DNA of 64,000 nucleotides from Bradyrhizobium nitroreducens. Its GTDB lineage: Bacteria > Pseudomonadota > Alphaproteobacteria > Rhizobiales > Xanthobacteraceae. The translations under genes were made by a program, and so were the position numbers. Below, piece by piece: positions 1 to 64,000 of the stretch. The DNA lies in contig NZ_LFJC01000003.1 in NCBI RefSeq assembly GCF_002776695.1, positions 4,512,896 through 4,576,895 of the forward strand. Direction: 5' to 3'. Each line of letters begins with the position of its first letter. Within the stretch, counting starts at the first letter, position 1. The notes under the pieces were generated by a model. The model had not been told where the DNA came from, ran no database searches, and saw only the letters and a list, made by a program, of their open reading frames with translations.

Positions 1-22
1 GGCCATCCCAGCGATGCGACAG

Positions 23-50
23 AGCTCCGGTCGCCCCCGCGGCCGGAGCT
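23..50. terminator. GC-rich hairpin downstream of arfB
   Basis: A 12-bp stem including one G-T pair (23-34 with 39-50) closes a CCCC loop just past the arfB stop. There is no T tract on either strand, so it may be a terminator or simply a stable hairpin. Confidence 0.35.
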
Positions 51-62
51 TCTGCCGTGCGT

Positions 63-479
63 CTAATCGTCGAAGCGACCGCCGCGTCCGGCTTTGATAT
101 CGCTGCGGCGCTTCTTGCCCTCCAGCCGGCGCTGCTTCGACCCGAAGGTCGGCTTCGTCGCGCGCCGCGGCGTCGGCCGGATCATCGCCTCGCTCAGGAT
201 GTCGACCAGCCGGTCGATGGCGTCCTGGCGGTTGCGCTCCTGGGTGCGGAAGCGCTGGGCGTGGATCACGATCACGCCATCCTTGGTCATGCGCTGGCCG
301 GCGATGCGGGCGAGCCGGATTGCGGCATCCTCCGGCAGGGTCAGCTTGCGCGTGTCGAATCGCAGCTGCGCCGAGGTCGAGACCCTGTTGACGTTCTGCC
401 CGCCCGGCCCGGAGGCGCGGACAAAGCCGATCTCGATGTCGTCCTCGTCGATGACGAGATCGCGGGATATCCGCAGCAT
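63..479 (-). CDS. arfB: Alternative ribosome-rescue factor / peptidyl-tRNA hydrolase ArfB
   Basis: This 138-residue protein belongs to the ArfB (YaeJ) family, which releases ribosomes stalled on non-stop mRNA by hydrolysing peptidyl-tRNA. The release-factor GGQ motif is at residues 26-28, inside the usual context ASGPGGQNVN. The C-terminal tail is rich in Arg and Lys (RRLEGKKRR and onward), matching the tail that ArfB inserts into the empty mRNA channel. The open frame extends about 30 codons further upstream, but the ATG at 479 gives the family-typical N-terminus. It lies behind the M16 peptidase block and is separated from it by a hairpin, so it is probably transcribed separately. Confidence 0.93.
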   Translation of the reverse strand: MLRISRDLVIDEDDIEIGFVRASGPGGQNVNRVSTSAQLRFDTRKLTLPEDAAIRLARIAGQRMTKDGVIVIHAQRFRTQERNRQDAIDRLVDILSEAMIRPTPRRATKPTFGSKQRRLEGKKRRSDIKAGRGGRFDD

Positions 480-552
480 GATGGCACCATATGTGATGTC
501 CGGACATATCGCGGACGTCCGATTTCGGCAATGGTGCAGGGTGGAAACGCAA

Positions 553-575
553 ATGGCCGGGCTGAGCCCGGCCAT
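553..575 (-). terminator. Probable terminator of the M16 peptidase operon
   Basis: A perfect 10-bp inverted repeat with a 3-nt loop lies 21 nt past the stop of the second M16 gene on the minus strand. It is followed in that direction by a moderately T-rich stretch (TTTGCGTTT). The T tract is imperfect. Confidence 0.5.
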
Positions 576-595
576 TGCGGTAGACGTTGGGGGTG

Positions 596-1960
596 TCAGT
601 TCGACTTCGTCGCCGGTGGCGCGGGCTGCGCCGCCGCTTGCGGGGCGCGGCCAACCACGACCGTCAGCAGGCCCTGGCCCCAGAGCCGCTTGGCGGCGGC
701 CTTGGCGTCGTCCAGCGTCACGGCATCGACGATGGCATTGCGCCTCTCGATATAGTCGATCGGCAGCTTGTCCTGCTGGTACTGCAGAAGCGCCTGCGCC
801 AGCTTCGAGGAGGTGTCGAGCGCCAGCATCTGCGAACCCTTGAGGTAGGACTTGGCCTCGTCGAGCTCCTTCTGCGTCGGGCCCTCCTCGGCGATGCGGC
901 GCACTTCCTTGTCGATGGCGTCGATGGTGTCGCCGGCGCGGTCGGCGCGGGTGCCGGTATTGCCGATGAAGATCGCCGAATGCTCCATCCAGAGCAGCGC
1001 TTCATAGACCGAATAGGCAAGGCCGCGCTTTTCGCGGACCTCGCGATAGAGCCGCGAGGACAATCCGCCGCCGCCGAGAATGTGGTTGACGACATAGGCC
1101 GCCATGAAATTCGGGTCGCTGCGCTTCACGCCGGGGCCGCCGAAAGTGATCACGGTCTGCGGCACGTCGAGCGTCACGAAGGCACGCTGCGGCGGCTTTG
1201 CAGCGTCGACGTCGGGGACCGGCGTCAGATTGGCCTTGGCGGGCAGGCTGCCGAAGGTGTGGTCGAGCAGCTTGCCGAGGGTCGCCGGATCGACGTCGCC
1301 GACGACGGCGATCTTCAGCCCGTCCCTGGCGATCACCCGGCCGACATAATCCTTCAAGTCGGCGATCGTGATGCTCGGCACGCTGTCGAGGTTGCCGTTG
1401 GTCTGCCGGCCGTAAGGATGATCGCCGAAGGCGACCTCCAGGAATTTGCGGCTCGCCAGCGAGGTCGGATTGGTGGTCTCGCGGCGCAGGCCCGAGATCA
1501 CCTGCGAACGGATGCGCTCGACATCGGCGGGGTCGAAATGCGGCGAGGTCAGTGCGCTTCTCAGCAGGTCGAAGGCCTCGTCCTTGTTGTCGCGCAGCAT
1601 GCGCAGGCTGCCGCGGAAGGTGTCGCGGGAAGCGCTGAAGGACAGCTCGATGGCGCGGCGGTCAAGCCGCTCGTGGAAGGTCTTGGAATCGAGATCGCCG
1701 GAGCCTTCGTCGAGGAGGTCACCGACCAGATTGGCGACGCCCGACTTGTCCTTGGGATCCTGGGCCGAGCCGCCGGCAAAGGAATATTCCATGGCGATCA
1801 GCGGAACGGTCGCGTCCTGCACGAACCAGGCCTCGATGCCGCCGGGCGAGACCAGGCGCTGGATCTTTGCGGCGGCGAGCGAGGGCGAGATGGCGGCGAG
1901 GGAAAGCGCAGCGCCGGTGGCAAGCGAGAAGGCAACGCGTCGAAGGAAGGGATAGGTCAC
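596..1960 (-). CDS. M16 (pitrilysin) family protein, non-catalytic partner subunit
   Basis: A 454-residue exported M16-type protein. A hydrophobic signal peptide (about residues 6-28) precedes the N-terminal M16 domain. The zinc-binding HxxEH signature is missing: the equivalent stretch reads GVANLVGDLLDEG. The C-terminal domain keeps the glycine-rich GGGGLSSRL motif and the downstream Arg/Tyr residues that bind substrate in this family. In two-subunit M16 enzymes one subunit supplies zinc and the other supplies this motif, so it probably pairs with the upstream gene product. The GTG start at 1960 overlaps the TGA of that gene (GTGA), indicating translational coupling and matched expression. 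It probably acts in the periplasm; the substrate is unknown. Confidence 0.9.
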   Translation of the reverse strand: MTYPFLRRVAFSLATGAALSLAAISPSLAAAKIQRLVSPGGIEAWFVQDATVPLIAMEYSFAGGSAQDPKDKSGVANLVGDLLDEGSGDLDSKTFHERLDRRAIELSFSASRDTFRGSLRMLRDNKDEAFDLLRSALTSPHFDPADVERIRSQVISGLRRETTNPTSLASRKFLEVAFGDHPYGRQTNGNLDSVPSITIADLKDYVGRVIARDGLKIAVVGDVDPATLGKLLDHTFGSLPAKANLTPVPDVDAAKPPQRAFVTLDVPQTVITFGGPGVKRSDPNFMAAYVVNHILGGGGLSSRLYREVREKRGLAYSVYEALLWMEHSAIFIGNTGTRADRAGDTIDAIDKEVRRIAEEGPTQKELDEAKSYLKGSQMLALDTSSKLAQALLQYQQDKLPIDYIERRNAIVDAVTLDDAKAAAKRLWGQGLLTVVVGRAPQAAAQPAPPATKSN

Positions 1961-3354
1961 GAACGCTTCTCCTCGCGCTTGGCGGCACTGGTGTCCTTGA
2001 TCAGATAGCCCGTCACCGAGCGTTTCTTCTCGAGCCATTTTTGAGCTGCGGCGCGGACCTGCTCGGCGGTGACCGCGCGGATGCGGTCGGGCCAGCTCCT
2101 GATGTCCTCGATCGACAGGCCCGTGGTCAGTGCGCCGCCATACCAGCGCGCCAGCACAGTCTGGTTGTCCTGGGCGTAGATCGCTTCTGCGATGAGCTGG
2201 GTCTTCACGCGCTCCAGATCCTCGGCGCGGATCGGGTTCTGCGCGACATTGGCGATGACGCCGTCGACCGCCTGCTCGACCTCTGCGAAGCTCACGCCGG
2301 GCTTCGGCGAAGCCGAGATCGCGAACTGGGTCGGATCGAGCGAGATGCTGGAATAGCTGGCGTTGGCGGAAACCGCGAGCGGCTTGTCGACGACGAGGGC
2401 GCGGTAGAGATAGGAATTGCTGCCGCTGCCCATCAGCTGCGCCAGCACGTCGAGGGCGGCGCTCTCACCGGCCGCAGCCGTGGTCGCCGAAGGCACGAGA
2501 TAGTAGCGCCGCATGCTCGGCTGCTCGACGCGCGGATCTGCCAGGGTGACGGTGCGGGGGGCGGCGGGCTCCGGCTCCTGCGGGCGGACACGCCGGGCGG
2601 GAATCGCGGGCTGGGCCGGGATCGCGCCGAAATTGCGTTCGACCAGCGGGCGGATGTCGGCGGCCTCGACATCGCCGGCGATCACCAGGATCGCGTTGTT
2701 CGGCGCGTAGAAGCGGCGGTAGAAGGCGAGCGCGTCCTCGCGATCGAGCTTCTCGATCTCCTGATGCCAGCCGATCACCGGCCGGCCGTAGGGATGATTG
2801 AGATAGAGCGCGGCCATGATCTGCTCGTTCAGCCGCGCGTCCGGATTGTTGGCGACGCGCATGTTGTACTCTTCGAGCACGACGTCGCGCTCGGGCAGCA
2901 CGTTCTCGTCCTTGAGAATGAGGCCGGTCATGCGGTCGGCCTCGAACTCCATCATGGTCGGCAGCTGCTCTTTCGGCACGCGCTGGTAGTAGTTGGTGTA
3001 GTCGACCGAGGTCGAGGCATTCTCGTTGCCGCCGACGCGGAGCACGGTCTGGGAGAATTCGCCGGCCGGGTGCTTCGAGGTGCCCTTGAACATCAGGTGT
3101 TCGAGGAAGTGGGCGAGGCCGGACTTGCCCGGCGTCTCGTCGGCCGAGCCGACCTTGTACCAGATCATCTCGGTGACCACGGGGGTGCGGTGATCCGGGA
3201 TCACCACGACCTGCATGCCGTTGCTGAGCGTGAAGCTGGCGGGCGGCGCCGATGTGACCGTGGTCTGGGCAAGGGCCGCGCCGGCCGAGAAGAGGATGCT
3301 GGTCGAAAGCAGCGCGGCAAAGAGGCAGGCAGCCGATCGGTAAGAGGACATCAT
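1957..3354 (-). CDS. M16 (pitrilysin) family zinc peptidase, catalytic subunit
   Basis: A 465-residue exported zinc metallopeptidase. A signal peptide ending near AALAQ (residue 30) is followed by the M16 domain with inverted zinc motif HFLEH (His82, Glu85, His86) and the expected distal Glu pair at about 161-162 (VLEEYNMR). The ATG at 3354 is preceded by AAGGA; an ATG-ATG pair leaves a one-codon ambiguity. It is followed by the catalytically degenerate M16 gene with overlapping stop and start, giving the usual two-gene arrangement. The block lies in line with ileS, lspA and an exported hypothetical protein, but a 200-nt gap holding a tandem duplication suggests it also has its own promoter. 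Confidence 0.93.
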   Translation of the reverse strand: MMSSYRSAACLFAALLSTSILFSAGAALAQTTVTSAPPASFTLSNGMQVVVIPDHRTPVVTEMIWYKVGSADETPGKSGLAHFLEHLMFKGTSKHPAGEFSQTVLRVGGNENASTSVDYTNYYQRVPKEQLPTMMEFEADRMTGLILKDENVLPERDVVLEEYNMRVANNPDARLNEQIMAALYLNHPYGRPVIGWHQEIEKLDREDALAFYRRFYAPNNAILVIAGDVEAADIRPLVERNFGAIPAQPAIPARRVRPQEPEPAAPRTVTLADPRVEQPSMRRYYLVPSATTAAAGESAALDVLAQLMGSGSNSYLYRALVVDKPLAVSANASYSSISLDPTQFAISASPKPGVSFAEVEQAVDGVIANVAQNPIRAEDLERVKTQLIAEAIYAQDNQTVLARWYGGALTTGLSIEDIRSWPDRIRAVTAEQVRAAAQKWLEKKRSVTGYLIKDTSAAKREEKRS

Positions 3355-3479
3355 GATCCTTTTAAAAAGGGCCGAGGTCCGGATGTCCGGCTCGGAAGGC
3401 ACGGCATGCTACACCGTGCGGCTGAGGCTTCGCGTCACGAAGCAGAGAACTCAACGCGGTGGCAAGTTACTGATATGCA

Positions 3480-3521
3480 ATTTATCGAACGCGGCCGGCG
3501 ATTTATCGAACGCGGCCGGCG
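3480..3521. repeat. Perfect 21-bp tandem duplication
   Basis: Two identical 21-bp units (3480-3500 and 3501-3521) start ATTTATCGAACGCGG and lie side by side in the gap upstream of the M16 genes. An imperfect GC-rich inverted repeat follows at once. There are only two copies, so it is not an array. Confidence 0.95.
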
Positions 3522-3565
3522 TGCATGACACGCCGGCGCGGGTTCGCTTCCGAGGGACAGAAACG

Positions 3566-4291
3566 CTATTGTTCCTTGTCCTTGCCCGACATGATGTCGA
3601 AATAGGTCCGGCGAGTCTTGTCCGGGCCGGCGCCATAGGCGTAGTTCGGCGAGGGCGTCTGGTAGCCCGGGGGCGGCTCGACCAGCGACTGGCGCGGCGG
3701 CTCGCTGGTGAATTTCTTCTCTTCGGTGGCGTTGCCACCCTTCATCATGTTCCACAGACCGCCGGAGAAGCCGAGCTCGGCGGGGCTGAGCGACGGATTG
3801 CCGTTGGTGCCCGGCTGGATCGGGTCGTTGCTGGTCCGGGGTGCTGCGGCGACCTGGCCGGCCTTCATTTCGGCGGGAGTCAAAGGACGGGCGACCTGCC
3901 AGTTTTCGGTTTCCTTGGTCGCCTTCTTGCGCGCGGCGATGGCTTCCTTGCGGCGCTTTTCCTCGGGGTCCTTGGGCCAGTTGGGCACAGCCTTGGCTTC
4001 GGTCGCAGGCGGCGGCAGGTCGAGCTTGGGCGGCACGACCAGCGGCGAGCGCTCCCGGTATTCGATGCCTTTCTTCTCCATGCTCTTGGCGCCGATGCCG
4101 GACATCAGATTGTCGATGATCTTCTCTTCGAAGGTCATGCCGTCATCTTCATCGTCGTCGTCGCCAGCGCGGGCCGCGCCGGCCGACATGACGAGACCGA
4201 TGCCGAGCGCGACAGCGGACAATCTCAACGCCCGCCAGAACCCCCACCGGGGGTCTCGACCGATCGAACCGCTGGTCTTCGAGCTGCGCAT
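3566..4291 (-). CDS. Conserved exported hypothetical protein
   Basis: I do not recognise a named domain in this 241-residue protein. The N-terminus has a basic stretch and a hydrophobic segment ending AGAARA, then a run of Asp/Glu (GDDDDEDDG), which looks like a signal peptide followed by an acidic mature start. The rest is rich in Pro, Lys and Glu with little predicted hydrophobic structure, suggesting a largely extended periplasmic protein. It lies between lspA and the M16 peptidases on the same strand, so it may be co-transcribed with them. The ATG at 4291 is preferred to the open-frame limit at 4330 because it places the signal peptide near the N-terminus. Confidence 0.75.
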   Translation of the reverse strand: MRSSKTSGSIGRDPRWGFWRALRLSAVALGIGLVMSAGAARAGDDDDEDDGMTFEEKIIDNLMSGIGAKSMEKKGIEYRERSPLVVPPKLDLPPPATEAKAVPNWPKDPEEKRRKEAIAARKKATKETENWQVARPLTPAEMKAGQVAAAPRTSNDPIQPGTNGNPSLSPAELGFSGGLWNMMKGGNATEEKKFTSEPPRQSLVEPPPGYQTPSPNYAYGAGPDKTRRTYFDIMSGKDKEQ

Positions 4292-4387
4292 TACTGTACC
4301 TGTTCCATTTCGTGGCAGATTGCCGCTCAAACGCGGCCAATCCCTCGCAAAAAACGGGTTCCACCTGCCGGTTCGTATCGGCCGGGA

Positions 4388-4882
4388 TCAGGGCGCTTTT
4401 GCGGCGGGTACCCCCAGGAAGGAATCATACAATAGCCCCGCCACCCCAGCAACGATGGCCACGTCCGCGAGGTTAAACACATACCAATTATAGGTATTTC
4501 CACCGATCTCGATGTGGAACAGGGCGAAATCGACCACTGCGCCGTAGGCCAGGCGGTCGATGCCGTTGCCGATGGCGCCGCCGATGATCAGGCCCAGCGC
4601 GACCGTAGCCAGCCGCGTGTGCGAGCGGGCCATCCAGATCGCCAGGGCGATCACGGCAACGGCCTTCACCGCCATCAGCGCGAGCTGCGCCGCCTGGCTG
4701 TCGTTCTGCAGCCAGCCGAAGCTGATGCCGATATTCCAGGCCAGCACCAGGTCGAAGAACGGCGTCACCTTCACCGCGCCGCGCCGGGCAAGGTCGAACC
4801 CGTTCAGCAGCCACAGCTTCGAGGCCTGGTCGGCCAGGACGGTGACCAATGCTGCGAGGATGCCGGCGCGGAGAGGGGGCAT
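4388..4882 (-). CDS. lspA: Lipoprotein signal peptidase (signal peptidase II)
   Basis: A 164-residue inner-membrane aspartic protease that cleaves the signal peptide of prolipoproteins after diacylglyceryl transfer by Lgt, which is encoded elsewhere in this window. The conserved LspA boxes are present: an early Asp in VLADQASKLW, and the catalytic region GGAIGNGIDR followed by VVDF, containing the two active-site Asp residues. Four hydrophobic segments fit the family topology. The start at 4882 lies 8 nt after the ileS stop, so the pair is almost certainly co-transcribed, as in many Proteobacteria. Confidence 0.95.
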   Translation of the reverse strand: MPPLRAGILAALVTVLADQASKLWLLNGFDLARRGAVKVTPFFDLVLAWNIGISFGWLQNDSQAAQLALMAVKAVAVIALAIWMARSHTRLATVALGLIIGGAIGNGIDRLAYGAVVDFALFHIEIGGNTYNWYVFNLADVAIVAGVAGLLYDSFLGVPAAKAP

Positions 4883-4890
4883 GCCGGGGA

Positions 4891-7890
4891 TCAGACGCTC
4901 ACGCCCAACGCCTTCCACTCACGCAGCGCCTGTGCGTCGCGCGGGGTGACGTCGGGGTACTCAGGATCATCGCCGACAAACTGCGAGATCTTCCAGGAGC
5001 GGGCGCATTTGGTGCCGACTGCCTTCTCGACGATCACCGCGACGCCGGGCACGGCATCGAGACGGAACGCCGACGCGGGCGCCTCACCCTCACGCACCTC
5101 GTAGTTCGAGGTGATGCAGATCTCGGCGAGGTCGGTGTCGAACAGCGTCATCAGCACATTCCGGTCGGCGACATAGATCACCGGCGATGCCTCAAGCGAA
5201 GAGCCGATGTTCTTGGCGGCGCGTTCGAGCTCGAGCGCGCCGGTGACGACGCGGCGGACGTTGCGGATCGTTTCCCATTTCGCGGCAAGCTTGTCGTCGC
5301 GGAATCTTTCGAGATCGGTCGGGAACAGCGTCAGATGCACTGACGGTTCTGCGTCGGGGCGATACATGCGCCAGGCTTCCTCAGCGGTGAAGCTGAGGAT
5401 CGGCGCCAGCCATTTCAGGACCGAGGTGCACAACAGGTCGATCGTCGTCAGCGCCGCCTTGCGCGTCAGCGACGACGGCGGATCGCAGTACAGCGTGTCC
5501 TTGCGGATGTCGAAGTAGAACGCCGAAAGCTCGCTGTTGAGGAAGGCGGAGAGGGTCGCGACCACGGTCTTGTAGTCGAACTCCCGATAGGCCTTGTCGA
5601 CGGCGGCGGCGCGTACGGCGAGCTCGTGCAGCATCAGCCGCTCGAGCTCGGGCATCTCGGCCGGCGCGACCGCGTCGGCCGGCTTGTAATGATGCAGCGT
5701 GCCGAGCATCCAGCGCACGGTGTTGCGCAGCTTGCGGTAGGTCTCGACCGTGTTCTTCAGGATCTCGGGGCCGATGCGCTGGTCGTCGGTGTAGTCGCAG
5801 GACGCGACCCAGAGCCGGAGGATGTCGGCGCCGGATTCCTTGATGACGGACTGCGGCTCGATGGTGTTGCCGAGCGACTTCGACATCTTGCGGCCGTCCT
5901 CGGCCTGGGTGAAGCCGTGGGTCAGCACGATGTCGTAGGGCGCGCGGCCGCGCGTGCCGCAGCTTTCCAGCAGCGAGGAGTGGAACCAGCCGCGATGCTG
6001 GTCCGAGCCTTCCAGATACATCACGGTGTCGGTGCCGCCGTCGACCTTGCGCTTGATGCCCGATAGCCCCGGGAAATGCGCGGGGTCTTCGAGCACGAAT
6101 GCGTGCGTCGAGCCGGAATCGAACCAGACGTCGAGAATGTCGTCGACTTTCTGCCAATCCTCGCTCGCGCGGGCGCCGAGGAAGCGCTCGCGGGCGCCCG
6201 TCGCGTACCAGGCATCCGCGCCTTCCCGCTCGAAGGCTTCGCCGATGCGAGCGTTCACCGCCTCGTCCTGCAGGATCTCGGCGGAGCCGTCGCCCTTCTC
6301 GCGCACGAACACGGCGATCGGCACGCCCCAGGCGCGCTGGCGCGAGATCACCCAGTCGGGGCGCGCCTCGATCATGCCATTGATGCGGTTCTCGCCCGAC
6401 GGCGGCACCCATTGCGTCACCGAGATCGCGTGCAGCGCGCGGGCGCGCAGCGTGTCGCCGCTCTTCGCCTTGCCGCTCACCGCAACATCCTTGTCCATCG
6501 CGATGAACCATTGTGGCGTGTTGCGGAAGATCACCGGCTTCTTGGAGCGCCAGGAATGCGGATATTGATGCTTGAGCCGGCCGCGCGCGAGCAGCATGCC
6601 TCTTTCGACGAGCGCCTTGATCACGGCCTCGTTGGCATCGCCCTTCTCGCCCTTGTCGTTGATGACGCGCTTGCCGGGAAAGCCGGGCGCATGATCGGTA
6701 TAGGCGCCATTCTCGTCGACGGTATAGGGGATCGCCGTGCTGATGCCGCGCGCATCGAGGTCGCGCGCCTGCGCCATCCAGGCATCGAAGTCCTCGCGGC
6801 CATGGCCGGGCGCGGTGTGCACGAAGCCGGTGCCGGTGTCGTCGGTGACGTGGTCGCCGGGCAAGAGCGGCACGATGAAGTCGTAGCCGCCGGCAAGCCC
6901 CTTGAGCGGATGGGCGCATTCGATCGCGTCCATGGTGTCGCCCGGGATGTCGCGCACTTTCTCATAGGCCGTCACGCGCGCCTGCTTGAAGACCTCTTCG
7001 GCCAGCGCGTCGGCAAGGATCAGCAGATCGCCGGTCTTGGTCCAATTGTCGGCGGGCGCGCCCGTCACCTTGTACAGGCCATAGCCGATCTTCGGCGAGA
7101 ACGAGATGGCGCGGTTGCCGGGCAGGGTCCAGGGCGTGGTGGTCCAGATCACGACGCTTGCGGCGGCGAGCGCGCCGTGCGCGGGCGAGGTGACCGGGAA
7201 TTTCACCCACACCGTATCGGAGGTGTAGTCCTCGTACTCGACCTCGGCTTCGGCCAGCGCGGTCTTCTCGACCACGCTCCACATCACCGGCTTGGAGCCG
7301 CGGTAGAGCGTGCCGTTGGCGGCGAACTTCATCAGCTCGCGCGCGATCTGGGCTTCGGCCGGATAGCTCATGGTGGCGTAGGGATGATCCCAGTCGCCGA
7401 TGACGCCGAGCCGCTTGAACTCCTCGCGTTGCACGCCAAGCCAATGCGTGGCGTAGGCGCGGCATTCCTTCCGGAAATCGATCATCGCGGTCGAGTCGCG
7501 GAAATCGGGCTTCTGCTTGCCCTTCTTGCGATAGTGCTCCTCCTCGACCTTCCACTCGATCGGCAGGCCGTGACAGTCCCAGCCGGGCACGTAGTTGGAA
7601 TCGAAGCCGAGCATCTGCTGGCTCTTGGTGACGAGGTCCTTCAGGATCTTGTTCAGCGCCGTGCCGATATGGATGTTGCCGTTGGCGTAGGGCGGGCCGT
7701 CATGCAGCACGAATTTGGCCCGGCCCTTCGCAACTTGGCGGAGCTTCTCGTAGAGGCCGATCTCGTACCAGCGCTTGAGGATTTCCGGCTCGCGCTGCGG
7801 CAGGCCGGCGCGCATCGGGAATTCGGTCTGCGGCAGGAACAGGGTCTTGGAATAGTCTTTGGCGTCGGACTTTTGCGGCTTTTCGGACAT
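4891..7890 (-). CDS. ileS: Isoleucine-tRNA ligase
   Basis: A 999-residue class I aminoacyl-tRNA synthetase that charges tRNA-Ile. The HIGH motif appears as [10 protein letters not shown] and the KMSKS motif as [10 protein letters not shown]. Between them lies the CP1 editing domain with the TTPWTLPGN and [12 protein letters not shown] motifs that clear mischarged valine. The ATG at 7890 ([13 protein letters not shown]) gives the normal N-terminus; the 22-codon open extension upstream is unlikely to be translated. No C-terminal zinc-finger CxxC cluster is visible, as in several alphaproteobacterial IleRS. It is followed closely by lspA and preceded by ribF on the same strand. Confidence 0.97.
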
Positions 7891-8093
7891 GGGGCTGACT
7901 GGCTCGGAATGGCGCAGGAACGGATGGCGATGCGGAATCGCGGGGTGAAACGACAAAATCCCGGTCTTGCGCCGAGCCGTAAGCTCAGGCGGAAGCCGGG
8001 CCGCTAATCCCTATGATGCGCCGCGCAAACATGGGCTCTCCATAGCAGGGGGCCAGGGGAAGCGCAAAGGTTCGGGGTGGCCGGGTTCGGCCC

Positions 8094-9065
8094 TCAATCG
8101 ACGATGCCGAGCCGCGGAAATGCGTCCGGGGCCGCGGCCAGGATGGCGCGGGCACGGGCGGAATCGTCGTCCATCTGCCGGATCAGGGCCTCTAGACCAT
8201 CGAATTTCAGCTCCTCGCGGATGAAGCCGACGAAGGCGCAGTCCAGCTCCTGCCCGTAGAGATCGCCCTTGAAGTCGAACAGGAAGATTTCCAGGAGGGG
8301 TGCGCCATTATCAAAAGTCGGGCGGCGACCGAAGCTGGCTACCCCGTCGAGCCGCTCCGAGCCTCGGCCGACGCGTACCGCATAGATGCCGTGCTTCAGG
8401 CCGCAATTGGCGTCCAGGCGGATATTGGCGGTGGGATAGCCGAGGTCGCGGCCACGCTTCTCGCCGTGGATCACCTCGCCGGTGACGAACCAGGGCGCGC
8501 CCAGCATGGTGGTGGCCTCGTCCAGCTGGCCTTCGGCGAGGGCGACGCGGATGGCGCTGGAGGACACCGGCCGCTCGTCGATGTCGACATGCGGCTGCAC
8601 GTCGACCTCGATGCCGAGCCGGGGCGCTTCATTGACCAGAAGACTGGGCGAGCCGACCCGCCCCTTGCCGAAATGGAAGTCGTAGCCGACCGCGATCCCG
8701 CTGACGCCGAGCCGTCCGATCAGCTCATGGTGAATGAAATCTTGCGCGCTGGTTCCGGCCCGGGCCTTGTCGAAGGTCATGACCACGGCGCCGGCAAGCC
8801 CGGTGCCGGCCAGAAGCCGCAATTTGGCCCGTTCGTCCGTCAGGCGGAATTGCGGGGTGTTGGGGCTGAAAAATCGCCGTGGATGGGGCTCGAAAGTCAG
8901 CGCCAGCGCAGGGCGGCCATGCGCCCGGCCCATTTCCAGGGCCGCGGCGATCACGGCGCGGTGGCCGAGATGAACCCCGTCGAAATTGCCCATGGCCACC
9001 ACGGCGCCCCTTGGAATGGCGGAGGCCGGCGTGGTGTCGCGAATAACGTTAAAATGCGGGGCCAT
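8094..9065 (-). CDS. ribF: Bifunctional riboflavin kinase / FAD synthetase
   Basis: A 323-residue two-domain enzyme that phosphorylates riboflavin to FMN and adenylylates FMN to FAD. The N-terminal nucleotidyltransferase domain shows GNFDGVHLGHR, with the HxGH nucleotide-binding signature. The C-terminal flavokinase domain has GRDLGYPTANI and later GVASFGRRPTFD, both typical of RibF. It lies upstream of ileS on the same strand, a common alphaproteobacterial order, with a gap of about 200 nt. Its promoter should lie in the 9066-9293 gap shared with the divergent cheY-like gene. No FMN riboswitch is seen here, in contrast to ribH2. Confidence 0.96.
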   Translation of the reverse strand: MAPHFNVIRDTTPASAIPRGAVVAMGNFDGVHLGHRAVIAAALEMGRAHGRPALALTFEPHPRRFFSPNTPQFRLTDERAKLRLLAGTGLAGAVVMTFDKARAGTSAQDFIHHELIGRLGVSGIAVGYDFHFGKGRVGSPSLLVNEAPRLGIEVDVQPHVDIDERPVSSSAIRVALAEGQLDEATTMLGAPWFVTGEVIHGEKRGRDLGYPTANIRLDANCGLKHGIYAVRVGRGSERLDGVASFGRRPTFDNGAPLLEIFLFDFKGDLYGQELDCAFVGFIREELKFDGLEALIRQMDDDSARARAILAAAPDAFPRLGIVD

Positions 9066-9293
9066 CAGGGGAATTCTCGAACCGGCGGGACCGGCCGGGA
9101 CCGTGGCGCGACCCGCCCGATGAAGTCAAGCGGGAGGGGCAACCCGCATCGAACGCAATTTCAGTTCTTTCGGGGCGCCCCCAATTAACGCGCTGTTTAA
9201 CGCCTTGGTGCTAGTCCTTGCATCTGGAACAGGCGGGCTCCGGCCCGGCGGGTCCGATCGTAATATTCCTGGGTATGCGTTGGGGGAGTCGAG

Positions 9294-9689
9294 ATGGCGG
9301 TTGATTTGTCGATGCCGGTTCTGGTGGTGGATGACTACAGCACCATGATCCGTATCATCCGGAATCTGCTGAAGCAGCTTGGCTTCGAGAATATCGATGA
9401 TGCCAGCGACGGTTCGGCAGCGCTGAACAAGATGCGCGGCAAGAAGTACGGGCTCGTGATCTCCGACTGGAACATGGAGCCGATGACGGGCTACGACCTG
9501 CTGCGCGAAGTGCGCGCGGATCCGAACCTCGCCACCACGCCCTTCATCATGATCACGGCGGAATCCAAGACCGAGAACGTGATCGCGGCCAAGAAGGCCG
9601 GCGTGAACAACTACATCGTCAAGCCGTTCAATGCGGCGACGCTGAAGACCAAGATCGAGGCGGTCTTCCCGGACATGGCGAGCGCGTAA
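9294..9689 (+). CDS. CheY-like single-domain response regulator
   Basis: A 131-residue stand-alone receiver domain. The acidic pocket is Asp13-Asp14, the phospho-acceptor Asp58 (ISDWNMEP), the switch Thr88 (MITAE) and the conserved Lys110 (IVKPF). There is no output domain. It resembles CheY proteins that bind the flagellar switch, and chemotaxis is the likeliest role, but no other che gene is nearby. A strong Shine-Dalgarno GGGGGAG precedes the ATG. The upstream gap holds two TTAAC motifs 12 bp apart, close to but not exactly a CtrA box. Confidence 0.93.
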   Translation: MAVDLSMPVLVVDDYSTMIRIIRNLLKQLGFENIDDASDGSAALNKMRGKKYGLVISDWNMEPMTGYDLLREVRADPNLATTPFIMITAESKTENVIAAKKAGVNNYIVKPFNAATLKTKIEAVFPDMASA

Positions 9690-9729
9690 AGGGCCGCTCT
9701 TCGCCGGACAACAATTTTCCGTTTGGAAC

Positions 9730-9848
9730 GTCATGCCCGGGCTTGTCCCGGGCATTCGCGTTAGCCCCCGTCATTCCGGGGCGGTGCGTCAGCACCGAAC
9801 CCGGAATCTCGAGATTCCGGGTTCGCGCTTCGCGCGCCCCGGAATGAC
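9730..9848. repeat. Palindromic intergenic repeat (GTCATTCCGGGGC family), double unit
   Basis: Two adjacent palindromes. The first pairs CCCGGGC with GTCCCGGG. The second runs from GTCATTCCGGGG to CCCCGGAATGAC with an inner CCCGGAATCTCGAGATTCCGGG palindrome. Close copies lie at 32995-33087 and 38375-38478. Confidence 0.9.
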
Positions 9849-9861
9849 AGAGGTTAAGCCC

Positions 9862-10716
9862 TCACCACTTCAATTCGCGCATCAGCGCTTTCGGCGGATG
9901 GCCGAACAATTCCATCACGGAAGCCGGATCAAGCTGGTCGAGGCCCTCGAACTCCTCGGCATGGATGCCGCGGGTCACGAACAGGCAGTCGATGCCGAAT
10001 TCGCGCGCGCCGGTCAGGTCGGTGCGGACGGAATCGCCGATCGCCAGAACCTTTTTCCGGTCGATCTGGTGGCCCTGGCGCTCACCGGCGAGCGCCATGG
10101 CGCGCTCGTAGATCGGCCGGTGCGGCTTGCCGTAGAAGATCACCTCGCCGCCGAGCTCGCGATAGAGCTCCGCGATGGCGCCGGCGCAGTAGATCAGCCG
10201 GTCGCCGCGCTCCACCACGATGTCGGGGTTGGCGCAGACCAGCGTCAGCTTGCGCTCGCGCGCCTTCAGCATCATGCCGCGATAATCTTCCGCCGTCTCG
10301 GTCTCGTCGTCGTAGAGGCCGGTGCAGACGATGTAATCGGCTTCCTCGAGCGGGGCGGTCTTCGCATCGAGCCCGCGATAGATCGAATTGTCGCGCTCGG
10401 GTCCGAGCCAGAACATCTTGCGGCCGGGATGCTCGGCGACATAGAGCCGCGTCAGATCGCCCGAAGACACGATGGCGTCATAGGTCTCGTCGGCGACGCC
10501 GAGCTTGCGCAATTGCCGCTGCACGCTGTCGGCCGGCCGCGGCGCGTTGGTGATCAGGATCACCGTACCGCCACGGCTGCGATAGGTGTGCAGCGCCTCG
10601 CAGGCCTCGGGGAAGGATTCGAGGCCGTTGTGAACGACGCCCCAGATGTCGCTGAGCACGACATCCACACCGCCCACGAGCTCGCGCAGGCTTTCGGCGA
10701 AATGCAGCGTGGTCAT
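9862..10716 (-). CDS. HAD-superfamily subclass IIA phosphatase-like protein
   Basis: A 284-residue HAD hydrolase of the NagD/CbbY-like IIA type. Motif I is LSDIWGVVHNG, where the usual second Asp is replaced by Trp (DIW rather than DxD), as in the TIGR01459 subgroup; this may alter phosphatase chemistry. Motif II is seen as LITNAPRP, and motif III/IV as KVLAIGDSVRTDLTGA with the magnesium-binding Asp. The large cap domain between them is typical of IIA members. The substrate is not predictable. It lies 15 nt after the stop of the EAL-domain gene's convergent neighbour region and reads on the minus strand, ending against a palindromic repeat. Confidence 0.9.
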   Translation of the reverse strand: MTTLHFAESLRELVGGVDVVLSDIWGVVHNGLESFPEACEALHTYRSRGGTVILITNAPRPADSVQRQLRKLGVADETYDAIVSSGDLTRLYVAEHPGRKMFWLGPERDNSIYRGLDAKTAPLEEADYIVCTGLYDDETETAEDYRGMMLKARERKLTLVCANPDIVVERGDRLIYCAGAIAELYRELGGEVIFYGKPHRPIYERAMALAGERQGHQIDRKKVLAIGDSVRTDLTGAREFGIDCLFVTRGIHAEEFEGLDQLDPASVMELFGHPPKALMRELKW

Positions 10717-10731
10717 GATAGGCGGCGCCGA

Positions 10732-12246
10732 TCAGATGCGGCGCGCGAGCGCCGCGTTGCCGGTGATGCGTTGTGCCGGAGGAGCGGCTGATGTCGCGCC
10801 AGATGTCGTACCTTGGCTGGGGGAAGCGGAGCCATTGGATCCCTGAATGTCCTGCGCCTGGTTCGGCGAGGCCCCGCCGGTAGCAGATGCCCCCTCCGGC
10901 CGCAATGGCCGGGGCGGTGCGAACAGGAACCCCTGGCCGAACCGCACGTCATAGTCGAGCAGGTCCACGACCGCGCGCTCGCCTTCGATCCGTTCGGCGA
11001 TCAGGTCGATGCCGAAGCGGCCGAGCAGGTCGGAAAGGTCGGAGGGATGAATGTCCGAGGCCGAGGCCTGCCTGGGGTCGAGCAGCAGCGCGGCCGGCAC
11101 CTTGATGAAGCGCACGCCGCGGTCGGCCAGCTCGCGCGGCTCGATCCTGAGATCGGTGACATGGTCGATCGAGAAGCGGAAACCGCGCTGGGCGAGCGCG
11201 GCGAGATTCTCGGTCTCGGCCGGGCCGAGATTGCGGAACGTCGCCTGCTTGAACTCCAGCACCAGCGAGGGCGCCAGCGCGCGGTTGGCTTCGAGGAAGT
11301 CGAGGCATTGTGAGAAGGTGGTCGAATTGCCGAGCGTGGACGCCGCGACGTTGCAGAACACGCCGACATCCTTGTTGCGCACCATCAGGCGTCGCAGCAC
11401 CTGCACACAGCGCAGCATCACCATGTTGTCGATGCGTCCGATCAGGCCGGAAGCTTCCGCGATGCTGATGAACTCCTCGGCGGCGATCAGCTGGTCGCGC
11501 TCGTCGCGCAGGCGCGTCACCGCCTCGTAGAACCGCACCTTGCGCTGCGGCAGCGTCACCATCGGCTGCAGGAAGATGTCGATGCGGTTCTCGTCGATGG
11601 CGTTGCGCAGCGTCGCCAGCAATTGTGTCTGGTTGCGTCCGGCGGCGGTCTGAACCGGGGCGGTCTGGGCTTGGACCGACGGCACGGGCCGCGGCTGCGC
11701 CACCGGCGGCGCGGCGGGAAGTGGGGGAGGGGCGACCGACTGCTCCTCGAACGGCGCAGCCAGATCGATTGGCGCTTCCGGCTCGGACCTGAGCTCCGAT
11801 CTGGGTTCGGATCTGGCGACCTGGGCGGGAGCCGGCGCGGCGCCGGCCAGCAAGTCCTCATGGGCCGACACGGTGGTCGCGAGCTGCCTGACCAATCCGC
11901 CGAGTTCGTTGATCTCGCCGACCACGGACTGGATGCGGTCGGAGTTGGTCGAATTGGACGAGGCGATACGTCCCTCGATCGCAGCCAGGCGGCGGCCGAA
12001 CTCGGCCACCTGGCGGGCGAGGTCGGCGGTGCCGCGCGACAGATCGGCAATCTGGCCGCCGACGTCGCTGCGGTCGCGCAGCCGCATCGACACGGCGTTG
12101 TAGAGGATCAGGAAGGTCAGCACGGTCAGCGCCACGATCGCGGATTCGGTCCCGCTGATGCCGGCGACGGCGTAGAGGACAAGCCCGAGCGAGGCCGCGA
12201 CCAGAACCATGCAGATGGCGATGAAGATCGTCGAAATGCGAATCAT
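10732..12246 (-). CDS. Membrane-anchored degenerate EAL-domain protein, TipF-like
   Basis: A 504-residue protein with two N-terminal transmembrane segments (about residues 4-30 and 34-52), a coiled-coil stretch with DUF-like heptads (about 60-140), a Pro/Ala-rich linker, and a C-terminal EAL domain. The EAL signature is degenerate: FYEAVTRL, FCNVAASTLGN, LVLEFKQATF and SIDHVTDL replace the metal-binding and DDFGTG motifs, so it should not hydrolyse c-di-GMP. This layout matches TipF of Caulobacter, a c-di-GMP receptor that positions the new flagellum, and that role is the leading inference. The preceding HAD gene on the same strand starts 15 nt past its stop. Confidence 0.85.
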   Translation of the reverse strand: MIRISTIFIAICMVLVAASLGLVLYAVAGISGTESAIVALTVLTFLILYNAVSMRLRDRSDVGGQIADLSRGTADLARQVAEFGRRLAAIEGRIASSNSTNSDRIQSVVGEINELGGLVRQLATTVSAHEDLLAGAAPAPAQVARSEPRSELRSEPEAPIDLAAPFEEQSVAPPPLPAAPPVAQPRPVPSVQAQTAPVQTAAGRNQTQLLATLRNAIDENRIDIFLQPMVTLPQRKVRFYEAVTRLRDERDQLIAAEEFISIAEASGLIGRIDNMVMLRCVQVLRRLMVRNKDVGVFCNVAASTLGNSTTFSQCLDFLEANRALAPSLVLEFKQATFRNLGPAETENLAALAQRGFRFSIDHVTDLRIEPRELADRGVRFIKVPAALLLDPRQASASDIHPSDLSDLLGRFGIDLIAERIEGERAVVDLLDYDVRFGQGFLFAPPRPLRPEGASATGGASPNQAQDIQGSNGSASPSQGTTSGATSAAPPAQRITGNAALARRI

Positions 12247-12388
12247 GCCGCGCGTTACGCCTCAAGAGCTGACTGTCTTGCCCGGGAAAACACGGGTCGC
12301 CGTGCGATCCCGTCACGCCTCGTGCTCCCCCAAGCCGCATGACCTTAACATCATTGTTGATTCGAGGGGATAGCAGCCTGGTTGCGGC

Positions 12389-13927
12389 TCAAGTCAATCC
12401 AGCCCGGCGAAAGCCTTCGAGGTAGCGTTCGCGGTCGCGGGCAAGCTTGACCGGCATGAACTCGGCGAGCCAGGCGAGCGAGACGTTCGGCTGGGCACGG
12501 CGGAGCTCCTTCAGCGCCGCGTGGGCGAGTTCAGCCTGTCCGGCCATGCCGGCAGCCGCAGTCAGCACCCGATGCGCGCCGACGAAATCGCTCCGCTGGC
12601 GCAGGGCCTCCTGGGCGAGCCGGATCGCCTCCGCGTCATCGCCGCCGAGGAAGCGGGCATAAGCGGCGATACCGTAATAGACGGGGGCATAGGGATCGCG
12701 CGGGCTGAGGCGGATCGCCCGCCGCGCGGCCTCGTCGGCGTCCCGCCAGCGGCCGCAATAGCCGAGTGCCAATCCGTAATAGCCCTGTGCCAGGGCGAAA
12801 TTCGGATTGAGCCGCAACGCGGTCTCGAATGCGGCCAGCGAATCCTCGAACCGGCGCGCAAACAGATTGACGTGGCCGAGCGCGTTGTGAGCCCAGGCAT
12901 CCTCGTTGTCGGCGCGGATGGCAGCCCGCGCGGCACGTTCGGCGCTGGTGATCGCACTGTCCATCTCCATCCAGCCCATATGCGCCGTGAACATGTAGCT
13001 GGTGCCGAGCAGCCCGAGCGCCTTGCCGTAGTTGGGGTCGAGTGCGATGGCTTTCTCGAGCAGCGCCTGCGCCACCACATGATCCTGCCGTGTCACGCGC
13101 CAGTAATGCGACAGCGCGCGCATCACGAGATCCCAGGCATCCATGCTGTCCGGCGGCTTGCGCTGGGCGCGAAAGCTCTCCGCGGCATAGAGCTGCGGCT
13201 CGATCGCCGCGACGATCGCTTCGGTGATCTCGTCCTGCACGGCAAAGACATCGGCAAGCTCGCGATCGTAGCGTTCGGCCCAGAGATGACTGCCGGTGGC
13301 GACATCGTTGAGCTGTGCGGTGATGCGGACGCGGTCGCCGTCCTTGCGGACGCTGCCCTCGACGACATAGCGAACGCCGAGCTCTTCGGCGATCTGACGC
13401 AGATGAACCGTGCGCCCCTTGTAGATGAACGAGGAGTTGCGCGCGATGACGAAGAACCAGCGCAGCTTCGACAGCGCGGTGATGATGTCCTCGCTGATGC
13501 CGTCGGAGAAATAATCCTGCTCCGCTTCGCCGCTGATATTGACGAATGGCAGGACCGCGATGGCAGGCCGGCCAGGCAGCGGCAAGCCCGCCGGTGGCCG
13601 GCTTGTCGCCGCCTCGGAAAGCTCGGTGACCTCGCCGACAAACCGGACGCCCTTGCGCGCGATGGTCCGGATCAGCCGCTGCTCCCCGCCATTGTCGTCG
13701 ACCGCGCGCCGCGCGGCGTTGATCCGGCTGGTGAGCGTCGATTCCGAGACGACGCGGCCGTTCCAGACTGCGTCGAGCAGATTGTCCCGCGTCACCACGC
13801 GTTCGCGGTTGCGAACGAGATGGAGCAGAAGATCGAACACCTGGGGCTCGAGCGCGATCAGCGTCCTCGCGCGCCGCAATTCGCGCCGCTCGGCATCGAG
13901 CACGAAATCCTCGAAATGAAACGCCAC
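12389..13927 (-). CDS. Winged-helix transcriptional regulator with TPR repeats (CadC/adenylate-cyclase-associated type)
   Basis: A 512-residue protein. Residues 1-100 form an OmpR/CadC-type winged helix (LEPQVFDLLLHLVRNRERVVTRDNL, with a RKGVRFVG wing). Residues 115-250 resemble the FlgO/adenylate-cyclase-like domain often fused to this DNA-binding domain (IAVLPFVNISG, EEDIITALS-like, VVEGSVRK). The second half is made of TPR helices, e.g. NAALGHVNLFAR-like and LRLNPNFALAQGYYGLALG. No transmembrane segment is visible, unlike CadC. It probably regulates in response to a protein or small ligand bound by the TPR part. The divergent methyltransferase gene is a possible target. Confidence 0.88.
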   Translation of the reverse strand: MAFHFEDFVLDAERRELRRARTLIALEPQVFDLLLHLVRNRERVVTRDNLLDAVWNGRVVSESTLTSRINAARRAVDDNGGEQRLIRTIARKGVRFVGEVTELSEAATSRPPAGLPLPGRPAIAVLPFVNISGEAEQDYFSDGISEDIITALSKLRWFFVIARNSSFIYKGRTVHLRQIAEELGVRYVVEGSVRKDGDRVRITAQLNDVATGSHLWAERYDRELADVFAVQDEITEAIVAAIEPQLYAAESFRAQRKPPDSMDAWDLVMRALSHYWRVTRQDHVVAQALLEKAIALDPNYGKALGLLGTSYMFTAHMGWMEMDSAITSAERAARAAIRADNEDAWAHNALGHVNLFARRFEDSLAAFETALRLNPNFALAQGYYGLALGYCGRWRDADEAARRAIRLSPRDPYAPVYYGIAAYARFLGGDDAEAIRLAQEALRQRSDFVGAHRVLTAAAGMAGQAELAHAALKELRRAQPNVSLAWLAEFMPVKLARDRERYLEGFRRAGLT

Positions 13928-14045
13928 GCCAGCCTCGGTTCCGCTCGGAAATCAAGGTGCTCTCAGCGTAAAATAATGCCCCTCTCAAGGCCAGCGGACC
14001 GCATGCGCCCTATCGTCCCGGCGTTTTCACCTCCGGAGAATTGCC

Positions 14046-14885
14046 ATGTCGACATCCGCCGCGCTCAAACAGGCTCCCGCCCAGCCCGATCTCGCCGCCG
14101 TCAAGCAGCGCCAGCATGGCGCCTGGTCCTCGGGCGACTATGCCGTCGTCGGCACCACCCTGCAGATCGTCGGCGAGCAACTCTGTGAGGCCCTGGACCT
14201 GCGCGCCGGCAGCAAGGTGCTGGACGTCGCCGCCGGCAACGGCAACGCGACGCTGGCCGCGGCGCGGCGCTGGTGTGACGTCACATCCACCGACTATGTG
14301 CCGGCGCTGCTCAAGCGCGGGCAGGAGCGTGCGGCGGCGGACCATCTGACGGTCGAATTTCGCGAGGCTGACGCCGAAGCGCTGCCGTTTGCGGACGCCA
14401 GTTACGACGTCGTGCTCTCGACCTTCGGCGTGATGTTCACACCGGACCAGGACAAGGCGGCCTCGGAGCTTGCGCGCGTCTGCAAATCCGGCGGCAAGAT
14501 CGGCCTCGCCAACTGGACCCCGCAGGGCTTCATCGGCCAGCTGTTCAAGACCATCGGCAAGCATCTGCCGCCGCCGGCCGGCGTGAAGTCCCCGGCGCTG
14601 TGGGGCACCCCGGCGCGGCTCGAGGAGATGTTCGCAAGCCAGGCCTCGGACATATCGGCCGAGCCGCGCATGTTCGTGTTCCGCTATCGCTCGCCCGAGC
14701 ACTGGCTCGATGTCTTCAAGACCTTCTACGGGCCGACGCTGAAGGCGTTTGCCGCGCTCGACGAGAGCGGCCAGGCCGCGCTGAGACGCGATCTCCTGGC
14801 GTTGCTCGACGAGTTCAACCATGCCGATGACGGCACCATCGTCGTGCACAGCGAATATCTGGAAGCCGTCATCACCAAGCGCTGA
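14046..14885 (+). CDS. Class I SAM-dependent methyltransferase (UbiE/COQ5-like)
   Basis: A 279-residue methyltransferase. Motif I is VLDVAAGNGNATLAAARR, motif II region VEFREADAEALPF, and post-motif LARVCKSGGKIGLANW, all typical of the Methyltransf_11/UbiE group. The true UbiE signature motifs are not evident, so the substrate is unknown. Shine-Dalgarno GGAG lies upstream of the ATG. It is divergent from the winged-helix/TPR regulator, with about 118 nt between starts, and is followed by a strong hairpin. Confidence 0.88.
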   Translation: MSTSAALKQAPAQPDLAAVKQRQHGAWSSGDYAVVGTTLQIVGEQLCEALDLRAGSKVLDVAAGNGNATLAAARRWCDVTSTDYVPALLKRGQERAAADHLTVEFREADAEALPFADASYDVVLSTFGVMFTPDQDKAASELARVCKSGGKIGLANWTPQGFIGQLFKTIGKHLPPPAGVKSPALWGTPARLEEMFASQASDISAEPRMFVFRYRSPEHWLDVFKTFYGPTLKAFAALDESGQAALRRDLLALLDEFNHADDGTIVVHSEYLEAVITKR

Positions 14886-14895
14886 GACGCCGCTC

Positions 14896-14924
14896 GATCG
14901 GGCCGGATCAGCTCCGGCCCGATC
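14896..14924. terminator. Symmetrical hairpin between convergent genes
   Basis: A perfect 12-bp inverted repeat (14896-14907 with 14913-14924, loop TCAGC) lies between the stops of the convergent methyltransferase and BrkB-family genes. No T tract follows on either side, but position and strength suggest a bidirectional terminator. Confidence 0.55.
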
Positions 14925-14935
14925 GTCGTCATTGG

Positions 14936-16066
14936 CTAGAGCGGCGCGGTCGCGCCGACGGTGTCGGCCGAGACCGCCTCGCGGCTGCCGCGTGGCTTGG
15001 GCCGTCCGGTGGTCGTATCCTTCAGCGTCTGCCGCTCGATCTCCGAATTCAGCTCGGCACCGAACATGACGACGATCGCCGACATCCACATCCACGTCAT
15101 CAGGCCGATGGCTGCGCCGAGCGAGCCGTAGGTCGCATTGTAGTTGGTGAATTCCGACAGATACCAGGACAGCAGCGCCGAGCCGGCGATCCAGAGGATG
15201 GCGGCGATGACTGCGCCGAGGCTGAGCCATTGCCAGCGCGGCGCATCGCGACTGGGGGCGAAGCGGTAGAGCACGGCGAGCGCCATGAGCAGGATGAAGA
15301 ACAGCAGCGGCCATCGCGCCAGCGCCGCGATCAGCTTGCTCTTGGGCGCCATGCCGAGATGATCGAGTGCAAGCGGAAAGGCGACGACGGCCGCCACCAT
15401 CAGCAGCAGCGCCACGATGCCGCCGACCGTGAAGGTCAGCGACACCATGTTGAGCTTGATGAAGCTGCGCTTCTCGCGCTCCTCATAGGCGACGTTGAGG
15501 GCGTCGAAGATCGCCTTGACGCCGGCATTGGCGCTCCAGACCGCGAGCAGAAGGCCGAGCAGGAAGGTGGCACCGAGCGTGGTGTTGCCATGCGACACCA
15601 CGCGCGCCACCTGGTCCTCGACGATCTGGAACGAGCCCTGCGGCAGCATGGTCGCCAGCGTCTGCAGGTTGGCGCTGATCGTCGCGGGATCGGCGAACAG
15701 GCCATAGGACGAAACCAGCGCCGTGACCGCCGGAAAGATCGCGAGCAGCCCGAAGAACACGACACCGCCCGCTGTCGCGAGCAGGCGATCGTCATCGATG
15801 CGCTGATAGGTGCGCCAGAAGATATCCTTCCAGCCCGCCCAGGGAATCGCGAACGGACTCTTGGCGCGGCGGCCGTGGCCGGGCTGTACCGCCGCACGCG
15901 TCGGGCTCGTTTCCGGTGAGTTCGCCTCGGCGTTGCGATGGTCTGGTGGAGGTTCCGGACGGATCAGGCCGGAGTTCTGGAAATAGCGCTCCGCGGTGAG
16001 CACGAAGACGGCTGTGGCTGCGATCAGGAGCCACGAGTCGAACTGCTCGGGACGCCGCGCCGGCAT
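14936..16066 (-). CDS. YihY/BrkB family membrane protein
   Basis: A 376-residue integral membrane protein of the YihY (formerly RNase BN-like) family. A hydrophobic N-terminal helix and a Pro-rich linker (residues 1-75) precede the core of about six transmembrane helices. The family signature is seen in AGGVVFFGLLAIFPAVTALVS-like sequence and in the C-terminal GSLGAAIGLMTWMWMSA region. The family is probably a transporter or lipid-related membrane protein; it is not a ribonuclease. The start codon directly abuts the stop of the upstream holin-like gene (TGAATG), so the two are translationally coupled. Confidence 0.92.
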   Translation of the reverse strand: MPARRPEQFDSWLLIAATAVFVLTAERYFQNSGLIRPEPPPDHRNAEANSPETSPTRAAVQPGHGRRAKSPFAIPWAGWKDIFWRTYQRIDDDRLLATAGGVVFFGLLAIFPAVTALVSSYGLFADPATISANLQTLATMLPQGSFQIVEDQVARVVSHGNTTLGATFLLGLLLAVWSANAGVKAIFDALNVAYEEREKRSFIKLNMVSLTFTVGGIVALLLMVAAVVAFPLALDHLGMAPKSKLIAALARWPLLFFILLMALAVLYRFAPSRDAPRWQWLSLGAVIAAILWIAGSALLSWYLSEFTNYNATYGSLGAAIGLMTWMWMSAIVVMFGAELNSEIERQTLKDTTTGRPKPRGSREAVSADTVGATAPL

Positions 16067-16648
16067 TCAAGCGTCCGATCTTTGGCCGTACCGCCTGCGG
16101 CGCGCCGCCGTGAAGCCCGCCAGTCCGATCGCCGCGAGCATCAAGCCAAGCTGCACGGGCCGGTTGGTGGACCAAGCGGGTCGGCCATTGCGGCGTTCGC
16201 CCGGCGCGAGCGGCGCCAGGGGAATCGCGGTTGCGACCTCCTTTACGGCCTCCCCGACCGTTCCACGCGGAATCCGCGGCGTCGCGATGGCAACGCGCAT
16301 CCGGCTCGCAAGCGGCACGATCGGCCTGGCTTTGCGGTTCATCTGCGCCGTGGCGACGCCGGCGCAGACCGCCGCCAGCACCAGCAGCACGGCTCCGACG
16401 GCACCGAAACCCCAGAACTGCCCGTAGGTGATGGCGACCCAGCGATACAGGGCGATCAGCCCGACGAAGAAGGCCGCCATCGCGAACAGGCCCGCGACCG
16501 CGAACAGCCCGCCCGCCACCGCGTAAGACGTCACCTTGCCCGATGCCTGGCCGGCCCGGTCACGCAGATAGGACTGAGCGGCGCGTTTGACGTGGTTGAG
16601 CTTCAGCGCCATGCCGGCGCGCAGCAATTCGCCCGATGGCGCGAGCAT
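16067..16648 (-). CDS. Phage-holin-family-like (YqjE-type) membrane protein
   Basis: A 193-residue membrane protein with two adjacent central hydrophobic helices (about residues 44-70 and 80-105) and a third near the C-terminus (about 165-182) followed by a basic tail (ARRRRYGQR). It resembles the Phage_holin_3_6/YqjE superfamily of chromosomal proteins, which are not known lysis proteins. The stop immediately precedes the BrkB-family start. Function unknown; the pairing suggests a joint role in the envelope. An alternative ATG 12 codons in (16612) is possible. Confidence 0.75.
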   Translation of the reverse strand: MLAPSGELLRAGMALKLNHVKRAAQSYLRDRAGQASGKVTSYAVAGGLFAVAGLFAMAAFFVGLIALYRWVAITYGQFWGFGAVGAVLLVLAAVCAGVATAQMNRKARPIVPLASRMRVAIATPRIPRGTVGEAVKEVATAIPLAPLAPGERRNGRPAWSTNRPVQLGLMLAAIGLAGFTAARRRRYGQRSDA

Positions 16649-16738
16649 CTGGACATCCTCCGAGAGCGAGAAAATTCGTCGGGGGATGAACGTGGCCGAA
16701 TTTGACTTGTTCCGTCCGCGCGCGGCGGTCGTGAGCGC

Positions 16739-17698
16739 TCAGCCGAGATCGGCGGCCGAAATCCAGAACACCTCGCCTTCGGAATCCTCGGTGTCGAGCC
16801 AGAGCAGCGGCAGCTCCGGGAAGGCCTCGTCGACCAGGTGCCGGCCGCGGCCGATCTCGCAGATCAGCCCGCCGTCCGGCGTCAGGTGATCGGGCGCCTC
16901 CGCCAGGATGCGGCGGACCACGTCGAGGCCGTCGGCGCCGCCGTCGAAGGCGAGTTTCGGCTCGGCCCGGCACTCAGGTGGCAACGCGGCCATGCCTTCC
17001 GCATCGACATAGGGCGGGTTGGTGATGATCAAATCGTATCTGCTGTCGCCGAGCGGGGCGAACAAATCGCCGCGATGCAGCGTGATCTGCTCACCGAGCC
17101 CGTATTCGTCGACATTGCGCCTGGCAACCTCGATCGCACCCTTGGAGATGTCGACGGCATCGATCGCCGCATTCGGGAAGTGATGGGCCGCGAGAATCGC
17201 GAGACATCCCGATCCCGTGCAGAGATCGAGCACGCGCTCGACCGCATTGGGGTCGTCGATCAGCGATCCGACCTCGCCGTCGCCGCCGAAATGGGAATCC
17301 AGGAGCTCGCCGATGAAGGAGCGCGGAACGATGACGCGCTCGTCGACGTAGAAGGGCAGGCCGCGCATGTAGACCTTGTTGACGAGGTAGGCGGCCGGCT
17401 TGCGCGTGGTGATGCGTCGATGGACGAGATCGAGGATGGTCTTGCCTTCCGCAATCGTGACGCGCGCGTGGGCAAAGCCCTCGAACTGGTCGGGATTGAG
17501 GTGCAGCGCCTCGCAGACCAGAAACGCGGCTTCCGCGACCGGGTCGGTCGTGCCATGGGCGAAGGCGAGCTTGGCTTCAACGAAGCGGCTCACGGCATAA
17601 CGGACGAAATCGAGCAGCGTGAGAAGCTCGCCGGGACCCACTTTCGCAGGCTTCGGCGCGGCGCGGCCGCGCGCGGTCTTTTTGGATGCTCTTGCCAT
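16739..17698 (-). CDS. prmB: Ribosomal protein L3 N5-glutamine methyltransferase
   Basis: A 319-residue SAM-dependent methyltransferase of the HemK/PrmB group, which methylates a glutamine side chain in protein. The catalytic motif NPPYVDAEGM is present, SAM motif I is VLDLCTGSGCLAILAA, and the N-terminal region (LLTLLDFVRYAVSRF) is the PrmB-type helical domain rather than that of PrmC. The Ala/Lys-rich first 20 residues are an extension. Its start overlaps the moaE stop (TGATG), so it is translated as part of the pgsA-moaD-moaE-prmB unit. Confidence 0.93.
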   Translation of the reverse strand: MARASKKTARGRAAPKPAKVGPGELLTLLDFVRYAVSRFVEAKLAFAHGTTDPVAEAAFLVCEALHLNPDQFEGFAHARVTIAEGKTILDLVHRRITTRKPAAYLVNKVYMRGLPFYVDERVIVPRSFIGELLDSHFGGDGEVGSLIDDPNAVERVLDLCTGSGCLAILAAHHFPNAAIDAVDISKGAIEVARRNVDEYGLGEQITLHRGDLFAPLGDSRYDLIITNPPYVDAEGMAALPPECRAEPKLAFDGGADGLDVVRRILAEAPDHLTPDGGLICEIGRGRHLVDEAFPELPLLWLDTEDSEGEVFWISAADLG

Positions 17699-18180
17699 CA
17701 GTATTTGGTCCAGCGTGCGGCGGCCTCGTCGTCACGGGCCTGGGCCTCGACCCAGCCGGTGCCGGTGGCGCTCTCTTCCTTCTTCCAGAACGGCGCGTTG
17801 GTCTTGAGGTAGTCCATCAGGAACTCGGCCGCCTGGAATGCGGCCTGGCGGTGCTGCGAGGCGGTCAGCACCAGCACGATGTTATCACCCGGCATGAAGC
17901 GGCCGACGCGGTGGATCACCGTGACGCCGTTCAATGGCCAGCGTGAAATGGCCTCGTCGGCATGACGCCTGATCTCTTCCTCGGCCATCCCTGGATAATG
18001 CTCGAGCGTGAGCGCGGCGACCTTGGCGCTGTCGTCGTCCGCACGGCAGATGCCGGAAAAGCTGACGACGGCACCGATATCGGTGCGGCTCCTGGTGAGG
18101 ACCGCGATCTCTCGGGCGATATCGAAATCGTCTTCCTGGATGCGGATCGCGACGGGGCAGCTGGCGACAGGGGAGGTCAT
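17698..18180 (-). CDS. moaE: Molybdopterin synthase catalytic subunit
   Basis: A 160-residue large subunit of molybdopterin synthase, which converts cyclic pyranopterin monophosphate to molybdopterin using sulfur from MoaD. Typical MoaE motifs are GAVVSFSGICR, LTLEHYPGMAE, VIHRVGRFMPGD and the late KTNAPFWKKE, which contains the active-site Lys. Its start lies 3 nt after moaD's stop, as expected for the two subunits of one complex. Confidence 0.97.
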   Translation of the reverse strand: MTSPVASCPVAIRIQEDDFDIAREIAVLTRSRTDIGAVVSFSGICRADDDSAKVAALTLEHYPGMAEEEIRRHADEAISRWPLNGVTVIHRVGRFMPGDNIVLVLTASQHRQAAFQAAEFLMDYLKTNAPFWKKEESATGTGWVEAQARDDEAAARWTKY

Positions 18181-18183
18181 GGC

Positions 18184-18435
18184 CTAGCCGCCGGTCATCG
18201 GCGGGAAGAACGCGATCTCGCGGGCGCCGGCGATCGCGGCATCCGATTTGACATGGGCGTGGTCGATCGCGGCGCGGATCACCTTCGGCTTCTCGAACGC
18301 GTAGGCATAGGCCTCGCTCTGGCTGGACAGCCAGGCGATCAGCTCCTCGACGGTGCGCACGGTCGAAGGCGGCTCGATGGTCTCCTCCGCCTTGCCGACG
18401 CGCTCGCGCACCCAGGCAAAATATTTCACCTTCAT
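18184..18435 (-). CDS. moaD: Molybdopterin synthase sulfur-carrier subunit
   Basis: An 83-residue ubiquitin-fold protein that ends in the Gly-Gly (PPMTGG) which is adenylated and thiocarboxylated. It donates sulfur to MoaE, the next gene. The ATG overlaps the pgsA stop (ATGA), so expression is coupled to phospholipid synthesis by position only. Confidence 0.96.
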   Translation of the reverse strand: MKVKYFAWVRERVGKAEETIEPPSTVRTVEELIAWLSSQSEAYAYAFEKPKVIRAAIDHAHVKSDAAIAGAREIAFFPPMTGG

Positions 18436-19049
18436 CCCTCGTCCTCCTTGATGAGGTGATGGATGCCGGCACGGAAATAATCATAGCCGGTGTAGATGGT
18501 CACGATCGCCGATGCCCAGAGCAGCGCGAGGCCGATCATCGAGACGACGGGCACCACCTCGTCGCCGGCAGGTCCCGCGAGCAGAAACCCGATCGCAACG
18601 AGCTGGACAGTGGTCTTCCACTTGGCAAGCTTGGTCACGGGCACGCTGACGCGGAGCGCGGCGAGGTATTCGCGCAGGCCCGAGACCAGGATCTCGCGGC
18701 ACAGGATCACGATGGCGGCCCACAGCGACCAGCCGTGGATGATGCCGTCGGCGGCCAGCATCAAAAGGCAGGATGCGACCAGCAGCTTGTCGGCGATCGG
18801 ATCGAGCATCCGGCCGAAGGCCGATTGCTGATTCCAGATTCGCGCGTAATAACCGTCGAGGTAATCGGTGACCGCGGCGGCGATGAAGATGGCGACCGCG
18901 ACCCAGCGAAGCCAGAGCGGCTGATCCAAAATCGACTGCGCATAGATGCACCCGACCACGACCGGGATCGCGGCGATCCGGCCATAGGTCAGGATGTTCG
19001 GGAGGGACATCGCGCGGCTGGTCGTCCCTCGTGTCGTGGCGATGTTCAT
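18432..19049 (-). CDS. pgsA: CDP-diacylglycerol-glycerol-3-phosphate 3-phosphatidyltransferase
   Basis: A 205-residue inner-membrane enzyme making phosphatidylglycerol phosphate. The CDP-alcohol phosphotransferase signature DG-x2-AR-x8-G-x3-D-x3-D is present as DGYYAR, then GRMLDPIADK. Several hydrophobic helices follow. The ATG at 19049 is chosen because AGGA lies 4-8 nt upstream; an ATG four codons earlier has none. It heads the overlapping block with moaD, moaE and prmB, about 100 nt behind uvrC on the same strand. Confidence 0.95.
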   Translation of the reverse strand: MNIATTRGTTSRAMSLPNILTYGRIAAIPVVVGCIYAQSILDQPLWLRWVAVAIFIAAAVTDYLDGYYARIWNQQSAFGRMLDPIADKLLVASCLLMLAADGIIHGWSLWAAIVILCREILVSGLREYLAALRVSVPVTKLAKWKTTVQLVAIGFLLAGPAGDEVVPVVSMIGLALLWASAIVTIYTGYDYFRAGIHHLIKEDEG

Positions 19050-19156
19050 TCGTCCTACCAATACCGCTCAAGCCCGCAGGTCAACCGTTCCGCTCCCAGA
19101 TGGGGCACGGCATGCGACGACCATATGACCCGAGCTCCCTTTTGGGCCCCTTTAGT

Positions 19157-21217
19157 TCATCCCGGCTGGGGATGGAAATAATCGAAAATCCTGCGGGCGC
19201 TCTCGGCGCTGACCCCCGGAACCTTGCCGAGATCGGCGATCGAGGCGCGTTCGATCTCCTTCAGGGTCCCGAAATGATGCAGCAAGGCACGTTTGCGTGA
19301 CGGGCCGATGCCCGGAATCTCCTGCAAACCGGCCTCGCGGATGTCCTTCTTGCGCAGCTTACGGTGCGAGCCGATGACGAAACGGTGGGCCTCGTCGCGC
19401 AGGCGCTGGATGAAATAGAGCACGGGGTCGCGCGGCTCCAGCTTGATGGCCTCGCGCTCCGGCATGAACAGGGTCTCGCGGCCGGCATCCCGGTCCGGCC
19501 CCTTGGCGACCGACATCAGCGACACCTGGGTCAGGCCGAGGCTGGCGAAGATCTCGCGGACCGCGTTGAGCTGGCCGCGGCCGCCGTCGATGATGACGAG
19601 ATCGGGCCATTGCGGGAAATCATCGTCCTTGGTCTTGGTGCCGGCGTCCTCGGGCGGATTGATCAGGCGCTTGAAGCGGCGCTCCAGCACCTCGCGCATC
19701 ATGGCGAAGTCGTCGCCCGGCGTGATCCCTTCCGACTTGATGTTGAACTTGCGGTACTGGTTCTTCACGAAACCATCCGGGCCGGCCACGATCATGGCGC
19801 CGACCGCATTGGTGCCCTGGATGTGGCTGTTGTCGTAGACTTCGATGCGCTTGGGCGCATGCGGCAGGCTCAGCGTCGTGGCCATGGCGTCGAGCAGGCG
19901 GCTTTGCGTGGCGGTATCGGCGAGCTTGCGGCCGAGCGCCTCGCGCGCATTGGTCAAGGCGTGGGCGACCAGCTCCTTCTTCTCGCCGCGCTTGGGCGTG
20001 GTGACCTCGACCTTGTGGCCGGCCTTGATCGCCAGGGCATTGGCGAGCAGCTCGCTCTCCTCGATCTCGTGCGAGAGCAGGATGACCTTCGGGGGCGGCT
20101 TGTCGTCGTAGAACTGCGCGAGGAAGGAGCCGAGCACCTCTTCCGGAGTGAATGACTTCTCCGCGCGCGGAAAATAGGCGCGGTTGCCCCAGTTCTGGCC
20201 GGTGCGGAAGAAGAACACTTCGACGCAGGAGAAGCCGCCCTCCTGGTGGATGGCGAACACGTCGGCTTCCTCCACCGTGCGCGGATTGATGCCCTGCTGG
20301 GACTGGATCGCCGAGAGCGCAGCGAGGCGGTCGCGGTAGAGCGCGGCGCGCTCGAACTCGAGCTCGCCCGCCGCCTTCTCCATCTCGCCGGCGAGCTCCT
20401 GCTTCACCGCGTGGCTCTTTCCGGACAGGAAGTCGGTCGCCTCGCGTACCAGCGTCGTATAGCCGCCGAAGTCGATCTCGCGCGTGCAGGGGCCGGCGCA
20501 GCGGCGGATCTGGTAGAGCAGGCAGGGCCGGGTGCGGCTCTCGAAGAAGGAATCGGTGCAGGAGCGGATCAGGAAGGCGCGCTGCAGCGCCGTGATGGTG
20601 CGGTTGACCGCGCCGGCGGAGGCGAACGGGCCGAAATAGCGCCCAGGCCGGCTCTGCGCGCCGCGATGCTTGAGGATCTGCGGCGCCCAATGGTCGCCGG
20701 TGATCAGGATGTAGGGAAACGATTTGTCGTCGCGCAGCTGCACGTTGAAGCGCGGCCGCAGCTGCTTGATGAGGTTGGCTTCCAGCAGCAGCGCCTCGGT
20801 CTCGGTGTTGGTCGAGACGATCTCCACCGTGACGGTGGCGGCGATCATACGCAGGATGCGGGCGGGCAGCGGCGCGCTTTGCCGGGCGTAGCTGGACAGG
20901 CGCTTTTTGACGTTCTTGGCCTTGCCGACATAGAGCACGTCGGCATTCGCGCTGAGCATGCGATAGACGCCGGGCGAAGTCGGGGCGAGCCGGACCGCGC
21001 GCTCGATCGCCTCATGGCCGGTCGCCAGCGGCTCCTCGCCGACCGCGCCGCTCTCCTCCAGGATGTCTGGCAGTCGCGCATCGTCATCGTCCTCCCCGGC
21101 GGGGGCGGCGGGATCGATATCCGGCGCTGCCAACGCCTCGGGCGGCACGTCGCTCGCAGTCGTCCGCGGCGATTTCCGCGCGCGGTCGTCCGGGTCGTCG
21201 GTGGAATCGTGAACCAT
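19157..21217 (-). CDS. uvrC: UvrABC system protein C (excinuclease subunit)
   Basis: A 686-residue nucleotide-excision-repair endonuclease that makes both incisions around lesions bound by UvrB. An acidic N-terminal extension of about 75 residues (DDPDD, EDDDDAR) precedes the GIY-YIG nuclease domain ([17 protein letters not shown]). Then come the UVR motif (about residues 270-305), the RNase H-like 3' nuclease ([25 protein letters not shown]) and the C-terminal helix-hairpin-helix pair ([24 protein letters not shown]). uvrB, its partner, is also in this window at 53.5-56.4 kb. Confidence 0.97.
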
Positions 21218-21315
21218 GGGGCGAATTTAGGCGCTGGGGGTGCCGATTTGAAGTTCCGGCGATGCGGCGCACACAGGATGGCGGCGCAGTTCCCGGTAAC
21301 GCTTGCTTAAGCCTG

Positions 21316-21352
21316 TTAACAGCGCGGTAACCCCGCTTAACAGCCCTTTAAC
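21316..21352 (+). promoter_or_regulatory. Two tandem CtrA-type boxes upstream of the outer-membrane protein gene
   Basis: The sequence at 21337-21352 is TTAA-N7-TTAAC, an exact match to the alphaproteobacterial CtrA full site. A second, one-mismatch site (TTAA-N7-GTAAC) lies at 21316-21331, 21 bp upstream. Both share TTAACAGC. They lie 114-150 nt before the start codon of the barrel-protein gene and about 100-135 nt upstream of uvrC on the other strand. Confidence 0.6.
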
Positions 21353-21465
21353 TTAAAACTCTCGATAAATCTTACGCGAAAAAGTGGTGGTTCCGTAACC
21401 ATGCGGTTTTGCCTCGCGCGGCGGCGCAGGCATCGCGGGGACGGCAGTTGCGTTGGAGTTAAGTG

Positions 21466-22089
21466 ATGAAGAGGCTCGTTGTGGGCGCGGCCGCGTTGGT
21501 TGCAGCCGGCTGGACAGCTTCGGCAGAGGCCGCCGATCTCAATTACGGGCAGCGTGCCCCCTACACCGTCAATCAGCCGCTCAATGCGTATAGCTGGGCC
21601 GGTCCTTATCTCGGCGGCAACATCGGCTACGAATGGGGCTCGGTCGACAACAATCCCTCCAAGCCCTCGGGCTTCGTCGGCGGCGTGCAGGCCGGCTACA
21701 ATTTCCAGAACGGCCCGTTCGTGTTCGGCGTCGAAGGCGACATCCAGGCCGCCGGGGCCGACGATACCTTCGCGCCGTGGAAATTCTCCAATCCGTGGTT
21801 CGGCACCCTGCGCGGCCGCGCCGGCTATGCCTTCAGCAATGTGCTGTTCTACGGCACCGCGGGCCTCGCCTTCGGCGAGCTACGCGCGCAGACCTTCGGC
21901 TGGTCGGAATCGCATACGACCGCGGGCTGGACCATCGGCGCGGGCGCGGAAGTGGGCCTCACTCCGAACTGGAGCGCCAAGCTGGAATATCTCTACATCG
22001 ATCTGTCGACCAGTCAGTTCGCAATTACGGGCGTGTCAAACGGCTATAGCGCCAGCGTCGTGCGCGCAGGCGTGAACTATCGCTTCTGA
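21466..22089 (+). CDS. Outer-membrane beta-barrel protein, Omp25/31-like
   Basis: A 207-residue surface barrel protein. Signal peptide cleavage is likely after SAEA or AEAA near residue 23. The mature part shows alternating hydrophobic strands (GPYLGGNIGYEWG, GFVGGVQAGYNFQNG, FVFGVEGDIQAAG) and ends in a C-terminal Phe (VRAGVNYRF), the signal for BAM-mediated insertion. Rhizobial genomes carry many paralogues of this Omp25/Omp31 or Ropb-like family. Start at 21466 (ATG) has GGAG upstream; the frame also has a GTG one codon earlier. Tandem CtrA-like boxes upstream suggest cell-cycle regulation. Confidence 0.92.
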   Translation: MKRLVVGAAALVAAGWTASAEAADLNYGQRAPYTVNQPLNAYSWAGPYLGGNIGYEWGSVDNNPSKPSGFVGGVQAGYNFQNGPFVFGVEGDIQAAGADDTFAPWKFSNPWFGTLRGRAGYAFSNVLFYGTAGLAFGELRAQTFGWSESHTTAGWTIGAGAEVGLTPNWSAKLEYLYIDLSTSQFAITGVSNGYSASVVRAGVNYRF

Positions 22090-22121
22090 TAGCTGAAGAA
22101 GAAACTACCGGACAACAACCT

Positions 22122-22149
22122 CCCGGCCGCTCGCGGCCGGGATTTTTTT
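22122..22149 (+). terminator. Rho-independent terminator of the barrel-protein gene
   Basis: An 8-bp G+C stem (CCCGGCCG with CGGCCGGG, loop CTCG) is followed by ATTTTTTT. It is the clearest intrinsic terminator in the window, 33 nt past the stop. Confidence 0.9.
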
Positions 22150-22188
22150 GCGCGAAATATTGCGCCGAAGTGTCGTGCGTCAGGCCCG

Positions 22189-22404
22189 CTAGGAGAGGAT
22201 GACGAGATTGACCGCCTTCGGTCCCTTCCCCTTCTTGTCGGGTTCGACTTCGAAAGTAATGCGCTGTCCTTCGGCAAGGTCCTTCAGTCCCGCCCGCTCC
22301 ACAGCTGTAATATGCACGAAGACGTCGCGACCACCGTCGTCAGGCTTGATGAAACCGTAGCCGCGTTCGCCGTTGAAAAACTTGACCGTTCCCGTCATGG
22401 CCAT
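22189..22404 (-). CDS. Cold-shock domain protein
   Basis: A 71-residue CspA-family single-strand nucleic-acid-binding protein. RNP1 is RGYGFIKP and RNP2 is VFVHI; the protein ends in VNLVIL. The ATG at 22404 follows GGGGGAG and gives the standard length; the frame is open for a further 30 codons that look like untranslated leader. A leader of up to 270 nt back to rlmJ leaves room for the structured 5' UTR that often controls csp mRNAs. Confidence 0.95.
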   Translation of the reverse strand: MAMTGTVKFFNGERGYGFIKPDDGGRDVFVHITAVERAGLKDLAEGQRITFEVEPDKKGKGPKAVNLVILS

Positions 22405-22674
22405 CGGGAAACTCCCCCTCATTGCTCCTCCGTCGCGACGCAGACGCACGTCGCGACATGACCGGGCTTCACGGAGCCCGGGAGAGCTGGCCATCCTTGG
22501 GCGGACCGCTGGCGGTCCGGCCGGATCTTTCTTAGGCCTTCACTCCGCCGCAACCATTCGCGGAAGCGGAACGTAAAGCCAGTCACGGAAACAGCATAAT
22601 ACGGTTCTCTGCAGATTGACTACCGCTCCTGCATATTTTTCCCAAGAATGCCGGAGTGTTACGGCTTCTTGGCT

Positions 22675-23535
22675 CTAAGGCTTGGGCACTTCCAATCGGA
22701 ATCTGGCAGCACCGCCCTGGCCGAGCGGCATTTCCAGCTCGGGCAGGATCGTCTTGAGTTCGCCCTGCAACGTGTAGGGCGGATTGACGATCAGCAGCCC
22801 GGTGGAGGCCAGCGCCCCGCCTTCGAGCTGGGGGGCGACGCTGAACTCGAGGCGCAGACATTTTCCCGGTGGTTTTGCTGCAGCTGCGAGCCGCGCCACG
22901 GTCTGGGCCAGCATGTCGGTGGCGCGCCGGCTCTTGGCCGGATACCAGATGAGATAGATGCCGGTCGGCCATTTCGCGAAGGCCGCCGAGAAGGCTTCGC
23001 CCAGCCGCTCGAACTCGTCCTTGGCCTCGAACGGCGGATCGATCAGCACGAGGCCGCGCCGCTCCTTCGGTGGCACGAAGGCGGGCAGCGCCACCCAGCC
23101 GTCGAGATCGACCACGCGGGCCTGTTCGTCGTGGCGCAGAACGCCGATCAGCGTTTTCCGCGCCTTCGGCTCGAGCTCGCAGGCGACGAGCCGGTCCTGC
23201 GGCCTGAGCAGGCCGCGCGCGATCAGCGGCGAGCCGGGATAGGCCTTGAGCTCTCCCTTCGGATTGAAGGCGCGGACGATGTCGAGATAGGGCTTGGCCA
23301 GCGCCGCGCTCTCGTTCGACAGGCGGGCCTGCATCAGCCGCGCGATGCCGGTCAGCCATTCGCCGCTGCGGCGCGCCTCGTCGCTGTCGAGATCGTAGAG
23401 GCCGGCCCCGGCATGGGTGTCGATGACGCGGAACGCCCCCGGCTTGTCCTGCAGATAGGTGATGATGCGCGCCAGCACGATGTGCTTGATGACATCGGCG
23501 AAGTTGCCGGCGTGGAAGGCGTGGCGGTAGTTCAT
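22675..23535 (-). CDS. rlmJ: 23S rRNA (adenine-2030-N6)-methyltransferase
   Basis: A 286-residue enzyme that methylates A2030 of 23S rRNA. The N-terminal MNYRHAFHAGNFADVIKH is nearly invariant in RlmJ, SAM motif I follows as VIDTHAGAGLYDL, and the catalytic DPPFE (LVLIDPPFE) is in place of NPPY. The gene stands alone between a palindromic repeat and the cold-shock gene. Confidence 0.96.
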   Translation of the reverse strand: MNYRHAFHAGNFADVIKHIVLARIITYLQDKPGAFRVIDTHAGAGLYDLDSDEARRSGEWLTGIARLMQARLSNESAALAKPYLDIVRAFNPKGELKAYPGSPLIARGLLRPQDRLVACELEPKARKTLIGVLRHDEQARVVDLDGWVALPAFVPPKERRGLVLIDPPFEAKDEFERLGEAFSAAFAKWPTGIYLIWYPAKSRRATDMLAQTVARLAAAAKPPGKCLRLEFSVAPQLEGGALASTGLLIVNPPYTLQGELKTILPELEMPLGQGGAARFRLEVPKP

Positions 23536-23580
23536 AAGAAGATCTGCGGCTCGTATGAGAATGCGCAGCTCTTTCTACTC

Positions 23581-23664
23581 GTCATGGCCGGGCTTGTCCC
23601 GGCCATCCACGTCTAGATGCACGGCGCCATGTACGTGGATGCCCGGGACAAGCCCGGGCATGAC
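23581..23664. repeat. Palindromic repeat (GTCATGCCCGGGC family)
   Basis: Inverted arms GTCATGGCCGGGCTTGTCC and its near complement at 23640-23664 flank a short centre. Relatives are at 32677-32746, 34469-34612 and 43433-43504. It lies between rlmJ and the RNase T2 gene. Confidence 0.88.
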
Positions 23665-23681
23665 GACGGATAGGCTGGGTT

Positions 23682-24386
23682 CTAACCGCCCCTGATCGGC
23701 GGCATCGTTACCTGCTCGCGGCGACAGGCGCGGCGGTCGGTTTCCTCGCAGGCGCGGAATTGCAGGTCCTTGCTGAGGCAGATGCGGACCTCGGAGAGCC
23801 TGGTCCGGTTGCAGGTGACCGAGACGGCGGCATTGCTCAGCCCCGGATTGGCCTTGATGAAGGCTTCCTCCACCTCCGCCGGCGCCACGGTCTTGGCCTG
23901 CGACAGATCGAGATATTCGGCCGGAATCTTGATCGCAGCGCGTGCTTTGCGGATCGTCTCGAAATAGCCGCGGCCTTCGAGGCCTGAGCACGTGCCGTGC
24001 TTGTCCCATTCGTTGAAGATCAGGCCCGGCGCCGGCATCAAATCGAGCATCGAGGAGACGATATTGCGGTTCAGCCGCGGCGCGGGCCGCTGGCAATATT
24101 CCGGGAAGCCGTTCTCATATTGCGGCCACAGCCCGTGCACCACGAAGGCATAGGGCCGTCCGCCGCACTGGATCTGGGAGCGGCCGCCGCGCTCGGCTGC
24201 CTCCTCGCAGAACGAGGGCGACCACGACAGCGACAGCACATAGAAGTCGAATTCGCCCGGCGCGTTCTGCCGCTTGTCCTGGGCCTTTGCATCCCCGGCG
24301 AACGCGGCGAGGCCCGCGGCAAGGAGCAGGGAAAGGGCCAGCGAGATCACGAGGCGGGAGAACGAATGCAATCTGGAATGAAACAT
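23682..24386 (-). CDS. Secreted ribonuclease T2 family protein
   Basis: A 234-residue endoribonuclease-like protein. The signal peptide spans about residues 9-35 (ending near GDAKAQ). Both active-site blocks are intact: VVHGLWPQY with His84, and NEWDKHGTC with Glu126, Lys129 and His130. Several cysteines (60, 74, 98, 133 and later) fit the family's disulfides. It should act in the periplasm or outside the cell on RNA. The ATG at 24386 has GAGGGG upstream and is preferred to 24401. Confidence 0.93.
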   Translation of the reverse strand: MFHSRLHSFSRLVISLALSLLLAAGLAAFAGDAKAQDKRQNAPGEFDFYVLSLSWSPSFCEEAAERGGRSQIQCGGRPYAFVVHGLWPQYENGFPEYCQRPAPRLNRNIVSSMLDLMPAPGLIFNEWDKHGTCSGLEGRGYFETIRKARAAIKIPAEYLDLSQAKTVAPAEVEEAFIKANPGLSNAAVSVTCNRTRLSEVRICLSKDLQFRACEETDRRACRREQVTMPPIRGG

Positions 24387-24505
24387 GACGACGCCCCTCA
24401 ACTAGACTGTGCAGGAAAGCCTAGCAGGCGATAAGAACATTTCAAGAACAAAATTCGGGCGGCAGTCGCCGGGCGTCTGATAAACCCGAATCAGGGCTGT
24501 TCGAA

Positions 24506-24967
24506 TTAGGGTTTGGCGGCGCGGCAGGCCGGATTATAGGCCCAGTTGCGGTCGAGCCCGACGACGCACCACTCGACGCCGTTGCCGTAGCCGGCGAATC
24601 CACCATCCTCGATGAGCGAGAAGTGCACTTTGCGCACCTTGCCGTCATTGAGCATGGCGTCAGCGGTGCAATAGCGGCGCGGAATGTTGTCGGATTGCCA
24701 GGGCCGGAATGCGGTCTCGCGCACGGCGGAGAAGCCGGTAATCTTCAACGAGGAATTCCAGAACGTGCTTTCCTTTTCCCAGAACTGGGTGGCGATCGTC
24801 GGCAGCGCCCTGTCACAATCGGCGACGGCCCCGTCGTAGCGCGGCCCGCTCAGCCAGAAGTTCATTTCCAGCGGGTTGGCGGCCCTGGCCTCACTGAGCG
24901 ACATCGCTCCGAACAACAGGCCGAGCACGGCGGCATAGCGGAGCGATTTCGGGGAGGGGGCGCGCAT
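24506..24967 (-). CDS. Conserved exported hypothetical protein
   Basis: No domain recognised. This 153-residue protein has a signal peptide (residues 10-30, ending SEARA) and a small mature domain with three cysteines (DCDRA, RRYCTAD, EWCVVG) plus a fourth near the C-terminus (NPACRAA), suggesting two disulfides. It reads toward the RNase T2 gene on the same strand, with about 120 nt between. The N-terminal ATG could be two codons earlier (24973). Confidence 0.75.
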   Translation of the reverse strand: MRAPSPKSLRYAAVLGLLFGAMSLSEARAANPLEMNFWLSGPRYDGAVADCDRALPTIATQFWEKESTFWNSSLKITGFSAVRETAFRPWQSDNIPRRYCTADAMLNDGKVRKVHFSLIEDGGFAGYGNGVEWCVVGLDRNWAYNPACRAAKP

Positions 24968-25152
24968 GTTCAATCCGGACGGCTAAAGTCTTGCAAGGGC
25001 TGGACGGTGCCGCGAAGGTCGGGGGAGGTCAAGTGCAGCGCGGCAACACTTCGCCAGGAGTTGACCACAACGTCGCGGTCGGCAGGGCTTCGGTTCTTTC
25101 CACTTCGAGTCTGGCACCGTAAACTGGCGGTCAGCCAATTGGAGTGACGGGA

Positions 25153-25440
25153 ATGCGAATCATTGCGGCCGCGGGCTTTCTCGCCCTGGGTATGGTGGCG
25201 AGCCAGTCGGCGCGCGCCGACTACGTCCCGCCGTTCAAGGGCAACGACACCGGCGGCATCATCGCCTATTCGATGGCCACCCAGGTCGATGCCCGGCAGG
25301 TCGCGGTCGATCATTGCGCGCGCTACGGCAAGGTGGTCAAGTTCCTGGCCGTGCAGGCTTATGAGGGCGGCTACATCTCGTTCTCCTGCCGCTGGGTGCC
25401 CTATGGCGCCGCCGAGCAGCCGATCCGCACGCTCTACTGA
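25153..25440 (+). CDS. Small exported hypothetical protein
   Basis: A 95-residue protein with a signal peptide (to about SARA, residue 22) and a compact mature part with two Cys (DHCARYG, FSCRW). No named family recognised. ATG at 25153 is preceded by GGAG; the frame opens at a GTG three codons earlier. The next gene follows 41 nt downstream in the same direction, so they may be co-transcribed. Confidence 0.8.
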   Translation: MRIIAAAGFLALGMVASQSARADYVPPFKGNDTGGIIAYSMATQVDARQVAVDHCARYGKVVKFLAVQAYEGGYISFSCRWVPYGAAEQPIRTLY

Positions 25441-25481
25441 GGCTTTTTCGTAACGCCGCATCTCAGCCGGGAGCTTCTCGC

Positions 25482-26012
25482 ATGACGCGCAAACTCGCTT
25501 TGCTCGGCTCGACGCTTTGCCTCGTGGTGTCGGCTGGCGTGGCCAGTGCCGACGACCTGCCGGTGCGCAAGGCCGGCCTTTGGGAATTGAAGATGGTCAG
25601 GACCGGCACGCCGATGCCCGAGATGACCATGCAGCATTGCACCGACGAGACCGTCGACAAGGAGATGAGCAACAACGTCTCGCCGATGGCCAAGCAGATC
25701 TGCGCCAAGCAGGACGTCAAGAAGACCGCGACCGGCTATGTCAGCGATTCCGAGTGCAGCGTCGCTGGCATCAGCACGACCTCGCACGCCGAGATCACCG
25801 GCGATTTCAACTCGGCCTATACGGTGAAGACCACCTCGCACGCGCAGGGCGGCGCGGCCGGTGCGGCGGGCCGGGACACGACGATGCAGCTCGAAGCGAA
25901 GTGGCTCGGGGCCTGCAAGCCCGATCAGAAGCCCGGCGATATCGTGATGCCCGGCGGCTTCAAGATGAACGTGCGCGACATGGACAAGCTGAAGGCGCTG
26001 CTGCCGAAGTAG
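25482..26012 (+). CDS. Exported DUF3617-family protein
   Basis: A 176-residue periplasmic protein. The signal peptide ends near VASA (residue 23). The mature start RKAGLWELKM and the later paired cysteines (QHCTDE, ICAKQ, SECSV, GACKPD) are the hallmarks of DUF3617, a family of unknown function common in Bradyrhizobium. It follows another small exported protein. Confidence 0.88.
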   Translation: MTRKLALLGSTLCLVVSAGVASADDLPVRKAGLWELKMVRTGTPMPEMTMQHCTDETVDKEMSNNVSPMAKQICAKQDVKKTATGYVSDSECSVAGISTTSHAEITGDFNSAYTVKTTSHAQGGAAGAAGRDTTMQLEAKWLGACKPDQKPGDIVMPGGFKMNVRDMDKLKALLPK

Positions 26013-26040
26013 GTTTGTCGTTGCCGCGAAACCGGTGCGC

Positions 26041-26173
26041 TCCCTCGCCCCGTTCTTACGGGGAGAGGGTTGGGGTGAGGGGCATCTCTCCGCACGTGCG
26101 ATCGTCGTGAAACCTGTACCCCCTCACCCGGATCGCAAGAGCGATCCGACCTCTCCCCGCAAGCAGGGCGAGG
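26041..26173. repeat. Palindromic repeat (CTCCCCGC..GCGGGGAGAG family)
   Basis: Outer arms CCTCGCCCCG and its complement lie about 100 bp apart, with two inner short hairpins. The same family recurs at 30288, 30947, 36401, 47635, 58187, 63362 and, inside a gene, 56139. Confidence 0.88.
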
Positions 26174-26184
26174 TAAAGAAGCAT

Positions 26185-27573
26185 CTACACCGGTATCCTC
26201 ACGCTCGCCCGCAATCCCCCCATCGGGCTGTCGCCGAGCGTGATGTCGCCGCCATGCGAGCGGGCGATGTCGCGGGCGATGGCAAGGCCGAGGCCCGTGC
26301 CGCCTTCGTCCTGGTTGCGGGCGTTGTCCAGCCGCAGGAACGGCTTGAACACTTCTTCGCGCAAATGCATGGGAATGCCGGGTCCGTCGTCGTCGACCGT
26401 GACGGTCAAATAACGGTGATCGCGCTGGCCGGTGATGGCGATGCTCTTGCCGTAGCGTGCCGCGTTGGTGACGAGGTTGGCGAGGCAGCGCTTGAACGAG
26501 GCCGGCTTCACCGTCACCACGGGCAGGCCGTGGAAGGCGACGGTCGCGGCATGGCCGTGGCGCTCGGCATCGCCGCGCAGCTCCTCGAGCGCCTGCGCCA
26601 TGTCGGTCGGCTGCGACTGTTCGCCGGAATCGCCGCGCGCAAAGGCGAGGTAATCCTCCAGCATCATCGACATCTCGTCGACGTCCTTGCGCATGCCGTC
26701 GAGTTCCGGGCTGTCGCCGATCAGCGCCAGCTCGAGCTTGAAGCGGGTCAGGATGGTGCGCAAATCGTGACTGACGCCGGCGAGCATCGCGGTGCGCTGC
26801 TCCATGGTGCGCTCGATGCGCGATTTCATCTCGAGGAAGGCGACCGACGCCCGCCGCACCTCGCGCGCGCCGCGCGGTCTGAAGTTCGGCGCCTCGCGGC
26901 CCTTGCCGAAGCTCTCGGCGGCGTCGGCGAGGCGCAGGATCGGCTTGATCTGGTTGCGCAGGAACAGCACCGCGACGATGAGGAGGATCGACGACGTGCC
27001 GACCATCCAGAACAGGAAGATCTCGGAATTCGAGGCATAAGCGGCGCTGCGCTGCGCGAACACGCGCATCACGGCATCGTCGAGCTGGATCCGGATCTCG
27101 ACGAGATTGGAGCGCCCGACCGTGTCGATCCAGAACGAGCGCCCGATCTGGCGGCCGAGCTGCACCGACAGCGTCTGGTCGAGCAGTGAGAAGAACGGCT
27201 TCGGTCCCGGCGGCGGCATGTCGCCCGCCGGCAGGAAGTCGACCACGAGGCCGAGGCGCTGCTGCGCGATGCGGCGGATCTGGTCGCGATCCTTGTCTTG
27301 TGGATAGCCCTTGTAGACGTCGATCAGCGCGGCAATGTCCTGCACCACCGCGGCCGAGAGGCGGCGCGTCACCGTGTTCCAGTGCCGCTCCATGAACACG
27401 AAGGCGACGACCGATTGCAGGATCACCATCGGCACGATCATGATGAGGAGCGCGCGGGCGTAGAGGCCGGTCGGCATCCAGCCCTTGAACGCGTTGCCCA
27501 TCCAGCCATTGGCGGCGGAGACGCGGCCGGCGGCGCTCTTCAGAAGCGTCAGGCCGGTATCGATCGTGCTCAT
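26185..27573 (-). CDS. Sensor histidine kinase, EnvZ-like
   Basis: A 462-residue membrane kinase. TM1 is at about 41-61, a periplasmic domain at 62-183, TM2 at about 186-206, then HAMP (208-262), the dimerisation/phospho-acceptor helix with His269 (GVSHDLRT), and the HATPase domain with NLVTNAARYG, DDGPGIP and GTGLGLAIA. It is the cognate kinase of the response regulator whose stop is 19 nt upstream. The ATG at 27573 is used; the frame stays open 51 codons further but that overlaps the regulator gene. The signal sensed is unknown. Confidence 0.93.
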   Translation of the reverse strand: MSTIDTGLTLLKSAAGRVSAANGWMGNAFKGWMPTGLYARALLIMIVPMVILQSVVAFVFMERHWNTVTRRLSAAVVQDIAALIDVYKGYPQDKDRDQIRRIAQQRLGLVVDFLPAGDMPPPGPKPFFSLLDQTLSVQLGRQIGRSFWIDTVGRSNLVEIRIQLDDAVMRVFAQRSAAYASNSEIFLFWMVGTSSILLIVAVLFLRNQIKPILRLADAAESFGKGREAPNFRPRGAREVRRASVAFLEMKSRIERTMEQRTAMLAGVSHDLRTILTRFKLELALIGDSPELDGMRKDVDEMSMMLEDYLAFARGDSGEQSQPTDMAQALEELRGDAERHGHAATVAFHGLPVVTVKPASFKRCLANLVTNAARYGKSIAITGQRDHRYLTVTVDDDGPGIPMHLREEVFKPFLRLDNARNQDEGGTGLGLAIARDIARSHGGDITLGDSPMGGLRASVRIPV

Positions 27574-27592
27574 CTGGCGCGCTTCACTTGCG

Positions 27593-28324
27593 TTATGGCG
27601 AGGCCACCAGCCGGTAGCCGATGCCGCGCACCGCCTGGAGGAACAGCGGATTGGCGGGGTCGGTCTCGATCTTGCGCCGGAGGCGATTGATCTGCACGTC
27701 CACGGCGCGCTCGTTGACGCTGCCATTGCCGGTCAGCGCGCTACGCGGCACGGTCTCGCCCGGCGTCTCCGAGAGAATGCGCAGCATCTCGCGCTCGCGG
27801 TCGGTGAGGTGGATGACCTCCTCGCCCTGGCGCAGCTCGCCGCGATCGAGATGGTAGATGTAGGGACCGAAGACGATCTTCTCGACCGCCGCGGCTTGCG
27901 GCGGCGGGGCGGCGCGCTTGAGGATGTTGTTGATGCGCAGCGCCAGCTCGCGCGGCTCGAACGGCTTTGCGACGTAGTCGTCGGCGCCGATCTGCAGGCC
28001 CTCGATGCGGGCCTCCGCCTCGTGCCGCGCCGTCAGCATCACGATCGGCACCGAGGAGGATGTCCGGATGAAGCGGGCGAGATCGAAGCCGGTCTCGCCC
28101 GGCATCATCACGTCGAGGATCAACAGGTCGAAATGCAGACCCAGCAATTTCGAGCGTGCATCGCCGGCGCTCGCGGCGGTGGTGACGCGGTAGCCTTCGG
28201 CCGCGAGGAAGCGCGAGAGCAGATCGCGGATGCGGCGGTCGTCGTCGACCAGCAGCAGATGCGGCGCGTCATCGGCGGGGCGCGCCGGGGGGCGGGCGAG
28301 AGTGGCAGCGAGTGGCACGGTCAC
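27593..28324 (-). CDS. OmpR-family response regulator, PetR-like
   Basis: A 243-residue regulator. Receiver domain: acidic pair in LLLVDDDR, phospho-acceptor Asp71 (LILDVMMPG), Thr in VMLTARHE, Lys in VAKPFEP. The C-terminal winged helix has the usual NERAVDVQINRLRRKIE recognition region. It overlaps the preceding MarR gene end by 4 nt (ATGA) and precedes the kinase. A MarR gene followed by an OmpR regulator matches petP-petR of Rhodobacter, which control the cytochrome bc1 genes; that equivalence is inference. Confidence 0.92.
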   Translation of the reverse strand: MTVPLAATLARPPARPADDAPHLLLVDDDRRIRDLLSRFLAAEGYRVTTAASAGDARSKLLGLHFDLLILDVMMPGETGFDLARFIRTSSSVPIVMLTARHEAEARIEGLQIGADDYVAKPFEPRELALRINNILKRAAPPPQAAAVEKIVFGPYIYHLDRGELRQGEEVIHLTDREREMLRILSETPGETVPRSALTGNGSVNERAVDVQINRLRRKIETDPANPLFLQAVRGIGYRLVASP

Positions 28325-28863
28325 TCCTTGGTGTCGTGGTTGACGTTGGCGAAGATCGTCGCGAGCACCTTGTCCGGATCGTCGCGGTCGATCATCGCGC
28401 GCAGGAAGCGCTTGACGGTCTCGGCATCCTGCGGGCTCATCTCGGCGAGCGCCTTGGTGATGCGCGTGGTCTGCAGACCGGCGAGCTTCTGCACCAGCTC
28501 CTCACCCTTCGGCGTTGCGTAGAGCAGGCGCTGGCGGCGGTCGTTGTCGCCGGTCTTCTGCACGATGTAGCCCTCGTCCAGGAGCTGCTTGAGCACGCGG
28601 CCGAGCGACTGCTTGGTGATGCGCAGGACGTCGAGCAGGTCGGCGACCTTGAGACCGGGATAGCGGTAGACGAAGTGCATGACCCGGTGATGAGCCCGGC
28701 CGAAGCCGAAGGCTTCCAGCTCCTGGTCGGGATCACCGACGAAATCGCGGTAGGCGAAGAACAGCAGCTCGATGATATCCCAGCGCAAATTGCCTCCATC
28801 GCCTGCGGCCGAACCGGGCCCGGCGGCGTCGTGAGAGGACGTTGCGAAATTTATGTCAGGCAT
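28321..28863 (-). CDS. MarR-family transcriptional regulator, PetP-like
   Basis: A 180-residue winged-helix regulator. The core HTH is VADLLDVLRITKQSLGRVLKQLLDEGYI, followed by the wing DNDRRQRLLYATPKG, both typical of MarR. The start used is ATG 28863; a GTG at 28908 in the same frame is possible and neither has a strong Shine-Dalgarno. The stop overlaps the start of the OmpR gene, making a three-gene operon with the kinase. An inverted repeat covering the start codon region (28862-28887) could be an autoregulatory operator. Confidence 0.9.
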   Translation of the reverse strand: MPDINFATSSHDAAGPGSAAGDGGNLRWDIIELLFFAYRDFVGDPDQELEAFGFGRAHHRVMHFVYRYPGLKVADLLDVLRITKQSLGRVLKQLLDEGYIVQKTGDNDRRQRLLYATPKGEELVQKLAGLQTTRITKALAEMSPQDAETVKRFLRAMIDRDDPDKVLATIFANVNHDTKE

Positions 28864-28893
28864 ATTGACGTATCTTGGGTTCAATGTTACAAA
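28862..28893. promoter_or_regulatory. Inverted repeat and promoter-like hexamers at the MarR gene start
   Basis: ATATTGA (28862-28868) and TCAATGT (28881-28887) form a near-perfect inverted repeat with a 12-bp spacer, a size suited to a MarR dimer. On the plus strand the same stretch contains TTGACG-N17-TACAAA (28865-28893), a reasonable sigma-70 match pointing toward ilvE. Confidence 0.4.
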
Positions 28894-28908
28894 ACGATCG
28901 ACCCGCAC

Positions 28909-29201
28909 GAAATTTTAGATCGTATCGCGTCGGGTGGCATCGAAGCAGGGCGGCCGGAGAAAGCCGGACAGGTAACGACGGCCGGATCAGATCTACCGTG
29001 CGATTGTCGAGCGGCATTTCGGCAAAACATACTGGACTTCCGCCTTCCGCAAAAGCATGTCCTGCCCGACATGCTGGTCACGGAAACCGGCCGTAACAAG
29101 GCTGGCGGTGGTTCGGCCAGCAATCTAATCAAGCCAGCCGGGCCCAATCGGGGCAGGCGGGCGCCAGAACAGCGCCGCCATCGGCAGCGGGAGGCAAGGA
29201 C
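28909..29201. other. Gene-free gap between the MarR operon and ilvE
   Basis: No convincing gene is seen. The gap holds a perfect 8-bp inverted repeat AGCATGTC-N6-GACATGCT at 29054-29075 and, next to ilvE, the Shine-Dalgarno GGGAGG. It is presumably leader and promoter sequence for ilvE. Confidence 0.5.
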
Positions 29202-30284
29202 ATGAGCATGAAATTCGACATCCAGCCCGCATCTAACCCGACCCCCGAGAAGGACCGCGTGGCCAAGCTGGTGGACCCCGGCTTCGGGCGGGTCTTCACC
29301 GATCACATGGCGATCGTCCGCTACAACCAGGCCAAGGGCGGCTGGTACGAGGCGAAGATCGAGGCACGCGCCAATTTCCCGATGGATCCGGCCGGCGCGG
29401 TCCTGCACTACGCCCAGGAGATTTTCGAGGGCCTCAAGGCCTACAAGCGTGACGACGGCGGCGTGAACCTGTTCCGCCCCGATGCCAATGCGCGGCGCTT
29501 CAAGGACTCCGCCGATCGCATGGCGATGGCGCAGCTGCCCGAGGACGTCTTCATCGAGGCGGTCGAGCAGGTCGTGAAGATCGACCGCGCCTGGATGCCC
29601 GGCGGCGAGGGCAGCCTTTACCTGCGGCCTTTCATGATCGCGAGCGAGACCTTCCTCGGCGTCAAACCGTCGTCCGAATACATTTTTGCAGTCATCGCTT
29701 CGCCTGTGGGATCCTACTTCAAGGGCGGGCCTGCGCCGGTGTCGATCTGGGTGTCCGAGAATTACACGCGCGCCGCGGTCGGCGGCACCGGCGCGGTCAA
29801 GTGCGGCGGCAATTATGCGGCGAGCCTGCGCGCTCAGGCCGAAGCGATCCAGCATGGCTGCGATCAGGTCGTCTTCCTCGACGCGATCGAGCGCCGCTAT
29901 ATCGAGGAGCTCGGCGGCATGAACGTGTTCTTCGTGTTCGACGACGGCTCGCTCTCGACGCCGCCGCTCGGCACGATCCTGCCCGGCATCACTCGCGACT
30001 CCATCATCACGCTCGCCAGGGATGCCGGCAAGACCGTGCGCGAGGAGCCGTACTCGCTCGACCAGTGGCGCAAGGATGCGGCCTCGGGCCGGCTGAAGGA
30101 AGCCTTCGCCTGCGGCACCGCCGCCGTGATCTCGCCGATCGGCAAGGTGCGTTCGGTGAGCGGCGATTTCGAGATCTCGGGCGGCGCCGCCGGTCCCGTC
30201 GCCATGGGGCTGCGCAAGCAGCTCGTCGACATCCAGTACGGCCGCACCAACGATCCGCACAACTGGATCCGCAAGGTGTTTTGA
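29202..30284 (+). CDS. ilvE: Branched-chain amino acid aminotransferase
   Basis: A 360-residue PLP enzyme of fold type IV that catalyses the last step of Leu, Ile and Val synthesis and the first step of their breakdown. Lys200 in GAVKCGGNYA is the PLP Schiff-base residue, and the signature ELGGMNVFFV lies about 40 residues later. The length and N-terminal region place it in the long (class II) BCAT form. It is preceded by GGGAGG and followed by a palindromic repeat that may serve as its terminator. Confidence 0.96.
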   Translation: MSMKFDIQPASNPTPEKDRVAKLVDPGFGRVFTDHMAIVRYNQAKGGWYEAKIEARANFPMDPAGAVLHYAQEIFEGLKAYKRDDGGVNLFRPDANARRFKDSADRMAMAQLPEDVFIEAVEQVVKIDRAWMPGGEGSLYLRPFMIASETFLGVKPSSEYIFAVIASPVGSYFKGGPAPVSIWVSENYTRAAVGGTGAVKCGGNYAASLRAQAEAIQHGCDQVVFLDAIERRYIEELGGMNVFFVFDDGSLSTPPLGTILPGITRDSIITLARDAGKTVREEPYSLDQWRKDAASGRLKEAFACGTAAVISPIGKVRSVSGDFEISGGAAGPVAMGLRKQLVDIQYGRTNDPHNWIRKVF

Positions 30285-30287
30285 GAT

Positions 30288-30322
30288 TTCTCCCTCTCCC
30301 CGTACCCGGGGAGAGGGAGAAA
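30288..30322. repeat. Short copy of the CTCCCCG palindrome after ilvE
   Basis: TTCTCCCTCTCCCCG pairs with its complement across a 4-nt centre, forming one long hairpin right after the ilvE stop. No T tract follows, but it could end transcription. Confidence 0.8.
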
Positions 30323-30413
30323 GCGCAATGTTTGTGGACTTTTGCGCTGTGAACTCCTCGCCACGACTACGCGACAAAGCCAGGACACAACAAGCATCCT
30401 GGACATCGCGCTC

Positions 30414-30938
30414 ATGGCAACAAAGCTCTCCCAACCCATGAAATGGGTGGTTCTCGCCGCCATCACCGGCGTTTCCGTTTTCGGCATCCTGACCATCGGC
30501 CCCACGCATGAGGTGGCCGCACAAGACCGCTCGCCGATCGTCGACGTGCGCACCACCGATCCCGAAATGAATGCCGCGATCGCGCGCGCCCGCGGCACGC
30601 TGCCGACCTTCTGGGCTTCCTATGAAGCGCCAAAGCCGTCGGAGGAAGGCCATTCCCTGAAGGTGCGCTTTCATACCCGCAAAGGGGGCGAGCACATCTG
30701 GATCGCCGAGGTGAAGAAGCTGCAGAACGGAGGCTATTCGGGCTTCTTCGCCAACCAGCCACGGGACCTGCCGGGCAAGCGGGCAGGCGACAAGGTCGAG
30801 TTCGCTGAAGCCGACATCTCGGACTGGATGTTCATGCGCAACGGCAAGATCGTCGGCGGCGAGACCATCAAGCCGACGCTGAAATCGCTACCCAAGGCGG
30901 ATGCCGATGCGCTCCGGGCGCGGATGGAGCAGCCGTAG
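30414..30938 (+). CDS. DUF2314-domain exported or membrane-anchored protein
   Basis: A 174-residue protein. Residues 9-30 are hydrophobic (MKWVVLAAITGVSVFGILT), consistent with a signal anchor. The C-terminal 120 residues resemble DUF2314: VRFHTRKGGEHIWIAEV, GYSGFFANQPRDL and KVEFAEADISDWMFMRNGKIVGG. The family's function is unknown. Start chosen at ATG 30414 so that the hydrophobic segment is N-terminal; the frame stays open upstream. Confidence 0.85.
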   Translation: MATKLSQPMKWVVLAAITGVSVFGILTIGPTHEVAAQDRSPIVDVRTTDPEMNAAIARARGTLPTFWASYEAPKPSEEGHSLKVRFHTRKGGEHIWIAEVKKLQNGGYSGFFANQPRDLPGKRAGDKVEFAEADISDWMFMRNGKIVGGETIKPTLKSLPKADADALRARMEQP

Positions 30939-30946
30939 GGCGCTTT

Positions 30947-31097
30947 CTTCCCTTCTCCCCTTGTGGGAGAAGGTGGCGCGAAGCGCCGGATGAGGGGTTG
31001 GCTCCACGAGTTCAAATGTGAGTTGAATTCGCGGAGAGAACCCCTCACCCGGCTCGCCGCTACGCGGCGAGCCACCCTCTCCCACAAGGGGAGAGGG
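30947..31097. repeat. Palindromic repeat (CTTCTCCCC family) before hisS
   Basis: Outer arms CCCTTCTCCCCTTGTGGGAGA and CTCTCCCACAAGGGGAGAGGG lie about 110 bp apart with an inner CGGCTCGCCGC-type hairpin. It ends 43 nt before hisS. Confidence 0.88.
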
Positions 31098-31140
31098 CAA
31101 GAACGGTTGCCGCCTTGCGCCCCGGCTGGTAAACGCCCGC

Positions 31141-32661
31141 ATGGCCGAGAAACCCAAAAAACCCCAGAAACTGAAGGCGCGCCTGCCGCGCGGGCTCGAG
31201 GATCGCGACCCCTCAGCGATCCGGGCGACGCGCGAGATGGTCGAGAAGATCCGCGCCGTCTACGAACTCTACGGGTTCGAGCCCGTCGAGACGCCGGCGA
31301 TGGAATACACGGACGCGCTCGGAAAATTCCTGCCCGACCAGGATCGTCCGAACGAGGGCGTGTTCTCGTTCCAGGACGACGACGAGCAGTGGATCAGCCT
31401 GCGCTACGATTTGACCGCGCCGCTGGCGCGCTATGTCGGCGAGCGCTACGGCACCGACGCGCTGGTCCTGCCCTATCGCAGCTACCGCGTCGGCTACGTC
31501 TTCCGCAACGAGAAGCCCGGCCCCGGGCGCTTCCGCCAGTTCATGCAGTTCGATGCCGACACGGTCGGCTCGGCAACGCCCGCGGCGGATGCCGAGATCT
31601 GCATGATGGCGGCCGACACGATGGAGGCGCTCGGCATCGCGCGCGGCTCCTATGTCGTGAAGGTGAACAACCGCAAGGTGCTCGACGGCGTGCTGGAAGC
31701 GATCGGACTCGGCGGCGAGGAGAACGCAGGCCGCAGGCTGATCGTGCTGCGCGCGATCGACAAGCTCGACAAATTTTCCGCCGACGAGGTGCGCAAGCTG
31801 CTCGGCCCCGGCCGATGGGACGGTGGCGAGGAAGGCAAGGGCGACTTCACCAAGGGGGCCAATCTGAGTGCCGCTGAAGCTGATGTCGTTCTCGCCATCA
31901 CCAAGCCGCGGGACGATTGGAAAGACGCAATTGCTGCCGCTGAAACGTACCTCGCCAAGAGCGAAGTCGGTCAGGCCGGCGTAAGTGAACTGGAAGAAAT
32001 CGCAAAGCTGGTCACGGCGTCGGGCTACGGTGCCGATCGCATCAAGATCGATCCCTCCGTCGTGCGCGGCCTCGAATATTACACCGGCCCCGTCTATGAG
32101 GTCGAACTCCTGCTCGAGACCAAGGACGAAAAGGGCCGGCCGGTGCGCTTCGGCTCTGTCGGTGGTGGCGGACGTTATGACGGTCTCGTCTCGCGCTTCC
32201 GTGGCGAGCCGGTGCCGGCGACCGGTTTTTCGATCGGGGTCTCTCGCTTGCAGGCCGCGCTGACGCTGCTCGGCAAGCTCGACACGCGGCCCGAATTCGG
32301 CCCCGTCGTCGTCACCGTGTTCGACCGCGACCGCGTCGCCGACTACCAGAAGATGGTGGCATCCTTGCGCGCCGCCGGCATCCGCGCCGAGCTCTATCTG
32401 GGCAATCCCAAGAACATGGGCAACCAGCTCAAATATGCCGACCGCCGCAACTCGCCTTGCGTGATCATCCAGGGCTCGGACGAAAAGGCGCGCGGGGAGG
32501 TGCAGGTCAAGGATCTGATCGAGGGCGCGAAGGCAGCGGCCGCAATCGCCTCCAACCAGGAATGGCGCGAGAGCCGGCCGGCACAATTCTCGTGCAGCGA
32601 AGCCGATCTCGTCGCGAAGGTGCGCGAGGTCCTGGCCCGCCATGACGTAAGGTGGGGATAG
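31141..32661 (+). CDS. hisS: Histidine-tRNA ligase
   Basis: A 506-residue class II synthetase. Motif 2 is seen as [16 protein letters not shown], the histidine-specific loop as [12 protein letters not shown], and motif 3 as GFSIGVSRL. The C-terminal anticodon-binding domain (from about 400) is present. It has the long helical insertion (about residues 185-290, [10 protein letters not shown] and onward) seen in the distinct HisRS type of alphaproteobacteria, where tRNA-His identity has changed. It appears to be transcribed alone. Confidence 0.95.
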
Positions 32662-32676
32662 CCATTCGCCCCGCTT

Positions 32677-32746
32677 GTCATGCGCGGGCTTGACCCGCGC
32701 ATCCATCTTCAAAATGATGGATTGGCGGGGCAAGCCCGGCAATGAC
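32677..32746. repeat. Palindromic repeat (GTCATGCGCGGGC variant)
   Basis: GTCATGCGCGGGCTTGACC and GGGGCAAGCCCGGCAATGAC form the arms. It lies between hisS and the tautomerase gene. Confidence 0.85.
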
Positions 32747-32781
32747 GAAGCAGGAAACATTGAAGCAGCAGGGAGATAACG

Positions 32782-32985
32782 ATGCCTGAGATCACCGTCA
32801 GCATGGCCGAGGGCCGCACCGACGAGCAGAAGGCCGGCATGATGCGCGACATCACCCAGGCACTGGTGAAGAATCTCGGTGTCGATGCCGATGCCGTCGT
32901 CATCCAGATCAACGAAGCCCCGCTCCGCCACAAGATGAAGGGCGGCAAGACGTTTGTGGAGCGCGCGGCCGCGGCGAAGAAGTGA
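32782..32985 (+). CDS. 4-oxalocrotonate tautomerase family protein
   Basis: A 67-residue tautomerase-fold subunit. Pro2 (MPEITV) is the catalytic N-terminal base after Met removal. The pattern of strand, helix (TDEQKAGMMRDITQALVK) and second strand (AVVIQINEA) matches the family, whose members act as hexamers on ketonised substrates. Length is slightly above the 62-residue classic form. Shine-Dalgarno AGGGAG precedes the ATG. Confidence 0.9.
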   Translation: MPEITVSMAEGRTDEQKAGMMRDITQALVKNLGVDADAVVIQINEAPLRHKMKGGKTFVERAAAAKK

Positions 32986-32994
32986 CGCGTTAGC

Positions 32995-33087
32995 GTCATT
33001 CCGGGGCAGCCCGTTCAGGGCTGAACCCGGAATCTCGATCGACAATCTCCGGATTCCGGGTTCGCGCTTCGCGCGCCCCGGAATGAC
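32995..33087. repeat. Palindromic repeat (GTCATTCCGGGGC family)
   Basis: Starts GTCATTCCGGGGCAGCC and ends CCCCGGAATGAC. It begins 10 nt after the tautomerase stop and ends 12 nt before the thioesterase start. Confidence 0.9.
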
Positions 33088-33098
33088 GAGCAGGCACC

Positions 33099-33494
33099 AT
33101 GGACGCACGCGACTTCATCGAGATCGGCATGAGCGCCGAGCGCACGCTGGTGGTGCCGGCTGAGCGCACGGTCGGGCATTTCGTGCCCGGCATGCCTTTT
33201 GTGTACGCGACGCCGATGATGATCCTGGAGATGGAGATGACGTCGGGCGATGCGATCCGCTCGGCGCTTCAGCCGGGCTGGGTCACCGTCGGGACCGAGG
33301 TCGATATCCGCCATCTCGCAGCCGCCCTTGTCGGCGCGACGGTGCGGACCACCGCGACGGTGGTCGCGGTGGAGCGCCGCGTCATCCGCTTCGAGGTCGA
33401 GGCGTTCGAGGGCGCGCGCAAACTCGGCGAGGGCCGCCACGCGCGCGGGCTCGTCAATGTCGAGATGTTCAACAAGCGGCTGGGCGCGACGTAG
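33099..33494 (+). CDS. Thioesterase, FlK (fluoroacetyl-CoA thioesterase)-like hot-dog protein
   Basis: A 131-residue hot-dog-fold thioesterase. Residues Thr38 (YATPMM), Glu46 (EMEMTSG) and His72 (DIRHLAAA) match the FlK catalytic Thr42, Glu50 and His76 with a constant offset of four. The sequence around them, VGTEVDIRHLAAALVGATV, is typical of the family. Most relatives have not been tested on fluoroacetyl-CoA, so the natural acyl-CoA is unknown. It stands alone, between palindromic repeats. Confidence 0.88.
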   Translation: MDARDFIEIGMSAERTLVVPAERTVGHFVPGMPFVYATPMMILEMEMTSGDAIRSALQPGWVTVGTEVDIRHLAAALVGATVRTTATVVAVERRVIRFEVEAFEGARKLGEGRHARGLVNVEMFNKRLGAT

Positions 33495-33512
33495 CTTCTG
33501 CTTGCTCTGCCC

Positions 33513-33616
33513 CGATCCTGAGGAGACCGCGCAGCGGTCGTCTCGAAGGATGGCCGCGGGCGAGAGCCGGGCCTTTCATGGTTAGAGACGGCGCTTCGCG
33601 CCTCTTCACCATGAGG
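33513..33616. repeat. Palindromic repeat (CATCCTGAGGAG/CTCGAAGGATGG family), partial
   Basis: CCGATCCTGAGGAGACCGC and CGGTCGTCTCGAAGGATGG form the first hairpin; a second pairs GGCGCTTCGCGCC. A relative is at 50947-51080. Confidence 0.75.
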
Positions 33617-33621
33617 ATCAA

Positions 33622-34446
33622 CTACTTCGCCAATTCCTTCGAGCGCTTGGTCGCCGCTGCGACCGCGCGGATCATCAACTCGCGCAGGCCCGGCTCGCCC
33701 ATCAGCACGCCGAGCGCTGCGGCGGTGGTGCCGCCGGGCGAGGTGACGTTCTGGCGCAGCGTGGCGGAAGGAAGCTCCGACCGGTGCAGCAGCTCGCCGG
33801 AGCCCGCAACGGTTTCGCGCGCAAGCTTGGTCGCCAGCGTCTCGGGCAAGCCCGCCTCGACGCCGGCGCGGGCGAGTTCCTCGGCGAGCAGGAACACATA
33901 GGCTGGCCCCGAGCCGGACACGGCGGTGACCGCGTCCATCAGGCTTTCATCCTCGACCCATTCGACCGAGCCGGTCGCGCGCAGCAGCGCATCGGCCACC
34001 GCGCGCTGCACCGCGCTGACGTTGTTCGCTGCGACGGCGACGGTGATGCCGCGGCCGATCGCGGCCGGCGTGTTCGGCATCGCGCGTACCACGGCTCCGC
34101 CGCAGACCTCCTCGAGCGATGCGATCGTGGTTCCAGCCATGATCGAGACCACAGAGGTCTGGTCCGAGACGAACGCTTTCAATTTGGCGCCGGCCTCGCG
34201 GAACATCTGCGGTTTCACCGCGACGACCAGCGTCTCGACCTTGCCGGCCGCCGTCACATCGGGATTGAGCGCCACGCCCTTGGCCGCGAGCGCGGTGATC
34301 TCGGGCGACAGATGCGGATCGACCACGGCGACGCGGCGCGGATCAAGCCCGCCCGCAAGCCATCCGGTGAGCATCGCGCCGCCCATCTTGCCGGCGCCGG
34401 CGAGCAGGATGGTGCCCGTGATGTCTTGGAGGGGATTGTTTGCCAT
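33622..34446 (-). CDS. proC: Pyrroline-5-carboxylate reductase
   Basis: A 274-residue NAD(P)H-dependent reductase, last step of proline synthesis. The Rossmann motif is ILLAGAGKMGGAML, the middle MPNTPAAIGRG and the C-terminal SGSGPAYVFLLAE plus NVTSPGGTTAAAL are diagnostic. ATG 34446 is preferred over 34473 because it puts the Rossmann strand at the normal position. The YbjN-type gene lies upstream on the same strand, a common pairing in Rhizobiales, here separated by a palindromic repeat. Confidence 0.96.
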   Translation of the reverse strand: MANNPLQDITGTILLAGAGKMGGAMLTGWLAGGLDPRRVAVVDPHLSPEITALAAKGVALNPDVTAAGKVETLVVAVKPQMFREAGAKLKAFVSDQTSVVSIMAGTTIASLEEVCGGAVVRAMPNTPAAIGRGITVAVAANNVSAVQRAVADALLRATGSVEWVEDESLMDAVTAVSGSGPAYVFLLAEELARAGVEAGLPETLATKLARETVAGSGELLHRSELPSATLRQNVTSPGGTTAAALGVLMGEPGLRELMIRAVAAATKRSKELAK

Positions 34447-34468
34447 CGCCGTTGCCACACACTCAGGC

Positions 34469-34612
34469 GTCATCCCCGCGAAGGCGGGGATCCATAACCA
34501 TGAGTGGTTCTAGTGGATGGAGGTGTTGGCAACAAGTCGCGTGCCACAAGCGAAATCACGCGGTATGGATCCCGGATCTGCGCGCGCTTTGAGCGCGCTT
34601 GTCCGGGATGAC
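34469..34612. repeat. Palindromic repeat (GTCATCCCCGCGAAGGCGGGG family)
   Basis: Opens with CATCCCCGCGAAGGCGGGGAT, itself a hairpin, and closes with a GTCCGGGATGAC end after a GCGCGCTTTGAGCGCGC hairpin. It separates proC from the YbjN gene. Confidence 0.8.
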
Positions 34613-34653
34613 GTGGGGAGGGGAGCGTCGGCTCTATTGCGGCGCGAGGATCC

Positions 34654-35154
34654 TTACGCCTCTCCGACCGTGTCGAACATCGCCGCGTCCATGGCTTGCG
34701 CGGTGGTCTTGCCGGCCCAGACCACGAACTGGAACGCCGGGAAATAGCGCTCGCAGGCGTGGATGGCGCCGGCCAGCATGGCTTCGCATTGCGCGGTCGA
34801 GGCGGTCAGCCCGCCCGGCAGCACCAGGGCCTGGCGATGCATGACCATTCCGCTGTTGGTCCACAGATCGAAATGGCCGACCCATAGCTGCTCGTTGACC
34901 GCGGCGACGAGCCGCTGCACCTCGCCGCGGCGCGCGAGCGGAATCTTCATGTCGAAGGCGCAGGCCAGATGCAGCGCCTCGATCTCGCCCATCCAGGTGA
35001 AGGAGAGCTGGTAGTCGGTCCATTGTCCCTTCGAGACAATCGTGAGTTCGTCTTCGCCGGAGCGTTCGAACGGCCAGTTGTTGCTGGCAGCGATATCCTC
35101 GACCACCGCGAGCGGATGGCTTCTGGAATCGATAGTGCCTTCGAGCAGGGACAT
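34654..35154 (-). CDS. YbjN-domain protein
   Basis: A 166-residue protein of the YbjN (type III chaperone-like) fold. Characteristic features are the ELTIVSKGQWTDYQLSFTW strand pair, VNEQLWVGHFDLW and the Cys-containing AACAFD- and CERYFPAFQF-like strands. Members are thought to act as chaperone-like or regulatory proteins; no enzymatic site is known. The ATG at 35154 has AAGAGG upstream. It precedes proC on the same strand. Confidence 0.88.
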   Translation of the reverse strand: MSLLEGTIDSRSHPLAVVEDIAASNNWPFERSGEDELTIVSKGQWTDYQLSFTWMGEIEALHLACAFDMKIPLARRGEVQRLVAAVNEQLWVGHFDLWTNSGMVMHRQALVLPGGLTASTAQCEAMLAGAIHACERYFPAFQFVVWAGKTTAQAMDAAMFDTVGEA

Positions 35155-35584
35155 GCCGTCTCGACCTCTTGCCTTCTTGTTGTCTTTGATACGCACACGG
35201 TTGGGCCCGGCGCACGCTCCCTAAACGTCGCTACGGCGTCCCCTCGGAGTCGCCTTTGCGATCTCCTCGGGGTCTTGCGATCCCTCGGATCAGCGCGGGC
35301 CTGTCGCGGATCAAGTGATGTGATTTGCGGAATCTGCGCAACGGGGTCCCGAGTCCGTCCACAAGCCAGGACTCGTTCGTCCACAGCTCATCTCCGCCAC
35401 AATTCTTAACAGGAAGAACAAATCAGAATCGAAAACGCCAGCCGGCGCCAACCGTTAATTCCGCCGTGCGAGGGCCGAACCGCCGCCCGGGCATGGGACC
35501 ATGCGATTTGCCCATGCGGAACGCGCTTGCCGCGCCGGCTCGCCGGCTGCATATTTCCTGTCAGGCCGTTCATTCCGGACGGCC
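35155..35584. other. Gene-free gap between the YbjN gene and the FMN riboswitch
   Basis: About 430 nt with no credible coding frame. It must hold the divergent promoters of the YbjN gene and ribH2. An A+T-rich stretch at 35398-35437 (TTCTTAACAGG and onward) is the likeliest promoter zone for the riboswitch transcript. Confidence 0.5.
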
Positions 35585-35739
35585 GATGTTCTCAGGGCGG
35601 GGTGAAAGTCCCCACCGGCGGTAAGGGCCGAAAGGCCCAAGCCCGCGAGCGCCTTCCCCGAGGTCTTTGCCGAAGGGAAGGGTCAGCAGATTCGGTGCAA
35701 CTCCGAAGCCGACGGTTAAAGTCCGGATGAAAGAGAACG
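35585..35739 (+). promoter_or_regulatory. FMN riboswitch (RFN element)
   Basis: All conserved RFN blocks are readable: GATGTTCTCAGGGCGGGG, GTGAAAGTCCCCACCGGCGG, AGCCCGCGAGCG, a variable arm, TCAGCAGATTCGGTGCAA, TCCGAAGCCGACGG, and the closing AGTCCGGATGAAAGAGAAC. It begins 236 nt before ribH2. FMN binding should reduce expression of lumazine synthase. A 6-bp hairpin at 35752-35768 (CGCATC/GATGCG) followed by a T-rich stretch may be part of the expression platform. Confidence 0.97.
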
Positions 35740-35820
35740 GTCGGTGGCGGACGCATCGTGAGGATGCGGCTGTTTGTCGTTCCGTGTGCCCTGATTCTGG
35801 TCCTTAAACCGAGGAAAGCC

Positions 35821-36378
35821 ATGAATCAGATGTTGCAAGATACCCAAGCCGAAACTGAATTCCCCCAACCGCCGGTTCCCAAAGGACCCGCGAGCGAGCA
35901 CCCGCGCTTCGCAAAGCCGCAGCGGGTGGCTTTCGTGCAGGCCTGCTGGCACCGCGACGTGGTCGAGGAAGCCCGTATCGCCTTCATCAAGGAAGCCGAG
36001 GCGCGGCATCTCACCCATGTCGACGTGTTCGAGGTGCCGGGCTCGTTCGAGATCCCGCTGCACGCGCAGGTCCTCGCCAAGACGCGGCGCTACACCGCGA
36101 TCGTCGCGGCCGGCCTCGTCGTCGACGGCGGCATCTACCGCCACGAGTTCGTCGCCGACACCGTGATCAAGGCGCTGATGGACGTGCAGCTGCGCACCGA
36201 GGTGCCGGTGTTCTCGGCCGTGCTGACGCCGCAGCAATTCCACGAGACCGAGGTGCATTACGACTTCTTCCGCAAGCATTTTGCGATCAAGGGCGTCGAG
36301 GTCGCCGCTGCCTGTGCCGAGACGCTGCTCGGCCTGGAGCGCCTGCGCGGCCAGGTCGCCGCGGGGATCGTGGGGTAG
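35821..36378 (+). CDS. ribH2: 6,7-dimethyl-8-ribityllumazine synthase, type II (RibH2)
   Basis: A 185-residue enzyme that condenses the ribityl pyrimidine with dihydroxybutanone phosphate, the penultimate riboflavin step. Core motifs are VFEVPGSFEIPL, TAIVAAGLVVDGGIYRHEFV, with the catalytic His in YRHEF, and VFSAVLTPQQFHE. The longer N-terminus and the sequence IYRHEFVADTV rather than the RGETxHFD of RibH1 indicate the type II, decameric form known from Brucella and Mesorhizobium. It sits alone behind the FMN riboswitch. GAGGAA precedes the ATG. Confidence 0.93.
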   Translation: MNQMLQDTQAETEFPQPPVPKGPASEHPRFAKPQRVAFVQACWHRDVVEEARIAFIKEAEARHLTHVDVFEVPGSFEIPLHAQVLAKTRRYTAIVAAGLVVDGGIYRHEFVADTVIKALMDVQLRTEVPVFSAVLTPQQFHETEVHYDFFRKHFAIKGVEVAAACAETLLGLERLRGQVAAGIVG

Positions 36379-36400
36379 TAAGGGGCGGAAGGACCGCGCA

Positions 36401-36542
36401 CTCCCTCGCCCCGCTTGCGGGGAGAGGGTGGGGTGAGGGGGAGCTTCCACGGGGACGGTGAGCGTTTGACTCGCGGAGAGTCCCCCTCACCCGGATTGCA
36501 TCTGCGATGCAATCCGGCCTCTCCCCGCAAGCGGGGAGAGGC
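36401..36542. repeat. Palindromic repeat (CTCGCCCCGC..GCGGGGAGAG family)
   Basis: Outer arms CCTCGCCCCGCTTGCGGGGAGAG and CCTCTCCCCGCAAGCGGGGAGAG flank a centre with a GATTGCATCTGCGATGCAATC hairpin. It lies between the convergent ribH2 and prs genes. Confidence 0.88.
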
Positions 36543-36551
36543 GAAGAAGCG

Positions 36552-37505
<954 letters not shown>

Positions 37506-37697
37506 GGATGCTTCCTCCCGCGCTTTGCTGGATACGACGTTCAACATCTCAGATCCCACTGGAAGCACGGTTACGACGGGCGAGGAAATATCAGGCCGAG
37601 GGCTGCGATGGCAACCCGGGAGGCTACGTTTTCCCTTCGAAAATCCTGAGTCGGGCCAACGGCTTGGCCGCAACTTGAGGCCGTGGTTTAGCGGGGG

Positions 37698-38312
37698 TTA
37701 TCGCTCGGCATAGCCGAGTGCCGTGGCCGGCATCTCGGGTGCGGGTGCGATCGGAGCGACGCTCGCCACAGCCGGTCCCCGCAGGCCAGGCGCAGTGCCC
37801 GGTGCATCCGGCGTTCCGTTGATCATGTTGGAAAGTCCGCTGAATCCGGCCTGGGCGATCTTGCGCAGCACGAGGTCGTCGGCGGCGTTCCAGGGATCGC
37901 GGCCGCCCTTGGCCGAGGTCGGTTCCTCCCCGGCCAGGCGCAGCGCGCGCTGCTGGTTGGCGTCGTAGACGTCCCAGACCCAGGCGATCACGGTCTTGCC
38001 GCGTACGACCTGAGCCGAGAGATAGCTGCGCACGCGATAGGCAGCCGTCCCCTCGCGGGAGACCACGGACAGGCTGCGCAGCTTGGATTCGCTGTCGAGC
38101 ACGCCGACCATGCGGTCGAACACCTGCGGCGGCGGCCCGTCGATCGATTCGAAGGCGACCGTCGCTCCCGAGCCGGTGCTCGGCGCCATCGCGTAGGAAT
38201 TGGCAGCGCCGCCACCGCCGGCGCAGCCGCCAAGCGCGGCCGATGCCGCCAGCAGCATGGCCGCCAGCACGCGCGTACCCGCACGGCCCAGGATGAATGA
38301 CGCGTCCCTCAT
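37698..38312 (-). CDS. Putative lipoprotein, conserved hypothetical
   Basis: A 204-residue protein with a lipoprotein signal peptide; the lipobox is LGGC with Cys30, followed by a Gly-rich linker. No named domain recognised. The middle contains VRSYLSAQVVRGKTVIAWVWDVYDA, suggesting a beta-rich periplasmic domain, and the C-terminal 45 residues are Pro/Ala-rich. Processing would need Lgt and LspA, both encoded in this window. It stands alone. Confidence 0.78.
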   Translation of the reverse strand: MRDASFILGRAGTRVLAAMLLAASAALGGCAGGGGAANSYAMAPSTGSGATVAFESIDGPPPQVFDRMVGVLDSESKLRSLSVVSREGTAAYRVRSYLSAQVVRGKTVIAWVWDVYDANQQRALRLAGEEPTSAKGGRDPWNAADDLVLRKIAQAGFSGLSNMINGTPDAPGTAPGLRGPAVASVAPIAPAPEMPATALGYAER

Positions 38313-38374
38313 TATGGAGGGCAGCGATATCGTTAAAATCGATTAAGGTCTAGGGCAGGGGCGACACAGCACAC

Positions 38375-38478
38375 GTCATTCCGGGGCGCGCCACTTGGCG
38401 CGAGCCCGGAATCCATTTCGCCGCCTGAATTGCTGCACGATGGATTCCGGGTTCTCGCTTCGCGAGCCCCGGAATGAC
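38375..38478. repeat. Palindromic repeat (GTCATTCCGGGGC family)
   Basis: Starts GTCATTCCGGGGCGCGCC and ends GCCCCGGAATGAC. It lies between the convergent-end lipoprotein upstream region and pgeF. Confidence 0.88.
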
Positions 38479-38496
38479 AGCGTGTTGCCTGTGTGT

Positions 38497-39264
38497 TCAC
38501 CCCTCGAGCGCGATGGCGTGGACGTGGCGGCCGTAGTCCGGCTCCTTGCGATGCACGGAGCGGCGGTAGCTGAAGAAGCGCTCGTCGGCGTAGGTGTCGA
38601 GACCGAGGTCGTCGATCATCAGGATGCCGGCAGCTTCCAGCCGCCTGCGAATGAAGCCGGCGAGATCGAACATCGCGTGTCCCTCGCGCCGCGAGGGGAT
38701 GAAGAACATCGCATTGTCCGCGTCCGCCTCGATGAAGCGTGCGACGAACTCGTTGCCGACCTCGTAGCTGTCCTGACGGATCAGCGGCCCGATCGCGGCG
38801 ATGATGCCGCCGCGCGTGGCGCCGAGCGTCTCCATCGCGGCAATCGTTGCCTCCAGCACGCCTGATAGCGCGCCCTTCCACCCCGCATGCGCGCCGCCGA
38901 TGACGCGCGCGCTGGGATCGACGAACAGCACCGGTCCGCAATCGGCGGTGGACACCCCGAGCGCAATGCCGGGCGATGTCGTGACCAGCGCATCGCCCTT
39001 CGGTCGCGGCCCGCTCGGCCATGGTGTTTCGGCGATGAGCACGTCGGGCGAGTGGATCTGGTGCAGGCTGAGGAAGCGATCCGCCGCGACGCCGACATGT
39101 TCGGCCATGCGGCGGCGGTTCTCCGCGACAAGGGTCTGATCGTCGCTGGAGCCGAGGCCGCCGTTCAGCGCGGAATAGATGCCGCCGGAGACGCCGCCTT
39201 CGCGGGTGAAGAACGCGTGGCGAAGTCCGGGTACGGCCGACAGCAGCGACGAGGTGAGGGTCAT
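38497..39264 (-). CDS. pgeF: Peptidoglycan editing factor PgeF (laccase-domain/DUF152 family)
   Basis: A 255-residue YfiH/laccase-domain protein. Family motifs present are VSTADCGPVLFVD, VIGGAHAGWKGALSGVLE (the His-rich metal/active site) and AIGPLIRQDSYEVG. E. coli PgeF removes incorrectly added L-serine from UDP-MurNAc precursors; other members oxidise phenols or act on purine nucleosides. The ATG overlaps the stop of midA (TGATG), so lgt-midA-pgeF is one translationally coupled unit. Confidence 0.93.
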   Translation of the reverse strand: MTLTSSLLSAVPGLRHAFFTREGGVSGGIYSALNGGLGSSDDQTLVAENRRRMAEHVGVAADRFLSLHQIHSPDVLIAETPWPSGPRPKGDALVTTSPGIALGVSTADCGPVLFVDPSARVIGGAHAGWKGALSGVLEATIAAMETLGATRGGIIAAIGPLIRQDSYEVGNEFVARFIEADADNAMFFIPSRREGHAMFDLAGFIRRRLEAAGILMIDDLGLDTYADERFFSYRRSVHRKEPDYGRHVHAIALEG

Positions 39265-40379
39265 CAATCGTCTCCGGCCGGTTCGAGATCGCTGAGGCCG
39301 GCTAGGCCCGTCAGCCGCGGCTCGGAGATGCCGAGCACTTTGAACATCGAGCCCATGCCGCTGCGCCCGGTTTCCGTCAGGCGCTTGAGGGCGATCGAAA
39401 TGTCGGTGGCCACTTCCGGTGTCGCCTTCTGCATCAGGGCGGCGGCCCTGGTGTCGATGCCGATCCGCCTGAGGAAATCGCCTTGCGTCACCGGCCCGTG
39501 CACGCGCGCGCCGACAGCCTCGGCCGCACCCGCCAGCGCCTGGAAGTCGACATGGGCGGTGACGTCGGCCTGCCCGGGCGCCTTCAGGGGATCGGCGAAG
39601 GTGTGGCGCGCAATCGCCTGGAAGGTGTCCCCGGCATCGCTGCGCAAATGGCCGTAGTCGATGATCAGCGCCGCGCCGTCCTGGTCGCGCACGCGCGTGG
39701 CCAGCTTCATGATCTCCCCGTCGGGCCGCCATTCGAACACGGCGCCGATTGGTGCGGCGCGGACCAACGGCGGCAGCAGCACGTCGAAGCGCGGCGTCGG
39801 CTCCGGCGCCACGCCGAATTGAAGCTTTCCGTTGCCGTCGATCTCGATCACGCGCTCGTGCCAGCCGTTCTCGTGGCGGACCATCTGGTGGATCGGCAGC
39901 ACGTCGAAATATTCGTTGGCGAGGATGATGCTCGGCCCTTCCGGCACGTCATCGATGCTGTCGTGCCAGGAGATGTTGCGCACGGCCGACAGTGTCGCAC
40001 CCTGCCGCTCGCGCAGGACGGGATTGACCTCGACCATGTGGATGTGGAGCGCCTGGTAGAGCGGCGGCAGCACGCGGAGCGCGCGCAGCGCGTCCGCCAT
40101 CATGGTGCCGCGGCCGGGGCCGAGCTCGATCAGCCGCAGGAATTGCGGCGAGCCCATCTGCTTCCACACCGAGGCGGTCCACAGGCCCAGGAGCTCGCCG
40201 AACATCTGGCTGACTTCCGGCGCGGTGGTGAAGTCGCCCTCACGCCCGAGCGGATCGCGCGAGACGTAATAGCCGTGGCGCGGATGCATCAGGCACAGTT
40301 CCATGTAGCGCCAGACCGGCATGGGGCCCGAGGCTTTGATCAGCGCCTTGATCTCGTCGAGTAGCGGCTGGTCGGTCAC
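39264..40379 (-). CDS. midA: MidA-family (NDUFAF7-like) SAM-dependent protein methyltransferase
   Basis: A 371-residue methyltransferase of the COG1565/MidA family. Diagnostic segments are YMELCLMHPRHGYYVSRDPLGREGDF, the SAM motif RLIELGPGRGTMMADALR and the later DYGHLRSDAGDTFQA. In mitochondria the homologue NDUFAF7 dimethylates an arginine of complex I; the bacterial substrate is less certain. The GTG at 40379, preceded by GAGAAG, is chosen because the frame's earlier start would overlap lgt. It sits between lgt and pgeF with overlapping ends. Confidence 0.88.
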   Translation of the reverse strand: MTDQPLLDEIKALIKASGPMPVWRYMELCLMHPRHGYYVSRDPLGREGDFTTAPEVSQMFGELLGLWTASVWKQMGSPQFLRLIELGPGRGTMMADALRALRVLPPLYQALHIHMVEVNPVLRERQGATLSAVRNISWHDSIDDVPEGPSIILANEYFDVLPIHQMVRHENGWHERVIEIDGNGKLQFGVAPEPTPRFDVLLPPLVRAAPIGAVFEWRPDGEIMKLATRVRDQDGAALIIDYGHLRSDAGDTFQAIARHTFADPLKAPGQADVTAHVDFQALAGAAEAVGARVHGPVTQGDFLRRIGIDTRAAALMQKATPEVATDISIALKRLTETGRSGMGSMFKVLGISEPRLTGLAGLSDLEPAGDD

Positions 40380-40401
40380 GGTCTGTCTTCTCGAAAAGGA
40401 A

Positions 40402-41247
40402 TTAACGAATGGCCCCTGCGGGCTTCGGCGTATCGCGCCTCGCAGCCAATACAATAAGTATGAGGCCTGCAATAAGCATCGGGATCGACAACAGCATGCC
40501 CATGGTTAATCCGCCCCAGAGGAAGCCGAGCTGGGCGTCCGGTTCGCGGAAATGCTCGCCGGCGATCCGGGACAGGCCATAGATCAGGATGAAGGCGCCG
40601 AGGATCATGCCGGGCCGCTTCAAGGCGCCGAAACGGATCATGATCGCGAGCACCGTGAACAACAGGATGCCTTCCATGCCGGCCTCATAGAGCTGGCTCG
40701 GATGGCGCGGCAGCTGGGTGGGATCGTCAGGGAAGATCATCGCCCAGGGCAGGCTCGGATCAGTGGCGCGGCCCCACAATTCGCCTTTGATGAAATTGGC
40801 GATCCGCCCGAGCAGCAGCCCGACCGGCGCGACTGCAGTGGTGATGTCGCCGAGCGACAGGATCGAGATGCCGTTCCGATAGGCGAACCACATCACCGCG
40901 ACGACGCAGCCGAGGAAGCCGCCATGGAAGGACATGCCGCCCTCCCACAATTTGAAGATTGCGACAGGATGCTGAATGAAGAACGGCAGATTGTAGAACA
41001 GCACGTAGCCGGTGCGGCCGCCGAGGATGATGCCCAGTGTGACCCACAGGATGAAATCGTCGATCTGGACCAGCGACATCGGCGCGGGCCCGCCCCACAG
41101 GCGCTCCTTCTTCAGCAGCGAGCGCGCATAGAGCCAGCCGAACACGATGCCGCTGATATAGGCGAGGGCGTACCAGCGGATGGCGAACGGTCCGAGCGCG
41201 ATGGCGACCGGATTGATGGCGGGAAAGTCGATGAGCAGGAAGGGCAT
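40402..41247 (-). CDS. lgt: Phosphatidylglycerol-prolipoprotein diacylglyceryl transferase
   Basis: A 281-residue inner-membrane enzyme that transfers diacylglycerol to the lipobox Cys, the step before LspA. It has seven hydrophobic segments, the conserved [23 protein letters not shown] with the essential His/Gly, and the Lgt signature [14 protein letters not shown]. Start at 41247 (MPFLLIDFP) matches the family N-terminus. It heads the lgt-midA-pgeF block and diverges from ubiK. Confidence 0.96.
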
Positions 41248-41445
41248 CGCGCCTTCTATATCCAAGCGGGATTGCGGCGATCGAGCGCCAGCAGACGCCG
41301 TCTGATTCCCGTTATGCAGGGATGTTGAATACGATTGCAAGGAAACCGGTTGATGACAAGGATACCGGCGATCGGCTCTTGAACCGTGCGATCCGGATTG
41401 CCATTGTCTTTTCGAGAGTTCGCGCAAAGTTTATCGGAGGCCGAG

Positions 41446-41697
41446 ATGACCCAGACCAACAACCGGTTTTTCGACGAGATCGGCCGCCTGATGAACGATG
41501 CCGCCGGCGCCGCCCAGGGCGTCAAGCGCGAGTTCGACACCGTGATGCGGACCCAGGCGGAAAAATTCCTGCGCGACATGGATCTGGTCAAGCGCGAGGA
41601 GTTCGAGGCGGTCAAGGACATGGCCCGCCTGGCGCGCGAGGAGAACGAGGCCCTGAAGGCACGCATCGCGGCGCTGGAGGCCAAGCTCGGCGGATAG
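41446..41697 (+). CDS. ubiK: Ubiquinone biosynthesis accessory factor UbiK (BMFP family)
   Basis: An 83-residue coiled-coil protein of the BMFP/COG2960 family that assists the Ubi complex and fuses membranes. The C-terminal coiled coil (DLVKREEFEAVKDMARLAREENEALKARIAALE) is typical. The ATG at 41446 follows GGAGG; the frame upstream is leader. It diverges from lgt. Confidence 0.9.
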   Translation: MTQTNNRFFDEIGRLMNDAAGAAQGVKREFDTVMRTQAEKFLRDMDLVKREEFEAVKDMARLAREENEALKARIAALEAKLGG

Positions 41698-42043
41698 GAC
41701 GGCCGGACGATTCTTAACCCTCCCCTGGAGGGGGAGGGTCGGCGCGTAGCGCCGGGGTGGGGTGATCTCTCCACTCGGGCACCGCCAGATTTGAGAGACT
41801 GTCACCCCACCCTGCTGCGCATTTCGCTTCGCTGCATGCGCATCGACCCTCCCCCTCCAGGGGAGGAGGGTAAGGACCCGGGTAAGAACCCGGGCTGGCA
41901 GCCCATTCTCCTTGTCATTTCCGCATCTTCCGGCTAAAAGCCCGCCAAGTTCGTGGCCCCCGCACCCCTGGAGGCTTGCTGCGAGCTATGCCATGGGCCG
42001 CGCTGCGGCCCATTAACTTTTGCAAAAACAAGGACTTAACGAC
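41698..42043. repeat. Palindromic repeat and leader upstream of rplY
   Basis: The gene-free gap holds a large palindromic repeat at about 41718-41870 (CCCTCCCCTGGAGGGGGAGGGTC at one end, GACCCTCCCCCTCCAGGGGAGGAGGG at the other). The remaining 170 nt carry the rplY leader with AAGGA before its ATG. Confidence 0.85.
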
Positions 42044-42760
42044 ATGGCGACGACCGTCAAGGAATTGAAGGCGACCGCACGTCCGAAGAGCGGCAAGGGG
42101 GCCGCCCGGGCTGAGCGTCGCGCCGGGCGAGTGCCCGGAGTGATCTATGGCAACAACCAGCCCCCCGTCACGATCTCGATCGAAGATCGCGAACTGCGCC
42201 AGCGCATCCTCGCCGGCCGGTTCCTGACCACGCTGGTGGACATCGATCTCGAGGGCAAGAAGCACCGCGTGATTCCGCGCGACTATCACCTCGATCCGGT
42301 CAAGGACTTCCCGATCCATGTCGACTTCATGCGGCTCGGCGAAGGCGCCACCATCCGCATCAGCGTGCCCCTGCACGTCGTGAAGGCGGAAACCTCTCCG
42401 GGTGTGAAGCGCGGCGGCACGGTCAACATCGTCGCCCACGCCATCGAGCTCGAATGCGGTGTCGAGAGCATTCCGCAGTACATCGAGGCCGATGTCGGCT
42501 CGCTGGAAATCGGTCACTCCTTGCATCTGTCGGACGTCAAGCTGCCGAACGGCGTGAAGGCGCTGACCCGCGAGGACGCGACCCTCGTCACCATCGTGCC
42601 GCCGTCCGGCTACGCCGAAGAGCAGAAGGCCGCCGCTGCGGCTGCAGCTCCGGGCGCTGCTGCGGCAGCTCCAGCGGCTGGCGCTGCGGCTCCGGCTGCG
42701 GGCGCTGCTGCACCTGCCGCCGCTGCCAAGGCTCCCGCCGGCGGCGACAAGAAGAAGTAA
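42044..42760 (+). CDS. rplY: 50S ribosomal protein L25/general stress protein Ctc
   Basis: A 238-residue long-form L25 that binds 5S rRNA. The N-terminal L25 domain (GRVPGVIYGNNQPPV) is followed by the TL5-type beta domain (RVIPRDYHLDPVKDFPIHVDF, LHVVKAETSPGVKRGGTVNIV). After about residue 190 it ends in a low-complexity Ala/Pro tail with imperfect repeats of AAPAAGA, then KAPAGGDKKK, which is common in Bradyrhizobium L25. The order rplY-pth-ychF is usual for this operon. Confidence 0.95.
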   Translation: MATTVKELKATARPKSGKGAARAERRAGRVPGVIYGNNQPPVTISIEDRELRQRILAGRFLTTLVDIDLEGKKHRVIPRDYHLDPVKDFPIHVDFMRLGEGATIRISVPLHVVKAETSPGVKRGGTVNIVAHAIELECGVESIPQYIEADVGSLEIGHSLHLSDVKLPNGVKALTREDATLVTIVPPSGYAEEQKAAAAAAAPGAAAAAPAAGAAAPAAGAAAPAAAAKAPAGGDKKK

Positions 42761-42821
42761 TCTCTCGAAAGAGCTGGCGCGTGGTCCCTGACCGCGCGCT
42801 GGCTGAGGGGCGCGCCGCGTC

Positions 42822-43427
42822 ATGCGACTCTTTGTTGGGCTCGGCAATCCCGGCGCGAAATACGCACGTAACCGGCACAATATCGGCTTCATGGCCGTCG
42901 ACGAGATCGCGCGGCGTCATGGTTTCGCACCATGGCGCCGCAGGTTTCAGGGCGAGACCTCGGAAGGCACGCTCGGCACTGAGCGCGTGATCCTGCTCAA
43001 GCCGACGACCTACATGAACGATTCCGGCCGCGCAGTGCAGGAAGCGGCTGGCTTCTTCAAGATCGCTCCCGGCGACGTCACCGTGTTCCACGACGAGCTC
43101 GAGCTGCCGCCGGGCAAGGTGCGTGTGAAGATCGGCGGCGGCATCGCCGGCCACAACGGCCTGCGCTCGATCTCGGCGCATATCGGCAACGACTACCGCC
43201 GCGTGCGCCTCGGCATCGGTCATCCCGGCGTCAAGGAGCTGGTGCATGGCCACGTGCTGTCGGACTTCGCCAAGGCGGACAACGACTGGGTGGCGACGCT
43301 GTGCGAGGCGGTGGCCGAGCATGCAGGCCTGGTCGCCAAGGGCACGGACGCGACCTTCGCCAACAGGGTGCACCTCGCCATGCAGGCGAAGGGATTTTTG
43401 ACCAAGGACGAGAACGGCAAGGAATAA
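42822..43427 (+). CDS. pth: Peptidyl-tRNA hydrolase
   Basis: A 201-residue enzyme that recycles peptidyl-tRNA released early by the ribosome. The active-site residues Asn9 (GLGNPG), His19 (NRHNIGF), Asn66 (TYMNDSG) and Asp91 (VFHDELELP) are all present. It follows rplY by 61 nt and precedes ychF, the conserved Pth-YchF order. ArfB at the window start is an independent, ribosome-dependent hydrolase. Confidence 0.97.
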
Positions 43428-43432
43428 CACCT

Positions 43433-43504
43433 GTCATCGCCGGACTTGATCCGGCGATCCATCCTTCGAAGACGATGGATGCGCGGGTCAAGCCCGCGCA
43501 TGAC
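43433..43504. repeat. Palindromic repeat (GTCATCGCCGGACTTG family) between pth and ychF
   Basis: Arms GTCATCGCCGGACTTGATCC and GCGGGTCAAGCCCGCGCATGAC. It begins 5 nt after the pth stop. Confidence 0.82.
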
Positions 43505-43550
43505 GAGTTCGGAAGACATTGACGCGCGGAGCGCGGAGGCCAGGAACATC

Positions 43551-44648
43551 ATGGGATTCAAATGCGGGATCGTCGGGTTGCCCAATGTCGGCAAGTCGAC
43601 CTTGTTCAATGCGCTGACCGAGACGGCCGCGGCGCAGGCCGCGAACTATCCGTTCTGCACCATCGAGCCGAATGTCGGCGAGGTCGCCGTGCCCGATCCG
43701 CGGCTCGACAAGCTCGCGGCGATCGCCAAGTCCGGCCAGATCATCCCGACCCGGCTGACCTTCGTCGACATTGCCGGCCTCGTCCGCGGCGCGTCCAAGG
43801 GGGAAGGCCTCGGCAACCAGTTCCTCGCCAACATCCGGGAGGTCGATGCCATCGCGCATGTGGTGCGCTGCTTCGAGGATTCCGACATCACCCATGTCGA
43901 GGGCAAGATCGCCCCGCTCGCCGACATCGAGACCATCGAGACCGAGCTGATGCTTGCCGACCTCGACAGCCTCGAGAAGCGCGTCGACAACCTCACCAAG
44001 AAGGCCAAGGGCAACGACAAGGACGCCAAGGAGCAACTCGACCTCGTCAACCGCACCCTGGTGCTGCTGCGCGAGGGCAAGCCCGCGCGCCTCGTCGAGC
44101 GCAAGGCGGAAGAAGAACGCGCCTTCGGCATGCTCGGCCTGTTGTCGTCCAAGCCCGTGCTCTATGTCTGCAACGTCGAGGAGGGCTCGGCCGCAACCGG
44201 CAATGCCTTCTCCAAGGCGGTGCAGGACCAGGCCGCCAAGGAAGGCGCGGTCGCCGTCGTCATCTCCGCCAAGATCGAATCCGAGATCGCGACCATTTCG
44301 CGCGAGGAGCGCGCCGACTTCCTGGAGACGCTGGGCCTGGAGGAAGCCGGCCTCGATCGCCTGATCCGCGCCGGCTACCAGCTTCTCGACCTCATCACCT
44401 ATTTCACCGTCGGCCCGAAGGAAGCGCGCGCCTGGACCATCCATCGCGGCACCAAGGCTCCCGCCGCGGCCGGCGTGATCCACACCGATTTCGAGAAGGG
44501 CTTCATCCGCGCCGAGACGATTGCGTTCGAGGATTACGTCGCGCTGGGCGGCGAAGCCGGCGCCCGCGATGCCGGCAAGCTCCGCCTCGAAGGCAAGGAA
44601 TACGTCGTCGCCGACGGCGACGTGATGCATTTCCGGTTCAATACGTAA
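43551..44648 (+). CDS. ychF: Redox-regulated ATPase YchF (OBG family)
   Basis: A 365-residue Obg-like P-loop ATPase. G1 is [12 protein letters not shown], switch [24 protein letters not shown], and the G4 position NVEE replaces NKxD, which is why YchF prefers ATP. A TGS-like C-terminal domain ([22 protein letters not shown] and the end [14 protein letters not shown]) is present. ATG 43551, with GGAGG upstream, gives the standard start. It binds ribosomes and is implicated in stress response. Confidence 0.96.
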
Positions 44649-44657
44649 CGTTGGTTT

Positions 44658-44787
44658 CGTGCCCCGGACGCAGCGCAGCGCTCTTGCGGTGCGCTGCAGA
44701 GCCGGGGCCCAGAAGTCCTGATTGCTGATGCATGGGTCCCGGCTCTGCGTCGCGTCATTTCATGCCGCGCCGCGTCCGGGACACGAG
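44658..44787. repeat. Palindromic repeat (CGTGCCCCGGACGC family)
   Basis: Starts CGTGCCCCGGACGCAGCGCAG and ends CGTCCGGGACACGAG, with inner GCTCTGCxGCG hairpins. A sister copy is at 46802-46937. Confidence 0.87.
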
Positions 44788-44792
44788 GGCCG

Positions 44793-45089
44793 CTACCGCA
44801 TCCCGCTGCCCTGGTCCCGGATCGCGCCGAGATGCTCGTTGATGCGGAACACGATCAGGATCAGCTCCGCGACGATGCGCGAGAACACGATGCCGACGAC
44901 GACGCTCGCGATCGAGGACAGCAGCACCAGGAAGCCGCCGAACGGGCTGATCGCCATCGCAGCGAGCCCTGAAAAGATGCCGGAGATGCCGTACAGGCAG
45001 ATCAGCGCGATCACCAGCCAGTAGAAGGTCTTGATGATCGTCGGCGTGATGAAGCGGTCCCATTGAAACAGGTCGCTGAATGAAAACAT
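44793..45089 (-). CDS. DUF4282-family membrane protein
   Basis: A 98-residue protein with two transmembrane helices (about 21-42 and 51-76). The start MFSFSDLFQWDRFITP and the RIVAELILIVFRINEHL stretch are typical of DUF4282, a family of unknown function. It converges on ychF, with the palindromic repeat in between. Confidence 0.85.
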   Translation of the reverse strand: MFSFSDLFQWDRFITPTIIKTFYWLVIALICLYGISGIFSGLAAMAISPFGGFLVLLSSIASVVVGIVFSRIVAELILIVFRINEHLGAIRDQGSGMR

Positions 45090-45258
45090 TGCTCTCCCCA
45101 GGGCAAATCGGGCCTCGGTACGTGGATCTCGGCCCCCGGCTGATCCGACTCAAGACCAAAGCCGCCGCGTGATATGTAGCACGAGCCATGCGGGCCGGCG
45201 GGTTGAGATTGCCGCAAAGTGCGGCCACAATCTGTCATTCCCGCAAAGCTTTCCCAAC

Positions 45259-45711
45259 ATGACCCTGACCTTCGAAGATTTCCCGCCCGGCCGGTTCGGA
45301 ACGTTCGGCCCGCGTCATGTCACCCGCGACGAGATTTTGGCCTTTGCCGCCGAGTTCGATCCGCAGCCCATGCATCTGGACGAGGAGGCCGCGGCCAAGA
45401 GCATGCTGCGCGGCCTGTCCGGCTCGGGCTGGCATCTCTGCTCGCTGATGATGCGGATGATGGCCGACGGTTTCATCACCCGTGCGGCTTCACTGGGATC
45501 TCCAGGCGTCGACGAAGTGCGTTGGCTGTCGCCGCTGCGGCCCGGCGACGAACTCACGCTCGAGGTCGATGTGCTGGAGGCGCGCACCTCGAAGAGCCGG
45601 CCCGAGCTCGGCATCGTCAAGTTCAAATGCACCATGCGTAACGCCAAGGGTGAGGCGCTTGGCGAGATGACCTCGCCGATCCTGATCAAGCGGCGCGAGG
45701 GAGCGGTCTGA
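45259..45711 (+). CDS. MaoC-like (R)-specific enoyl-CoA hydratase family protein
   Basis: A 150-residue hot-dog-fold protein. The catalytic dyad region reads FDPQPMHLDEEAA (Asp and His), followed by GLSGSGWHLCSLMMRMM, matching MaoC-type hydratase 2 enzymes. The ATG is taken at 45259 rather than the frame's earlier opening. The stop overlaps the start of a second MaoC-type gene (TGATG), so the two are probably translated together and may form a heterodimer. Confidence 0.9.
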   Translation: MTLTFEDFPPGRFGTFGPRHVTRDEILAFAAEFDPQPMHLDEEAAAKSMLRGLSGSGWHLCSLMMRMMADGFITRAASLGSPGVDEVRWLSPLRPGDELTLEVDVLEARTSKSRPELGIVKFKCTMRNAKGEALGEMTSPILIKRREGAV

Positions 45712-46193
45712 TGCGCTTCTTCGACGACATCGAGATTGGCCAGCGCCGCGAGATCGGCAGCTACAATTTCACGGCCGAGGCCATCAAGACTTTCGCCGCC
45801 AAGTTCGATCCGCAGCGTTTTCATCTCGACGAGGAGGAGGGCAAGAACTCGCTGTTCGGCGGGCTCGCCGCGTCGGGCTGGCATGTCGGTTCGGCCTGCA
45901 TGAGCCTGCTTGTCGCCGACGGCCAGCGTCTGGCGCGCGAGGCCGCGTCGCGCGGCGAGGAGGTTGCGGTGTGGGGCCCGTCGCCGGGCTTTCGCGACCT
46001 GCGCTGGATCCGGCCGGTGCTTGCCGGCGACACCGTCGCTTACGTCAACGTCGTCATCGACAAGCGCGTCTCGGCCTCGCGCCCCGGCTGGGGCATTTTG
46101 ACGGCCCGCACCACCGGCACGAACCAGCGCGGCGAGGAGGTCTATTCCATCACGGCCAGCGCTTTCGTGCCGATGCGCGCGAAGCCCAGCTAG
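45711..46193 (+). CDS. MaoC-like hydratase family protein
   Basis: A 160-residue paralogue of the preceding gene with the same FDPQRFHLDEEEG dyad region and GLAASGWHVGSACMSLL. The start ATG overlaps the previous stop. Both could act on 2-enoyl-CoA intermediates in fatty-acid or polyhydroxyalkanoate metabolism; the substrate is not predictable from sequence. Confidence 0.9.
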   Translation: MRFFDDIEIGQRREIGSYNFTAEAIKTFAAKFDPQRFHLDEEEGKNSLFGGLAASGWHVGSACMSLLVADGQRLAREAASRGEEVAVWGPSPGFRDLRWIRPVLAGDTVAYVNVVIDKRVSASRPGWGILTARTTGTNQRGEEVYSITASAFVPMRAKPS

Positions 46194-46391
46194 ATCTGTT
46201 CCAAAATGAACGGTCCAAATGAGTGCGCGAGTGTTGCCCGCGCGCTATGGACGCGATTCAGGCCTGCTGGCATAAGCCCGCGCAACATGGTTACCGCAAA
46301 GCAGTTTTGCGGAACCAGTGAGGTGCTAACTAATTATGAACCTGTCGCTGTCTATTTGAAACGAATTGGCAGACGACAGGGGACGAGGACC

Positions 46392-46538
46392 ATGGCTGAT
46401 CGCGGCGCACTGAAATTTGTTGGATTCATCTTCGCGACCGCGACGCTGGCCGTGATGCTGGTCGCCGGCATGGTGGTGAAGGGCTATGCCGATGGCGCCT
46501 ACACCCTGGAAGCCTCGGCCGCCGACGCGAGCCGGTAA
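46392..46538 (+). CDS. Small single-pass membrane protein, hypothetical
   Basis: A 48-residue protein: short N-terminus, one helix (about 8-28, KFVGFIFATATLAVMLVAGMVV) and a short, acidic tail (YTLEASAADASR). The ATG follows GGACGAGGACC. The frame upstream to 46206 is open but lacks a start with a ribosome-binding site. Unrecognised; its clean structure and Shine-Dalgarno support it as a real gene. Confidence 0.7.
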   Translation: MADRGALKFVGFIFATATLAVMLVAGMVVKGYADGAYTLEASAADASR

Positions 46539-46580
46539 CAGTTCGTTAATGCTTCGCGGCCGGTATCCGGCCGCCGCACC

Positions 46581-46718
46581 TCAGCGGCTATAGACGAACG
46601 CCAAAATGGCGATCGCGACCGCCAGCAGACCGACAAAGCGCAGCATGATCGTGCCGAACTGGTTCGGCGCGGGCCGCAACGGTATCGGGTCCGTGGTGTC
46701 GGGCCGAATGCTTTCCAT
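46581..46718 (-). CDS. Small single-pass membrane protein, hypothetical
   Basis: A 45-residue protein with a polar N-terminus (MESIRPDTTDPIPLRPAP) and one C-terminal helix (TIMLRFVGLLAVAIAILAFVYSR). A possible Shine-Dalgarno GGGGA precedes the ATG. It converges on the 48-residue membrane protein, with 42 nt between stops. The longer frame to 46883 runs into a palindromic repeat and is rejected. Confidence 0.6.
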   Translation of the reverse strand: MESIRPDTTDPIPLRPAPNQFGTIMLRFVGLLAVAIAILAFVYSR

Positions 46719-46801
46719 CTGAAATGTCCCCAAGCCCGGCCGTAGCGGCACGGGCGCCTGGCATTGGTCGCTGGGGAGCGGCGAAGGGTTCAAGCCATGC
46801 T

Positions 46802-46937
46802 CTCGTGTCCCGGACGCGCTGCAGCGCTCTTGCGCTGCTGCGCAGAGCCGGGACCCATCTTGAAGCCATGTCGCCAGAGGCATCGGCCCCGGCTCTGCGG
46901 CGCGTCACTGCGTGCCGCACCGCGTCCGGGGCACGAG
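46802..46937. repeat. Palindromic repeat (CTCGTGTCCCGGACGC family)
   Basis: Sister of the copy at 44658-44787; starts CTCGTGTCCCGGACGCGCTGC and ends CCGCGTCCGGGGCACGAG. Confidence 0.87.
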
Positions 46938-47003
46938 ACCTCCAGAATCAAAACCGCCGCGCCCCTTTCGGAACGCGGCGGCTGGTGATGCGGTGCTCTG
47001 CGA

Positions 47004-47426
47004 TCAGCTGTTGCGCAGGCCGTCGGCGGCGCGCTTCCACTGCGCGACGTTGTCCGCGATCATGCGGGTCGACTTCATCGCGGCCTGGCTGAGCTGGGCG
47101 TAGCCGGAGATCTCGCGCTGGACGCGCTGGCCTTCGGCATGGAGCAGGTCGCGCAGGCTCTCGAGCTCGGAGATCAGGTTCTCGATCTCGGCGAGCGAGG
47201 TGCCGGCGACGCGCTGGATCAGCGAGTTGACGTTGTTGACGGTGGCCTCCGCGCTCGGGTCGAGCGGCGGCGCATCGGTGGTGGCCGACGCCGGACGGCG
47301 CAGATAGGCGATGTCGTTGCGGACGAAGTCACGGATGCCGGCCTCGACCTCCGTCACGGCGGCGAGGTTGGTGTCGACCGTCTCGGTCTCGGTGGCTTCG
47401 ATCTTTTCCGGACGCATGGCGTTCAT
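47004..47426 (-). CDS. Helical coiled-coil hypothetical protein
   Basis: A 140-residue, largely helical protein with a heptad-like central segment (VNNVNSLIQRVAGTSLAEIENLISELESLRDLLHAEGQRVQ) and no signal peptide. The helical organisation and ending (MIADNVAQWKRAADGLRNS) recall phasin-like or surface-binding proteins, but I cannot assign a family. The ATG at 47426 is used; the upstream frame lacks a plausible start. Confidence 0.7.
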   Translation of the reverse strand: MNAMRPEKIEATETETVDTNLAAVTEVEAGIRDFVRNDIAYLRRPASATTDAPPLDPSAEATVNNVNSLIQRVAGTSLAEIENLISELESLRDLLHAEGQRVQREISGYAQLSQAAMKSTRMIADNVAQWKRAADGLRNS

Positions 47427-47634
47427 CGTTGTTCCCCTGTTCGCGTTGAGCGCAGCGCGAGTGTCCCCCGCACGACGACGTCTGTGAGGCTTCCCTATCA
47501 GGGCGTCCGATTTTGACCGCAAATGGGCCGAGATGCGGCAAGGGCGGACCATTCGGGGGTTTTGCCGTGGCGTATGGTTACGAGAGTCTGAACGGCGTCG
47601 ATATAAGGCGAATGCGGGGCTCGGTCGGTGTGCG

Positions 47635-47662
47635 ACTCCCTCTCCCCGCAGGCGGGGAGAGG
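47635..47662. repeat. Short palindromic repeat (CTCCCTCTCCCCGC family)
   Basis: A minimal copy, CTCCCTCTCCCCGC with GCGGGGAGAGG, close to the stop of the exported protein gene at 47670. It could terminate that gene. Confidence 0.75.
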
Positions 47663-47669
47663 CGAAGGG

Positions 47670-48590
47670 TCACCAGCTCTTCTTGAAGCCGGCAGTGACG
47701 CTCTTGTTGATCGCACCTTGCGAGGTCTCGCCGACCGAGCCGGAGACGGTGACGTTGTCGAACAGCTTCTGCTCGGCGCCGACCTTGCGCAGCCATTTGT
47801 CGTCGGTGGTCGACAGCGTCTGGCCGGCGGTGATGCTGGTGCCGGTGTCGGTGAGGGTGACCTTGGCGGACTGGTCGGTTTCGTAATTGCGCGTGACGTG
47901 GCCGCCGATGCCGGGCACCGCAGTGGTGCCCTGCTGGTTGACGCTGTAGCCGTTCTGCAGCGTCAGCTGCGTGTCGGTCGACAGCGGCACCGATTTGATC
48001 AGCGAGGCCCCGAGCTTGCTCTGCTCCGAACCGGGATCGACGCGGGCTTCCACCGCGGTCTTGTCCCAGATCACGCCCGCGCCGGGCGCGGTTGCCGTCG
48101 CCCAGGCGCTGCCGGAGGATTGCGGCAGGTTGCCGCCATTGGTGGCCTTCTGCGCCAGGAGCTCGGACATCGTCCTGGGCTCGCTCGCCACCGTCATGTC
48201 GGCGCCGACCTTGGTATCCCAGAACGAGAACACCGACTGCTTCACGGTCACCGCCGAGGAGCCATTGGCATTGGCGTTCGACGACCAGTCCAGCCCGTCC
48301 TTGGCGGCGGCCTGGGCGCGCTTCTTGGCGGCCATGGGGTCAATGCCGGTACCGGCATCGACCGCGAGCTGACTCCAGTCGAGCTTGTCGACATCGATGC
48401 CCTTCATCACGTCGGGATCGTTGACGTCAGGGGCCTCCGCGGCTTCCGTGTCGGCCTCGTCCGCGGCCGCGGCGGCGGGCGGGGAGAAGGGCGGAATGAT
48501 CTGCGCCTGTAACGTCAGCACCGAGCCCAGAATGAATGCGGCCGCCAGCACCGGCAGCCTGGCCCAGCCAAAACCTGTCGAGAATTCCAT
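47670..48590 (-). CDS. Exported, probably outer-membrane-associated hypothetical protein
   Basis: A 306-residue protein with no recognised family. The N-terminus has a hydrophobic segment (ARLPVLAAAFILGSVLTLQAQ), then an acidic Ala/Asp/Glu linker (about 30-70). The C-terminal half alternates hydrophobic and polar residues in strands (KVTLTDTGTSITAGQTLS, KLFDNVTVSGSVGETSQG) and ends in an aromatic residue (TAGFKKSW), as do outer-membrane barrels. The ATG at 48590 has AGGA upstream; the frame runs on to 48830 without a better start. Confidence 0.75.
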   Translation of the reverse strand: MEFSTGFGWARLPVLAAAFILGSVLTLQAQIIPPFSPPAAAAADEADTEAAEAPDVNDPDVMKGIDVDKLDWSQLAVDAGTGIDPMAAKKRAQAAAKDGLDWSSNANANGSSAVTVKQSVFSFWDTKVGADMTVASEPRTMSELLAQKATNGGNLPQSSGSAWATATAPGAGVIWDKTAVEARVDPGSEQSKLGASLIKSVPLSTDTQLTLQNGYSVNQQGTTAVPGIGGHVTRNYETDQSAKVTLTDTGTSITAGQTLSTTDDKWLRKVGAEQKLFDNVTVSGSVGETSQGAINKSVTAGFKKSW

Positions 48591-48974
48591 CGTCCTGCCC
48601 GCCAACCCCAGCGCATGTTGCCCGCCAATATAGGACGAGCCCTGGTGATGACCATGCGCCATTCGGTCGGCCTGCATCAATGCTGATCTATCGTTGCGAA
48701 ATTGTGGCAATTCGCGTGGGCGAGACGCGAACCAACGGGCCGCGCGAAAGGCGCGCGCCCGACGACGAGCTTGTGGCGCGACGGCATCCGGCGGGGCTGG
48801 AGGCCAGGACGTCGCAGCTGGCATCGTCATCGGTCCCGAACAGCAGGGCCCGTTGGTGTCCCCCTAAAGCGCGATGATTTTCATCGCGCTTCAGGTTGAT
48901 GTTTGCGCATGATCTTTTCGGAAAACCGCTTCGCACTTTGCGCTAACGCGGCCCCTTCGGGTCCGGATCATGCG
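48591..48974. repeat. Gene-free gap with a rhizobial hairpin repeat
   Basis: No gene seen. At 48868-48890 is a perfect 10-bp stem AGCGCGATGA-TTT-TCATCGCGCT, followed at 48908-48974 by a GCATGATCTTTTCGGAAAAC...GGATCATGC unit. This pair recurs in Bradyrhizobium genomes as I recall them; other copies are not in this window. Confidence 0.7.
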
Positions 48975-49415
48975 TTAGCCGACGCTGGTCATCTTCGGCA
49001 GATGAATGGCGCGGCCGAGTGCCTGCTCGACGAGGTCGAACGTGTCGATCAGGACGCGCATGCTGACGAGCTTGTCCGCCCTGAACTGGGCGAACTGCGC
49101 GACCCGCAAGCTGATCGGCTTGTTGGAATCCAGCGCCGTCAGCGAATAGCGCACCATCGAGGCGGCGGAATCGACGCCGAGCATGATGCTCTCGCGGTCG
49201 AAGCGGCGGACCCTGAAATTGTCGGCGAGCTGGCGGATGACGTCGAGCACGGCGTCGTTGCCCTGGCGCGCGCCGAGGAACGGAAACATGTCGATCGGGC
49301 CGTACAGCGCCCACTCGACGTCCTCGTCGATCAGGGCCTCGATATCCGCGAAATGCCGGTCGTTGATCGCACGGTGCAACGCGCGCGAGAAACGCCAGAG
49401 GCTGTGCTCTGTCAT
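48975..49415 (-). CDS. NTF2-like / SnoaL-fold protein
   Basis: A 146-residue cone-fold protein. The helix LHRAINDRHFADIEALIDEDVEWALYGP and late strands AQFAQFRADKLVSMRVLIDTFDLVEQ are typical of SnoaL-like/NTF2 domains. The fold covers isomerases, hydratases and binding proteins, so function cannot be inferred. A second NTF2-like gene lies 230 nt upstream on the same strand, suggesting paralogy. Confidence 0.85.
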   Translation of the reverse strand: MTEHSLWRFSRALHRAINDRHFADIEALIDEDVEWALYGPIDMFPFLGARQGNDAVLDVIRQLADNFRVRRFDRESIMLGVDSAASMVRYSLTALDSNKPISLRVAQFAQFRADKLVSMRVLIDTFDLVEQALGRAIHLPKMTSVG

Positions 49416-49646
49416 CTTGGGCAGTCCTGAAGCTGGCTTTACGGAAAACGGAAAACAACCCCACGCGCACTCGGGCGCCGGGGCTCAACTCATTTGTATA
49501 CGAACAAAATACCCGATTTCGGCCAAAACGCAATTCACGTTTTCGCAATGCACAATTGATGGCGATGTGTGAGATTTGCAATAGAACCCCGTAGTCTCCC
49601 GGGTTCCGGCCGCTCGCGCGCGAGGGTTCCAGCGAAGGGACCTGAC

Positions 49647-50093
49647 TCAGTCCACTCGCGCCCCCGTGATCAACGGCCCGATCTCGCGCTCCAGCACCTG
49701 CTGCACCAGATCGTAGGAATCGATGATCTCGCGGATCTCCGCCACCAGGCCGCCGCGGAAGGTGTAGAACACGGCCATGTCGAACTGCACGATGCGGTCG
49801 TTGCGGCGCTTCCTGAAATAGGCCTGCATGTAGGTCGCGACCGCCTCGCCCTCGGCGACGATGAGCGGCGCCTTGTATCGGATCTCCGAATAGCGCGACC
49901 AGATCGTCTGCCACAGCGCGCGCAATTCGGCCTTGCCGTGGCGCGGCACCATGTGGGGCAGCACGTCGATCGGCGCATGGGTGAGGAAGTCGACGTCGTC
50001 GGTGCAGCACGCCAGCGCGGCCTCGATGTCGCCGCGCGCGAAGGCGTCGAGCAGATGCAGCACGCGTTGCCTGTTCAGCTTCTCAACCGTCAT
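49647..50093 (-). CDS. NTF2-like / SnoaL-fold protein
   Basis: A 148-residue protein with the same fold as its downstream neighbour: LLDAFARGDIEAALACCTDDVDFLTHAP and FYTFRGGLVAEIREIIDSYDLVQQVL. Shared features (an Asp/Glu-Val-aromatic-x-His/Tyr-Ala/Gly-Pro start and an Asp-x-Phe/Tyr-Asp-Leu-Val end) suggest a local duplication. ATG 50093 has GGGAG upstream and is preferred to 50126. Confidence 0.85.
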   Translation of the reverse strand: MTVEKLNRQRVLHLLDAFARGDIEAALACCTDDVDFLTHAPIDVLPHMVPRHGKAELRALWQTIWSRYSEIRYKAPLIVAEGEAVATYMQAYFRKRRNDRIVQFDMAVFYTFRGGLVAEIREIIDSYDLVQQVLEREIGPLITGARVD

Positions 50094-50372
50094 GCTGCTC
50101 CCGCCCTCGTCGGCCGTGGATTGCAAACGCTACCGCGGGCCTCGCGGGTCCATCAATCCGCAAAAACACAGAGTGCTTGCAGCTTATGACGCGCCGGCGC
50201 CATGCCGCGTTCATGGGGGTGCAATTGCGGGTTGCGCAAATGTTCGCGCGCAGGCTTTTGCACCTGGCGATGACGCTGCGCGCCCATCGGCGGGCGCGCC
50301 TGGCCAGGTGCTGGAACCCGGACCCATCCGCGTTCGTTGAAGGTCCAGCGTCGCATCCGGAGACATCGATCC

Positions 50373-50606
50373 ATGAAATCGACCCTTCTCACCGTGGCCA
50401 CCGCGGTTCTCATGCTCGGCGCGACCTCCGCCGCCGACGCCAAGGGCTGCATCAAGGGCGCCATCGTCGGCGGTGTCGCCGGCCACTATGCTGGCCATCA
50501 CGGCATGCTCGGCGCCGCCGCCGGCTGCCTCTACGGCCGTCACCACGCCAAGGAGCAGGAAAAACATCGGCAGCAGAGCCAGATGAACGGGCAGGGGAAG
50601 CTGTAA
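50373..50606 (+). CDS. Small exported protein with glycine-zipper segment
   Basis: A 77-residue protein: signal peptide (to about SAADA), then a Gly-rich hydrophobic segment KGAIVGGVAGHYAGHHGMLGAAAGCLYG resembling a glycine zipper, and a His/Gln/Lys-rich tail. Unrecognised. It diverges from the NTF2-like gene. Confidence 0.75.
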   Translation: MKSTLLTVATAVLMLGATSAADAKGCIKGAIVGGVAGHYAGHHGMLGAAAGCLYGRHHAKEQEKHRQQSQMNGQGKL

Positions 50607-50702
50607 GCCCGCGGAAAACCTCGCCCGGTCTCTCTTTGATGCGGCATGCTCCGATGGTAAATTCCAGTCGCTAGCGCTGGAGTTGAGCCAGGCGAGGGGA
50701 CA

Positions 50703-50882
50703 ATGGACGTCGGGAAGCTCTCGTGGGGTGTCGTCCTCGCAATCCTGTTCCTGTGCTTCTTCAGCGCTTTCATCAGAAATGCGTCCCACGCGCAGGGCGT
50801 CAAATACAATTGGCTCGGCGTGCTGCTGTCGTTCTCGACGATCGGCCTTGCCATCTACCTCGTGTTCTTCCGCCAGCTCTGA
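50703..50882 (+). CDS. Small two-helix membrane protein, hypothetical
   Basis: A 59-residue protein, short enough to be missed by common length cut-offs. Translation gives two transmembrane helices: VGKLSWGVVLAILFLCFF (about 3-21) and GVLLSFSTIGLAIYLVFF (about 39-56), joined by a basic/polar loop. The ATG follows GAGGGGACA, a strong ribosome-binding site, and the frame ends cleanly at TGA 50880-50882. Unrecognised, but the features are those of a genuine small membrane protein. Confidence 0.75.
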   Translation: MDVGKLSWGVVLAILFLCFFSAFIRNASHAQGVKYNWLGVLLSFSTIGLAIYLVFFRQL

Positions 50883-51205
50883 CGCAGCCCCCCCCCGCTG
50901 GGGGCGGGGCTATCGCATTTGTCGCTTTGCGCGAGCTGAGCGCGCGCCTCGTCCTTCGAGACGACCGCTTCGCGGTCCCTCAGGATGAGGCCAAGCGGCA
51001 TTACCGCCCGTTGAACTCGCGCAACGCACTCGGTCCTCATCCTGAGGGCCCGCCAAAGGCGGGCGTCTCGAAGGATGGCCACGGGCGGTATCATTTCTAT
51101 GCGATTGCCTGCCCCCGGCTGGGAGGGGCCAATGCGTGAGCCAACTCACATCCCAGGCCTCACCCTGCGGCTATCGTCATCCCCATGTCATCAGGGAGAC
51201 GTGCC
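50883..51205. repeat. Gene-free gap with CATCCTGAGGAG-family repeat
   Basis: A G-run hairpin (CCCCCGCTGGGGGCGGGG) at about 50888-50908 is followed by a paired repeat at 50947-51080: CCTCGTCCTTCGAGACGACCGC and GGCGTCTCGAAGGATGGCC at the outside, CCTCATCCTGAGGG inside. Related to 33513-33616. Confidence 0.75.
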
Positions 51206-51592
51206 ATGGCTGCCATCGCCACCGCCAGAAAGTCCCGCCTGCACAACGCGATCGAAGGTCTCGCGCTGACCGCGATCCTGCAGAGTTTCCCGACCTTCGC
51301 CGCCGCCGCCTTCCTGCTCAAGCTCTGCGGCAACCACGACCTCTCCGGCGACCCCGGCGTCGCCATCTTCGTCGCCATCGCCTCGCTCGCCCACGCCATG
51401 CTGGCCGTGACCCTCGGCCCGAGCTTTCCGCATTTGTTCAAGACCGTCTACGAGCCGAAATTCTTCGAGGCCCATCTGCCGCTCGCCGACAAGATCACGG
51501 CATGGCGCACCCAGCCGGTCGCCTCGCTGCAGCTGGTGACTATCGTGCTGCTGCTGTCGGTGATGGCGGTGGTGACGGCGAGCGTGGGGTGA
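51206..51592 (+). CDS. Hypothetical integral membrane protein
   Basis: A 128-residue protein with three hydrophobic helices (about 18-38, 50-70 and 104-124). No family recognised. The ATG at 51206 follows GGGAGA; the frame's earlier ATG (51185) has no ribosome-binding site. It is the last gene before the 800-nt repeat region. Confidence 0.78.
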   Translation: MAAIATARKSRLHNAIEGLALTAILQSFPTFAAAAFLLKLCGNHDLSGDPGVAIFVAIASLAHAMLAVTLGPSFPHLFKTVYEPKFFEAHLPLADKITAWRTQPVASLQLVTIVLLLSVMAVVTASVG

Positions 51593-52400
51593 GGGGTGCG
51601 CCCGCAACAACGAATGTGTCGTGAAGACATCGCTCGATCCCTTGCCTCTTTCATGACAGGCACACCTCCGCGTTCCCGCGGCGCGTTTCGCCCGGGCTTT
51701 GCCTGGTCGCGCGCCCTGATTGATAGAGAGGGCGCAGGGAAGGCCGGGAGCCGATTGGCTCCCGTGGCCGCCTGTGCAAAAGGTAGTCTGCGTGTGCAGG
51801 CACAGGCGGAAGACCACAGGGCAACCGGGACATCCCGGCCTTCCCTGCGCGATGGTTGGAACGGCTTATGTCGCGCTCTCCCCGGGGAGCGTTGCACTAT
51901 TGCCCCCGTCACCTCGCGGATCACCGACACGCCGGCCCGGTTGGGCCGCTCATGTCACCGCAAGACTTGGCGCCAGAGCCCCGGGCGCCAGGACCACACG
52001 ATTTTGCCGTACACGCATCCCACTTGTCGAAAGCGCGCCGTCCTGCTCACGGTTGCCCGCCCTGCAAAACCTCTCGCGCCAATGGGACCCGTGTCCACCG
52101 CCGCCCGGCCCCATGTCGTGACGATCGCGATACGCCCTCTCCGTGGGCCGGAGTGAGCGAGACATACGATAATTCCGAATTTCGGTAAAGTGGAATATTT
52201 TTCCGGGGAGGTGTTGACGCGTCGGGCAAAACAGTGCGTGGGGAGGGGGCGGATCACGCCGCGCCGTCATTGCGAGGAGCTCAGCGACAAAATTGCGTAG
52301 CAATTTTGCGCAGATGCGACGAGGCAATCCAGACTGTTGCTGCGGAGCGATTCTGGGTTGCTTCGCTGCGCTCGCAACGACAGAGCAAGAACCGCCGGAG
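51593..52400. repeat. Non-coding, highly structured repeat element
   Basis: About 600 nt (roughly 51600-52225) carries no credible gene. An 18-bp perfect inverted repeat (51732-51749 with 51833-51850, starting GCGCAGGGAAGG) encloses at least two inner hairpins: GGGAGCC-GATT-GGCTCCC (51746-51763) and CCGCCTGTGC with GCACAGGCGG (51768-51777 and 51800-51809). I recall similar segments recurring in Bradyrhizobium genomes, often mis-annotated as small proteins, but this was not checked. From 52266 to 52381 lies a second, shorter repeat (GTCATTGCGAGGAGC). Confidence 0.75.
52266..52381. repeat. Palindromic repeat (GTCATTGCGAG family)
   Basis: Starts GTCATTGCGAGGAGCTC, contains the hairpin AAAATTGCGTAGCAATTTT, and ends CTGCGCTCGCAACGACAG. 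A relative is at 59399-59477. Confidence 0.85.
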
Positions 52401-52682
52401 TCACTCCGACGGATATGAGCGCAGAAATTCCCTGGCAGCGTCTCGTGTTGGAAAACGACCAAGCTCCTTGTAGTCGGGATCGTCTTCCGCCTCGTCGGAC
52501 GACCGCAGCACGACGAACTTGCCGCCGTCCTCCACGATCAATTCCGTCAAGTTCTCGCTGTTGAGAGGCGACATGTCGCGGAAGCCGCAGTGCGGGCATT
52601 CGTCGTCGCAGGTGCACGACCATTCATCGGTCCATGTCTTCCGGCAGCGGTCGCAGCGATAGATGTTCAGGAACCAGGCCAT
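52401..52682 (-). CDS. Small zinc-ribbon-like acidic protein
   Basis: A 93-residue protein. Residues 9-36 contain six cysteines in CxxC-like pairs (YRCDRCRK, WSCTCDDECPHCGF), a likely zinc site. The rest is acidic (SSDEAEDDPDYKELG) with a small helical C-terminus (TRDAAREFLRSY). I recall similar proteins being widespread in Rhizobiales, with unknown function. Its start is 8 nt past the stop of the DpnI-like gene, so the two are probably co-transcribed. ATG chosen at 52682 (MAWFLNIY). Confidence 0.8.
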   Translation of the reverse strand: MAWFLNIYRCDRCRKTWTDEWSCTCDDECPHCGFRDMSPLNSENLTELIVEDGGKFVVLRSSDEAEDDPDYKELGRFPTRDAAREFLRSYPSE

Positions 52683-52690
52683 GGCGCCCC

Positions 52691-53458
52691 TCACGATTTC
52701 AGACGGTAGTTGCCGCGAGACAAGAACTCGATGAAGCCATGATCACGCAAATACTGAAGTTGCTGACGAATCTTCGGCCGGACGTTCTGGTTGCCGGGAT
52801 AGAGGTCGCCGAGGTGGCGATCGAACGCGTAGATGTCGTCGAGTGTAAAGTCGCGCCGGCCCAGCGATTCCACGCATTTCAATACGTCCAATAGCCAGCC
52901 GCGAGCTTCCAGCGACTTGTCCCGCAGAAAGAGCGTCTTCTTCCATTCCTCCAGGACCACCTCTTTCGCCCGGATCACGCCGTTCTGAACAATGTGAATC
53001 TTCCCGGACTCCGGGACTTTGCTCAGAAGGATATTCGATCCGATCCAGCCCGCACGCCGCGCTGTCGTTGCGAGTGGCTTTCTTTCCTGAATGATCTCGG
53101 GAACGAAAAAGTGTTTCGGCACGATGAAGAGATTTACGACGGCGAGCGAGGTGCGATCGTAGTTCATCAATAGGAGATTCGGGTTGTTGCTCGCGGTAAG
53201 CCGCTCGCACTTCGTCTTGTAGGCGCCGTCCGACACCTTCGGTCCGAACTTCCTCTTCTGACTCTTGAGTTCAAACTCCTCCTCGCAGGACGTGCAGCGA
53301 AAGTCAGCGACCGGGCTGTTGTTGGGAAATTGCGATATCTCTGCGCTGCCGCAATGCGGGCAGTAGGCCCAGGCTCTTACCCACGCTTCCGTCCATGCAC
53401 GAGCGCTCTGTGTGCCGCTTGCATAGGGCGACTGGGTCTCTTCGAAGCCGAGTTTCAT
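52691..53458 (-). CDS. DpnI-like methyl-directed restriction endonuclease
   Basis: A 255-residue protein aligning along its length with DpnI, a Type IIM enzyme that cuts GATC only when the adenine is methylated. The PD-(D/E)xK site reads PVADF...EEFELKSQK with Asp52, Glu63 and Lys65, each one residue before DpnI's Asp53, Glu64 and Lys66. The zinc cysteines are CPHC (33, 36) and CTSC (55, 58). TTARRAGWIGSN matches the DpnI stretch containing its conserved Trp, and the C-terminal winged helix ends with IRQQLQYLRDHGFIEFLSRG, close to DpnI. G+C is near 52% in sampled lines against about 65% around it, indicating transfer. It starts 40 nt behind uvrB. Confidence 0.95.
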   Translation of the reverse strand: MKLGFEETQSPYASGTQSARAWTEAWVRAWAYCPHCGSAEISQFPNNSPVADFRCTSCEEEFELKSQKRKFGPKVSDGAYKTKCERLTASNNPNLLLMNYDRTSLAVVNLFIVPKHFFVPEIIQERKPLATTARRAGWIGSNILLSKVPESGKIHIVQNGVIRAKEVVLEEWKKTLFLRDKSLEARGWLLDVLKCVESLGRRDFTLDDIYAFDRHLGDLYPGNQNVRPKIRQQLQYLRDHGFIEFLSRGNYRLKS

Positions 53459-53498
53459 GCAGCTAGCGTAACGAAACTCGTCCGAATTGCCAGTAGCC

Positions 53499-56432
53499 CT
53501 ACCTCTTCTTCCACCCGCCCCGTCGCCCCGGCATCCCGCCCGTCGACTTCGGCGCGGGCCCGAACTCCGGGCCCGACTGCCGCGAGTCCGTCGGCTGGAT
53601 GATGCGGCTGGTGCTGCCGAACGGTTTTGCCGGCAGGCTCGGCTTCTCGCGATAGGGCAGCGATTCCGGGCCGTGCATCTCGTCGAGATGCGGCTTGTGC
53701 ACCTTCGAGCCGCTGCCGCCGCCGCTGGCTTTCAGCGCGGAGCTGACGGTCTTCTTCTTCATGGCGCTGACCGGCAGGTTGGCGGCGTCCCCGTACTTCT
53801 TGGCTCCGGCATAGGCACCGGCCTTGCCCGCCACCGCGCGCTGTTTGGCGGTGGGATCGTCCACCACGGCGAGCTCCGTCGCGCGCAGGCGCTTGACTTC
53901 GTCGCGGAGGCGGGCGGCTTCCTCGAAGTTCAGGTCGGCGGCGGCCTCGCGCATGCGCGTTTCCAGATCGGCGAGCACGGCTTCGAAATTGTGGCCGATC
54001 GAGATGACGTCGTCGGTCATGTCGTGGCCGCCGACCTCGACCAGCACGTGGTCGCGCTCGTAGACGGAGTTGAGGATGTCGCCGATCTGCTTCTTCACGC
54101 TCTCCGGCGTGATGCCGTTGGCGGTGTTGTACTCGACCTGCTTCTCGCGGCGGCGGTTGGTTTCCGCGATGGCGCGCTCCATCGAGCCCGTCATCTGGTC
54201 GGCATAGAGGATCACCTTGCCGTCGACGTTGCGCGCGGCGCGGCCGATGGTCTGAATCAAGGACGTTTCACTGCGCAAAAAACCTTCCTTGTCGGCATCG
54301 AGAATCGCGACCAGGGCGCATTCGGGAATGTCGAGGCCTTCGCGCAAGAGGTTGATGCCGACCAGCGCGTCGAAGGCGCCGAGACGCAAGTCGCGGATGA
54401 TCTCGATGCGCTCGATGGTGTCGATGTCGCTGTGCATGTAGCGGACGCGAATGCCCTGCTCGTGCAGATATTCGGTGAGGTCCTCCGCCATGCGTTTTGT
54501 GAGAACCGTGATCAGCGAGCGATAGCCGGCCTGCGCGGTGGCGCGGACCTCGCCGACGAGGTCGTCGACCTGGGTGCGGGCGGGCCGGATATCGACGGGC
54601 GGATCGATCAAGCCGGTAGGGCGAATGACCTGCTCGACGAACACGCCGCCGCTCTCGTTCAGCTCCCAGCCGCTCGGCGTCGCCGACACCGCGACCGTCT
54701 GCGGCCGCATCATGTCCCATTCCTCGAAGCGGAGCGGGCGGTTGTCCATGCAGGAGGGCAGGCGGAAGCCGTACTCGGCCAGCGTCGCCTTGCGGCGGAA
54801 GTCGCCGCGGAACATGGCGCCGATCTGCGGGATGGTGACGTGGCTTTCGTCGGCGAAGATCAGCGCGTTGTCGGGCACGTACTCGAACAGCGTCGGCGGC
54901 GGCTCGCCGGGCCGGCGGCCGGTGAGATAGCGCGAATAGTTCTCGATGCCGGCGCAGCTGCCCGTCGCCTCCATCATCTCGAGGTCGAAGGTGGTGCGCT
55001 GCTCCAGCCGCTGCGCTTCCAGGAGGCGCCCCTGGTTGTTGAGCTGATCGAGCCGCAGCTTCAACTCTGACTTGATCGACTTGATCGCCTGCACCAGCGT
55101 CGGGCGCGGCGTCACATAGTGCGAGTTGGCGTACATCTTGATGAATTCGAGCTCGTCCTGCTTGTGGCCGGTGAGCGGATCGAACTCCTCGATGGTCTCG
55201 ATGGTGTCGCCGAACAGGTTCACGCGCCAGGCGCGGTCCTCATAGTGAGCCGGGAAAATATCGATCACATCGCCGCGCACGCGAAAAGTGCCGCGGGTAA
55301 AGTCGGCCTGGGTGCGCTTGTACTGGAGCGCGACCAGGTCGGCGATCAGCTGGCGCTGGTCGATGCGCTCGCCCTTCTTCAGCGCGAAGGTCATCGCGGT
55401 GTAGGTCTCGACCGAGCCGATACCGTAGATGCAGGACACCGAGGCGACGATGATGACGTCGTCGCGTTCGAGCAGCGCGCGCGTCGCGGAGTGGCGCATG
55501 CGGTCGATCTGCTCGTTGATCGAGGAGTCCTTCTCGATATAGGTGTCGGTGCGCGGGACGTAGGCTTCCGGCTGGTAGTAATCGTAATAGGAGACGAAAT
55601 ACTCGACCGCGTTGTCCGGGAAGAAGTTCTTGAACTCGCCATAGAGCTGGGCGGCCAGCGTCTTATTCGGCGCCAGGATCAGCGCCGGGCGCTGCGTCTT
55701 CTCGATCACCTGCGCCATGGTGTAGGTCTTGCCCGAGCCGGTGACGCCGAGCAGCACCTGGGTGCGGTCGTTGCGCTGGATGCCTTCGACCAGCTCGGCG
55801 ATCGCGGTCGGCTGGTCGCCCTTCGGCTCATAGGACGATTTGATCTCGAAGCGCACGCCGCCTTCGGACTTTTCCGGGCGCGGCGGACGGTGCGGCGTCC
55901 AAACCTTGGTGGAGCCGTCGTCCTTGCGGAACTCCGGCCGGCCCTCGCGGATCAGCGACTCCAGCGCCTCCGCGGTCGCCTTGACGCCGAGCGCCTCCAT
56001 CTTGTTGCGCGGCGGACGCGCCAACGCTTCGGCATCGTCCTCCTCGGTGGGCAGGCCGAGCTGCCGCGCCAGTTCCGGATCGAGCGTCGGGATGGTGGCC
56101 GCGGTTCCGTAATTCGCCTGTGGTGCCTCCTCCAGTCCGCCCCCACCCTTTCCCTCCCCCGCACGCGGGGGAGGGTTGGGAGGGGGAGGGAAGTCCTTCG
56201 GCGTCGAGGCCCGCGCGCGATGTGCGGCGGCCTCGCCCCCGGCGCGGCGATCGCGCGAATTATCCGGCGGCGGCTGCAGCCCGGTCCCCGATCCCAGCCC
56301 GGCATCGCCGCGATTGATCGCGGGATTGAGCAGCTCGGCCAGCGCCGGCCCGATCGGCTGCACGTCAGGCCGGTGGGCTTTGGATTTGGGGGATTTGCCG
56401 GATTTTTCGGGGGATGCAGGTTTCTTCGCCAT
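53499..56432 (-). CDS. uvrB: UvrABC system protein B, with long N- and C-terminal extensions
   Basis: A 977-residue UvrB; the common length is about 670. The canonical protein starts near residue 194 ([17 protein letters not shown]) with the Walker A GVTGSGKT at 229-236, the beta-hairpin region with conserved aromatic residues ([11 protein letters not shown]), motifs IV-VI and a C-terminal UVR domain (about 830-865). The N-terminal 190 residues are low complexity; part of them (about 77-104) is read through a palindromic repeat. A basic C-terminal tail of about 110 residues follows the UVR domain. It partners UvrC, encoded at 19.2-21.2 kb. The DpnI-like gene follows on the same strand. Confidence 0.96.
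56139..56191 (-). repeat. In-frame copy of a palindromic repeat within uvrB
   Basis: CCCTCCCCCGCACGCGGGGGAGGG forms the core of the same CTCCCCGC-type palindrome seen between genes at 26041, 30288, 36401, 58187 and elsewhere. Here it is translated as about residues 81-98 of UvrB ([19 protein letters not shown]). Confidence 0.85.
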
Positions 56433-56525
56433 GAGGCGAATATGGGACGAGTCCGCCCCGCAATAAAGGGCGAATGGTCCTCGCCATGCAGGCTGCTGAC
56501 AGCAGGTTGGCAGCAGCCTTTGGCC

Positions 56526-56756
56526 TCACGCCGCCGGCAGCGGTCCCTCGCCGTCTTCGCTCGCCTGATAGGGCTTGAGGATGTCGAGATGGATGCCGCC
56601 GCAATCGGTGCAACGCATGGTCCAGTACTCGCAGCCGGCGCGGCCGCCGATCACGCGGAGCACCGTCAGATCGCCGTCGCATTCCGGGCAGTTCGACAGC
56701 ACCGTGCGGGTGTAGATCCTCGGCCGTGACGTGTCTTCGAAGTCGATGACTGACAT
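56526..56756 (-). CDS. Small zinc-finger-like hypothetical protein
   Basis: A 76-residue protein. Two CxxC pairs (NCPECDG and RCTDCGG) about 22 residues apart suggest a zinc ribbon. It is preceded by a GGGGG-rich Shine-Dalgarno. No named family is recognised. Confidence 0.78.
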   Translation of the reverse strand: MSVIDFEDTSRPRIYTRTVLSNCPECDGDLTVLRVIGGRAGCEYWTMRCTDCGGIHLDILKPYQASEDGEGPLPAA

Positions 56757-56815
56757 GACCGGTTTACCCCCTTTGAGCGCTGCGCTGTCCCTGGTTCGCT
56801 GGCCGTCCCGCCCGC

Positions 56816-57040
56816 TTATTCGTCGTCGCTGTCGGTCCGGCGGCGGAAGCGGTCGATGTGATGCTTGGCGTCGGCGATCGCCGCGTTCTGATCGGGCCAG
56901 GCGAAACCGACCTCCATGGCCGGAAACAGCACGCCGTCGATCGCGACCGGGCTGAGATCGGCGCGGCGGATGCGGGCGTGCCAGAGGCCTTTGCCGGCCT
57001 CAAAAGATTCGATGTCAAAGCCGTCGTAGAGGGTCGTCAT
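56816..57040 (-). CDS. Small conserved hypothetical protein
   Basis: A 74-residue acidic protein (MTTLYDGFDIESFEAGKGLWHARI) with a predicted strand-rich core and an acidic C-terminus (RRRTDSDDE). No named domain. It precedes the zinc-finger-like gene on the same strand, about 60 nt apart, so they may be one transcript. Confidence 0.75.
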   Translation of the reverse strand: MTTLYDGFDIESFEAGKGLWHARIRRADLSPVAIDGVLFPAMEVGFAWPDQNAAIADAKHHIDRFRRRTDSDDE

Positions 57041-57182
57041 TGCAGTCCCCGAAAGTGTCCTGGTTCGCGTGTCTTGCTCGAGCGCCTTGTTGGAGGGTCA
57101 GGGGACCACGTTTGCGGATTTGCGTGTGTGAAGCCGTTCACAAGCGGCCGGCTTTTTTGCCTGGAGGCTTGCCGATGGGGTG

Positions 57183-58097
57183 TCAGTTCCGGGCGGTGGC
57201 GCGGCCCATCCGCCGCGGGCGCGCGGCGGGTTCCGCCGCGGCGCGCATGATCCAGCGGCGGAACGCGGCAAAGTCGCGCTGCTCGGTCTGGAAGCTGCGA
57301 TAGAGCAGGTACCAGCGCATGCCCTTGGGCACGGAGAGGTCGAACGGCGCCACCAGCCGCCCGGCGGCGAGGTCGTCGTCGATATAGGGGCGGATGCCCA
57401 TGGCGATGCCGAGCCCGTCGGCTGCGGCCTGCAGCGCCTGACCGTAGAACTGGAACTCCGGCCCGCGCGGATTGATGCGGGGGAGGTTCGCGGCCTTCAG
57501 CCAGATCGGCCAGTCCTCCGGCGAATGTTCGACGCGGATCAGGCTGGGGCCCTTGAGGTCCGCCGGGCGCTTCAGGCCGCTGGCGAGGCGGGGCACGCAG
57601 ACCGGCGTGAGGTCGCCGGCGAACAGCGGCTCGGCGACGAGGCCGGGCCAATCGCCGGTGCCGAGCTTGATGCCGCAGCTCCAGTCCTCGCCGAACGGCA
57701 CCGACGCGCCGCCGGTGGTGAAGCGCACCTCGATGTCGGGCTCCTCGCTGCGAAACTCCGACAGGCGCGGGATCAGCCAGCGCATCGCGAAGGTATGGCC
57801 GACGCCTATGGTGAGCACGCGGACGCTCGTCGGAGCCGTCACCTGCGCGGTGAGGCTGGCCAGCGCGTCGAAGATCGGCGTCAGCCCGCTCTGATAGGCG
57901 CGGCCGGCCTGCGTCAGCACCAGGCGGTTGGCCTTGCGCTCGAACAGCGCGACGCTGAGCCGCTCTTCGAGCAGATGCACCATGCGGCTGACCGCGGCCG
58001 CCGACACGCTCAGCTCCAGCCCGGCCGCGGCAAAGCTGCCGGTCCGCGCCGCCGCCTCGAATGCCTTGATGCCGTTGAGAAACAGCAGACGTCGCAA
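57183..58097 (-). CDS. LysR-family transcriptional regulator (GcvA-like)
   Basis: About 304 residues. The N-terminal HTH is LFLNGIKAFEAAARTGSFAAAGLELSVSAAAVSRMVHLLEE, and the C-terminal effector domain follows from about residue 90. The similarity of FQTEQRDFAAFRRWIM at the end fits the GcvA subgroup. The start is uncertain: no suitable ATG exists; TTG 58097, with AAGGGG upstream, is the best candidate, because the upstream frame runs into a palindromic repeat. It is divergent from the TauE/SafE exporter gene, the likely target. Confidence 0.85.
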   Translation of the reverse strand: MRRLLFLNGIKAFEAAARTGSFAAAGLELSVSAAAVSRMVHLLEERLSVALFERKANRLVLTQAGRAYQSGLTPIFDALASLTAQVTAPTSVRVLTIGVGHTFAMRWLIPRLSEFRSEEPDIEVRFTTGGASVPFGEDWSCGIKLGTGDWPGLVAEPLFAGDLTPVCVPRLASGLKRPADLKGPSLIRVEHSPEDWPIWLKAANLPRINPRGPEFQFYGQALQAAADGLGIAMGIRPYIDDDLAAGRLVAPFDLSVPKGMRWYLLYRSFQTEQRDFAAFRRWIMRAAAEPAARPRRMGRATARN

Positions 58098-58186
58098 ATG
58101 CAGGGCCCCTTGGACGATACCCTCAGGAAAGCTGAGGCCAGGCCAAGATAACTCAGTTTGCGAAGGGCGGGCAAGCGAGGCACGTT

Positions 58187-58330
58187 CCCCTTCGCCTCTC
58201 CCCGCGTGCGGGGAGAGGCCGACACGCGCAGCGTGGCGGGTGAGGGGGAGTCTCCGCGAGTCCAACTGCCACCGTCTCCGCGGAGGCTCCCCCTCACCCC
58301 AACCCTCTCCCCGCAAGCGGGGCGAGGGGG
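58187..58330. repeat. Palindromic repeat (CTCTCCCCGCGTGCGGGGAGAG family)
   Basis: A full copy with outer hairpins CCTCTCCCCGCGTGCGGGGAGAGG and CCCTCTCCCCGCAAGCGGGGCGAGGG, separated by a GGAGTCTCCGCGAG stretch. It lies in the LysR-exporter intergenic gap, adjoining any operator sequence. Confidence 0.9.
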
Positions 58331-58375
58331 AATGAGCAGTCTTCGTCCCTCACGCGCTTTCAGGAGATTCAATCC

Positions 58376-59155
58376 GTGACGCCCATCATGATCGCTGCCC
58401 TCGGATTGCTGATGGTCGGCACCGCGTTCCTGTCGGGGCTGTTCGGCATGGCGGGCGGGCTGATCCTGATCGGCGTGCTGCTCGCCCTGATGCCGCTGCC
58501 GACGGCGATGGTGCTGCACGCGATCACGCAGATGGCCTCGAACGGCTGGCGCGCGTTTCTGTGGCGGGCGCATATCCGCTGGCGGCCGGTGGTGAACTAC
58601 ATGGTCGGCGCAGCCGTCGCGCTCACGGCGTGGTCGCTCACCCGTTACGTGCCGGACAAGCCGACGGCGCTGCTCTTGCTCGGCATCACCCCGTTCATGG
58701 CGCGGCTGCTGCCGTCAAACATCAAGCCGGATCCCGATCGTCTCTGGCAAGGCACGGTCTACGGCACGATCTGCATGGGCCTGATGCTGATGACCGGCGT
58801 CTCCGGGCCGCTGCTCGACACCTTCTTCCTCGGCGGCGATTTCGGCCGGCGCGAGAAGGTGGCGACGAAAGCGATGTGCCAGCTCGTCAGCCATTTCACC
58901 AAGCTGATCTATTTCGGCGGCATCATCGACCAGGCGGCGAGCCTCGATCCCGTGCTCGCCGGCGTCGCGATTGCAGCCTCGATGCTCGGCACCACGCTGG
59001 CGCGGCGCATCCTGGAAGCGATGACCGACCAGCAATTCATCGCCTGGTCCAACAAGCTGATCACCACCATTGCCTGCTACTACATCGCCTATGGCGGCTG
59101 GCTGCTGCTTCGTGCGCCGGTGCTGGCCGCCTTCGACAAGGGAGGTTTGCAATGA
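58376..59155 (+). CDS. TauE/SafE-family (TSUP) anion exporter
   Basis: A 259-residue inner-membrane protein of about eight transmembrane helices. TSUP features are the start GMAGGLILIGVLLALMP and the second-half repeat GVSGPLLDTFFLGG. Members export sulfite, sulfoacetate or related small anions. The start is GTG at 58376, with AGGAG upstream. The next gene's ATG overlaps its TGA (ATGA). A divergent LysR gene is the probable regulator. Confidence 0.9.
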   Translation: MTPIMIAALGLLMVGTAFLSGLFGMAGGLILIGVLLALMPLPTAMVLHAITQMASNGWRAFLWRAHIRWRPVVNYMVGAAVALTAWSLTRYVPDKPTALLLLGITPFMARLLPSNIKPDPDRLWQGTVYGTICMGLMLMTGVSGPLLDTFFLGGDFGRREKVATKAMCQLVSHFTKLIYFGGIIDQAASLDPVLAGVAIAASMLGTTLARRILEAMTDQQFIAWSNKLITTIACYYIAYGGWLLLRAPVLAAFDKGGLQ

Positions 59156-59382
59156 GCGAGACTGCCGATCCGCTGGTGCTGGACTTCGTCGAATGGGTGG
59201 CGCGCGAGCCGCGCGCCTATGCCGAGGTGATCGCGACCTGGAAGACCTCGTGCCCGCGCCTCACCATCTGGGAGGACGCCGCCGATCGCGGCTACGTCGC
59301 ACGCCAGACGATCGCAGGCCTCGGGCTGGTCATCGCGGTGACGGAAGGCGGCGAGAGGCTGCTGCGCGCGAACGGGCGGTAA
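59152..59382 (+). CDS. Small conserved hypothetical protein coupled to the exporter
   Basis: A 76-residue soluble protein (MSETADPLVLDFVEWVAREP start) with short helices and a small strand-rich end (LVIAVTEGGERLL). It appears to be a compact winged-helix-like fold; no family is assigned. Its start overlaps the exporter stop, indicating translational coupling. Confidence 0.8.
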   Translation: MSETADPLVLDFVEWVAREPRAYAEVIATWKTSCPRLTIWEDAADRGYVARQTIAGLGLVIAVTEGGERLLRANGR

Positions 59383-59398
59383 CGCCTCGCCACATCGC

Positions 59399-59477
59399 CA
59401 TTGCGAGCGCCAGCGAAGCAATCCAGAATGTCTTTCGCGGCGGCAGTCTGGACAGCCTCGCTATGCTCGCAATGACG
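59399..59477. repeat. Palindromic repeat (TTGCGAGCGCCAGCGAAGCAATCC family)
   Basis: Arms CATTGCGAGCG and its relation CTCGCAATGACGG; the centre is rich in CGGC. It is related to 52266-52381. Confidence 0.82.
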
Positions 59478-59487
59478 GAACACCGCC

Positions 59488-60186
59488 ATGTCACTCAAGC
59501 TCTACGAACTCGTCGGCATCGACCCCTCGCGCCCGTTCAGCCCGTATTGCTGGCGCACGCGGATGGCGCTGGCGCATAAGGGATTGTCGGCGGAATCGCT
59601 GCCCTGGCGCTTCACCGAGAAGAGCGCGCTTGCGCCGCACGGCTCGGAAAAGGTCCCGGTGCTGCTGCATGACGGCAAGCCGGTGGTCGATTCCTGGACG
59701 ATCGCGACCTATCTCGAGGACACTTTCCCGGACCGTCCGTCGCTGTTCGGCGGCGAGGGCGGCCGGGCCATGGCGCGCATGATCAACGCCTTCGGCGACA
59801 TCGCCATCGTCGGCGGCATCTTTCCGCTCATCGTTGCCGACATCCCGAACAATCTTGCCGAGATCGACGCGGCCTATTTCCGCAAGTCGCGCGAGGCGCG
59901 CTTCGGCGGCAAGAGCCTTGAAGAGGTCATGGCGAGCCGCGACACCGGCGTGGTCGCCTTCCGCAAGTCGCTCGAGATCATGCGCCAGACCTTGAAGAAG
60001 CAGCCCTATCTCGGTGGGGCTGCGCCGAACTATGCCGACTACGTCGTGTTCGGCGGTTTCCAGTGGGCGCGCGTGGTGAGCCCGTTCAGGCTGCTGGAAG
60101 CCGATGACCCGGTTTATGCCTGGCGCGAAAAACTGCTCGACGCGTTCGACGGCATGGCAAGGCGATCGCCGGGGTTTGAGGTCTAA
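59488..60186 (+). CDS. Glutathione S-transferase family protein
   Basis: A 232-residue two-domain GST. The N-terminal thioredoxin-like domain has FSPYCWRTRMALAHKGL, with a Cys at the active-site position as in beta-etherase-like (LigE) GSTs, and VPVLLHDGKPVVDSWTI with the glutathione-binding Val-Pro and Asp-Ser. The C-terminal all-helical domain begins near residue 95. The substrate is unknown. Confidence 0.92.
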   Translation: MSLKLYELVGIDPSRPFSPYCWRTRMALAHKGLSAESLPWRFTEKSALAPHGSEKVPVLLHDGKPVVDSWTIATYLEDTFPDRPSLFGGEGGRAMARMINAFGDIAIVGGIFPLIVADIPNNLAEIDAAYFRKSREARFGGKSLEEVMASRDTGVVAFRKSLEIMRQTLKKQPYLGGAAPNYADYVVFGGFQWARVVSPFRLLEADDPVYAWREKLLDAFDGMARRSPGFEV

Positions 60187-60189
60187 ACT

Positions 60190-60278
60190 TCGTAGCCCGG
60201 ATGGAGCGCAGCGAAATCCGGGGGCCGGTGCCTGTGGAGGGATTCCCGGATTACGCTTGCGCTCCACCCGGGCTACGG
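60190..60278. repeat. Palindromic repeat (CGTAGCCCGGATGGAGC family)
   Basis: CGTAGCCCGGATGGAGCGCAGC pairs with GCGCTCCACCCGGGCTACG. Its last 28 bp overlap the coding end of the cysteine-rich gene at 60251. Confidence 0.85.
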
Positions 60279-60469
60279 ACGGCCTCCGCCGCTGCCTTGC
60301 GCAAGCATTCCCGGCACAGGCAGTCCTCACCCTCAATCGGCATCGGCAGCTTTGCTGTTTCTTCCGCGCACCAGCAATTGCCCGAGAGGTCGCAAGCAAA
60401 CTCGGCGCCGCAGCGGGAGCAGGCCAGGCGACGCGGTTCCTGCAACGGAAATTCTTTCGAAATTGTCAT
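60251..60469 (-). CDS. Cysteine-rich CWC-family protein
   Basis: A 72-residue protein with seven cysteines: CSRCGAEFAC, the CWC motif (NCWCAEE) and CLCRECL. This matches the cysteine-rich CWC family, of unknown function and probably metal-binding. The last residues (about 64-72, AVRSPGGAQA) are encoded by a palindromic repeat, implying that the original stop was lost to, or recreated by, the repeat. Confidence 0.85.
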   Translation of the reverse strand: MTISKEFPLQEPRRLACSRCGAEFACDLSGNCWCAEETAKLPMPIEGEDCLCRECLRKAAAEAVRSPGGAQA

Positions 60470-60584
60470 GGTCTGCGCCGAAGCTTCGCCGTCATTTTAA
60501 TGTCGGGTTCATCTCCCGACACCGTATATTACGCGACGTGCGTGATATCGGAAAGCGCGTCACGACGGCGCGAAGGACAATTTG

Positions 60585-62141
60585 ATGGCCCGCGATTCGC
60601 AAGCCGCGCTCGTTGCGCTCAACCGTTTTGGCTTCGGTGCCCGCGGCGGAGCGTCCGGCGATCTCATCAACGCGGCCTCCGATCCGCGCGGTTTCGTGAA
60701 GGCGGAGCTTGCGCGTCCCAGCGGTGTGCTGCTGGAGGCGCCCGGCCTGCAATCGACGCAGCAACTCGGGCAGGCCGTGTTCGCCTATCAGGATCAGGTC
60801 AAGCAGGCACGCGAAGCGGCGAAGGCAGCCGCGTCCACTGAAGCGCCGGCACAAGCGCCTGCCGATCAGAAGCCTGCTCTGCGCCGCAATCTGTCGCTGA
60901 ACGCAGCGGCGACCGAAGTTGCGGGCCAGATGGCCGATGCAAGGCCCGCCGACAATGCGGCGAAGCCGGAGACCATGCAGCCCAACATGGCTGCGCCGCA
61001 GCCCGCAAAGCCTGCACCGCAGCCGCTCAACGTGATCCAGAAAACCTTCCGCGCCGAGGCGCTGGCGCGTCTGCAGCGCGCGACGCTGGCCACCTGCGGC
61101 TTCACCGAGCGTCTCGTCGTGTTCTGGTCCAATCATTTCTGCATCTCCGCGGGCAAGGGCGAGCTGGCGCGGATCTGGGCCGGCGCGTTCGAACGCGAGG
61201 CGATCAGGCCGCACGTGCTCGGACGCTTCGCCGACATGCTGAAAGCGGTGGAGCAGCATCCCGCGATGCTGTTCTTCCTCGACAACCAGCAATCGCTCGG
61301 TCCGGATTCGCGCGCAGGCCAGAATCGCAAGCGCGGGCTGAACGAAAATCTCGCACGCGAGATCATGGAGCTGCATACGCTCGGGGTCGGGGGCGGCTAT
61401 ACGCAGGCCGACGTCACCTCGCTCGCCCGCATCATCACCGGCTGGACCTTCGCCGGACGACAGGGGCAGCTCGGGGCGCCCGGCTCCTTCGTGTTCAACA
61501 CCAATGCGCACCAGCCGGGCCCGCAGATGCTGCTCGGCAGGACCTACGAGCCGACGGGGCTGGCGCAGGGCGAAGCCGCGCTCGCCGACATCGCGCGGCA
61601 TCCCTCGACCGCGAATTTCATCGCCACCAAATTCGTCCGCCATTTCGTTGCCGACGAACCGCCTCCGGCGCTCGTTGCGCGCCTGCGCGACGTCTTCATC
61701 AAGACCGACGGCGATCTCAAGGCGCTTGCGACGGCGCTGGTCGATTCCGACGAGGCGTGGAAGGCACCGTTGACCAAGATGCGCAGCCCTTATGATTTCC
61801 TCGTCGCGAGCGGCAGGCTGCTCGCGCGGGTGCCGGAGGATCCCGGCGCCTATCTGAACAATCTGAACCTGCTGGGACAGCCGCTGTGGTCGCCGGCGGG
61901 GCCGAATGGTTTCCCGGATACCAACGCGGCCTGGGCTGCGCCCGAGGGGATGAAGCTCAGGCTCGATATCGCGGCGCAGATGGGTGCGCGGCTCGGCAAC
62001 AACATCGATCCGCTGGACCTGCTGGAATTTGCGGCGGCCGATGCGGCCTCCATCGACACGCGCAAAGCCATCGAGCGCGCGGAGTCGCGCCAGCAGGCGC
62101 TCGCGCTGCTCCTGATGTCGCCGGAAATGCAGAGGAGATGA
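60585..62141 (+). CDS. DUF1800-family protein
   Basis: A 518-residue protein of the DUF1800 family. Diagnostic segments are NRFGFGARGG at the start, RLVVFWSNHF, NENLAREIMELHTLGVGGGYTQ and IATKFVRHFVADEPP. An Ala/Pro/Gln-rich linker lies at about 80-150. The family is paired with DUF1501 proteins in many bacteria and is thought to be secreted or envelope-associated, but its function is unknown. ATG 60585 follows AAGGA. No N-terminal signal peptide is visible here. Confidence 0.9.
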   Translation: MARDSQAALVALNRFGFGARGGASGDLINAASDPRGFVKAELARPSGVLLEAPGLQSTQQLGQAVFAYQDQVKQAREAAKAAASTEAPAQAPADQKPALRRNLSLNAAATEVAGQMADARPADNAAKPETMQPNMAAPQPAKPAPQPLNVIQKTFRAEALARLQRATLATCGFTERLVVFWSNHFCISAGKGELARIWAGAFEREAIRPHVLGRFADMLKAVEQHPAMLFFLDNQQSLGPDSRAGQNRKRGLNENLAREIMELHTLGVGGGYTQADVTSLARIITGWTFAGRQGQLGAPGSFVFNTNAHQPGPQMLLGRTYEPTGLAQGEAALADIARHPSTANFIATKFVRHFVADEPPPALVARLRDVFIKTDGDLKALATALVDSDEAWKAPLTKMRSPYDFLVASGRLLARVPEDPGAYLNNLNLLGQPLWSPAGPNGFPDTNAAWAAPEGMKLRLDIAAQMGARLGNNIDPLDLLEFAAADAASIDTRKAIERAESRQQALALLLMSPEMQRR

Positions 62142-62143
62142 TC

Positions 62144-63361
62144 ATGATCGACTGCGTCGAGAACCGGCTCCTCACCTCGCGCCGCGGCCTTCTGCTCGGC
62201 GGCGCCTCCTTCGCGGCCTGGGCTTACCTGCCGAAATTCGCACGCGCCGCCGATGGGCGCGATCCCCGATTGGTCGTGGTGATCCTGCGCGGCGCGCTCG
62301 ACGGGCTCGCGACCGTCGCCCCGATCGGCGATCCCGATTATGCCGGCCTGCACGGCTCGATCGCGCTCGCCGCGGATGGCGCCCATCCCGCGATCATGCT
62401 CGATTCCTTCTTCGCGCTGCATCCCGCCATGCCCGAGTTTTCGCGCATGTATCGCGACAAGCACGCCGCGGTGATCCACGCGGTGGCGACGCCCTATCGC
62501 GACCGCTCGCATTTCGACGGCCAGGACGTGCTCGAAAGCGGCTATGCCGGGCCGGGCCGCGTGCAGTCCGGCTGGCTCAACCGCGCGCTGGAAGTGCTTC
62601 CGCGCGGCGAGCGCGTGTCGAGCGGTCTTGCGGTCGGGCCCACCACGCCGCTGGTGCTGCGCGGCAACGCGCCGACCGTCGGCTGGGCGCCGGTGGCGCT
62701 GCCGCAGGCGGATGACGACACCGCGATGCGGCTCGTCGATCTCTATCGTCATCGCGATCCCGCGCTGGCCTCGGCGTTGTCGCAAGGCCTTCAGCTCGAG
62801 AAGGCCGCCAGCGGCGACGACATGAAGCCGAAGCCCGGCAATCAGGCCGCGCAGATGCGCCAGGTCGCGCGTGGCGCGGCCAAGCTGATGGCGGCCGATG
62901 ACGGCCCACGCATCGCTGCGCTCGCTTTCGACGGCTGGGACACGCATGCCAATGAAGGCGGCCCGGTCGGGCGTCTCGCCTTCCTGCTCGGCGGGCTCGA
63001 TGGCGCCCTCGCCGAATTCGAAAGCGGCCTGGGCGATCGCTGGCGCGACACCGTCGTCGTCGTCGCCACCGAATTCGGCCGCACCGCGCGCATCAACGGC
63101 ACCGACGGTACCGATCATGGCACCGGTACCATCGCGCTGCTCGCCGGCGGCGCGGTGAAAGGCGGTCGCGTCATCGCCGACTGGCCGGGCCTGAAACTCG
63201 CGAACCTCCATGAGGCCCGCGACCTCAAGCCGACGACAGACCTGCGCGCGGTGATCAAGGGCGTGCTGCAGGGCCAGTTCGGCCTGTCCGATCGCGTGCT
63301 GGCCGAGACGGTGTTCCCGGACAGTGCGAGCGCGCGGCCGATGAAGGGGTTGGTGGCTTGA
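62144..63361 (+). CDS. DUF1501-family protein with Tat signal
   Basis: A 405-residue protein. The N-terminus carries the twin-arginine motif TSRRGLLLGG (Arg13-Arg14) and a hydrophobic stretch, so Tat export of a folded protein is expected. The DUF1501 domain (sulfatase/alkaline-phosphatase-like fold) includes VVVILRGALDGL, RDRSHFDGQDVLE, FDGWDTHANEGG and VATEFGRTARIN, with a cluster of Asp and His that could bind metal. The ATG is 2 nt past the DUF1800 stop, with GAGGAG upstream; the two are surely co-transcribed. Confidence 0.93.
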   Translation: MIDCVENRLLTSRRGLLLGGASFAAWAYLPKFARAADGRDPRLVVVILRGALDGLATVAPIGDPDYAGLHGSIALAADGAHPAIMLDSFFALHPAMPEFSRMYRDKHAAVIHAVATPYRDRSHFDGQDVLESGYAGPGRVQSGWLNRALEVLPRGERVSSGLAVGPTTPLVLRGNAPTVGWAPVALPQADDDTAMRLVDLYRHRDPALASALSQGLQLEKAASGDDMKPKPGNQAAQMRQVARGAAKLMAADDGPRIAALAFDGWDTHANEGGPVGRLAFLLGGLDGALAEFESGLGDRWRDTVVVVATEFGRTARINGTDGTDHGTGTIALLAGGAVKGGRVIADWPGLKLANLHEARDLKPTTDLRAVIKGVLQGQFGLSDRVLAETVFPDSASARPMKGLVA

Positions 63362-63560
63362 CCTCTCCCCGCTCTTTGCGGGGAGAGGTCGGATGGCGAA
63401 GCCATCCGGGTGAGGGGCAAGGCACACAGTTGCCAAAGTGACAGCCTATCCGACTCGTACAACGTCAGTGCATGCGTCACGCACTTCGCCTACAATCGAG
63501 ACCGAACTCGCGGAGGCCCCCCTCACCCCACCCTCTCCCCGTAAGAACGGGGCGAGGGAG
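63362..63560. repeat. Two adjacent copies of the CTCTCCCCGC palindrome family
   Basis: One unit starts one base after the DUF1501 stop (ACCTCTCCCCGCTCTTTGCGGGGAGAGGTC) and may end its transcript. A second, at about 63521-63560, has the end CCCTCTCCCCGTAAGAACGGGGCGAGGG. Confidence 0.87.
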
Positions 63561-63606
63561 CGAGAGGGCGGTGCGTCCCTTACAGTTCCGGATCAGGAGA
63601 CCTCCC

Positions 63607-63921
63607 ATGTACATCGCCATGAACCGCTTCCGTGTCGTCAAGGGCTCCGAGGCCGCCTTCGAGCAGGTTTGGCTCGGCCGCGACACCCATCTGGACAAGG
63701 TGCCGGGCTTCGTCGAATTCCATCTGCTGCGCGGACCCGAAGCCGAGGATCACACGCTCTATGCCTCGCACACGGTGTGGGCGAACCACGCCGCGTTCGA
63801 GGCCTGGACCAAGTCGGAGGCGTTTCGGGCGGCGCATGCGCGGGCCGGTGACACCAAGCCGGCCTATCTCGGCCATCCCCAGTTCGAAGGCTTCGAGGTG
63901 ATCCAGACCGTGGCGAAGTAG
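63607..63921 (+). CDS. IsdG/HmuD-type haem-degrading monooxygenase (ABM fold)
   Basis: A 104-residue ferredoxin-like (ABM) fold enzyme. The IsdG active-site residues are aligned: Asn6 (IAMNRF), Trp67 (FEAWTKS) and His77 (RAAHARA), against Asn7, Trp67 and His77 of IsdG. This supports haem degradation to release iron, known in Bradyrhizobium for HmuQ and HmuD. Which of the two this corresponds to cannot be told here. The ATG is at 63607 with GGAGA upstream. Confidence 0.88.
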   Translation: MYIAMNRFRVVKGSEAAFEQVWLGRDTHLDKVPGFVEFHLLRGPEAEDHTLYASHTVWANHAAFEAWTKSEAFRAAHARAGDTKPAYLGHPQFEGFEVIQTVAK

Positions 63922-63937
63922 CGCCGCACCGCGAGCG

Positions 63938-64000
63938 TCAGCCCAGCGTGATCTTGTCGATCTCCGCCATCTCCTCGGCACTGAGCTTCCAGGCGATCGC
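63938..64000 (-). CDS. 3' end of an unidentified CDS, cut by the window edge
   Basis: Reading the minus strand from the window edge gives 20 residues then TGA: AIAWKLSAEEMAEIDKITLG. This resembles the C-terminus of aldo/keto-reductase-like or similar NAD(P)H enzymes, but 20 residues do not allow an assignment. It converges on the haem monooxygenase gene. Confidence 0.55.
   Translation of the reverse strand, partial: AIAWKLSAEEMAEIDKITLG

What the first reader, a model, noticed from the sequence alone, without database searches (positions are those of the whole stretch)
52691..53458. A complete DpnI-like methyl-directed restriction enzyme behind uvrB
The protein shares nearly all of DpnI's fixed points: Asp52, Glu63, Lys65 in PVADF...EEFELKSQK, two CxxC zinc pairs, TTARRAGWIGSN and the winged-helix end. 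Sampled lines are about 52% G+C against about 65% around it, so it looks acquired. Alphaproteobacteria normally use CcrM (GANTC) and lack Dam, so a GmATC-cutting enzyme would not harm the host but would attack incoming DNA from Dam+ bacteria. This could also make the strain resist DNA prepared in Dam+ hosts. No cognate methylase is needed or seen.
Basis: partly seen in the sequence, partly recalled or inferred. Interest (0 to 1): 0.82.

Follow-up and report, generated by a model that had tools for sequence, protein, structure and literature searches.

The report
DpnI-type enzyme in Bradyrhizobium defence slot
A soil bacterium carries a close relative of DpnI, an enzyme that cuts DNA only when it bears certain methyl marks, in a chromosome slot behind a DNA-repair gene where related strains keep other, apparently interchangeable defence-type genes.

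Summary
Window 52691-53458, MINUS strand, encodes a full-length DpnI homologue: 118/245 residues identical to the solved enzyme, with catalytic Asp/Glu/Lys, four zinc Cys and the methyl pocket kept. No D12 or PF05869 (Dam-type) methylase was found in the genome; a CcrM-type one was. So it is most likely a methyl-directed restriction enzyme against Dam-marked DNA: a new member of a known kind.

39 of 265 same-genus genomes hold an orthologue, all 39 behind uvrB and all followed by a small zinc-ribbon gene, 'zn97', whole or in part. In 100 relatives without full dpnI the slot is mostly empty (59) or holds other DNA (34 over 700 bases), including DRT9, BglII-type R-M, NACHT/STAND, AIPR, HerA and, in three genomes, a Dam-family methylase closest to pneumococcal DpnM. 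One keeps the tail of dpnI plus zn97 behind a NACHT pair. The slot resembles the drg/dam locus of Neisseria and the DpnI/DpnII locus of pneumococcus. No activity was tested; the AlphaFold model was poor.

The parts
52691..53458 (-). dpnI homologue, 255 aa: PD-(D/E)xK domain (D52, E63, K65), zinc Cys 33/36/55/58, methyl-pocket L129/R135/W138 with G140, C-terminal winged helix (K229, R231)
52401..52694 (-). 'zn97': conserved partner, 97 aa from GTG at 52694 (alternative ATG at 52682), zinc-ribbon-like CxxC...SCxC...CPxC; overlaps the dpnI stop by 4 bases
   Evidence: no Pfam or NCBIfam family at E 0.001
53499..56432 (-). uvrB, conserved upstream flank of the slot
51593..53498 (.). the variable slot. 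In six of seven relatives compared, DNA homology stops at or within a dozen bases of the uvrB stop and resumes within ten bases of the end of ORF 51185-51592; in the seventh (L091) it resumes already at 52280
51185..51592 (+). conserved convergent ORF (135 aa, no Pfam or NCBIfam family), downstream flank of the slot
48975..50126 (-). two SnoaL-like ORFs (49647-50126 and 48975-49415), conserved further downstream

Best explanation
The gene encodes a DpnI-type methyl-directed restriction endonuclease. Its catalytic domain and its winged helix would each read G6mATC, and the enzyme would cut incoming DNA marked by Dam-type methylases (plasmids, phages, DNA of Dam+ bacteria), while the host, which has a CcrM-type methylase and no Dam-type one found, stays uncut. 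Shown by sequence: homology over the full length, the fixed residues, purifying selection among relatives, no PF02086 or PF05869 match in the genome. Inferred: cutting, specificity, role in defence. With its small zinc-ribbon partner zn97 it forms a two-gene cassette in a chromosomal slot between uvrB and a convergent ORF. Across the genus this slot is empty, or holds this cassette, or holds other restriction and defence-type cargo, without an integrase among the proteins scanned, so the cargo is probably exchanged by homologous recombination in the conserved flanks (inferred).
For: Homology; 118/245 identity to DpnI; D/E/K, four Cys, L129, R135, W138, G140 and Q17 identical in 44 of 44 unique homologues examined. 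L129, R135 and W138 form the methyl cleft in the DpnI-DNA crystal structure (PMC4117772, passages). Selection: median dN/dS 0.05 over the 114 pairs (of at most 741) with dS under 1.2. No PF02086 or PF05869 methylase in the genome; CcrM-type methylase. Slot: 39 of 39 close orthologues of the genus lie behind uvrB. zn97 matches at 80 bits or more in 39 of 39 of these and in 2 of the other 226 genomes (Fisher 1e-44); one of those two keeps a dpnI remnant. Of 100 relatives without full dpnI, 59 have 200 bases or less between uvrB and the next conserved gene, 5 have 201-700, 34 have more, 2 undetermined. Cargo. No mobile carrier seen: in 72,556 plasmid records the only long matches are two 2.2-Mb N. 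gonorrhoeae records (41%), which look like chromosomes, plus four winged-helix-only matches; in 50,697 phage records one partial match (33% covered); none in viral contigs.
Against: No biochemical test. The AlphaFold2 model is unreliable for the catalytic domain; only about residues 191-255 are fairly confident. PF05869 matches occur in 2 of 39 orthologue-bearing genomes (G119 72.9 bits, partial; G066 37.2 bits), and D12 matches in 5 of the 39 (G091, G092, G231, G239, G256). G091 and G092 score 85 and 78 against the Dam-family model, under its cut-off of 114.85, and G239 does not match it; G231 and G256 were not scanned. If any of these marks GATC, the enzyme must be silent or tolerated there. 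At least 4 of the 39 genus copies are broken (G010, G053, G232, G202), so the gene is dispensable. The own genome has a PF02384 methylase of unknown target and a second, weak PF01555 match. Two copies of zn97 are partial (G066, G092). No recombination joint was shown.
Confidence: 0.88

Rival explanations
1. It is a DpnI fold with a changed target: a 6mA-dependent nuclease that reads another methylated motif, or a methyl-reading regulator rather than a barrier to DNA.
For: Only homology speaks for GmATC. A role in gene expression has been suggested for the gonococcal relative Drg, whose loss alters expression of many genes (PMC4269198, abstract and passages).
Against: Every pocket and catalytic residue tested is identical to DpnI. 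Gonococcal Drg gave the same digestion pattern as DpnI on dam+ plasmid and did not cut dam- plasmid (PMC4269198, passages); a gonococcal homologue, presumably Drg, is 41.4% identical to the window protein (tblastn), no closer than DpnI (48%, MAFFT).
Confidence: 0.07
2. A recently acquired stray gene without a role in this strain.
For: Low G+C (56.4% against 65.5%); patchy presence (42 of 265); broken copies in some relatives.
Against: Same slot and same partner in 39 of 39 orthologues; strong purifying selection among relatives (pairs with the window gene itself were too diverged to be counted); dpnI and uvrB trees that share larger clades with some conflicts; zn97 remnants behind uvrB in genomes without dpnI.
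Confidence: 0.05

Closest known systems
R.DpnI of Streptococcus pneumoniae (PDB 4esj, 4kyw)
   Same: Full-length homology, 118/245 identity, all tested catalytic, zinc and methyl-pocket residues
   Different: The neighbour gene is zn97. The pneumococcal neighbour is dpnD (name seen in primer names of PMC3573125; second gene of the cassette by recall); the two were not compared directly. Different chromosomal site.
Drg / NmeBII, the dam-replacing gene of Neisseria
   Same: DpnI-type enzyme active on GmATC only, low G+C, beside a conserved housekeeping gene where some strains hold dam instead (PMC4269198, passages)
   Different: There the flank is leuS and drg is in several strains inserted in dam itself; here the flank is uvrB and the alternatives include unrelated defence-type genes
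Pneumococcal DpnI/DpnII alternative systems
   Same: Two complementary systems at a common chromosomal location (PMC3573125, passages); here a Dam-family methylase, closest to DpnM among solved structures (tested for the G223 protein), sits in the same slot of three relatives
   Different: GATC specificity of that methylase is not shown; it comes with DndB/DGQHR-like proteins, and no DpnII-type nuclease was noticed
Core defence hotspots (Pseudomonas aeruginosa)
   Same: Varied defence genes at fixed core sites (PMC10250203, search listing only)
   Different: Small cargo of about one to four genes, at uvrB, in Bradyrhizobium

Membership tests
DpnI family (PF06044 + PF17726) | Both domains over the curated cut-off, full length | tested here: met
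DpnI family (PF06044 + PF17726) | PD-(D/E)xK residues of DpnI (D53, E64, K66; numbers recalled, positions by alignment) | tested here: met
   D52, E63, K65; 44 of 44 homologues
DpnI family (PF06044 + PF17726) | Two CxxC zinc pairs | tested here: met
   44 of 44 at all four Cys; zinc binding itself not tested
DpnI family (PF06044 + PF17726) | Methyl-binding cleft L129, R135, W138, with G140 | tested here: met
   44 of 44; roles from PMC4117772 passages
DpnI family (PF06044 + PF17726) | Winged-helix K229 and R231 | tested here: met
   Present in the window; 43 and 42 of 44, the rest gaps, two copies being cut short
DpnI family (PF06044 + PF17726) | Predicted structure with PD-(D/E)xK fold | tested here: inconclusive
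   pLDDT 52.6, pTM 0.38
DpnI family (PF06044 + PF17726) | Cuts GmATC only when methylated | not testable with these tools
   needs a bench assay
DpnI family (PF06044 + PF17726) | Host without GATC methylase | tested here: met
   0 PF02086 and 0 PF05869 in the own genome; other methylase families only partly covered (one search had no ringing control)
Minimal mobile element (cassette between conserved flanking genes; definition as in PMC4269198) | Conserved flanks, variable content | tested here: met
Minimal mobile element (cassette between conserved flanking genes; definition as in PMC4269198) | No mobility gene of its own | tested here: inconclusive
   no integrase or transposase among 24 cargo proteins scanned with Pfam; 15 of 34 large inserts were not read
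Minimal mobile element (cassette between conserved flanking genes; definition as in PMC4269198) | Exchange by homologous recombination in the flanks | not tested
   inferred; dpnI and uvrB trees conflict in places
DpnI/DpnII-type alternative cassettes | GATC methylase at the same locus in other strains | tested here: inconclusive
   Dam-family methylase at the slot in G130, G145, G223; closest solved structure DpnM; target untested

The most novel reading that the evidence does not exclude
The uvrB slot of Bradyrhizobium is a third, independent place, after pneumococcus and Neisseria, where a GmATC-cutting cassette and a GATC-marking cassette replace each other, so that neighbouring strains are mutually incompatible for DNA exchange; and zn97 is a new, dedicated partner of DpnI-type enzymes (for instance a regulator or activity modulator).
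Probability: 0.35. Interest if true: 0.62.

Novelty: new member of a known kind. Interest (0 to 1): 0.45.

Why it matters
Practically, strains with this gene should reject plasmid DNA made in ordinary Dam+ E. coli, a testable cause of poor transformation in a genus whose members nodulate legumes. Biologically, it shows a DpnI cassette kept at one chromosomal slot across a genus, with an undescribed partner gene, and points to the uvrB flank as a place to look for further defence genes: several inserts there match no Pfam family.

Tried and rejected
Structure prediction with 18 close homologues gave a poor model, so no fold search was run; the fold rests on 48% identity to the solved enzyme.

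Mutual exclusion of DpnI and Dam-family methylases is not significant: 7 of the 12 D12 proteins scanned pass the Dam-family cut-off, none of those 7 genomes has DpnI, chance 0.32; the rest of the 36 D12-positive genomes were not scanned with that model. Fourfold-site divergence of dpnI against uvrB was set aside: uvrB has a higher third-position G+C (0.89 against 0.73), so the comparison does not separate lateral from vertical descent. The MT-A70 search in the own genome had no ringing control and shows nothing. The dN/dS figure leaves out five sequences (L018, L033, L034, L070, L088) and all pairs with dS of 1.2 or more, which includes every pair with the window gene. The trees leave out 8 of 44 sequences (L009, L018, L033, L034, L086-L088 and one too short) and used the quick method.

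The 100 regions are not a random sample: 99 come from the uvrB list, which printed only the best part of the matches of 254 genomes, one (G223) from its methylase hit, and genomes with full dpnI were left out. Of the 34 inserts over 700 bases, 19 were read. Eleven hold proteins of restriction, defence or sensor-type families (L091, L092, L095, L096, L101, L106, L107, L133, L166, L167, L181). Of the other 8, five gave no Pfam family for the protein scanned (L097, L115, L124, L158, L174), L155 gave a Ham1-like match, and L170 and L176 were not scanned.

Literature: only part of long listings was shown (20 of 32 papers, 12 of 246).

Full report
Observation. The ORF at 52691-53458 lies on the minus strand and is 255 aa long. 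Pfam DpnI and DpnI_C both match far above their cut-offs, PADLOC names it mREase_II, and the one solved relative found is DpnI itself, aligned over residues 7-252. A residue check on 44 unique homologues, the window's included, shows D, E, K, the four cysteines, L129, R135, W138 and G140 in all 44. L129, R135 and W138 form the methyl cleft of the DpnI-DNA complex (PMC4117772, passages). The gene has 56.4% G+C against 65.5% for the window.

Host context. The genome is 8.2 Mb in 15 contigs. I take it as Bradyrhizobium because same-genus genome G082 has a dpnI identical to, on a contig as long as, a record titled Bradyrhizobium neotropicale. It has no PF02086 and no PF05869 match, while E. coli rang in both controls. 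It has one strong and one weak PF01555 match; the strong one scores 612.7 bits with NCBI's CcrM model, below that model's cut-off of 830 but over nearly its whole length. It also has one PF02384 methylase of unknown target. In B. diazoefficiens the methylated motifs found by PacBio were GANTC, CRAGGAT, a type I motif pair and CCTTGAG; GATC does not occur in the main text of that paper (PMC4840208, passages).

Distribution. DpnI-family matches occur in 42 of 265 genus genomes (41 over the cut-off) and in 8 of 397 genomes drawn from the order, 2 of them of the same genus. Of the 42, three (G040, G061, G174) show no uvrB in the 16 kb fetched around them; G174 aligns at 30% and the other two gave no tblastn match to the window protein. 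The other 39 all lie downstream of uvrB on its strand, from about 40 bases to 3.3 kb away. At least four are broken: G010 by frameshifts, G053 without its first part, G232 split, G202 with an early stop. Among the 114 pairs (of at most 741) with dS under 1.2 the median dN/dS is 0.05. Trees of dpnI and uvrB for 36 sequences share larger clades, such as the window's group, and differ in places: L010 pairs with L194 in uvrB but with L014 in dpnI. So the gene is probably old at this site, with loss and some lateral exchange.

Partner. A 97-aa ORF follows dpnI and overlaps its stop. A genus search finds it at 80 bits or more in all 39 orthologue-bearing genomes (partial in G066 and G092) and in 2 of the other 226 (Fisher 1e-44); 55 of 265 genomes match at E 1e-8, most of the weaker ones over the zinc-ribbon part alone. 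One of the two, G123, keeps about the last 73 bases of dpnI next to it; the other, G165, has a partial copy 3 kb behind uvrB. Shorter remnants sit behind uvrB in G229 and G117, and G114 has one near another gene of this region, without uvrB in the 14 kb fetched. Outside the genus the pair occurs together in L033 (59% and 44%; no uvrB match in the 1.5 kb on either side) and L087 (71% and 53%; none in 8 kb upstream); L034 and L088 have DpnI without a zn97 match. Twenty aligned copies share six cysteines. It has no Pfam or NCBIfam family. Its function is unknown; a role with DpnI is inferred from linkage.

Slot. The upstream flank is uvrB (1074.2 bits). In four relatives with an empty site (L093, L094, L103, L105) DNA homology to the window stops at or within a dozen bases of the uvrB stop and resumes within ten bases of the end of ORF 51185-51592; the same holds for L092 and L106, while L091 shares the stretch from 52280 on. 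Of 100 regions from relatives without full dpnI, 59 have 200 bases or less behind uvrB before the next conserved gene, 5 have 201-700, 34 more, 2 undetermined. I read 19 of the 34. Found there: DRT9 reverse transcriptase (519.5 bits); MT-A70 methylase with a BglII-type endonuclease and an HNH protein (L095), and AIPR with a BglII-type endonuclease in L166; NACHT proteins (L092, L107), with a PolyA_pol-type protein in L092 and a look-alike in L107; nSTAND1 and HerA; a DACNV sensor with a weak DAC match (L181); and in G130, G145 and G223 a Dam-family methylase (TIGR00571 234.7-242 bits against a cut-off of 114.85) with DndB/DGQHR-like proteins. The G223 methylase is closest among solved structures to DpnM of the pneumococcal DpnII system (171.2 bits), ahead of E. 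coli Dam (108.7). Genomes whose uvrB segment is 99% identical to the window's differ in the slot: G130 carries the Dam-family cassette, G172 the NACHT pair, G103 and G044 none of these (gaps of 94 and 81 bases).

Meaning. Both known parallels have the same shape. Pneumococci hold DpnI or DpnII at a common location (PMC3573125, passages). Neisseria hold drg or dam beside leuS, described as reminiscent of minimal mobile elements (PMC4269198, passages). The Bradyrhizobium slot fits this pattern, with a wider range of cargo. Whether its Dam-family methylase marks GATC is open. Against strict exclusion, two orthologue-bearing genomes hold PF05869 matches and five hold D12 matches; of the three scanned, none passes the Dam-family cut-off.

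Literature. Searches for DpnI with Bradyrhizobium (20 of 32 papers listed), for uvrB with defence hotspots (12 of 246 listed), for defence islands with Bradyrhizobium (one paper) and for methyl-directed enzymes with Alphaproteobacteria (three papers) showed no paper that by its listing describes this gene or slot. Of these I opened only PMC4269198 (passages). A recent paper on winged-helix nucleases does not contain the words Bradyrhizobium or Alphaproteobacteria (PMC11037411, passages). Subscription papers and REBASE are not covered. Annotated homologues very likely exist in public databases, so the enzyme is not new; the slot and the partner may be.

Verdict. A real, probably active DpnI-type enzyme: new member of a known kind. 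The exchangeable slot and the partner raise its interest somewhat.

Noticed in passing
L091, L106, L133 (behind uvrB): A cassette of Dam-family methylase, one or two DndB/DGQHR-like proteins (a long one of 766-781 aa in L091 and L133) and a small membrane-type protein, in changing order; may be an undescribed R-M or defence system.
   Followed up: partly
L035:1471-1935 (-), L036:1498-2115 (-), L037:1510-2037 (-), L202:7743-8192 (+), L203:7621-8187 (-): Short DpnI-like proteins without the winged helix; they keep the cysteine pairs, the Asp, the Lys and the Trp of RxGW, but read Gln where DpnI has its catalytic Glu.
   Followed up: partly
L096:124-1635 (-): DRT9-type reverse transcriptase (519.5 bits) directly behind uvrB in a relative.
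   Followed up: partly
L095:3998-5550; L166:1400-3102: BglII-type endonuclease beside an MT-A70 methylase (the L166 one judged by resemblance) in the uvrB slot of two relatives.
   Followed up: partly
L181:5251-6981 (+): DACNV sensor domain with a weak DisA-type DAC match in an ORF of the uvrB slot that runs into the flank gene's frame; a possible nucleotide-signal defence gene.
   Followed up: no
Lactiplantibacillus plantarum plasmids, hits H6-H9: A winged helix 53% identical to residues 187-252 of the window protein lies under a feature named sigma-70 family factor in four plasmids: a possible 6mA-reader in another setting.
   Followed up: no
L213 (G119), L214 (G066): PF05869-type methylase matches in two genomes with DpnI; the first lies near an integrase-like ORF, the second among small phage-like ORFs (judged by eye). 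Target unknown.
   Followed up: partly
window 52261-52380: Repeat-like intergenic sequence (CATTGCGAGGAGC...) between zn97 and the convergent ORF; seen by eye only.
   Followed up: no
L097, L115, L124, L158, L174: Inserts behind uvrB whose scanned protein matches no Pfam family: candidates for unknown defence genes.
   Followed up: no
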